NCBI GenBank assembly: GCA_028565635.1
Contig: JAOXYB010038061.1
Coordinates: 1-48,267 of the forward strand
Reading direction: 5' to 3'
DNA from: Phoronis ovalis
Lineage: Eukaryota; Phoronida; Phoronidae
Length of the DNA stretch: 48,267 nt
In this document: piece by piece, positions 1 to 48,267 of the stretch
Layout: each line of letters starts with the position of its first letter
How positions within the stretch are numbered: the first letter of the stretch is position 1
Made by a program: the position numbers and the translations under genes
Notes under the pieces: model-generated
Databases searched by the model: none
What the model was told of the DNA's origin: nothing
What the model saw: the letters and a program-made list of their open reading frames with translations, nothing else

Positions 1-61
1 AGAATTTCACTTCGTTAGGGGCTGTTTTGAAAAGTCATGTTGGAACATGGGTACCCACTTT

Positions 62-250
62 CATATTGACCACCCCCCCGGTAGTTTAACTACTTAGAGT
101 ACATATATTTTTTGACATTTAAAAGTGACAAGTAGGATGTTAAAGCACAATAAGTTCTTTCATTGATGAGTATTGAAAATTTGTCATTGAAAACTTATAA
201 TTCCAGGTGGATTCAAGTTTTTTTAAATTTCTGTCTGGTGACATCGCGTG
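62..250 (+). repeat. Direct repeat copy A flanking the FReD gene
   Basis: This stretch matches 3355-3540 at roughly 70-75 percent by eye, in the same orientation. Shared blocks in the same order are 'tttaaaagtg', 'attgatgag', 'aaaatttgtcat', 'aaacttaca/taat', 'ccaggtgg', 'ttcaag' and 'tctggtgacat'. The copies are about 3.3 kb apart and bracket the fibrinogen-related gene. I see no coding capacity in it. It is most likely a leftover of tandem gene duplication or two copies of a dispersed element. Confidence 0.6.
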
Positions 251-1174
251 TACAGTAATAAGTACATGTAGAAGTATATATAATAAGTGGAGTAAATAAT
301 ACCAAAACGTGAAGGTATGCACCATTACATTAGTGGGTAGAATGTAATTAAGAAGTAATCATGCACTGGGCAGTTTTCCTTCTGGGAATCAGATGATAAC
401 GATCTAAACTTGAAAACTTAAATATACCTAATTTTTATACTTTTTATACATACTGATCCCAAACAGATTCACTTGGAAATTTTATTAAGAATGTTAAGAG
501 GAATGCTTGTTATTCCAATCTTGGATAATCATCTTCATACACATTTCCAAGACATTTTTCAACATAATGAACATTTCTTAAAATAAAAAAAAAGTTAAAA
601 ATGACTGATGGAAGAAAATAAGTGTTAGCTAATGCATAAATTTATAGGAAATCATCGATTTAGCTGGGACAGACTAAATAGACAAGAACTTACTCAAACA
701 GAACAGTTATAATTACTAGCTTGTTGGAGAACCAAACAATATCTTTAGCAAGAGTGTCTTTTTGTCCAATTTTCCCCCAGGAACACGCCATGTGGGGATC
801 ACTCACCTTTGCATCTTCAAGTCAGTTGTGCAAAATGAATGCAACCATTATTGATGGGTTTATTTCATAAAAGGTGGGCTTGTGATTTCCAGAATTTTCA
901 GTAAGTGGACTCTTTTATAAGTCATATAGAAATGTTTGTGCTGAAGAAAAATACTTTTAAAAGCTGCATGCATAATTTACATTCGTTAAAATAATTGTGA
1001 TCATTGTTGAATCTCTAGAGAACTGCCATTTAAAAAAGTGCATTAAAATCGATAAGAATTCGTTAAATTACAGGGAAAACGAAGACTTGACTTATTTATT
1101 ACTTTGCCTTCAGAAAAGCAACAGCAATCGAAATATCCAAGTGTTCATCTAAATTGAATTTCTGATTTTAAGAA
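251..1174. other. Intergenic, upstream of the FReD gene
   Basis: This is AT-rich sequence with no convincing ORF, RNA gene or repeat. It should contain the promoter and 5' UTR of the plus-strand gene that starts at 1175. I could not identify a TATA box or initiator with confidence. The start context is 'aagaaATGt', acceptable for an animal mRNA. Confidence 0.5.
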
Positions 1175-2805
1175 ATGTTAAAAGTGCAATCAAAGATGCT
1201 CTTTATCACTGGGTTTAGAAACATTAGCGTAATACTTGTAATATGTGCAGTGCTTGCAAGATGTCAATCAAAGAAGGAATTTGAAGCATCCTTACACACA
1301 GATATGGTTGGGTATGGAGTGTATAAATATGTCAGTACCCCGAAGTTAACAAGCTGTGTACATCTCTGCAAATTGGAAAGTTTATGTCGACATGTGAATT
1401 TTAGTAAAACTACTTCTGAATGTGGCTTCATTGGCAATGGTGCCATCGCATTTGCACCGAAGACTGGGAGCATTTTTGCAGAAATTATCGATCTAGCACA
1501 AGTTGGTTTACCAAAAGATTGCCAAGATGTTGGTAGGTTAATTTGTATGATATTTTGCTTCATAAAAGTATGTATCAATATGCTTACAATTAAAACTATT
1601 TTGCTTTTCATGAAGGCTTAATGTACAAACTGGCTTCATGCATGTGGACAGTCTGAGTGTCCTATAATTGGCCACAGCTGACACTTTTATTTTTTTCCTG
1701 TACTGTGAAACCCACAAGAGAAAATTAATGTAACATTTCAATATTTTGTGGCCAATCTACTGCAAATTCCTGACATTTATTAGTACATGCATAATTCAAC
1801 TATTAGAAATTCATATCACATAGAAATTACAAACATAAGAACAAAGTGTGAACTGTCTTGCCGCATATTGTTACGTTAATTAAGATGCAAAGAGATGGTG
1901 TTAATGGAAATGTTGCAGCAATACCAATTCGTTTTTATCCATGTTTAACAATGCATTACTACTGAAATTAATAACGCATTACTGCTGAGTTTAACAATGC
2001 CGCTTACTTATTAAAAAAATCCTATCACATTAATTATTTCCCACATTCACTTCTTTGGGGGTAATTAGTCTGAAGAATATATAGCCCGGCCCATCTCAGC
2101 GTGCTTTGCTTTTCTCCTAAATAATTAACCCAAGGAAACCTGCATACGTAGAGTCTACACCTTATTTTTCACTATATTTTAGGGAACGCCTCTGAAGGGA
2201 ACCACAAGATAAAACCTGCTGGTGCCGCGGAACCATTTTATGTACTTTGTAATAATGGATGGACAGTCATACAAAAACGCTTTGATGGCAGCGTAGATTT
2301 CGACAATGCACTCTGGCAAAACTACACAGTTGGGTTTGGGAATCTAAGTGGAGAATTTTGGTTGGGACTCGAAAATATGCATCTGCTAACTAACCAGTCA
2401 CCTTACACTATCCAACTTGAAATTGATCTTTATAACGGAACCAGAATTATACAAGACACTTATACTGGTTTTCGTGTGAGTGATGCATCAGACTGGTATA
2501 AACTATTTGTGAACGACAGTTCTAATGATAATAAACAACTTAGTGAAGTTAATGGGAAAAAATTTACAACACGTGATCAGAATAATGATGAGAGTGGTAA
2601 TGATCCTGCCCTACAAAACTGCGCCATAGCTAGACATGCCGGCTGGTGGTATAAGGGATGTTCCTCCCTTAATCTGAATTCACCTATGCCAAATGGTCCC
2701 GACAGTTGTCCAGTAAGCGCGGGTACGACTGGGTGCATGAAAATGAAAATTTCAGGCCAAGTTTTTCTTACTGTTCGTTCTGTTATGAAGATAAAACGAA
2801 AGTGA
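1175..2805 (+). CDS. Secreted PAN-like / fibrinogen-related domain (FReD) protein
   Basis: There are two exons, 1175-1532 and 2183-2805, with a phase-1 GT-AG intron of 650 bp; joined they encode 326 aa. Residues 1-31 contain a hydrophobic core (ISVILVICAVLA) suiting a signal peptide; Met8 is an equally good start. Residues 33-116 hold Cys61, 65, 71 and 83 in a PAN/apple-like arrangement. From about residue 114 the protein is a fibrinogen C-terminal domain: NGWTVIQKRFDGSVDF, GEFWLGLENMHLLT, then NCAIARHAGWWYKGC. The calcium-site loop reads DQNND where DxDND is usual. The C-terminal part lacks the tryptophans usual after GWWY and has two extra cysteines, so the ligand pocket may differ. Molluscan FReD proteins act as secreted lectins in recognition and immunity; that role here is by family. 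It is probably a member of a duplicated cluster. Confidence 0.85.
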
Positions 2806-3140
2806 AAAGACATCTTTTATATAATAATTACGAAGTTCAGAAAAAAAGAAGAAGGAACTGTTACGTGTAACAATAATAGCGAAAATGGTTATAACATTCC
2901 TGTTTATTTTTAGGAAGATTTCTCAAGTAATGGATACAAAATTTTGCCGTGTGTCAACAGTTCTCCAATAGTCGTATATTCAAGTGATGTAAATATGTTT
3001 ATGTCAGAAGGATTTGACGGTTTTATTTAGTGGAGGCTGAGCCACTATAAGCTTGCTGATGCTGGTACTGTTGATAGTTACTTTGTGTATATACTGGATC
3101 TCACAGTTACTATTTATGAGCATGTTTTATTACCTAAAGT

Positions 3141-3324
3141 ATTAAATATTATATTAAGTAGTTATTCATTCTATGTCATTTCAAAGGTAACAAAAAATCA
3201 ATTAACTCGTAAATGCTTCTAAAACGTGCGCTTATGTAAAGTTACCCTTTGGGGCGTTATTATCTATGAAAGTTATCAATACATAAATTGCTGAATTTTT
3301 TAGGTGACATTTAAAGGTAATAAA
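3141..3324 (+). terminator. Candidate polyadenylation signals for the FReD gene
   Basis: An ATTAAA at 3141-3146 and an AATAAA at 3319-3324 lie 336 and 514 nt after the stop codon of the plus-strand gene. Either could direct 3'-end formation. In an AT-rich genome such hexamers also occur by chance. Confidence 0.35.
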
Positions 3325-3354
3325 GTACAGGTGATTTTTAAAAAAAAATGTATT

Positions 3355-3540
3355 GCCCTATAATTGGCTTAAATACTGCAAGTACATGTATTTTTTTAAC
3401 TTTAAAAGTGGCCGATAAAATTAAAGTAAAACTACAATCAGTTATTTTATTGATGAGTTTTTAAAATTTGTCATCAGAAACTTACAATGCCAGGTGGGTT
3501 CAAGGTTTTTTTCTGCTTTCTGGTGACATTTAATATTTGT
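3355..3540 (+). repeat. Direct repeat copy B flanking the FReD gene
   Basis: This is the second copy of the sequence at 62-250, in the same orientation just past the 3' end of the fibrinogen-related gene. A hydrophobic reading frame starting inside it (3487-3684) has no counterpart in copy A and no recognisable domain, so I do not call it a gene. Confidence 0.6.
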
Positions 3541-5458
3541 TGTATTGTGGTGTATTATGCTTTCATACATCACTTACAGCGCTTTAACTATTACTCTGCA
3601 GCATTTTACTATCTTCTTGAATTAGATATTATTCCATTCTTATTATTTTTTAATGATATTGTTGCAGTTTTGTTGAAAACATAGTACACCTCAAATAAAA
3701 GTAAGACATGACAATTTTCAATTACAAGGCGTTGATATTTAGTCATAATTGAGGTTAGCTGTCATGGTCTTTGTAATCCAAGGGAATATTCTCATACTTT
3801 CCTATATTATCCTTAGTGTATCTATCTCTTTTTGCGTACTCGATCATAGTACCCATAACGGCAAACTGGAAAACTAGGCTATTACCTCGGTCAAAAAAGA
3901 CAATCAAAAGCAATACAGCGGTCCGCCACTTTGCTGTTTATTATATTTCTATCCGCTTGAAACGAGACCTGTGATTGGAATGATTTTCTAAAATTGCACC
4001 AATCAAAACGTGTCGGATCGTATGTTTTTAATGGTTTGCTGTGAGCTGGGTCAATCTGTTTGTGGAAATTCACTATCATTCAAACGTATTCTTAATCCAT
4101 GCACATTCCACGATAATACGGACACACTGTCTAGCCCTCGGACTACAAGGATTGGTTCTTTTTTTATTGAAACATTCAATAAAAAAAAGCCCCTCTTCTC
4201 ATTTTCGAAATTTTAGTTCTCAAGACTGTGTGGGTTATTTTTTCCTTTATTGAAACACTCAATCTAATAAGGCAGTGATTCCCTTTTCCTCATTCAACTC
4301 AAAATGGAATAAAGAATATGTTCCTATACACATCATGAATACCTGATTTAATTTTTTTCTCCGTCAGACGATCATAACTATCACCATTTTTAATCAATGC
4401 ATAAATAGATAATAAGCAGGTTGAAGCGATTTCAAATGCGTTTGTCGGCAATGGAGAAATATAACGATAATTTGTGCCACAAGAACTTTTGAATTCCCTG
4501 TTAGGTAATATATCAATCTCAGTTGTTGCAACATTTTTTCCACTAAAACATTTAATAACATAGTATTTATGATTTTCAGATACTTTTAGGAAATATATCG
4601 TGTTAGGTAAAATAAAGCAACTGTTACACAACTGTTTTAAAACGACATGGCAATAACACAGGGGAAGAAAAAGTTGATAACCCAGACAAAGCGGTAAAGA
4701 AAGTGATTAGCTTGCGAGGTGTACAAGATAATGATACTGTAACAGTATATACATATGTATCAGTTTATTGAAGTTTTATCAGAATACTCAGTCTACAGAT
4801 GAATACCGGGTAACACACTGAAAAACACATTTGGCATACATCATTTAATTATTTACAACAAGTACAAGGCCACCTGATAACTGCTCACTAAACTATATAC
4901 AACTGAGGTAGTATGGATGAAATGCTGGAGGACCCCTGGTGATTTATACTGTACATAAGATACCTTGCCAATGTAAGCAGGCACTTGATGGCAACGTCCA
5001 TTATTGTTACTATATGACAGATGAATAATGACTGTTCTTAACGCTGTACACAATATAAGAATGGATACTCGGATGTATTATCATTGGTAACATGCTGATG
5101 CGAACAATAATTATTATCACCAACAACTACAAGTACATTAGCGACTTATTATTATAATAAACAATTCCACATTTTGTGAATGAACAATCACACAGCTCTT
5201 TAAATCCTTGAGCGACTCATTCCCAAAACTTGGAATTGTGGAGTTGTGACCATTAAGTGCACTGCGAATAGCCTGCTGGACACACTGATGTATTATAAGG
5301 TGAAAACACGCGGAAGTATTGTTACTGTTAAATTCATTTGGACCTACATGTACGTGTAGATATTCAAAGTTCACATTTTGCCAGGAACATACTAATTATT
5401 AATTTATCTTTCATATAAAGTATATCAACATTGCAAGGTATTCGTCCAGGCACATAGT
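3541..5458. other. Intergenic region between the two convergent genes
   Basis: This is AT-rich sequence without a recognisable gene. A 110-codon minus-strand frame at 4299-4631 matches no family I know and is probably chance. A short imperfect direct duplication is visible: 'ttattgaaacattcaat' near 4165 and 'ttattgaaacactcaat' near 4246, each followed by a T/C-rich stretch. The 3' UTR of the long minus-strand gene probably occupies the upper part. No ORF2, endonuclease or reverse-transcriptase sequence is visible beside the ORF1-like exon. Confidence 0.5.
4764..4849 (-). terminator. Candidate distal polyadenylation signals for the PKHD1L1-like gene
   Basis: Read on the minus strand there is an ATTAAA at 4849-4844 and an AATAAA at 4769-4764. 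They lie 610-700 nt after the TAA of the last exon. They would serve the long isoform ending in the ORF1-like exon. Confidence 0.3.
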
Positions 5459-5919
5459 TTATCGGTCACCAACTTCTTCAATTACATATTCTGTGCTTTG
5501 CAATTTTTTCCTGTGTTCCCAAACATTCATTCTATCTTTGTACCAAACAAACAAGACAACAATTGGGCGAGGGTTACCGTTAGGTCTTATTTTCCCAACT
5601 CTGTGGCATCCAGTTATTTTAAGACTTGCAGTGTCAATTTCCAGGTGTTTTGTAATTATGTCTTTAACTAGATTCTCACAATTCTCATTTGGTTTCTCAG
5701 CCACATTTAGTACACGTAAATGATACTTATAATTCTTGACAGAATCCTTCTCAACCGGTGATGTTTTTTCGTCCTCTTCATAAATGCCTTGAATTTTTAG
5801 GGTTGATGTTTTTTGTTTAGATACCGTTCCCGGATTACTGCTGAGCAGATCACTAGCTCCTGGTTTTCCGTACAGATTAAGAATTGGAGTGTCTCGTCCA
5901 CGCAATGAACTGTTCGAAC
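5459..5919 (-). CDS. PKHD1L1-like last exon 65: LINE-1 ORF1p-like C-terminal tail
   Basis: The exon starts after a good acceptor (attattttag) in the phase left by exon 64 and runs 152 codons to TAA at 5461-5459 without a break. The first 60 residues are Ser/Thr-rich and polar. The last 90 (from NYKYHLRVLNVAEKP) look like the RNA-recognition and C-terminal part of LINE-1-type ORF1 proteins (Transposase_22 family): an NLVKDIITKHLEI helix, then TGCHRVGKIRPNGNPRPIVV, FVWYKDRMNVWEHRKKLQ and a final YVIEE. The usual N-terminal coiled coil and any ORF2 are absent. The frame is also open upstream to an ATG at 5962, so this may be an independent retroelement remnant rather than a true last exon. If spliced, it places a nucleic-acid-binding-like module in the cytoplasm. 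Confidence 0.6.
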
Positions 5920-8900
5920 CTAAAATAATATTAATTTTGTATGCAGTTACTAAAAACACCATTCAATAATAAGCTGCAAGCTTGTTGAAGAACAGCATTA
6001 CTACTGTTTTTATCCAAGAATATTCACAAACAAATACTTTAAAGGTGTGCACTACCAAAAGAATATTATAACATAACACAACATAATTTCTGTTGTGAAT
6101 TCTGACATGCTTATTAGGTAGGGACGTTTTGACATCAGCAACAGACCAGTATAGTTAGCTAGCTAGCTAATGATATTCCGTGTTTGTTGATAAAATGCCA
6201 TTAAAGACTTTTAATTAGTTTTTATTTGCTTTTCTTTCCATGCAAAATGTGTGAGAGATTATTGTGCAATAATCAAACTGTACTAAAATTATGCAGACGT
6301 GCTAACAATTGTCTGAACATCACTGATTAGTGGTTACATGATTATACTTTCAATCTAACTTATTTTATTTGTTTAAAAAACTGGTGTCAATGCTTTACCA
6401 GCAGGCAAAAAAATGCTTTTAATCAACACACACACACAGTTAAATGATATAAAATATCTTAAAATCTCATGACACTTTAATACATGAATGTATATTCATA
6501 TTTATGATTAAAAATTCATCAGCAACACAGAAAAACAGATCCACTACTACGTGCAGAATTAATTTCATTTTATTTGTATTTTTAATCTCTACTCAAGATT
6601 TCATAAGTCTTCTGGCAAGAAGGATTTCCAAATCACACACAAATCAATAATTTTATAAAAACCTTGTTGTTTGAAGTCACATGGTGGCTGCTTAGAAAGC
6701 ATGCTTGGTGTTATGGGAGGCTGTTGGCTACTAACAGAATCACGATAAATAATACTTTGCAGATCAGGTGTACTGCTGCTAACTTTTCCACCTGAAAATA
6801 AAATAAAGTTGTATCAGTGCAAACCTCATTTCATACAAGAGATAATATGTGTTTGTTCCATAGTGAATTGCTGACAGTTGTGCATGTGTGACATGATATC
6901 ATATACAGTGATATTGTTGCAGCAATAGATGTGACGGGTTGTTAAACCTCTACACCATCCATCACACCTGAAGAAATCTGGGAAGTTGAAAATTAGTGTG
7001 TATTTCTAATCAAATGTTTTAATAGTTTTAATAAACAAACACTTTAATCAAATTTGCAAACCAAAAAAAATTTATCACACCTAGTAGTATAATAGTTTGT
7101 ATATCGTTCCTGAATAGTCAGGTTACTATTATAAAATGTCTACTGTTCCCATTTTTTACATATTGTTATTTACCTTTGGATGCTTTCTTTGCCATAAAGA
7201 CAAATACAACTATGACAACACCTAGTATAACCATGCCAGCGACTACAATACCAATAATACCACCAACAGGGAATGCATCAGGTGCTTCCTGAAAATCAGA
7301 ACAAACTGAGAGTCAGTACAAATTATCCATGATCAACATATTTATCAGCAACAGACTTCAGTCTAGACGTGGATAAAATCGTTGTTCTTGTATTATGGTT
7401 TTCAGTACGAGACCATATGATAATTCAGTAAAGTAGATGGTTCTTGGAGTGGTAGCAAAATATAGTGGGTTGTTGCTACTGCCCCATTATGATATTTGGA
7501 TCAAACCATTTATGGCTGTTAGTAAGGACTGTCCAATTGAAAATTATCAAAGACAGGAGGACCAGAAAATGTTATTATGATTGTGAAGGCAGGGTGGTTC
7601 TATAAAGTTTTAATTACAGAGGGAAGGTGTTAGTAAAAGGTTTCAGTATTGACAAGCTAATATTTATTACGAAAGGAGGGAACAACGTTAGTTTTTGAAG
7701 TAGGCAAAAAAGATCTTCATATATCTCCCTCCATCATAATATTTAATGGAACAGACTGAAGCTATTTTTTTGTTTATTGATGTTGACTTACTGTCGCTGT
7801 TGGTGGACTAAAGCCATCCAGTCCATCATAATATTCACCATCTACTGTCATGTACATTGCAGCCGTAATAACCTCATCCCCAAATGACAAGGTCATTGTT
7901 TCTTTGATTTCATCTGCGATTCCTTCTAGAGCAATGTTCACAGATGTCAGGGGTCCATATATTGCAAAAACAACAATCACAGAACCTGGAAAAATGGAAA
8001 AAGCTACTCAGTCTATCCCATATTTCTCTTGTGCAATAACTGGAAGCTTCAACTATAATATTGTAATGGAACCTGTGCATCTTTGGAAACACAGTTACTG
8101 AAGTAATCAAAAACGAACAAGTGAAATAGTACTGTTGAAGACTGATTATCATAACAGATGTTGAAGTTATCGTGTCAATTCAGACTAATATATGCTATTC
8201 ACACTATGGGTTATGGGAATTAATATTAATTATTAATTTCATCAGTTTAATATGTAACTTACATTCCCTTGATCTACTACAGTACTGACAATATTATTTG
8301 ACTATTTTTACTTAATATGGAATTCCATCCAGAATTACAACTGTTCACACACCCACCTGCTGTGACTATAAAATTATCCATAATGATGTCAGAGTATCTC
8401 CTCATGAAATGATTGTATACCATGGTGACAAAGTACTCTTCTTTACCACCAACAGTGCTATGAAAGTCAGCATCAAAGCGAAGAGTAACGGTCTTGTTTA
8501 TTTCAATTGACGGCAGCGTGTAGTTTACCGGGTATACGTCAATAGACCCTTCAAAGAGAAACAGAAATATATTGATTTTCAGTCAGTAGCCCATACAGAT
8601 CATCTTTGTTTTACGAGATTAAAATGGATTTACCATGTTGTTCAAAGTTACACAAACCAAAGTATTAAACTGATCATAATAAATACAATGTAGCTAGAGT
8701 ATATAAATGTATACATTTATATATTATTACATAAAATCAAAAACACTGAAAATTTGGTGAGCCTTTGCAAGCGTTGAGCTAAAATAATCATGATTGTTAT
8801 TTCTGTAGCAAATTGAAATCCAACAGAAAAGACGAATACTTTACAATTCTATAACAGATTTTGCTTATTAATAACACCAGTCTACAATAACTGCCGTCTG

Positions 8901-11900
8901 CCTGGCTTCCTAGTCTTGAAACTATAATACAGTTGCATTTTGCTGAACATCGTTGAAGATGAAAACTTGGTCTTACTTGAAACAGAATTAAGTTTATACT
9001 GTGATGGCGTTGACTCCACATAGAAATTCAGAAAGTATTTGGCCGGTTTATCCACTGCCAGATCGGTAAAATAAGCTTGGCTAGTAGCAACATCAAAGCT
9101 TGCTTGAGTGGTTCCATTGAGTAAGGCGCTGTCATACAATGAAGGCATAAACAGAGAAACTGTACACAGCCAGGAATAATCCTAAAAAATAGAAAATTAA
9201 AAATCTATCACAACAGTATCATAAAGCACAGCATGCAAATGTAACGTGAAGTATAAGCATGCTTAGTGTGGCAGAAAAACTTCCACCATTTTAGATCACT
9301 TAAATTTTGCTAAATTAAAAATGTTTAGAGGTATCAAGAATCTTCGTAATACATATATACATAAATTGAATAAAAGACCATTAAAAAAAGCATGGAGGTG
9401 ATGCTTCACAACCTATGACATCAAAGTTATCACATCAGGTATTTTAATAACTATGAACATTAAAAATGTTTCACTAATTTGTTTTATTGTGCATTGGAAC
9501 TGTTCATTGCTTAAGTCAATTTTTTTGCACCATGCCTGCAGGCAACCTTAAAACTTGTCAAAATCGTTCAAAAACATACCTTCCAAGAAATATTATGATG
9601 TGTATCGCCTGACAAGAAATCTTGAATCTCTACAGTCATATTTAAATGATTTCCTAATATCATCTCTCTCGTTTGAGAAACCACAGCTAATCTCAGTTGT
9701 TGAGTGTCCACACCAATTGCTTGCGAATTGACTTGGAATTTAGCTTCAGTCTCAGGAGAGTAGATTATCACAAAATCCAATACGTAGCCATCTCCGCTGT
9801 GAGATATGCCAAGATCGGTAAAATTAAACCAGCCATTTTTGAACGGAATTGTTGTGTCCCCTACAGTATGTGCTCGACTGTCTGATCCAGTATTAGGACG
9901 CAGCCTGGCAGTTAATGTCCATGGTGTAACAGCAGATCCAAGTACGTTAACAGGGTTTCTCTGGAAAACAAAAAATATTCTATCATTCAGCAACATAGTA
10001 GTTTGTAGCAGTAACCCTTTCACTGAATTTGACCACAATTAGGAAATGTTGTGATTGTGACCCAGAATGTCTACAGGTGACTAGTATTATGTAATGTTCT
10101 TTAATTACAGTAGTCTGCTTTATTTCGCTATGTAGACATAAATAAATTTAGTACCCATTTGTACATGGCAACTTAAACCACTACCACCATTATGTGAGCT
10201 CAGGTAACACAAATGCATGGATTGACATTTTAATCTTTTCTATTCAGTTACATGTACGAAGTAGTAAATTGGACATAAACTAGTTAACAAATTGCAAATG
10301 AAAGATCTTCATAGCATGTGAACAGAAAGACTTTAAATTTTTCACTTTTTGAAGGCTTTATGTTAAGTGGTACAAGATATCATGTAGTACAATTGGCATC
10401 AACATTATTTATATCAATAAATGTGAACTCAATGCTATTTAATTATGAAGATAAGATATCAAGATTTCTTTTAACATTTGCATAAAAATTCTTACTGATG
10501 AGTCCAGCACCCTAAGCTTTGGCTGAGGAGAGAACGGAGAACCTTCTTGCGTTCCAACAGGTTCAGTATGTAGGTCCAAAAACTCAGGAATCTGTACAAA
10601 AACTTCCAGACTCCCAGAAACTGAAGCTATGTCCTCCCACAACTCCGAGTCAGGGTCAGGTAACGGTTCTACAATCGACATATCTAAAATTGTCAGGTTC
10701 AGTGCCACACCCAAACCATCTAGCTGGTAAGTGGCAATCATTTTTGAGCTAGCGTTAACTAGGTCATCTGTGGATAATGAACCAGGAGCTGTTTCATTAT
10801 AGTGATAATCTTGGTTTGGTTCATCAGCTATTTCAATCTGAATAATCATGATATAATCTGTGCTACGTTTACGCCTGGAAGTTTCGCGAATCACGTTGAC
10901 AAAGCGAATCTTATTTGATGGAATATCTAAGAAAGTAGCAAGATTAAAGATGAGATTTTCACCAAAGAATTCACCGACAGTCACAGGAGGGACAGTGAGG
11001 GATAACACTATAGCCTCAGAGGTGATGATATCAATGGCATTTGAGCCCTTGGCAAGCACATACAGCGTACCCGTTGGACGGTCAAAGTAATTCGATCCCG
11101 GAACCATGTCCACTGTGGGATGAAACTCTCCCTCGTAGGTTGGAGCCCGGTATATATAGCTTCCAGTTTCACTAATGCGTGAATTAGTCGGGTATATGTA
11201 CTGGTTATTATAGTAGACATCCAATCGGAACGGACTTGCATACCATAAGCTGATACTAACACCCCGAGTGGAGTCCACATTAAGCAGACGGTATCTCAAC
11301 CTCTGTGGATTAGTGCTTGTAAAAAACATTGTGTAGTTATTTCCTGAAAAGAATAAAATTGTTTAAAATAAACATCCACAAATCATCCACATTATCCGTG
11401 CACTTAAAATGAGGTGTGCATTAATATCTGCATTTATATCATCATGCCACTGGAACCAATAAGCAATCACAAAATATATAGCTTGCTATAAATGAGACTT
11501 GCACACATATATTTAAACAGACCATGTTATTCAACATAACTTTAGAAAAGTTACGTAACAAAAGTATTCACAAACTACTTTATTCAATCAATATATGGCT
11601 TATTGCAAGTACTTCCATCATGGTAATGTATTCTCCCTTTTTTATACCAGTTCTGGTGAAAACATTTAATTTCCATGAAATACTATTACACTAGGCAGAG
11701 TAGCCAAATATATTATGAAAATTATGTGAATGCCACTACAGTGCTAGTTGAATGCGAATGCCATCACAGTGCCAGTTTGAGTCAAATGTATGACACACGT
11801 GCCACCCAAAAGAAACTTTGTTCGCTTACCCAAAGCGACTAATGACATGAATGTAGAAATCCTTTTTTGACAAGTGTATCCAGCACACCAGCCATGATCT

Positions 11901-14900
11901 TGCGGTCCATTAATCAAATCAATATAGCCACCACTAGCCATGGCGACGGGAGATAAGCGTCTTGTCTCGGTATCTGAATCCAAGCTTTCTATGATTAACA
12001 TTTTGTAGTCTAGACCAGTGCATTTGTATGCATTCCACGTCGCTATCCAAGAGCAAGATGATGAATCACCTCTAAATAATCCTACATAACAAAGATTATC
12101 AGTTAGTTTTAGGTAAATGTAGGCATGCTTAGATTTAATGGTTGTTGATCAACACATCAACCAACATCTCTGATTGTTACTTGCTATCTCGTGAATCTGA
12201 ATTAGCTGCAAACCACCCTAAGAAAGACTTCAAAGAAACGAGTTCTGACTTATCTTGCAATTTTTGGGATTTGTATTAAAATGAATGTTCATTTGATGAT
12301 ATCTTGATTCAGTGAAATATTATTCAAAAATGAATTTTAAAAACTGAATTTTACTTAGAATAGTGGAAAGATTTTGGTTCAGTTATGACATAAAAATTAA
12401 TGAATGATACAATTTGTGTTTTTTTTCACAAATAACAATTATCAATAAACAACGATGTTCTTAAAATAACTGTCAAAGAAAATACAAACAAATAATAATA
12501 TTGCAACGAATGTGTAACAGCACTTTGATATTCTGGTGATATGCAACACAATGGACATATTTGAAATGAAACAATTGGACCTGCATGATGATGAATATTA
12601 TTTTAATGTACCTTTATTAGGATATTCTGTATCAGCATAAAGTCTTATGCCCTCAGTGGTTGTCAACATAGCATACGGTATTCGATAATTTCCAAGTCCA
12701 CGTCTGGGATCTCCGCCCCATTCAAACTCTGATAACGGAATGACAGCACCACCAACAGTGCCCAAAAATGTACCATCCACGTCTGTAAGTAATGCTTTCT
12801 TCATACCATCACAATCCATGTCCACACAATCAGCTGGATTAATTTTTCTATCAATTAAAAGCAGAGTCATGATAAAATGAAAGCAAGTTTACACTTTTTA
12901 TTAGATACACATTTACAGAAACTTTTTTATTATTTAATTATGAATCTTTAAGAAATAAGTTGATAGGATTTGATGAATCAAGGGAAATGGGAGAAATGCC
13001 ATAACTGCTACGTTATCCACTGTAAGTAGATGAGTTACTTGGGAAGATTTTGAGGAAGGTGCATAATTCGGTATAACGTATGTTCAAACAATTAAGATTA
13101 AACTGTTTTGCAATAATAAGCAACACCAGCATTTAAATTTTACTTGATAAAAAGAAACAAGCAAATTAACTGTGAAACCCATGAAAACGTAAATACTTTA
13201 CTACAACCAATTAAAAATACAGCTTAGCAATCCTTACCCAATACTTGGTGAATGGTAAAAGATTTTGTTATCTTCTGGAGTATCTACCCAACTAATACTA
13301 GTAGCTTCAACAGGGTGTTGACCATCCTCATTGGCTGGATTTGTTGTCAAGGCAACAGCATGGCCACACTGACTGTTGAAATTCGAAAAGGTTACACCTT
13401 AAAAAAAGTTATAAAGTAAAGGTACCACTGAAATATGCACTAATGAGTATTCAACACCTCTTTAAATTACATATTATTCAATCACTTAATACTGAGTCAT
13501 CTTGCCATTTGGGTATTTTCAAATGTTAAAGCTTGATACAAAAGATAAATGAATATTTTTTGAAAAATTGTATAAAAACCTGTATCTTCACAATGTATCT
13601 TCACAATGGAGTTTCATCTCATTTTCACTTAGACTATTTTAGCTTTCACAGAGTTACAACAAAAATTCAATTCTCCATGCATTATGCATTTACTGCACTC
13701 CCTTGCAAACGTTTGCTTAAAGAAGTCAATTTAACCCATTGTTTAGATTCAATCAATCAGTTTTAATGTACCTTCTAAATACATAACTCCAGCAATAGAA
13801 GGGTATGCCTTTATACCCTTAAACGGTTTCTCTGGAACCCCGTTCGTACTTGACTGGCATGTTGGAAAACTAACACCTGTAAGGAAAAATATATACTGGT
13901 TAAGAACACAGTCTTCATGTATGTATTATATGATTGTTCTATCCCCCCAAAGAATAAGTTCAAATACAGTTACATTAATATATTAAATCAAAAATATGTT
14001 TAAGGTTATGAATAAACCTTAGTAACATCACGTATTGTTAATCAGAGCTGGTAATGTATTGTTTAGGAAGGGACACCGAAAGTCTCTCAATCAGTTCACC
14101 AGTCAGCTAGTATCCTCTATCAATGACAAAAGGTCAACTGCATTGATAAGGATGACTTCAGATGTGCAAAGCTTATTCTACCTGTAGACCATTTCAAACA
14201 AAGACCACACATGTAAGTTCATGGTAAAATTTTCATGAAATTCTGACTTATAATATAATATAATACCCAATAAAAATTTAATATTTGAATTGGAATACAC
14301 ACCAACTTTACCAAATCCTGCCACTCTCCAAGATCTACTTTGTTGACTAAGAAGCACATTATCATCACTGCTTGACAATGTGTCCACATTACAATCAAAA
14401 TCAACAGAGTTTCCCACTATCAAAGTGTTGCTAACTTTTGAATATTTATGGAGATCTGCTACATGTGACAATGCAGTGGGTCCTACATTCAATGTGAAGA
14501 CACCAACACCATTATCAACCAGCGTGTTATGACTGACCTCAATGCTGCTTTTTGTCTGCAATTGAAGAATGAATATATGAAATCAAAATGATTTCTTTTT
14601 AACACCCTTTCACTTTTTGCCAAGCAAGATATGTTTAACTCATTATCTTCCTACTTAATATATAAATACATATTATGGCTCAGAAAGAGTCGATTTTTGC
14701 CAAAAAGTGTAAGAGTGCTAACTTGCTTTGCTGAACAATAACCACAGATGTTGTCACAAAGAACAATGGACTGACAAGTGACAAACTGGAAATTAAGAAT
14801 AAAAGAATAAGATTTACAACATTCAGTAATTACTAATCCCTAATTACTAATGACACAAGAATTAAAAACAAAGAAATCGTTTCTTGCATTTTTTGAATAT

Positions 14901-17900
14901 CAGGAGTCTTATTATCAGATGCCTTTGTAGAGCAAATAAGGCTTTTTAGAGCAAGAAGATTATTAACTAATGGTAGATACACACGTAGTTGACATGATGT
15001 AACTAACTTACTTTTTCTACAGACAGTACTAACATCAGACATAATGAGCTGCAGTATTTTCCTACATACCTGTACATATATTCCAAAATCGAAGGCTTTA
15101 TAAACAAAAAAATGCGAGTATCTGGAACAGCCCTCCCTTCCTTTGTCTTCAGGGAATAAACCCACACCAATTAGTACTGAATGAGCCATGTTGTTGCTAT
15201 ATGATGGTAAGATATTCTCTTCTCCTTCACATGGTTCCGATGGCACATGGAATCCAACTCTTTCACTGCCAGCGACGATATTAGCACTTAGTTCCAAATT
15301 GGTGGATTCCATAGCCTCTATACTTGCAGGATAGTCAATGTTGGCTACTTCAAAACGATCCTGATAGGTGCCAGGCCAGATTGTTAACATTACCAAGTTG
15401 CCAATGATTTTAGTGCTGTCAGATTTGGTTATAATTCCTAAAATATACATTTTAATCAATAGAAGAAAAGTCACCATTACCCAAGTTTTCAGAATGGTCG
15501 CATAAAATAATTATACAGAATTTAATTTAATTTGTAGAAATGCTTCATACAAGCAAATAAATACTTACTAGGTATCAATCTCATGACATCATTGAATAAA
15601 AAACTGTACATTTCAGGATTTTAGGTAAACTAATTGTTTATTCCAAGTACGAAATAAATAACTAAAAAACTTTATCAGCAAATTTATAAAGTGGCATTAT
15701 GAAAAAAAGGTAATTTTACATTACACTGAATATTGTACTCAATGTTTTACATTTTCTCAAACTCAGGTACACCAGACTTGAAGCATAACTACATCTATAT
15801 GTAGAAAGAGGGGAATTATAGCATAGCAATAATTATTATTTAGGAAATTTACCTTCTCCCACTGTGTGGTGAATAGTATTTTGTGCCACTATCATACCAT
15901 TAGCACCAAACAATCCGATAGCAGGGGAGAAGCCATCGTGAAAGGCATTGAACTTCACATAGGATGGTTTTATAGTGTCTACGTCTCCCGTCGCAACATA
16001 TGCTAATGAGAAGCGAGGGTCCCATTCTGCCACATAACCTTCCTGCCCAGTATGGTAGAACTCAACATTCTGTATGCGAGCCCAACCTGAAATAACATCA
16101 ATAATGTGTGTACAACCACTTGTGTGAAGATGCGCATAATCAAATCCAGGATTCAAATCCATAAAATTAACATAATTATGCAAACGTAACAAGTAAGAGT
16201 CATACTTAAACTACGTATTTTCAGATTTCAAACAGTTCTGGATATTTACAGGATATGTATTTGCACTTGAATCCTCTAAAACTGGAAACTCCTTTCAAAG
16301 ACAATAAACCATATAAATACAGTAATGGGATAAATAACTTGCATGTAAAAAAAGAATTCAACCAATACCCTTGAAGCCTCTGTTCCCTTCCGCAGCTGTG
16401 CCTACAAGAACACGAGCACCAAATGACTGGCGTTCCATGTCAGGATAGTCCTTGCCAATAATCTTAATATTTCTGGTGAGGAGAGCAACTTCAGCTGATA
16501 CACCAAAAGCAGCATTACCTGTTAACAAAACAGAAGAGCCGTAAACATAAATATTATACCTGCAAGTGCTGTACATCAACAAGCATTAGACTGTTTCTCT
16601 TTATTCTGTAATATCATTACATACTGTGCAGAAAAGTTAGGATCACCAGATACTTATTTTTAAAAAAAAACTTTTTCTGTACTTTAGGTTAATGTATCAT
16701 GAGGTGTAAATCCCATGAAAGCAAACTCAACCCCATTTTTGGTTGTATAACCTTATGGGGGATAGGGCAATTACTTTGAATAGTGTTAAATTGGATATTG
16801 TAAATAATGTAAACTTTGTATTGTAAAATCTTTGTGTAAACATATTAAAGCAGTACACAGCTGGATCACATGGAGGCCCATTTGAAGTCCATATATGTGG
16901 ACATCTGGGGTTTAATCAACTGCAGTTGTGGATAAAGCAACTGCAATTGGGCATTTGATGGGATTTACAAGGCATGTCCTCTCATTCACTGCATTGGGTA
17001 TGATAGAATAAACAAGCAGTGTCTTAGAAAACAACAGTTAAATAGACAGTTTCCATGTAAAATATGACCTTTCTTTTTAACTTTATTTTATTGAATGCTT
17101 AAAACACATGTTGAAAAATAAGTTTGCATACTGTTATAAAATATTTTTTAAAAATATATATTTAATATACATATCTGGCAATTCCTAAATTTTTTTTGCA
17201 TAGTTTATATACATAAAGCTCTGAGTAAAGATTTTAATGCTGGGTTATCACTTATTTTTTTAACAAAGTATGACTAATAAGTAAGTTTTAAAAACTAAAG
17301 AGATCAAGGTCAGTCTACAAAATTCTAAAATACCATGGCATTGCAATACAAAAAAAATTAAAAATGGAAATTTACCTAAATGTTTGAAAGCCAATGTTCC
17401 ATTCAGTGTCAGTGTCAACATATCTTGAGATACATCAGTTATCTGGAAAATTTCCGTTTGCCAAGCACTGAAGCTTGTTGAGGTGACAATGATCTCCTCT
17501 GAAACTAGCCAATCAACAGTCTCTTGTAGTGTGATAGTATTATCACCAACTTGTGCAGTTGTAGCAAGTCGCGTCCAATATGGATAACGATTAGTACCAT
17601 GCAGATCTAATCCTCCAAAGGATGCTATCATAATAGAATATTAAGATAAAACAAGGTTCCTTCAATATTTCAAAAAAATTATTTCATTTCTTGAAATATA
17701 CTGTAGTGTTTGTAAGCATAGCATAGCACTCAGCTGAAGTTTCACATTGTCTGTACAGATTAAACTTCAGTGACAGAAGTATTCTTTACAGTACTTATGC
17801 TCAATAAAAGTATCATATTTCAAGCCCAAATGTTGGCCAGGTGCTTTTGGCTTTGCTAAATTAGTACCTCCTATTTATGTGGAACTTAGACCCCCCCCCA

Positions 17901-20900
17901 GAAATTCTAAGTCAAAAATAAAAGAGCATTTCTCTAAGAAGTGGCCAAAAAGTGTGCTATATCACATGAACTTCCAAAAAATATAATTCTTACCAAGAAC
18001 TTTTGAACCTACTGCAGCGCCACCTCCAAGGGGATATTCCAAAGTTGAATGACTCCCTTCAAGTATAATATTACACTGTCCATGATATGGCTTGTCCTCC
18101 CAGCCAATTAACAAGCGACCACCAATGATGATAACGTAAGATGTTTCTATTGTGAAATCCCGTACTTGATTGGTGATTGGGTCAGGATCAGGGTCTAATT
18201 CAAGGGAGCCTCGGATAACAAGACTGCTCATTCTAGGTAATTGTGTGTCTGCTACAATCCATTGATCTGCACAAGAAAATTGAACAAATAGTAATCTGCA
18301 TTGCAGAATTTGAATACAGAAGTCGTGTCAAATCAAACAAATAAGTCAAAGGTGATAAATGATATTAATATATGGAAATGAACTTCTGGCCATGTACACA
18401 ATGTTTGCAATGAAAATCAATTATAACTGACAGATACATATTAACAGAGTCTGACAAACTGTTGATAAAAAATAAACATAACTCTACACCTGAGAATAAG
18501 TCGACTTCTGAATTTGGTAATTAATGTTAACTTTACAGATAGTTAGTTTTAATTTACTTCAGAGTCTGAAGATGTATTTATTGCAATAAACTGGAAACAA
18601 GATTAGCCAAGTAAAACTGACACTAATACATGATAACACTTTTATTATCTATCACCAAAATATTTTCTAGAATTAAATAATAAAATTTAATTAAATAACA
18701 TCCAAGTATATCAAAATAAAAAAGCGCATTACAGTGATAAAAATATTGCTGAGTATGCATCGTGATATCGTTCTCAGTTGTTAATCTTACTTTCAGGAAT
18801 TATTACTGCTTCTCCATCTTGGGGTAGTCTGTTATTAGGCCAAGTAGATGGATCCGACCACCATTGAAATACCTCTGGTCTTTCTCTCACTGGTGGTATA
18901 GCACTAGGATCTGGAGGGGGTATACAATTCTCAAAGAAGCAACGATGGGCATCTAAAGCAACTGGACGATCTGTTCCTGGATCAATGTCAAATGAGATTG
19001 TTACTTCACGCTTTGTTCGAGATGCCCGCCCAGAGACTATAAAAATAGAAAAGAACTTGTACATAAGATTATGTGTATGTTGCAGATTATTAATTAGTAG
19101 ACTGCAGTAATCAATAAAATTTAATAATAAATACATTTAAAAGCACAAGTCATGTATTGTTAACAAAATATATGATGTACATTTCACTGGCAATGGAATT
19201 TTTAGTTAACTATATAGCTAGTACCTACAGTACCATTGGTAAAATACAGTACCATTGGTAAAATACACACAAACACACACACAAATACAATGATTGGGCA
19301 TTAATTAGAATGCCCCAGATGCAGAATATCTTCTAGTGTCGTTTGGAATCAACCCCACCAAACATTAAATAACTGTTCAATGGCCAGACAAGCCTGATCA
19401 TTGTTTAAAATACTCACTGATGTAGCTGAAGATCTTAGAATACGTGTCATAGAACCAGTCACCATTCATGTTGTTTTGATAGGTTAAAGGCATTGGAGAC
19501 ATTTCTCTACTTGCAGCAACACTAACCTGGTCAGGTTTCTGTGACATTTTATGATCAATTATGATATAATCTTGTTCCTGAAAAATGTAAAGCAGAAAAA
19601 AATATTGTCAGTTTTCGAATGGTTGTTATCATATTTTAATATTTACAAAACATGTCTCTCCCTCATACAATATCTTTTTTCTAATGTATGAAAGTATCAT
19701 AAAATAATGTATTTTTTTAGAAATATTAATTTCGCCTTCCGCTAGAATGTACTATTAAATAATAAATTCAAACAGTTACAATTACATACCCTCAGTCCAT
19801 AAAATGTTGCATCATAAGAAATGTTAGAGACATGTTCCACGTCTTCAAATGCAAACATATATCTATGTCCAACAGCAAAGTCAGCCATCCATCCTTTTGC
19901 ATGCGTGAGTCGTTTTTTTGCCCATGGAACTAAATTGGTACCCAAAGTAGCATTTATGAGTAGATTTTTGTAAACTAGAGAATGCGGCACAGCATTATTC
20001 ATTCCCATTCGAATAAAATGAACGTCACCAGGGCACTTGCTCATTGGTTTATTATTACCAAAATAGAAATCTGGTGCATCCATGCAGGTAATTGGAAGTA
20101 TGTCTACAGTAGGGACAACTCTGAATCCAACATTTCCTGTCAATGTGCCATCTAAATCACGGAATACTCCTTCATGGTCCCATTGCATAAATGCCTTGTG
20201 GGGAGAATTGATAAATTGTATCCCTTCAAATGCATATTCCCATCCGCCACATAAAGTTGTGCATTTACCATCCATACGAACAACACCAACAGCACCACAG
20301 GAACGATCAAAATTGATAAATGTGACATTTTGTACTTTCATTCCACGTGAGAATGGGAGAGCAATACCGCGTGTTGAACAACCTGAATCAGTAGAACCAT
20401 GTCCAACGATAACAGAATTAGAAACTAAAGCTCCATCATCTGTATACGCTTTATTTTTTGGTGCACGGATCAACTTCGCTTCAACACCAGCAGCGGTGTT
20501 TGAAACCATAAGGAAATCACGGAACTGTATAGTACCTCCGATCACCCATTCTGCTCCTTTTTCGCAATTCCAAGCTGTAAAACTTTGAAACACTCCCGGA
20601 GTAGGGGTGTTACTACCACAAGAACCACCTTCCATTGGTGTATACTCTTGGAACAGCCATAAACCAAACCAGCCTTGTGAATGTACAGTATTATTTAAAA
20701 ATTTTCCGACTGGAACTCGACGCTGACAGACATTTGGATCAAAAGAAGGCCCATCTGGATGTTCGTGCATTCGATACCAAAATCCAAAATGGCTGCCACC
20801 TGCCGCTGCATTATGCACAACAATGTTGTTAGGATTAGTAATCCAGAAAGCCGCTGGGGTGATGTCATCATTCAGTAAGCTGGTGCTTTGTTTGACAAAT

Positions 20901-23900
20901 ATAGCTAAATTATGCTGTAGTGTGTTACCAGTTTCGATTCCATCTTCAAGAAAGAATGCTCCACCCATAATGTTGAACAAAACTGTTTTTTCTATCAGTG
21001 TATTGTGTACGCCATGTATGTTAACAGCACGATTAAATGACCAATGAATGGCACATCCTCGAATGTAAGAAGAGGCCATGTCACCATTTAAGTGAAAATG
21101 AATAGGATATCTTCCAAGACGGAAAGCTTGTCCAACATAAGTCAGTTCAACATATTCAATTCGACCTGTAAAACAAAATTCAGTAGAATACATGTATATA
21201 TTAGCTACTCATGCAAATAGTCCTATATTTTGAGCATCTGGCATACATGTACAATTATGGCAATATGTAAAAGAATAAATAAAAATATTACCTTTTACCA
21301 AAGCCTAACCACAATAAATCTACTGAATTTAAATACATTTTCCATCAAGGTTGATGCCTATTCCACATTTTTTGGCATTTTTTATATTATATGGTAAATT
21401 GAAATTTTTGAATATTAACTAATATCCAGTACTAAATAATTAAAAGAAGTAAAAACTGTTTTAAAATTAAAACAGTCTGTGTACATGTACCTATAGCCAA
21501 ATTTTCATTTGGTCTTGGTGCATGTATCAAGATATGTCCACCAAACATATCACTTCCCATTTCTTCACCAAACCGGCCCTGGAAACAAGTCTGTACTGCA
21601 AATTCACCTAAAACAGAACAACAAGTATATGTATGAGTGCCAAGATGATAATAACGAAACCACAAACATATGGTCATTCACTTAATACGACTGCTTTGGC
21701 AGTCAGTGCACATCAATGTCATGGCGATGCTAATTAGAAACCACAAAATTGTGGCCATTCCTTTTAAAACTAAAAAATTTTGAGAGATCGAATCATTGGT
21801 GTTAATATATTCATGTGATTAAAGCTATATCTTTTTATGTTAAGCATCCCATTGATCACTAGTAGCCCGTGATAGAGATCTCAGTAAGAATCCATGTGAC
21901 ACCCAGAAATTCTTCCACCTTCTGTACATGCACACAGATGTCTGGAGAATATTAAGTACTAGTGTCAGAACAAAATAGAAAACGATAACAGTAGCAATCC
22001 AACAACGATGTCATCCAGTAGACCGCATACGATATAGGCATATTGTAAAACTAAATTTTATATTTTTTTGAACAGACTATAAGATAAATGACTACCCACC
22101 AGTGTTGAAGCCAGCAGCACATGCTGGTATAGTTTCATCCCACTGCATATCTCTGGATCCTCTCACAACAACATTATGAGTTAGCAGACCAACTTCTGCT
22201 CGTTTTTCTAGGCAAATTCCTGGTGCATAACACTCAGTAACACCAAGATGCTCATAGTTCAAGGCGGATTCTAAAGTTAAGGTCAACCCATCGTTTGAAA
22301 TGGCTGCAATTGTTGCCTTCTCACTTTCTCTTTGACTGTGGCGCTCCCCAGTGGTAGCAATGACAATTTCATCACCAACCTAATAAAAATATGACTGTTA
22401 AAAAACTTTCTTAAAAGTGAAACTAATTTGAATAATATGTAAAAACTTTCTAAATCACCTTATACCACATCTATCTTATACATACATTGTTTGCAGTTTT
22501 GTTGCAATACCAACATCTTTCATTTGCATAATACTAATTAAAAGCATAATTATACTCCCCATTGAATAATTATACCAGACATTTTAATACATATATTGCA
22601 GAGTGTACTTGTCTGTTCTTTTAACACAACTGGGCAAAAATCAAGCATTGAGCATGTACCTGCCAATTTACTGGGACTTGCAAAGTAATAGTGGTGTCAA
22701 AAGCATTTGCTGTGGCAGCCAATCTTGTCCATGTTTCTGTAACTGGACGGCCTGTAAAAAAAATTGTTTAGTACAGTACTTATTATGTCACTGGAAATAT
22801 GTACTGTTCAATATTTAAAAAGTTAAGGGCATTATAAAGTACAACAACAAGAATGTAGGATGTTTTCTGCTACGAATGGACATTTTGAAAATAATTAGCA
22901 AGTACTGTATATCCCTTTATTTTCGCGAGGAATTAATTTACACGAATTTTGCGAGCACATTAGCTCGCACAAATTAGTACCTCGCATTTAAAAGGATCGG
23001 CAAATCCAATATGGCTATGCATGGTAATCCGTCATTTTGAAATTTTAAGAAAAAAACAACAATATACATTTAAACAATTTAGTACTCACCACCTTTATTA
23101 ACATCGATTAAAACCAGAACGAAATCACAAGAATGTGTTGAAATGTGAATAAAATCCAATTGAAATGAAATGTTTGAATATGAATGTTATAAACCCGCAT
23201 TGAACTAGTAGTCACGAGTGACCTACTTTCGCTTCAAGCATGCTGCGTAGTAACCGGTTTAGAAAAACAGTTTTCTAGTATTTGTCGATTCATAATTCGC
23301 ACAATTTAAAACTCGTGAAAACGATTTTTGAACAAAATCGCGAAATTAAGAGACTGCGAAAATAAAGGGATATACAGTAATAGGCTATTATTGAAAACAT
23401 AATATACTTTTTATTATTAGAATATTAGAATTACCAGTAAAATCAGAGTAAAACTGCTACAAACAGAAATATTGACACCGTATTCTGCTGGTAATTAACT
23501 CCACAAATATCTCTCACTGCGAGCCCATAAATAACACCCCCTCCCTGTTTGTTATGAATCATATTTTGCATCAAAGCTCTAGGGTCCATATGTGGCACAC
23601 TGTGTAGTGTGCCATACAAAACTCCTACCATGTAAATCAAGTGTTCCTTCTCTTAGAGCCAAGACTTTTGTGCCATATATGGGCAGTTCTTTGGACCTAA
23701 GATGACCGTGTAGCGTAATGGTAGCTTTATGCTGAAATGGTTCAGTTTCTGTGCCAACTTGTAATGTGCCTCCATCAGTTATCAAGATCTTTTCTGCTTG
23801 AAGTTCGACATCCACCTCATCAAAGATCAGGGCACCTGCAGAAAGTTTAGCTTCATGAGTAATGTTACATAGTACTAAACCTGTGATGAATTGTATCAAC

Positions 23901-26900
23901 AAGTGGTTTCAGTCACAAAGCCTCAGTTGTTAGAAGCATCACCACCCACCTACATGTAGCCTGTATATGAAGTCTATACACTGCTCGGGAATACACAGTA
24001 AAATGCTTCATTACACACAAGAATGGCTATGTTTCATGCTTTAATATGTTTCATTGGTCATTTAAAAACAAACTTTATTATCAATGAAGTCAGATATATA
24101 CTCATTTACAGATCGGATATAACAGTCATCTGTGTTTTACATCACTGTGATTCTGGCATTAAACAATAAATTGTAGTCATTCAGTTGATCACTTACAAAT
24201 ATTTGTAGAGGAAAGAAACTCGATAGTTAGTAAATACTTTTAAAGTAATAGGTTTATCTGAATCTAACACACAGTGTATGCAAAAACAAATTGGAAGCCC
24301 CAAGAGACATATCATGGGTTATAATTTTTATTAACATACCTTTTATAAGAAAAACTTTCAGAACCTCAGTGTCTGCATCAAGTAAGATAATCTCTCCTTG
24401 TGGAATGATGACAAAGTCTCCCGCTGTTGGAGGCGACTGACCACCCCAAGTAAACGGAGAGGACCAGCGGTCAATATAGTAGAACTCAGAAGAAACCGAC
24501 TATAATGTACAAAACATACCAAATTATGTACATTTTATCTTATTTATGCAAAAAAAATTAATTGTATCTACAGCTTACATTATTGCAGTTTGTGAAAATA
24601 AAACTAAGGAAAAAAAGCAGAGACATACATGAAAGATTGCCATAACACATGATGTCAGCTTGAACACTGTTGTTCATCTTTTTCCTCATCCATGTCGTTG
24701 TTTGAATTTTATTATTATTTTTATTATTTATTTAGATTAGTACATACCAAAACAATGACCTTCAAAATTCAATTAAAAGACATGCAGGCATGGTAAAAGT
24801 CATACTTAAATTTACCTTAGCTGCAATACCATTGTCACCCACTTTGACAGTTACATGAGTTTTGATAGATGGTCGTCTTTGTTCTGTCACACAAATAATT
24901 TCAGTTGTTGAAGAGGACTCAAGGACACAATTCGATCCACCAATAGTAACACCATTATCTACTTGGGATCCACTGTAATACAATCAAAAACTATTAATAA
25001 ATACAGTTTTTCAATCAGTATTAAATAGTTTACATTTACTGAAATAAACGCAGAAACAGGATAAACGTGTAAAGTAAGTAAAATGTTGCAAATTAAATAA
25101 AAATTATGGCAAATTATTTTCTGTCCATGGTATACTTTTCCAACCCAATTTCAAGACATAGTAAAGTTGAATTGTACCAATTAAAATTATTTAGTCTTTT
25201 GCACATTTTTACTAAAAATAAATGAATAATGCTTACAAATGTTATTATTGCCACCACTAAAGTTACCTAAATCCTGAACCAATGATAGTAATTCTAGTAC
25301 CACCCATGGTCCCACCTCTTCTGGGCTCAACAGATGTAATGACAGGTGTAACGTTACTATCAAACATGTATGAATCTACATTCGTCACTGTCTCACCATC
25401 AACAGTAACACTAACATCACATAATGCTATGCTTGTCGGTGTATCAGCTGTAACAAATAAAAATGATAAGAGACTACAACAGATTATATAGTTACAGTTG
25501 GGAGATCTGACAAGGTGAGTGGAGGGGGCCAACTAACTAAGCTGCATGAAACAAAAATAAGAAACTGAGGAGTTTAAATAATGCTTAGTTAAAGTAATAC
25601 CAAAAAAGACCACGTGACATTCAGTGACAATAACTTAACGGCATATCTAGTGTTTTATTTTCAATGGTGCCTTAATATATAAATAGCTTCCAGCATATCA
25701 AATATGACTGAATTAGTATCACAGCACATATCAATTTTACTGTTGTACATGATTTCGTCTGTTTGTTAAGTTTTCCATCTGTGCACCTGGGGTCACCACT
25801 TCTCATTCCACCGATTAGTTTATGCTGCCAGTATTAAAGAAGATAAGAAAACTGAAGAAATGCTTAATAACAACTTACTAATATATGCAGGTGAGGTACA
25901 GGTTAGCTGTGTTGGGGAGGCCCCTGCATTCACTTCACATGTCCTACTACAGATCTCCACAATGGAGTTATTGACACTAAATCCAGATCCTGTAAGAGTT
26001 ATGGTCTGTCCTCCTCCAAAACTTCCTGAAACAAGAACCAAAGGTATGACAAATTAATCAATTTTAAAAACAGTAATTGCTGCATTGTAAATTGTTCATT
26101 TTGCATAATGTTTTTTCCTGACTGAACATTTTCTGAGCAGACATACAAAAAGCATAATTATGAAATATGCCTGATTAGGCTTTTGTTTTGGAATAATTAA
26201 TTTCAAGAAAATCTCAATTTAAAGACCATCATAAACAAGCTGATGTCTTGCTTTACAGTTTATTGCTTCAAAAGTTTTAGAAATATATTTAAAGCCAAAA
26301 CATTTACTAGCATGTTGTATTGTAATTCAATCAAAGTAGAACAGCTTAAAATTTCATTAATTTACCTGTACTGGGAGTAATACTGTCCAATGTTAACAAA
26401 TATGTGAATTGTACTGCACCAGATGCATCTCCTTTGGGTGCAATATTCACATGCACTGCAAATGCACCAGAGCGATGATCAGCAGCCACGCATGTAATTC
26501 TAGTCTGTGTGGCTGCAGAAACACCACACTCAGAGCCACCAATAGAAACTGTCACATCTGAGCTTGTGTGACTAAAACCTGTTCCGTCAATAGTGACTGT
26601 ATCACCACTTACACCTTGCACAGGCGTCACACCAGTTATTGTTGGTGTCAATGCAGTAGAATAAACAAATTCTTGGAATGGGTAACTGACAGAGTTTGAA
26701 GTGATCCTGAGCGATGCACTTGGTGATGTTCCGGGAGGTGTAACAGCAACTATTTCTGATAAAGACACTGTCTGTATATCACAAGCAGAACCACTAATAG
26801 TAACAATTGTGTCACTGGAAACAAATCCATTACCTTGGATGGTGATTGTAGTCCCACCTTCTGTGCTTCCAGTGCTGGGGTTAACATTTGAAATGATTGA

Positions 26901-29900
26901 TAAACTTTCTATAGTATCCACACTAGAAACAGCTAAACCCATACCAGACAGGTGAGCAACTAAAGCTTGGTTACCCACTGGCACATAACTGACACTGCAG
27001 GTAATTTTATTTGCGTTCACTGACAAAGGTGTACATGCTACTCCACCTATCGTCACATCTACATTCTCCATCACAGTTCCAAAATTATCGCCAGTCAGTG
27101 TTATATTTGTGCTGAATCCAGATACTTGAACAGGGGATACTGAATTCACTATTGGAGTACTGTTGATGGAATATGAAAATTCACATGCCCCTATAGAAGA
27201 ACAGTTTGTAAAAAACTGATTATTTCCTGACCAGACTTCAACCGTGACCTGACCAGTAGCCACCATCGAGGGCTGGGTTATACATACAATCTGTGTGTAG
27301 TTTGAAGTCTCAATTAAACAATCAACAAATCCAATGGTCACACGCTCGACACCTGTAAGAACATAAATAGAAATATATGACAGAACTCGATTATTTTCTA
27401 TGCTGAAACAATTCATGACCATTACAAACATAATCTATATGAATATGTAAAGTGCGAGTTAGTATGTGTATACGCTATTTGCATTCACTAGGTGGAGCCA
27501 CTGATTGCAAACCCAATTGCCCTCATGCAGCATTGCGACAGTTTTTGAATCAATGTTCACTCACAAAAACTGCTCGGAATGCTGGGTTCAAGGACTAACA
27601 AATCGTCAAATGTTTTGCCAATTAGCAGAAGAATAAATATCCATATTAATAACAAAAATATAAAAATACAAATAATTATTGCCCATTTTAGTAACAACAG
27701 ATAATAAAGACCGTAAAGCATTTGTAACCAGGGTTAATATCCACAAATCAATCCCCTCACCTGCTAAGCTCCCACCATGAATCGTTAACCTTGTTCCTCC
27801 TGCAGTAGATCCTGAAGATGGTGATATACTGTCTACATGTGGAACGAGGGCAAATGACTTCTTTAAAACACTGGGCTCATTGTTCATAGCACGTCCACGG
27901 TTGTTTACTCTCACAGTTACTGGCTGGAAATAACAGAGTGGATTAGTTAAGTAATGGAAGATATGTAATACTTAGTGACTTGGGAAAGTTTAAAGTTTGC
28001 TTAGAATTACTCCATTTTTACTTGACTATTATAATACTTCACCATTATCAATACAACTGTTGCTATTGGTGTTTTTTGTTAATAATAAGATTTCCAAATA
28101 TTTACATATTTTTTATTTTATCTGTGACACGGTTTATTAAGAAAGCACTCCTTTCAACCCTTTAAAACAAATTTTTAAAAATGACTTGAATTTGTTTTAT
28201 TCATAAAACCACAGTTCAATGCATAATAGTAACATGTAGACATGATATTAAAATTACAAACCAAAGCAATTCCAATGGTCATTTCATCAGCAGGGTCCAC
28301 CCTACATGTAAGGCTGATATTTGTACTTGTAGAAACTATACAGGCATGACCACCAATATTCACTTCATTCTGACAAGCTGTGCTGCTATATCCACTGCCA
28401 CTAATAACAATGTCAGTGTTGCTGGTGCCTGCCAAAAAAATATGAATTAATGCAATATTCTGAAAAATGAATGGGTTTCATTAATTAACTCTTAATACCG
28501 ATTTCAAATGAAAGTACCTATCAATAGATGTTTGCATCAAAGTCAATACTTGCCAATATTTGGTTGTATGGAGTCAACATTAGGAGTCATGCAATCCCAG
28601 AATGCAAAGGAAAATCTTGTAGGATCATCTCCAGAAGGAGGTGATCCGGAACATCCAGTGATCGATGTGGAAAGTCCTGAACAGGAAGAACCATCTATTG
28701 GATCACTAACACCTACACCAGAAAAATAATCAATAGGATGATAAGAGGAAATATAATTTTTTCAATGAAAACTTACCAAGTGGAATCGATGCACTTAATA
28801 ATCTAATTTTATGCATATTTTGGTAGTAAAAGTATGACAATCATTTGCTGTATAAATTCAAAGAGAGGCACATGACCTACTTTTATAAGAGGACTATATA
28901 TAAGTTATGACATACCTGATGCGACATCATAGTCTGCTTCTATATCTCCAACTGCTACAGACACGTTTGCCGCCAGTGAGTCTCTGGATCTAACATGGAT
29001 GACTCCTCTCATGCTGATGACACCACCAGGGTCAACACTATCACTCCAGTAGTAGTAAGTGCCCACTGCTGTAAACTGGTATTCGTAGCTTCCTTTAAAA
29101 CAAAAGAGTATCACCATGTAAGTTCATAACAGTTTTAAAGTTCTGTAACAAAACTGACAATGCTTAGCCGAAATGACAGTTAAATAATTAAATTTTGTGA
29201 ACACCCTAAGCAAGAACCAGTATAAGCATAAATGGCCTTCTTCATGGTAACAGTAGCCTCTAGTGAACATACCAATACATTAGATACTCATTGTAGCAAT
29301 TTTCCCACCTTTGGCACCTCTTGTGCTCCTGAATCCACTACCATCATAAGCCATAGAGTCAGGACTAGATGTCTGCTGGACACTATATTGAACAGTTGTT
29401 ATCAGGTAAGGAGAATCCCACCTCCATAAGACAGTATCGCCTACTGTAATATCCAGTCGCGCAGGGTTCCATGCATAGCCAATACCATATACTGAAAAAA
29501 TTAATTTTATCATTGTGAGTATTCATTTATAATAATCTCATTGAGAAGCAGACATTTTGTTTCAAATAACCAAAGAATTGACAATTGACAATCAAATGAA
29601 TGTATTTTAAATATCAGTGTATATTTTTGTTTCCAATAAATTACTTGCATACACTTGGTACAGACACTGACTCAGAACCTACAGGAATGCATCGTTTGTG
29701 AATTGTAACGTGGGCATGCGGATAACTGCATCACTGTTCATTCATAAAGGACAGCATACTGGGGAAAATCGGGTTTCGATCAAAGTGCACCATTCAAATT
29801 GTAGACAAAGCTAAACCACTTAACTAAAAAACTTTGATAAATTTTCCAAGAGCTAAAAGACTTGATATCAGGAAAGTGGCATGAGAATGCTATTTTTTAA

Positions 29901-32900
29901 TATCATACTTTTACAATTTGCCATATTTCAACACACCTGAGTGGTATCCCATATTGTCAACAACATGTCTCTTTCCACTAGTTTTTGTCAAGCACACTAT
30001 TTGTGTAGCACTAAAGGACTCAATATCACATTCCACATTCCCAAATTTAATTTCATTGTCACCAAAATCATCGCCGAATCCTTCACCAGTAACAGTCACT
30101 TTAGTGCTGCCTTCTAGTGAGCCAGAGAGTGGAAACACATTATCGACACGCAGTATATAATCAATGGGGCTGATGCCATACGTGCTACAATATACAGGAT
30201 AGAAATTCATTTTTTGGCATACACAGCCACTCAAAGGTTTTATACAGCTATAAGAATGATGATGCTAAAGTTTATCAGTAGCCTGGCAAGTAGTTCATAG
30301 AGTACATGTCACACAAAATAAACACAACAGCCCATACATACTGTATCTTATGAAATTTTGACTTATTACATCAACTTTATTTTTCTAATTCTTTACTTCT
30401 TGAAACTCTTAAATAAAATGCTAATTTTCAGCTTCAAGAAATGTATTCAGTTTCAGTGCACTTCAAAGTTATTAAAAACAATACAACAAAATTTAAATTT
30501 TCAAACATAATAAAGTCTATGGTCAGAGCACGTGTCAAATAATTTATTATAGCAATAATAAATTCTTTACATCATTACCTTACATCTGCATTACCCATGG
30601 CGTCAACGTATACTACAATACTGTGTTGGCCTGGTCGATTTGGTGGCAACATGAGGGTCATCTGTGATGCAGAGACATATGTTACATTAGCCTCAGCTTC
30701 ACCAATGTAAGCCAAAGTTGAACTCTCCGAGCCCAGACTAGTGCCATTGATAACTAATTCATCTCCACCTATAATATCAATTACACAACATACTAATTTC
30801 TCAATTTAAATATCATTTGGTACGAACTAGATTTCCTTCGTTAACATGGACAAAATATCAATCTTTCTCATACTATTTTTCAAAAGTTAACATTACTGTT
30901 TGGTCCAATGATTTCCATACATGTAAGCAAACATGAAGCTAACTGATAGAAACCTTTATTTAGTAATTATATTGGCTGGGCTTTTGTTACATTATATTGC
31001 ACGTCAATTTCAAATAGCTTATTCAGTATGCAAGCATTTCTATGTAAATAATACAATTAAATTTATTAATTAATATATATCAGTGAATTTTTATCAAGCA
31101 GAGTTTTATTTCCATTAATTGATTTAACTTCAATAAACCACTGTTGATGACAAGATTATGCTATCATCTTGTTAACAATGTAAAGCTCCGTATTATAGAA
31201 ACATTCTCACCAGTAACAGAGCTTGTTGTCTGACTAATGGCAGTAATAACAGGTGTGAGAGAAGAGTCGTATGTAAAATCTGCAGGGCTTGCTAACTGAT
31301 CTCCTAACTGATTAACAACCACAGTACTGGCTCCTGGAGTGGACTGAAATAGTAGCAGTGACACTTTACAACACAAAAAATACATGTATATCATCATTAA
31401 AAAATACATGTATGTCATCATTAAAAAATACATGTATATCATCATCATTAAAAAATACATGTATACCATCATTAAAAAATACATGTATATCATCATTAAA
31501 AAATACATGTATGTCATCATTAAAAAATACATGTATATCATCATTAAAAAATAGTAATTTTTAAAAGCTAAATTATCTCATGAGGGAAAAATTAATCCCA
31601 GATGTGATACAATTACTCTTCAGGTCACCACACTGTTTTCCTTGGCTGGTTGTTCTAAATTCCCAGAGGGTGACCATGAGGCCAGTTTCCATGGTTTATT
31701 AATAGAAAAGTTACATATACTAAACAAATACTATTATTTATTATAATCTGAGTTAAAACAAGCACATACTTTAGTTCAGGGCCTTCATTTAACTCATTTT
31801 TCAGAAGATACAATATCATCAGTGACAGAATAGTACTATAAGATAAATCATCGAGAAAAATTATTAAAACCGAGTGCTTACTGCAACTGGTGTAGCACAT
31901 GTGACAATGGTGTAACTCTGAGATAAGATGATACAATCGTCACCACCAACTGTTACGGTAGCATTCTCCGCAAATCCTGTACCACTTAATATGATAACAG
32001 TACCACCTAAGAATAAAAAATATTTAAGTAATTGATTTCGATATTCAGTTCAACTAAATTTAGCAGACAATGTTACAGAATAATTGAACTTTACAAATGT
32101 CATTTAATTACCGCGATTATACAGGAAGACTTTTTTGTCTAAATTTGAATGTTTAAGGATAAACAAAGTTCTTATTTCGTGTGCGCCAGAATACAAATCC
32201 TTCCTTGACAGGCAAATAAAACAATGATTTATATAAAAAAAAGAAAAAGATCACTGCTACAATTTAAGGAAATTATAAATTAAACAAAGAATTGGATACT
32301 ATGAATATTTATTTATACCTCCAAGACTGCCAGATGTTGGATCCAGGGATAGGATCTGTGATTCATAAGTAAATTCATGTGGACCACCGGTCTCCTGCGC
32401 TAAACCTTTGTCAATAACAATTACATGAATTCGGAAGGTACCCACTGGACCAGCACCAATGCTGCACGTGATCTGAGTATCGGAGAGGCTGTCTACTGTA
32501 CATTCAGTGCCACCAATAGTTACAAGAACATCATCAGAGTTAGCACCAAAGCCACTGCCAGTTAAAGTCAATGCTGTGCCACTGACCTCAGAGCCTACAA
32601 TAAGTAATCTGACATAAATCTTTTTTTAAATTTAGTTACATGCTTATAATAGCTTTCATTTTGTGTAATGCACAAAGTAGTTCAAAAACGTTTTAAAGTG
32701 AATTGTCTTACTTTTGCCATTTCTATATATTAGGTCATATTGGTCTCTCATTATATTAATAATAATGCATCAGTGTTCTTTATCACACTGCATTTGTTAT
32801 AATTCCATTAATAAATTATAACACAGAGGGTTGGGCAATGTGAAGTACTGTTACCTGTATTTGGTGATGCCCCACTTAAAGTGGGTGTGCTGCCAAGTTC

Positions 32901-35900
32901 CCAGCTATATGAGCAATCTCCTGAACAGCGGGTCGGTATACCATTAATGTAAGCCATCACCTGCAGCACATGACATTGACATTTAGAATGTTCTTGTGAT
33001 ATCTCTGGCCACTGTCTGAAAGTCTCCTATTATACTTTAAATGTTAGACATTAGATAAAAAATATGGGAAACCACATGAAAGCCTGATGTAACAAAAACA
33101 CTTTCTTAAATATTAAAACAGTATTGTTAATTTCACCTGTGGATTATCGTGGACTGTTCTTATAAAATCCCCTGGGATAGGATCAAGAAACAGGTGACCA
33201 TCTTCTTCTTGAACACTGGTTTGTACACTGTTTCCGTTCAATTCTGCACCATCCATCTGCAAATATGAAGATTTTCTTTCATTCCAAGCATATAGTTTTG
33301 AAGTCAAGTAACATTATTACATGCATTACACAAAAACACATATTAAGTTTTTAGGGTCTTTCTGGGATTAAGACTATTCTACAGTCAGAAGTTGATCTGT
33401 GCAGGGTTGTCAAGGGGAGATTACATGGTGTCTAGGCATAAAGTCAGTGAAGGCTGTATACTGCAAAAATAAAAAATGCTACCGTCCAATAGTAATTCAA
33501 ACACATGTTCACAACTCCACTCATGAAAGTACACTACACTATAATATATGTATGTGAACAAATTTAACTTTCTATGATTTGGTGCCCTTACAAACCTGAA
33601 TTAAAGGCTGATCTCCACCTATTGTAAGCCATCTAACAGTCCATGTTCTTGAATGACAGGTACTCTCTGAGAGGTCAACATCAACAGAACCAATAGATGG
33701 TATTGTCTCTAAGAAGGCTTTCAGAGAAGCTGCACTAACATTGAATGGTATACCTGCAATTAAGGGGTGCAATTAAAATTCAGGGACACAAGATTGCATT
33801 GGTCACTATGAGTAGCATACAACATTATAAGGGGTTTCAAAAATGTCCATTTAAGGCATTGTGGCTTATTATTTGCAAAGTTTCAGTCGCTAACAGAGAA
33901 ACAGTTATGTACATTAATAGTTGACTGTATAAAATTAGTTATAATAAGAACTGTTGTGCCATTTCATTTATAATGTATTAATTTTATTAATAACACACTT
34001 GTGTAACATTACATGAAGGTAAATGATGAATCGCGATATATCAAACATATACTGCATTCAGTATATGATATCAACTTTCAAATTTTTGCTTTAAAACCAT
34101 TTAAATAAAGATAATAGGAGAAACATTCACGCTAGACAAAAACAAACGTTGCCATACCCTTAGTTTGTATCCATAATTCCAGATATGCCACTTTTCACTC
34201 ACTTTCAGTGGATTTTTTCCGTAACCATGACAACTGCATAAACTTTACAGTGTATCTTTTCCCTACCTGCTACTGATCAAACAGTGTGCATTACCTTTTA
34301 TAAGTTCTCCTTCAAAGCTGATGTCAAACAAGCCTGTCACAGCTGGTGATGCAGACTGAGTTCTTTGTATGGTTACTTCAGCATTCGGGGGCCATAGATT
34401 GTCTCTTAGAGTTGCAGAGCTATCATCCAGACTGCCAGAAGTTACCTACGAGTATATAATGGTAAGACACCTGTTAACACAAATTAAAATACACCTGCAT
34501 CCAGATTTCTACAAGGATCAGAAATGACAGGAATAACATATTTCTTCTCATTCAAAAAGTAACGAATTTTCCAGATCATCACAATAAATGGCCGAGCATT
34601 AATTTAAATTTTTTTTTTTTGTTATCTATTAAATAACTTTCCTTAGTCTTAGAACTACGTGGTTAATCAAATAAACATTTTTAAAACAACCAATTACTTA
34701 CAGCCGCATACTGAACATTAAAAAGTGACAAGTCACTCTGACAGTTATATGGTGCCAGCTCTATTGCATACTGCATGCTTGATGATGAACCCTGGGTAAT
34801 ATCCTGGACAGTAACACTGCTGACCTGTCCAGGGGCAGGAATTCTCCATAAATCAGAATCTAAATAAGTTAGAGCACAGATGTTAGCTTTGTTACAAATT
34901 AAATAAGCTTGGAAAGAAGCTTTTGTCTTCAGATCTCATGCTTCCAGTAATTTTCATCATTATCATCATCATTTTAGCAAATATAAAAGAAAATTAAGCA
35001 AAATAATTGCAACAGTGCATGCTACATTGACAGTAATTACACCTTGATTTCTCCCTATTTTCATCACGACTGTACTTACTTTCAAAATCTTCTGTTGTTG
35101 CAGTACTTCCAATAAACACTTCATCAACAAAGAATTCTGCATTAGCCGCTTGGCTCTCCTTGTATACTTGCACTTTTGTCAGAGTAAAGGCTGATGCTGC
35201 GTTAGAAATATGTTCCTGAGACAAGGCGAACATGTCGTAACACTTATAATGCCAACTGAAAATTGACAAATGAAAAAGGGGTTAGAAAGTAGCTAAAATA
35301 TTCCACAAGACTCTCATCAGGACAGTTAGTGCAGCACTTTCTCTTATTGAAATGTTTGCAAATGACTGACATTATTTGATGAAAATTAAAATTATAGCAG
35401 TTTCCAAATAATTTCTTGATTATTCAATGTTTCTGGGAATGGGAGAAGGCAACGTTGCGTTTCTATATTTTTGCACAAATTGTAAGTTAAATCATCTATT
35501 TTTACTTCCTCAAGAACGTCATCTACTAGCTAGGCCAGGAACATAGAAAACAGAACTTCATGTTCATCCTTGATTCCTGTTCTTGCTGTTAAATCATTTG
35601 TGTCAAAACAACGCAGTACTTTAAGGATTCTCATTGATTTAATGGATATCATACAAGAAAAAATACAAGGCAACAGGCTATTGTTACAGTGTTGAAGAAA
35701 AGTGTTCAGAATCCATGCAAAATAGCTTGAAAGAAAAAAGTTTATTTTAATAGCTATTTATACACCATGAATCATTTTAATTTACCTCTCATCATATTCA
35801 GGCAAGGCAAAGTCAATTTTGTGTGCAGCAGAATCCATGGAGACATATAGTTTGAGAAAAATTTCAACATTACTTCTGTATGCAAAACATAGCTATAAAA

Positions 35901-38900
35901 GAGTAAACATACAACATACATATAAAACAATGCTATAAGTTTTAAAAGATCTGCTGTTGTACATGTGGAACAAAAACACGGATTACAATAAGACTATTTC
36001 AATGCACTACATTTCACTGCCTGGCTGATATGCCGTGGCTGGGCGTATGCTTGATATTTATGTGAATATATATAGCTCTTATAGTATTGCTATATACGTA
36101 ATTCTGGCTTTGTATATTTCATGTCGTAGCCTGTGTTGAAAGAGCGTATATGCATTTTTGATTATCGATGTGTATAAGAACCCATTTTGAAAATTGAGAC
36201 CCCTTTACCAACCCTTGTCAAATATAAACTATTCAGGTGCCACATACGGCTATCATTGTACATGTAGTAAGAAGAACGCTGTAAAAGACAGGGGTCAAGG
36301 TCATTATAATAATAGGCATTAAGGGTTGTTGTTCAGTTCTAGACTTAATTAAACTATTAAACTTTTACTTGTCAGGAACTAATTTACTATTCATGGAGCA
36401 GGTTCATATTACCTGTCTGTACATAAATAAATTGACACTCCACGGTTGCCCTTCAAATATCCAGTTAGGATTCTTCACCGATGCATAGCCACAAAAAGCT
36501 TCACTGTCTTGTGTCGTGTCTCCGTAAATGTAATGACTGCCTCCATCTTGTTCTTCAAAGTTTTCATAGAATGTACGAGACGTAGGATTGGTTAACCACC
36601 CAGGACAGCGACTTTGGAAAATGCTATAAACCCCAGCTTGAACCTGACAATACAAATTAAACGCAATTAATGCAAAAAAACAACTGTTTTCTCGTAGATA
36701 ATAATAAAGACTGACAATGTAACACTTCTAATTATGTTTACAGAATTTTACTTAATAATGTCTATCCAGTGAAATTAATTTTAGAAGTACATTATTTTGT
36801 GTTTAAGATAAACAAAGTAAATTTCTCAAAGGTTGCCATGAAGAAAAGTGTAAGATTACCTAAAAAGGCACTGAATGAAACTAACAGATGTATTTTACTA
36901 ATGAATAAAGAACCAATACAGATTAATATCTAAATTATCTAACCTGTCGTCATGCTATTTTTTTCCTGAAGTTATTCAGACAACAAAAAGTTTTCTGTTG
37001 ATGTTATTAAAAATTAATACAGTGTCAGACCTTATTTAGTACAAGAACTATGTGAAATTTTACACATTATCTAAAAATATTACTTCTCAGAAAAAAGACA
37101 TCAAAAAATATCAAAAATCCATTACCTAAAAAGCGTTAAAGATATGAAGCCAGAATATTTAACACACACAGGATTCATAAGAACAAAGGTTCTTGGTCCA
37201 ATGTAATCACAAAGTAAATACCTTCCCTTAAAATACAACTTTGCAAACCTGAGATTCATCAGCATCATGTGGTATTGGATCGGAGGGAGAATTGCCCATC
37301 ATTAGCACAAAGCTGTCCAATGATGGTACTCCTGAGGACAGGACAGTTACAGACACACTGATATTTCCCTCAGTCCTAAAATTCAGCTCAGGATAGCTGC
37401 CTGTAATGGAAAAGGTTAATTTTTTATCAAACAGTGTTTTGTAGAAATGTAAGAAGTTGACCATCACAAGTTAACAGTCAGAGTACTTTTTTAAACTGAA
37501 AGCACATAACATACTTTATAGGTTTAGCAAAAACTAGCGAAGTGCCAGTGGCTATTCAAGTTTGAAATGGAAAAGTTACATTTCTTTAAACTTTTAAGCT
37601 TAAATACAACATTACCTGAAGTTAATGAATACTAACCAAATTATAGTAATTAATGTTTAATGAAAAAAGTACTAATAGGTGCCATGACAAGATGACAGTA
37701 CTTATTTCTCCTGCAAATACTTTTTAAACATCAACATTTTTCTCCTCTGTGTACCAACCTGTTGTCAAGCAAGACATTTTTCATAAGTAAAACTCTTTTT
37801 TGATTGGGAACTGTATAAATTAAGGTTGAGGAATTACTTTTCAATTGAACTGTGGGTAATATTACTATGGCTGATGCAAGCGGCATCAGTTGGAGTAAAA
37901 TTTTAGTAAATTATTTAGATGATTTTCTTCTGTCAAGAATCGGATATATTGCTGATGTTATGTTGTATTTCGAGTCTCTAACTGCCAGAAAGCCACTGAT
38001 GCAGCAATACTGATTCTGAATGTCTGGATTTGGTTAAAAATACATGTACATGTACGTTTAAAGGCCATGGGGAAATGTATTAATCAGAATTAGAATCATA
38101 TTCTGAAATTATTATATCACCTGGTACAAATGTTACTGTATATCTCCATCCATCAGTAATGACTTCCCTCGATACAGATACAGAATTAGCTTGCAGGCTT
38201 GGTAAAGCATTCAAAGCATCTTGTAGTTCACTTCCAGTGGTATCCACACTTAAAGGCACTAAAAACAATAAAACTCAATTGTTCACCTATATAGATTCCT
38301 TAGTTGATTTTAATTGTTCTTGGTAACACATGAAATAATCTTTTTTTTTGTTTCTGAATGTAAAAAATAAAAACATGGTGTTTTAAGTTTTCTAACTATG
38401 TTTCTATTGAAATAATACAACAATTTAAACACTAAGAAAATTTAATTTAAGAAACATTAGTCAAAACCCTGTTGCATCTACATACATGTATGCATGTAGT
38501 TCCTACATAAATGCATTTTAATATGAAAACAAATCGAAAAGTTACCTGTAAAGACAGAACCTACTCCAAGTCTAAACCTGGAGCTTACTGGATCTGTAGT
38601 AGTCACTTCAACAATTTGAATCTCACTTGTCCCAGACTGTGTGGTTAAATCTGCCAAAATCAATGTCTGTAACAATTGAAAAGTAGCTGAATCATTCAGT
38701 TTAAAGAAAAAATGGGTGTTTATGTTTTAAAGTTTTCCTCAATCTTTTTTGTAAACCTTTTAATATAATAATTATACTAAATATTTCTTCCAATTTCTTA
38801 CATAAGCTAATTGGACTAGCAAAATGTCGCATGACATCTAATACAAGCAATACATTTTGTTTTAAATAATACCTGTATCTCTGTGGCAACAATGGACGTA

Positions 38901-41900
38901 ACTACAATCTTCTGAGTCTCCGCGTACACATCACCAGTCTGCGATGGTAGAAATGGTGTGTTATAATACTTCACAGCCAACTTTAAATAAGCGGCCAGGG
39001 TGCCGTCTTGATGGACAGTTTCCATATAATAGCTAAATGATTATAGACAGATTGTTTACAAAGCAACTGTGCCATAGTGAGTTATTTTACATTTATTTAG
39101 TGAGTTATTTGTGTAATGTTTACATGAGATAAACCCTCTTTAAGTTTTTGTGGTACCAACACAAGTTCCCCTAGTGTATATTTTGAATGATTCAACAAAC
39201 CACTTTAGTGGGTTGGACTTACTTTGACACTGATGGACGTAAAATAATGTCACTTCACAATAACAGAAGTATCAGTACTCCTATAGTCCAGCTAGTTTCA
39301 TTGGAATTTGGAAACATATACCTGTGACACTATTTGTGTAGCTAAAGTAATATAGAATTTCTTTCGAGAACATTTTCTCTTTTCTGGAAACTTGGTCTAA
39401 TTTGATACTTGTACACATTTCTGTTAAATAAAATCATAAGTTTTCTGCAGCTTTAAATTGCAAATGAAGACACCCATTACATCCTATTGAGTTCACCTTA
39501 AACAGGTGAAGTTAAAACAAGGTTTATAATACAGGTGTTCCTAACAACTGGTAGTATGGAACAATTTCCACTAATATTTCCTGAGTTCAGTTAGCACGCC
39601 CACCTCAGAATTTATACATTGTCGGTAATGAAGGAACTCAGGGAGTACTAGTGTAAGTTTTACCAACTAGACAACGTGGCTGTGTGCTCAAGGACATGCG
39701 TCAGTGCTAAACGAACTATTCAAAACATTCAAATGTGTTCCAGAAATTTTCTAGAACAAAGTTACATGATTTTTTTAGGTTCTCATTTAAAACTTTAATT
39801 TCACTTCTGTATATAAAGAGTGTTAAACAAGCAAGGATCAAGCAAGTACACAAAAAAGACCAACAAATAAACAACTGACAGAATAAATGAATAAAAAATT
39901 TAGCAAATGATAAATAATTGAGAAAAAAAAAGCAAAAAAACAAACGACAAAGCAAAAAACATACAAATTAATTAATATGATTAAAGAAAAAGCTAAATTA
40001 CCTTCTACCAGCTTGTAAACTGAATCGTCTAGATATCTGCTGAGGATCATTGTAGTATGTGTTATAACTTCTTGTACATACTGCAGCTAGGTTCTTAAAA
40101 ATTAAATTAACATAAAGATGAAAACGCATATGGTGGATCTTGATTTAAACTCACCATTAATCCAGTGGTGACAAATTTATTGAGTTGCAAAGAATATTTC
40201 ACCAAAACAATCTCTTTGCACTAAAAACATTTAAAAATATTTCCACTTTAGGGAATCTCAATAACAGAGCACAACTGGCCCAAATGTAAATACTTAACCC
40301 TAAGGCATATGATCTTACACCCCAATTACATGGAGTAAAAATGTTGGGATTACGATCACAATCACATGGTATCTATCCCAATAGCATTCCTGATAATCAG
40401 TGTTGTGTAAATGCTCCAAATCAGGCCACCCTTAAAATATTATTGGTTTGTAGTTGCCGACCCACCACTAGAGGAGTTGGTCGGTAGGTAGGAGAATTTT
40501 TTTTTTTTTTCAGTTGAGAAAAGCAAATGTGAAATTCCAGGAGAAATGTATCTAGATTTTGATCGAGAAGATCTTAAAGTACGAAAAAAAATGTTTAAGG
40601 GTGGCCTCACTTGATTAGGATCGCAATCGTGTTATATTCAATCCTGTGGGATATTTATTTTAGCTTTAATATATATAATGTTTCAAACACTTGTAACTTA
40701 CTGAATCTGATGCTGGACCAGATTCACTGAAATAAAACATGGAAGCATCTTCCGACTGCAGAAGGAACTGGTATTCTCCACCCCAGGGAGGTATAAAATA
40801 AGCTGGCATTCGAGTAACAAAATGGTCCATGCCTGGGTCTTCATTGGTAGCAGGACACCATGACTTATCATTGCAGAAGAAGAACTGTTCCGACCATTTA
40901 GAACGGATTGTTTGGTCGAAAGAAAACTGGGACTCATCAAGAACATCTTCTAATGTTCCTATGTTTAAATCATTCCATGCATAGAAGATAACGCCACGAT
41001 TTCCTACAAAAGTATTTATGTTACAGTAAAGTTTGACACAGTTATACTAAAAAGTGTATATGGTTGCAAGATAATGTTGAATTTCTGAACGGTAACATTC
41101 ACGAATGAAAAGTATAAATACAACCTAAAGACCTGAAGAGTAATCATTTGGTGCCGATTTTAGTATAAAAATGGTCAATGGAATTTTTATTCAAACGATT
41201 GAAGATTTCCAGTGTTAAATCTTTCAATAAACGTTTGAAAGAAAAAACAATGACCTTCTTGGACCATTGATCGACGACCTCACCAAGCCATGACTATCCA
41301 CTTCCGCATTTGTCCTGGGTATTTGTTGGTATCGGCCTATTTACTCATAATTCTCGTTTTACAATATCTAAAACCAGAGTTATTACTCTTCATTCATTTC
41401 AAAAACCATTACTTTGTAATCTCCCAATAGGTCTGAAACTGAAGGTTTCAGAAAACGTGACGTGGACACTAGACTAAAACTAAAATCAAAAATGGCGCCA
41501 CTTAGCTTCCTATAGAAACTTTAGTCCTTCCAAACTTGATATCGAACACTGAATCTTACCCGAATATTTATCGTCAGCAGGAGGTAGCGGCTCAGATTCA
41601 CAGAGTATTTCGGTCTGGGTAACACTTTTTACATTGCATTTGGTTCCTGAGCAGAAAAAACCACGCAGTTAAATATTGGTTTGTTCATATGATTGTAATC
41701 CTCCTGGTGTCAAAATAGATAATTCCTACGCAAACGATCAACTTTGCTATTATGACTGCGTCAGTGATCCCCATATGTTCAGTTAGTTGTGATAATATTG
41801 ATGAAGATTTAGTACTAATTATGTTTGTGATATTCGGCGACTGCATTGGCAGATGCGTCTAAAATAAGCAGGCATAACTCCGAACAGGACTTGTACAACA

Positions 41901-44900
41901 ATTACAATGCATGACTTCCATAACTTGACATGGCATAATCTTAATTAATATTTTGCATATTTTCACGAAATAGCTATAATTTAGAAAAACACAAAGCACG
42001 TGCTTACCAGCTATAACGACTTGAGCTTCTGCGTTGGTGCTGTCAAAGTTCCGACCAGTGATAGTGATACTTGTTCTGCCTTCTACGCTTCCACTGCTCG
42101 GACTGACGGCTGTAATTTCTGAAAACACAATTTATTTATATTTATATTGATATCAATATTTTATGATCCTTTAATTTAAAAACATTCTGACTTAATGTAA
42201 AAACGTTCGTTATCATTTTTCAGAAAATCTTTGTTTGAAATTATTAAATGTTTAATATTAAGATTTCATTAATGGTTCTGCCCGCTTTTGCCTGATCTTC
42301 AGTAATAGCGAACACCGCGCAAGGCCATAATTTCTTATCTATAAAGCTGACCTTAGACATGTGAACTAGTATAAACATAAACTAGATCTAGTACGTATAA
42401 CAAATGATATCATACAATAGTCTCAATTTAATTCATTATAAACACTGTTGAAAGCATGCTTAGTGTGTAATCAAGCATATATACAATATATACAATGCAT
42501 ATAAAAATATTTACAAAACTGTAACACAAATGAAAGTTTTAAAATATTGCATATAACGTAGACCACGCATGCGCACGGAGTCAACTGTAATTCAATCAGT
42601 AATTGGTTTTCAAGATTTAATATCATAAAAAGAAGGTGTACTGTTTTATTATTTACATTATATTATTTATATTGTATTATTATTTACATTAAACAAAATA
42701 AAAAAAGTAATGTTATATACCTCTGAAAAAAAAATTAATAAAATCAATAATTGATTTTCAACTTTTACTAACATACAAAAACAGAAGGTATTTAGTATTG
42801 GTATTTATATTATACAAAACAAAAAATCAATAACATTATGCCTCCGAAAAAAATCTTATGAAAATCATGATTCAAGTTTTTAGTATCACAGAAAAAGCAG
42901 AAGGCATATATTTATAGGCAAATCATTCACAAAACACATAATTTTAGGTGCGTGTACGGGTGAGTTTGTCACAAGTGTGGTCACTGAGCGCATGCAGGCA
43001 GTTAGTAGCGTATATTTTACCTGCATATGTTTGTAACATCTCTATTTGTCCCACAGAATTGACGTGGAGGGTATCGAGATCGGGCTTAGAGCGGCCATAA
43101 TAACTGTCCAGAATAAAATATACATTCATGCCACCTGGAAAAAAATGCTTTTTATTTTTCAATCTATCTTTTCATATCAGCAAAGAAATAATCAAAAGGT
43201 TTTTCCAGAACACAGGGCCACACCACGAAGGACTGTAGCCGCAATGAAAGGGCAAACATTCCAAAGTGAAATGTGTCACTTTCCTTGTAAATCTTCGATC
43301 CAGCTTAAAGTGTAATACTGGTTAGTCATGGTTGCCTAACAACTACCTGTAATAGGACATATAATACCCGTGCCTAGAATTGTGCTTCATTCACCTAAAT
43401 AGTGTTATACGCGAGGACCCAAATGCAACTAAATTCTTTGGAGACGCAACACCAGCTCAGTTCTGTTAGCACGCATAATTTATGTTGAACATGGACCATT
43501 GGCCTCTGTCCTACGAACGTAGGTTTTTTTAATTAACTTAGTCCGTATATTTAATATTAATTGTTTTCCTTGCAAACGAACTGGTAGTGCATATCCAACT
43601 AACTGGGTCCCTGAAAAACTATTGTACACCCTAATCAAGGATGTTAGACAGCCCTGATAGTTCTTTAAAATCAAACACGTTTTAAAAAATTCCAGGGCAA
43701 CACTCAATTCGTGATGCATCCAACATGTTTTAGGACGCCTGATAGGAGATGACTGCGGTATAGCAAATGGAAATAGCTACAGTACCGTCGTAGACATTTT
43801 ATCCAGGTCATAATCGATATAGTGCGAAGCAGCTTTTAACCACATTTTTCAAAATTACCTATTTCCGTTCCTTGTATTTTGCATTTCATCCAACCACTGT
43901 CAGAGGTACCTTCATTTTCCAGCTGAATCCCATAACTACAACAAATGTGTAACACGTGACGATTTGTATCATGTTTTTTATATTAATTATTGCAGAAACT
44001 ATGCAAATATTTTCTCGCGTGTAATTACACACGAAAGAATGCTGTAAATAACCCACAGACTACTAATTTCAAAAAATACATCTACAAAAATATTTGAAAA
44101 CATTTTAATAATGCTATCCCTTACTCAATTGCAATATTATACTGGACATCAAAATCTGTTTCCCCGTGCCTTTGCATTGCAGCGTAAGATCTTTGGCGTA
44201 ACAGAAAGACATGCATTATAAAACTACACATTCTACTCTATTGATCACAAGATATTATATATATATATATATATATAGAAATGTAGACTTAATAACAAAA
44301 CAGTAAATTTAGCAACATGGCCATGGCCTGGATATCTGAAATTGAATGTTTCGTCAATATTGAAAAAATAATGGAGAACACTTTCTGCATGATGGTTATT
44401 TTAAAGTAATTGTATCTTTGTTATATTGTGTAAAATAAATTTAAAATAAATAACAAAGAAAAACAACATATTATTGAAGTTATGAAAACTTTAAGATGCT
44501 AAGAAAGTGAAACTTACTGGTCATCTGTTTCAGGGTTGTTGAGGTCACATTGGTTTCCACCTACATACACTCTACAAAAATATATTTCAAACACATATGA
44601 ATACGTATCACTGTTTCATTATATGTTATTATATAGTTAATTACCCTTCATCACTCACTGACTATAGTTAAATATTAGAGTCTACATATTCCTTTCGGAC
44701 TGTAGAATACCTAAATTTTTTTCTTACAATTTATTTGTTGAATATTTCAAAGGGAGAGGCATTTTTGGACTCTATACCTGAGAATACGAACTTCTTTTCC
44801 GTTTGAGCTGGTAGCACCATCACTACCGTACAAATCTGTTACTATTTTACCCGTTATTGTAAGCAGTGAGCCTGGTGCGGTAGATATAGGGTACAATGCG

Positions 44901-47602
44901 GTTATTGTAGGAGTGGCCCAATTCTGAGTCTGAAAAAAACAACGTAACCACCTCTTTCAGATTTTGTATTTTGACACAGAAATTTGGACTACATGTCAAC
45001 GTTTTATCATAATATGTTAATGGACAGGTTGAGTTTAATACGAAGTTTTTCCCAACCCTGTCTACAAAAGATTTCTTCAATTTCGGCGAATGCGTTTAAA
45101 CACGAATGTGCCTTAAACATTCCGCGAAATCGAGCATGATATAAATATGATTATGAAAGATTATCATTAGCTGAAGATTATCCTGGATTCCAGATCGGTA
45201 TTTTCTCTTGAACATGAATAGAGAACTACAAGAGATGACATATATGGTGGCTACTTTGGTATCTGACTTATTTATGTAAATACTTTAAAAGGCTAGAGGC
45301 GCAAATCATTAATAGTATAATACACGATGAAGAATATAAAGAGATCTGAAGCCTATGACCATGCATGCAGACTGGTAACGATTAATCCGTATTGTCTTTC
45401 ATTTTAGATCTAAGTTATATACTAATCTTCTTTTATACAAACTAAGAAAGAAACTTGGAATTCCTAAAGCTTTGTGGGCCATGGCAAGTAATGCTTGGAT
45501 ATAACCAATCTATAGGAATTAGTCATAACAATAGTTCGATTTATTCAAACTTAGATTAGATATATCTTTTTTATAGCATAACGTGGAAAGGAAACACAAA
45601 CAACGTAATAATAACAGTCATTTTTTTCTAATTTGAGAGAAGCTTGATGGCGTATGGCAAAGAGAGCGCAGTTGAGAAATGTAGCAAAGATTTTGTCTAC
45701 TTGGTAGTGAAATAAAAATTACACACAAAATTCGAATTCAAACTTAATTAATACACTGATATTAGCATTTATCACTTTTGTACCTGTAATCTGCAGTATG
45801 AACTAAAAGGGTCTCCATTACAGTGACTATCTAGCGAAATTTCTGTCCCGTCCACTGTCACTCTCACGTAGTACTGATCGTTTGGCATTGGCCTAGAATA
45901 GTTACCACAATTGTATCATAATTCAAGCGGAAAATTATCGACAATTTTTACATATATCCATAAGTTACAAATCAAACTGATAAAAAAATCACGTGATCAA
46001 AAGCTACTACACATTTCGTTTCTCAGATTGTTTAGAAGTTATCTCATTAAAAAGCTATAAAAAACATAAAAACAAAGTATTAGTGAAAATGTTAGAAAAA
46101 TTAAATTTACTTTGTGTAACACATGATTTGTGTTTCAGTACAGCCGTCGAGATGTATATCGCATACAAAGGATCGTGTAGTAGAAACAAATGTAACAGCA
46201 TTCCCCAAATGTTCCTGTCCTTCTCCAAAATTAAAACGATTTTTAGCAAATCCTTGTCCATAAATTGTAACTCTTGTTGCCCCTTCGTAACTACCAGCAT
46301 TTGGGGTTATTCTGCCCACACGTGTTTCTATAAAAGGACAAGTGATGACATCGTATAGATAATCATACCTTTTATCCAAAGTTCTGGAAATTATTTTATC
46401 AAATGATTTTCACTGTACTAAAACGAATAAATATGAGTGGTGCTTTTGACTTCTAAAACCATTTTCAAGTTGTCTTTTGAAAAATTCGGAAAGATATAAA
46501 CGACATTTATTTGTTTTTTTTGCAAATAAACACTTATGAAAAATATTGAGGTTATGCCATTTAATTATTATGTAAACTAAATATCATTACATACAAAATA
46601 TGTAATGAGAGGATTTTATTGGTCAAGTGCAAAAAGCTCAGGTTGCTCTATTTATTGCACAAATTAAATTACAAATAATTTTTACTTATGCAATCAAACA
46701 CAACAACTAGAAATTGAGATTATGCCATTTAATTATTATATAAACAAGTCATTATTTTACATACAAAATATATCTAAGTACTAAAATATTGAATGCAATT
46801 TCGAATTATTGAATTTAGCATTGATTCTGCAAAACTCTTTTAGCTCACGTAAATTTTAAAGTGTTTCCGTTCGAATCTGCTTTGGTAGGTAGGGAGCTGC
46901 GCGTGAACGTACGTGAATCCAATTTTATCTTAACTAACTTTCTTTTATCAGAAGAAGCTGGAATCTGAAAAAAATATGACTTACCGCACCATGGTATATT
47001 GCAATACTCTCTCTTCACTGTGGCATCAGTAGTGTAACACCAAGGGCCATTGTAATCTGCTGTAGGATTACGACAGAAATTCGACGCATCCCTAATTGTT
47101 TCGTCGGGAAAGGAGTCGGCATTTATTTCGTCATGAGAATGTGGTGTCTGCAAAGCCCATCGCTGACAAGATCGACCACTGAGGGTAATTGAGAGGGTGC
47201 CAACATATTCACGACCTCTTTGGGTTATTTTGCATTGTTCTAAAAATAATAAAGGAAATGGTGTTCATTTTTATATTTGCAAATCAAATACGAGAAAGTT
47301 CAAGTAAGTGTTGCCTTGATCGTTAATATCGACAAGGTCCGAAAGAGAGCTAAATTAAGCTTTATTTATTTATATTTGTTCACATTATTTTGAAAATTGT
47401 ACTGAACAGAAAGGGACACATTATAAAACTACAAGCCGGGCAGGCTTCCAATTATCTTTCGCTGTCAATTTACTATGTTAAAAAACAGTCATTCAAATGA
47501 TTGCATTAGTTTTATACATTAAAAAATAATATTAAACATACCTGTAATTGCATCCGCCTTCCAGTAAAATAAAAATAAAAAGTAAGAAAATAACACCTTC
47601 AT
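5459..47602 (-). CDS. PKHD1L1: Fibrocystin-L-like giant receptor, complete gene model (65 coding exons)
   Basis: A single-pass type I membrane protein with a huge ectodomain, orthologous to vertebrate fibrocystin-L. I traced 65 exons whose phases agree at every junction; the sum is 14,211 nt, divisible by three, giving 4,736 aa. Order by approximate residue: signal 1-18, kringle 23-105, IPT1-3 106-434, PA14 435-619, linker 620-1159, IPT4-7 1159-1483, cupredoxin-like 1483-1603, IPT8-14 1640-2256, G8-1 2265-2385, beta-helix 1 2400-3000, G8-2 3110-3235, beta-helix 2 3310-3680, RRKR 4052-4055, TM about 4510-4533, cytoplasmic tail to 4736. The human protein (about 4,240 aa) has the same core but no kringle and a very short tail. 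Vertebrate PKHD1L1 is a surface protein of hair-cell stereocilia; its role in this animal is unknown. Exon coordinates are in the segment entries. Untranslated 5' exons may lie upstream. Confidence 0.93.
6569..6574 (-). terminator. Candidate proximal polyadenylation signal
   Basis: A minus-strand AATAAA (TTTATT on the plus strand) lies 27 nt past the read-through stop codon of exon 64. A further AATAAA lies near 6364. They could end a short-tail isoform of the PKHD1L1-like gene. Confidence 0.4.
6601..6791 (-). CDS. PKHD1L1: PKHD1L1-like exon 64: cytoplasmic tail, with alternative read-through end
   Basis: The spliced exon is 6663-6791 (129 nt, phase 1 on both sides), encoding about residues 4541-4584, a Ser/Pro/Gln-rich cytoplasmic segment (GGKVSSSTPDLQSIIYRD and SQQPPITPSMLSKQPPC). 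It can end in two ways. Splicing at CAACAAG|gttttt joins the ORF1-like exon 65 in frame. If the donor is not used, the frame runs on for 20 residues (GFYKIIDLC...PEDL) to a TGA at 6601-6603, followed 27 nt later by AATAAA (minus strand 6574-6569). That makes a believable short isoform of about 4,603 aa. Which form dominates cannot be read from DNA. Confidence 0.75.
7174..7288 (-). CDS. PKHD1L1: PKHD1L1-like exon 63: transmembrane helix
   Basis: The exon encodes residues 4503-4541. After EAPDAFPVG comes GIIGIVVAGMVILGVVIVVF, about 24 uninterrupted hydrophobic residues with small-xxx-small (GxxxG-type) spacing, then FMAKKASK, a positive stop-transfer sequence that fixes the N-out, C-in orientation. 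The acceptor (gattttcag) and donor (AAAG|gtaaat) are good. Reading through the donor would end the protein after two more codons. Confidence 0.93.
7792..9960 (-). CDS. PKHD1L1: PKHD1L1-like exons 59-62: membrane-proximal extracellular region
   Basis: Exons are 9580-9960, 8977-9181, 8357-8548 and 7792-7985, residues about 4179-4502. Exon 59 begins with a beta-sandwich segment that vertebrate fibrocystin-L also has (GDTTIPFKNGWFNFTDLGIS). Vertebrate proteins end soon after that with the TM, whereas here about 230 further extracellular residues follow (exons 60-62). Exon 62 (GSVIVVFAIYG, then helix-like VNIALEGIADEIKETMTLS) vaguely resembles a SEA-type fold placed directly before a membrane. That is a guess from pattern, not a family match. 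Several N-glycosylation sequons (NGT, NYT, NKT, NIS) suit an ectodomain. Confidence 0.85.
10496..13397 (-). CDS. PKHD1L1: PKHD1L1-like exons 55-58: post-helix region up to and past the RRKR site
   Basis: Exons are 13238-13397, 12612-12847, 11830-12081 and 10496-11343, residues about 3680-4178. The segment includes DCVDMDCDGMKK and DVDGTFLGTVGG (the 'DxDGS/T' motif shared with the CEMIP/TMEM2 group), FEWGGDPRRGLGNYRIPYAM, then ESLDSDTETRRLSPVAMASG and LINGPQDHGWCAGYTCQKR, all strongly conserved with vertebrate fibrocystin-L. Exon 58, 848 nt, continues through a beta-rich segment and carries the furin-type RRKR motif. Its donor (TCATCA|gtaaga) is phase 0. Confidence 0.92.
10865..10876 (-). other. 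PKHD1L1: Conserved furin-type cleavage site RRKR
   Basis: Exon 58 codes for TSRRKR followed by Ser at about residues 4050-4056. Vertebrate fibrocystin-L has a near-identical RRKR-Ser in the same context after the second beta-helix, and its relative fibrocystin/polyductin is processed by proprotein convertases. Conservation across this distance supports real processing into a large ectodomain and a membrane stub, perhaps still associated. Confidence 0.65.
13772..16518 (-). CDS. PKHD1L1: PKHD1L1-like exons 50-54: second right-handed beta-helix region
   Basis: Exons are 16369-16518, 15853-16086, 15070-15437, 14303-14555 and 13772-13876, residues about 3310-3680. Conserved motifs in order are FGVSAEVALLTRNIKIIG, FGARVLVGTAAEGN, VEFYHTGQEGYV, GFSPAIGLFGANGM, HHTVGEG, TIWPGTYQDRFEV and SSIEVSHNTLVDNGVGVF: PbH1 coils of a parallel beta-helix. 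The exon 53 donor is ambiguous, because phase-1 GT sites exist at 14302 and 14311. I prefer 14302, which yields FGKVGVSFPT, resembling the vertebrate pattern (RSGICWPT) at this position; the alternative removes three residues. Confidence 0.88.
17376..19036 (-). CDS. PKHD1L1: PKHD1L1-like exons 47-49: second G8 domain
   Basis: Exons are 18791-19036, 17994-18266 and 17376-17624, residues about 3054-3310. After a Pro-rich linker (ENCIPPPDPSAIPPVRERPE) the G8 unit begins FQWWSDPSTWPNNRLPQDGE, then NQWIVADTQLPRMSSLVIRG, GGRLLIGWEDKPYHGQCNI and, in exon 49, FGGLDLHGTNRYPYWTRLA. The second G8 plus the following beta-helix repeats the G8-1/beta-helix-1 layout, as in all animal fibrocystins. Introns are phase 1. 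The 857-bp intron 49 has a 12-bp inverted pair (TGTAAATCCCAT at 16705 and its complement at 16958) of doubtful meaning. Confidence 0.92.
19008..19019 (-). other. PKHD1L1: Possible furin-type cleavage site RTKR before G8-2
   Basis: Exon 47 codes for SRTKR followed by Glu at about residues 3059-3064, fitting the proprotein-convertase pattern R-X-K/R-R. It lies in a linker between the first beta-helix and the second G8 domain, an exposed place. I do not recall a basic site there in vertebrate fibrocystin-L. Cleavage is inference from the motif only. Confidence 0.4.
19418..22379 (-). CDS. PKHD1L1: PKHD1L1-like exons 43-46: first right-handed beta-helix region
   Basis: Exons are 22100-22379, 21491-21607, 19790-21165 and 19418-19577, residues about 2410-3054. 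The 1,376-nt exon 45 is the largest in the gene and is nearly colinear with the vertebrate protein. It has RLGRYPIHFHLNGD (His2564, His2566), GGAFFLEDGIETGN, STSLLNDDITPAAFWITNPN, HFGFWYRMHEHPDGPS and HSQGWFGLW. These are parallel beta-helix (PbH1) coils, shared with CEMIP and TMEM2. Exon 44 carries GRFGEEMGSDMFGGHILIHA. Exon 46 is a linker (NNMNGDWFYDTYSK) toward the second G8 half. Confidence 0.92.
22660..24499 (-). CDS. PKHD1L1: PKHD1L1-like exons 40-42: first G8 domain
   Basis: Exons are 24340-24499, 23629-23835 and 22660-22751, residues about 2257-2409. The G8 signature is clear: RWSSPFTWGGQSPPTAGDFV opens it, followed by GALIFDEVDVELQAEKILIT and GGTLQVGTETEPFQHKATI, with HGHLRSKELPIYG and LDLHGRPVTETWTRLA at the end. 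G8 domains are beta-rich modules named for eight conserved glycines and shared by fibrocystins, CEMIP and TMEM2. The introns are phase 1. The intron between exons 41 and 42 contains the MITE-like element at 22903-23379. Confidence 0.92.
22903..23379. mobile_element. MITE-like non-autonomous DNA transposon in intron 41
   Basis: This is a 477-bp element bounded by 24-bp perfect terminal inverted repeats, 22903-22926 (beginning TACTGTATATCCCTTTATTT) and 23356-23379. Each terminus begins or ends with TA, which could be a TA target-site duplication as in Tc1/mariner-like elements. There is no transposase frame. The interior is richer in CpG (cgcgag, ctcgcac, tttcgcg) than the surrounding intron and has further, weaker inverted symmetry next to the termini ('tttcgcga', 'aaatcgcgaaatt'). 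It sits between the two G8-1 exons 41 and 42 without disturbing splice sites. Confidence 0.8.
24816..25447 (-). CDS. PKHD1L1: PKHD1L1-like exons 38-39: IPT/TIG domain 14
   Basis: Exons are 25267-25447 and 24816-24972, residues about 2144-2256. IPT14 reads VITSVEPRRGGTMGGTRITI and continues across a phase-2 intron into VTIGGSNCVLESSSTTEIIC. It is the last of the 14 IPT repeats, the same number as in vertebrate fibrocystin-L, and directly precedes the first G8 domain. Confidence 0.88.
25879..28712 (-). CDS. PKHD1L1: PKHD1L1-like exons 33-37: IPT/TIG domains 8-13
   Basis: Exons are 28554-28712, 28262-28428, 27761-27923, 26366-27352 and 25879-26025, residues about 1603-2144. IPT8 starts NVDSIQPNIGTSNTDIVI, IPT9 VDSISPSSGSTAGGTRLT, IPT10 IVNSVSPVQVSGFSTNITL, IPT11 IISNVNPSTGSTEGGTTI, IPT12 TITGVTPVQGVSGDTVTI and IPT13 LDSITPSTG running into GSFGGGQTITLTGSGF. 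Exon 36 is 987 nt and holds three IPT units that occupy several exons elsewhere in the gene, suggesting intron loss or a never-split ancestral block. The intron after exon 33 uses a GC donor. IPT9 is short at its exon 35/36 junction, so a tiny missed exon there cannot be excluded. Confidence 0.87.
28552..28553 (-). other. PKHD1L1: GC splice donor of intron 33
   Basis: The exon 33 end reads ATTG|gcaagt. Apart from the C at +2 it matches the donor consensus, typical of GC-AG introns. Using it joins PNVDSIQPNIG to GTSNTDIVISGSG in frame inside IPT8; no GT donor nearby gives an intact IPT8. Confidence 0.75.
28916..29491 (-). CDS. PKHD1L1: PKHD1L1-like exons 31-32: cupredoxin-like domain
   Basis: Exons are 29309-29491 and 28916-29092, residues about 1483-1603. 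The sequence VYGIGYAWNPARLDITVGD, then TVLWRWDSP, and near the end GTYYYWSD...VISMRGVIHV, follow the strand pattern of blue-copper (cupredoxin) domains and match the same position in vertebrate fibrocystin-L. The copper ligands of true cupredoxins (His after WxW, then Cys-His-Met near GTYYY) are absent: here the corresponding places read DSPYL and YWSDSVD. The domain is therefore probably structural. Confidence 0.8.
29937..32594 (-). CDS. PKHD1L1: PKHD1L1-like exons 26-30: IPT/TIG domains 4-7
   Basis: Exons are 32319-32594, 31882-32006, 31211-31343, 30579-30768 and 29937-30184, residues about 1159-1483. IPT4 is seen as ALTLTGSGFGANSDDVLVTI, IPT5 from SLDPTSGSLGG across the exon 26/27 junction, IPT6 from ITAISQTTSSVTG, and IPT7 as VFPLSGSLEGSTKVTVTGEG. 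Each has the GxGF turn and a paired Cys near 'xxCxVxxxxxxxIxC'. Exon 29 has two neighbouring donors; only the downstream one (GTAAG|gtaatg) matches the phase of exon 30. A 24-bp minisatellite lies just upstream of the exon 28 acceptor. Confidence 0.86.
31375..31545. repeat. 24-bp minisatellite with TACATGTA core, intron 27
   Basis: Seven head-to-tail units of 'aaaaaatacatgtat' followed by '(a/g)(t/c)catcatt' make 171 bp, that is seven 24-mers with one 3-bp insertion. Units differ only at two positions. Each holds the palindrome ATACATGTAT. Because 24 is a multiple of three, both strands stay open through the array, giving spurious frames. It starts only 32 bp upstream of the exon 28 acceptor (minus strand). 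Confidence 0.9.
32855..35892 (-). CDS. PKHD1L1: PKHD1L1-like exons 19-25: linker region before IPT4
   Basis: Exons are 35786-35892, 35080-35255, 34702-34859, 34295-34445, 33596-33753, 33137-33256 and 32855-32960, residues about 834-1159. Exons 19-20 form a jelly-roll-like segment (LCFAYRSNVEIFLKLYVS, later AEFFVDEVFIG) resembling a carbohydrate-binding-module or MAM-type sandwich, but I cannot name the family. Exons 22-23 carry a second 'GIPFNVSAASLKAFLETIPS' unit and HSRTWTVRW, parallel to exon 16. Exon 25 (AYINGIPTRCSGDCSYSW) is the conserved lead into IPT4. The donors at 34701 (GGCT|gtaagt) and 35079 (GAAA|gtaagt) are strong. Confidence 0.83.
36413..38666 (-). CDS. PKHD1L1: PKHD1L1-like exons 15-18: linker region after PA14
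   Basis: Exons are 38546-38666, 38121-38258, 37249-37400 and 36413-36643, residues about 620-833. No named domain is obvious. The order of motifs follows vertebrate fibrocystin-L: a strand-rich segment, then SELQDALNALPSLQANSVSV followed by GWRYTVTF (a fold that recurs in exons 22-23), then SRCPGWL, a FYENFEEQ stretch and EAFCGYASVKNP. The two related 'LxxALxxLPS...V' units suggest an internally duplicated beta/alpha module. Intron 16 (38120-37401) shows nothing beyond AT-rich sequence. Confidence 0.82.
38873..41003 (-). CDS. PKHD1L1: PKHD1L1-like exons 12-14: PA14 domain
   Basis: Exons are 40702-41003, 40002-40093 and 38873-39032, residues about 435-619. The sequence has the PA14 pattern: GNRGVIFYAWND at the start, MPAYFIPPWGGEYQFLLQSE in the middle, then NTYYNDPQQISRRFSLQAG and YYMETVHQDGTLAAYLKLAV. 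PA14 is a beta-barrel, often carbohydrate-binding, found here in vertebrate fibrocystin-L as well. Exon 13 must begin at AACCTAG (40093) rather than at the stronger-looking 'ctgcag' 14 nt further in, because only that choice keeps the frame and the PA14 motif. The preceding intron holds the inverted-repeat element at 40424-40606. Confidence 0.85.
40424..40606. repeat. Short inverted-repeat element, intron 12
   Basis: A 13-bp perfect inverted pair, GGCCACCCTTAAA (40424-40436) and TTTAAGGGTGGCC (40594-40606), bounds a 183-bp segment with a T13-14 tract near 40500 and a small palindrome-like block (gccgacccacc and ggtcggtagg). It is GC-richer than the intron around it. It is probably a MITE or a SINE-derived fragment; I cannot name the family. 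Confidence 0.55.
41560..43134 (-). CDS. PKHD1L1: PKHD1L1-like exons 9-11: end of IPT2 and IPT3
   Basis: Exons are 43021-43134, 42008-42118 and 41560-41646, all phase 1 to phase 1. Exon 9 contributes GMNVYFILDSYYGRSKPD, a strand conserved in this position of fibrocystin-L, and then MLQTYA, which runs into EITAVSPSSGSVEG, the start of IPT3 (about residues 369-434). Exon 11 supplies the conserved Cys pair (TKC...ILC) that closes IPT3 before the PA14 domain. The 901-bp intron 9 contains imperfect tandem repeats (42594-42915). Confidence 0.87.
42594..42915. repeat. Imperfect ~120-bp tandem repeat, intron 9
   Basis: Three degenerate copies are seen. Each has a 'attg(g/a)ttttcaa'-like block, a 'taacat/tatcat' block, 'aaaa(a)cagaagg(t/c)' and a 'cctc(t/c)gaaaaaaa' block. 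The blocks at 42721 and 42841 are exactly 120 bp apart. It is AT-rich and non-coding. Confidence 0.5.
43859..46327 (-). CDS. PKHD1L1: PKHD1L1-like exons 3-8: IPT/TIG domains 1 and 2
   Basis: Exons are 46111-46327, 45784-45892, 44778-44929, 44518-44571, 44125-44190 and 43859-43935. IPT1 begins RVGRITPNAGSYEGATRV (about residues 107-214). IPT2 begins PTITALYPISTAPGSLLTI (from about 220) and includes VRILRVYVGGNQC. These Ig-like, plexin/transcription-factor type domains form the beaded N-terminal ectodomain, and this stretch lines up closely with the start of vertebrate fibrocystin-L. The small exons of 54, 66 and 77 nt are supported by phase continuity and strong donors. The exon 7 acceptor (gccaaag|ATCTTAC) is the least certain, as a nearby AG at 'gcaaag' also exists. 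An (AT)n run lies in the intron between exons 6 and 7. Confidence 0.85.
44256..44277. repeat. (AT)n microsatellite, intron 6
   Basis: Eleven AT/TA dinucleotides in a row lie in the intron between exons 6 and 7. A simple repeat with no other feature. Confidence 0.9.
46545..46772. repeat. Direct duplication of ~58 bp, intron 2
   Basis: The block 'attgaggttatgccattt...' ending 'acatacaaaatat' at 46545-46601 recurs with few changes at 46713-46772, about 168 bp away, inside the intron between the kringle exon and IPT1. It is non-coding and probably a local duplication. Confidence 0.6.
46985..47239 (-). CDS. PKHD1L1: PKHD1L1-like exon 2: complete kringle domain
   Basis: This 255-nt exon encodes residues 21-106 and contains exactly one kringle. 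The six cysteines are at 23, 45, 76, 88, 100 and 105, spaced for C1-C6, C2-C4 and C3-C5 disulfides. The hallmark NFCRNPTADYNGPWCYTT and the ending EYCNIPWC are unmistakable. In lysine-binding kringles two aspartates precede GPWC (NPDAD); here the first is Thr80 and the second Asp82 is kept, so classical lysine binding is doubtful. The exon is phase 1 on both sides, so it could be inserted or skipped without a frameshift, which is typical of exon shuffling. Vertebrate fibrocystin-L goes straight from signal peptide to IPT1. Confidence 0.93.
47542..47602 (-). CDS. PKHD1L1: PKHD1L1-like exon 1: start codon and signal peptide
   Basis: The ATG at 47602 opens MKVLFSYFLFLFYWKADAIT, a typical signal peptide: a lysine, an unbroken hydrophobic core and likely cleavage near Ala-Asp-Ala. 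The exon ends in phase 1 before a good donor (ACAG|gtatgt). No upstream in-frame extension was needed. Because the exon carries the secretion signal, and kringle and IPT exons follow in the same phase, I take this as the true translation start. Confidence 0.85.
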
Positions 47603-48267
47603 CGTACAGTTTTAACTAAGCTTTTAAATATTCAGCTCTGTCATTTTAAGGACTTGTACCTTTCCAATGATATATATCCTAGAGACTACGTACTTGTATA
47701 ACACAAATGCACGCCGGGATTAACTTGTTTTGTATTTTGTTTTGTTAATATGAGTCCCTAAATTTAAGTTTACTATATTTGGATTAATTCAACAATGAAA
47801 CTGTTTTGTCACCAAATATAAATATATAACAGTGCATTGTGTTCGTTGAGACGGGTATCTAAAACAGAATCCGACTGTTTACACGACGTGACCTACAGAG
47901 TTAGTGACCTTAAATGTACTTATACATTTGAATATAATAAAATCTGTTTTATAGAACACTAAAATCAATTCATAAATCTCAGAATTTATGTTTAGATACT
48001 AAGCAAATTATTAAAGTTAACCTTTGACTTTTCATTCAAAATTTATGTGCTACGTATATACACGTGTGAAATTTTAAAAGTATTTCTGGGCAATATTGCT
48101 ATACTGCATTAATGATTAAGGCAAGACAGAAGGAGTACATAAATGATTAAGTTACTCCCTGTACAATGCATTAATGATGAATGCACTGTGAATTCACTGC
48201 AAAAGTTTATAACCATACTAGCAATGAAACTGAGCTGCTAAATGGCCAACTTTAAGCACGCATTATG
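47603..48267 (-). promoter_or_regulatory. Upstream region of the PKHD1L1-like gene
   Basis: This must hold the 5' UTR and possibly the promoter of the minus-strand gene. It is AT-rich, with one E-box-like CACGTG at 48061-48066. I found no convincing TATA box or further coding exon. Non-coding 5' exons beyond the window are possible. Confidence 0.3.

Follow-up and report, generated by a model that had tools for sequence, protein, structure and literature searches.

A fibrocystin-L paralogue of Phoronis ovalis with a probable LINE ORF1p-type RRM at its cytoplasmic end

Can a giant membrane protein take part of a retrotransposon as its intracellular domain? The question is raised by 48,267 nucleotides of Phoronis ovalis DNA (the window), which form one whole contig (C2053) of a draft genome of 77.4 Mb in 4805 contigs. 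A preliminary description of the window had proposed that a fibrocystin-L is fused in frame, at its cytoplasmic tail, to a LINE ORF1p-like RNA-binding domain.

We compared the window with five annotated fibrocystin-L proteins, from lamprey, coelacanth, a nemertean, a rodent and a shark, using tblastn. Exon-after-exon matches in broad order ran along the minus strand, starting at 46.3 kb and ending at 8.3 kb. With a rough gene model of 64 exons, trained on 3,470 codons from homology-supported exons, they place a fibrocystin-L (PKHD1L1) gene at 5459-46327 on the minus strand, its 5′ end not being fixed. At E <= 0.001, the frame of the largest exon (19790-21165) matched 745 proteins, with a best E-value of 5.4e-181. 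Among the 120 of these proteins that were listed, most carry fibrocystin-L or PKHD1-like names, few have generic, other or no names, and identity to the frame is 58% at most. The Pfam domain CEMIP_beta-hel was found in the same exon. The encoded ectodomain is large and colinear with known fibrocystin-L proteins. Near the C-terminus, a single TM helix, encoded by a hydrophobic exon and conserved in a sister gene of the same genome, is followed by a cytoplasmic tail.

The window holds other features. A Kringle domain (PF00051, E 5.2e-24) at 46845-47264 shares the strand of the fibrocystin-L gene and directly precedes it; the kringle frame is either a separate gene or an N-terminal fibrocystin-L exon. 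Two adjoining frames at 1172-2805 on the plus strand contain PAN (E 1.5e-4) and fibrinogen C-terminal (E 3.4e-38) domains. They are probably one fibrinogen-related gene, on the strand opposite to fibrocystin-L. A 24-base tandem array of 7.3 copies at 31375-31553 sits between exons of the gene model and is partly open, with YFLMM repeats. Rfam gave zero matches at gathering threshold within the window.

The C-terminal exons, all on the minus strand, were read from the sequence. The transmembrane exon (7174-7288; EAPDAFPVGGIIGIVVAGMVILGVVIVVFVFMAKKASK) is entered in phase 0 and left in phase 1, and its counterpart in the sister gene is 59% identical over 34 residues (E 0.005). The first cytoplasmic tail exon (6663-6791) was recognized by its position, its phase and its first residues, KVSSS, all shared with the sister gene, in which a single tail exon was read. 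A phase 1 GT..AG intron follows (5920-6662), and then the last exon (5459-5919), an open frame of 152 codons plus the stop codon of the fused frame (5459-5461). Since the two introns flanking the tail exon are both in phase 1, the tail exon joins the last exon in frame; the splice phase and the intact frame are as the preliminary description had them. At the DNA level, the in-frame arrangement of the tail exon with the exon that carries the RRM is well supported. About 690 bases after the stop, AATAAA at 4764-4769 is a candidate poly(A) signal, a hexamer that is common in such AT-rich DNA.

Would the last exon be spliced to the tail? The gene model scored 1402.9 bits with the last exon and 1383.4 bits when it ended at the stop at 6601. 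The acceptor at 5920 is good (score 4.6, about the median of the gene), and only 1.9% of all AG in the window score equally or better. The donor at 6662 is weak: its score of 0.09 exceeds those of just 4 among the 62 other donors of the model and is equalled or exceeded by 12.9% of all GT in the window. A second in-frame GT at 6680, also in phase 1, is weaker still and was chosen by the gene model itself, so the exact junction is unsure. Reading through the donor gives 20 codons to a stop ending at 6601, with AATAAA behind it at 6574-6569 (whole alternative, 6569-6662). The weak donor and this stop with its AATAAA make two isoforms plausible, of which a short one possibly ends at 6601.

The same weak donor, stop and AATAAA would also suit a LINE ORF1 fossil that lies behind the gene, open and in phase by chance, with the message ending at 6601 or the exon rarely used. 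We regard such a fossil as rather unlikely. The acceptor is not only good but exactly in phase, and the read-through codons to 6601 are noncoding-like, at -0.067 per codon. The last exon might otherwise be a separate small ORF1-derived single-exon gene, or have a transcript of its own, as an ATG at 5962 (MVFLVTAYKINIILGSNSS...), 43 bases ahead of the exon, begins the same frame. This second alternative is very unlikely, because the sequence leading up to 5919 closes with a good acceptor and the start of the exon has a host tail-like composition.

The coding statistics divide the last exon into two parts. Residues 1-50 (5768-5919) score 0.234 per codon, and their GC by codon position (0.50/0.46/0.30) resembles that of the preceding tail exon (0.50/0.48/0.29). 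Residues 51-152 score a modest 0.071 per codon, with a GC by codon position of 0.48/0.30/0.30. Similarity to ORF1 begins at residue 51, as aligned by BLAST to L003, an ORF1p-like locus of the same genome. The exon therefore looks like a piece of host tail, which is disordered judging by its pLDDT, followed by a piece of other origin, the putative LINE ORF1p-derived stretch (5462-5767). The first 50 codons lack ORF1 likeness, but their frame is open and in phase and their codon statistics are host-like, which again argues against an ORF1 fossil in frame by chance.

These scores were compared with those of noncoding windows of the contig, which overlap and so are not independent trials. In the unmasked set, which still contained the neighbouring fibrinogen and kringle frames, the score of residues 1-50 was reached by 12 of 7,393 windows and that of residues 51-152 by 1.9% of 4,808 windows, including 24 of the 35 open ones. 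All open windows of 152 codons (9/9) scored as high as the exon. With the two sets of frames masked, the score of residues 1-50 was reached in 4 of 6,047 windows (0 of 176 open) and that of residues 51-152 in 34 of 3,650 (0 of 5 open). The whole-exon score was reached in none of 2,111, and zero open windows of 152 codons were left. The masked control is slightly stronger than the unmasked one for the coding status of the exon.

The second half of the exon had been described as a LINE-1-type ORF1p RNA-binding domain. This reading held, with ORF1-like sequence at residues ~51-152 only. The RRM half matched an ORF1-like locus of the same genome at E 1.4e-15. AF2 modelled residues 64-148 (about 5728-5474) as beta-alpha-beta-beta-alpha-beta with pLDDT block means of 65-91, and residues 1-63 with pLDDT under 50. 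This fold is the best of five models built on an alignment of four sequences, with mean pLDDT 46 and 45 in two of the five. Foldseek returned a best E-value of 1.3e-3, and the best structural match was human LINE-1 ORF1p. We consider the call of an ORF1p-type RRM sound, as judged from the sequence matches and the predicted fold. It is very unlikely that an ordinary cellular RRM, not LINE-derived, was joined to the tail: LINE-1 ORF1p took the five best rows of the structure comparison, the top row standing 2.7 Z units above the next RRM, and in sequence the RRM is nearest to an ORF1-like coil+RRM locus and to an ORF1-like stretch before endonuclease-like and RT frames.

A Transposase_22 (PF02994) HMM search, proposed in the preliminary description as a check, gave no match to the last exon and none in the whole genome. 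The HMM also misses the ORF1-like loci L003, L004, L005 and L040 of the same genome, so the negative result is without power here. Pfam and PDB sequence searches with the last exon gave zero matches, and PDB searches with L005 and profile A1 gave weak ones only (best E 0.29 and 1.2). Searches of protein databases gave 12 and 11 word-sharing candidates, none of them scoring at the respective limits of E <= 10 and E <= 1. The last exon had zero relatives in plasmid, viral and bacterial/archaeal collections.

How much of a LINE is present? There is no coiled coil before the RRM; residues 1-63 of the exon, where pLDDT is low, were modelled almost free of helix, and the window gave zero matches to the coil of L003 and L005 at E 0.01. 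The C-terminal domain that follows the RRM in ORF1p is absent as well, the frame stopping 4 residues past the last RRM strand. None of the 131 listed RVT_1 matches lies in the window (150 of 169 genome candidates were scored), in agreement with the earlier statement that nothing of ORF2 is nearby.

The uninterrupted frame had also been taken as an argument for recent insertion or purifying selection. We did not find it to be a sign of either. The last exon and the intron part 5920-6375 turned up once as DNA in the genome, and the next best protein match in the same genome is only 45% identical (repeat counts being lower bounds). An insertion in recent times from a family that still survives is therefore unlikely. 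As to selection, 58 of the 131 listed reverse-transcriptase matches are likewise without an in-frame stop, as counted by eye. Intactness over ~100 codons is therefore weak evidence of selection, and an open ORF1 scrap is not rare, a point in favour of a fossil that is open by chance. If stops were as frequent as in the neighbouring intron, 152 open codons would have a chance of ~1.6e-6, which is not the right null for an ORF-derived piece. Downstream of the last exon, the stretches ~5335-5061 and 4560-4320 resemble short dispersed repeats, with 71-94% identity to scattered places. They were considered as a LINE 3′ end and left out of the argument.

The sister gene (L043) is a second fibrocystin-L gene, at C1415:23000-30868. 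Across the first 301 of the 458 residues of the largest exon, identity between the two genes is 72%. Later pieces of that exon are 58% and 44% identical and contain stops as aligned, which points to introns or damage. Another exon matches at 62% identity across 280 residues, and the last five exons detected upstream of the tail at 39-59%. The sister tail exon has the same phase, starts with ARKVSSS (GGKVSSS in the window) and runs for 80 residues to its own stop. In the 2 kb after this stop, to the contig end, nothing resembled an RRM or the last exon of the window. Computed pI values are 5.8 for the sister tail, 8.8 for the window tail before the RRM and 9.2 for the RRM. On the simplest reading of the sequence, the sister gene would end with the TM exon, one homologous tail exon and a stop, a further exon inside that frame being possible. 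If the sister gene ends with its first tail exon, as it seems to, this would again be in keeping with a fossil behind the window gene; its apparent lack of an RRM fits a lineage-specific gain.

No remnant of the sister tail was found in the window intron. When the sister tail was aligned with the window tail, the score was reached by 193, 346 and 573 of 2000 shuffles, and for the nemertean tail against the window tail by 720 of 2000; neither is significant. An ancestral stop taken from the sister/window alignment was rejected on this ground. Not being significant, the tail-to-tail alignment favours neither gain nor loss of the last exon. Gain of the RRM in one paralogue would be the simplest reading, with loss in the other as the alternative. 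Among 120 fetched fibrocystin homologues, many of them partial, none matches the ORF1 exon (phmmer, E <= 10), and in the nemertean homologue P0058 the TM is followed by about 195 residues without an ORF1-like match. No closely related orthologue, RRM-bearing or otherwise, turned up in the collections searched. Further partial fibrocystin-like contigs were seen in the genome (C2454, C3460 and C2269).

Because the sister gene appears to be without an RRM and the first third of the last exon is host-like, one paralogue probably captured the RRM. The reading that we favour, as more likely than not, is that one of at least two fibrocystin-L paralogues gained a LINE ORF1p RRM as its cytoplasmic end, the message being fused by splicing. 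The lower identity of the sister gene at its end and the caveats on the fold weigh slightly against capture. The source of the RRM would be the ORF1p of a type II (L1-like) LINE, of which only the linker end and the RRM were taken, and not the coiled coil, the C-terminal domain or ORF2. The tail exon 6791-6663 (donor 6662 or 6680) would be spliced to exon 5919-5459, in which the RRM follows a host-like disordered linker, and a second isoform would keep the intron, stop at 6601 and have no RRM. The fused message would encode a type I membrane protein whose RNA-binding-type fold is tethered in the cytoplasm by a flexible leash. In L1-type ORF1p, nucleic-acid binding by the RRM is assisted by the CTD, according to the available part of the source (PMC4120745). 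As there is neither coil nor CTD here, the lone RRM may bind weakly or serve protein contacts.

Fibrocystin-L/PKHD1L1 and fibrocystin/PKHD1 resemble the window gene in their exon-by-exon homology and in the single TM near the C-terminus (PMC13424714, PMC4031230). In the sections of these two sources that were available, fibrocystin has a tail of 192 residues with a ciliary targeting motif, Notch-like cleavage and nuclear entry of a fragment have been proposed for it, and an RRM is named for neither protein, which sets the window gene apart; the tail of human fibrocystin-L has 9 residues (PMC13424714). By analogy with fibrocystin, the RRM of the window gene might function at the membrane or once the tail has been released. 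One may speculate that a surface signal leads to Notch-like release of a soluble RNA-binding tail and that the alternative last exon switches the RNA-binding form on or off, but we think this distinctly unlikely.

The window exon shares the L1 ORF1p-type RRM with type II LINE ORF1p, described in the accessible text as coil, RRM and CTD (PMC4120745). It differs in having no coil, CTD or adjoining ORF2 and in being a single copy inside a host gene. L1TD1, a domesticated LINE-1 ORF1p of placental mammals, is likewise host coding sequence from a LINE ORF1p in which the RRM is retained. Judging by the part of the report at hand, it is almost all ORF1-derived, with coil, RRM and CTD kept in its second coding exon (PMC4161310), whereas here the RRM alone is kept, at the end of a giant membrane protein. 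F-box A2 proteins with a transposase HTH also join a transposon domain to a host domain set; in the portion of the source available, the domain is a DNA-transposon HTH on F-box proteins (PMC12062965), in contrast to a LINE RRM on a membrane protein here.

The case is best read as a lineage-specific capture of a transposon domain, in which a LINE ORF1p RRM would serve as an intracellular domain. The literature searched contained no account of a fibrocystin with an ORF1p domain, which does not prove that none is in print. If true, the cytoplasmic side of a membrane protein would be a new place for a LINE RRM, and the locus a clean test case because a sister gene, seemingly without the RRM, sits in the same genome. 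Fibrocystin-L tails have ~195 residues in the nemertean, ~80 in the sister gene and, if spliced as read, ~195 in the window paralogue. Because these tails vary greatly between lineages, the tail may be a site where new intracellular functions are added.

Two of the ORF1p-like loci have features of their own. On C2935, the broken ORF1p-like coil and RRM of L003 are followed close by by a NADAR domain (PF08719, E 5e-19, with X at stops). We know of no described case of an ORF1p-like coil and RRM with an adjoining NADAR. L040, on C241, is an open ORF1p-like frame of 258 codons whose N-terminal coil is of the type seen in L003. It has a 94% identical partial copy on C2377, which suggests a younger family.
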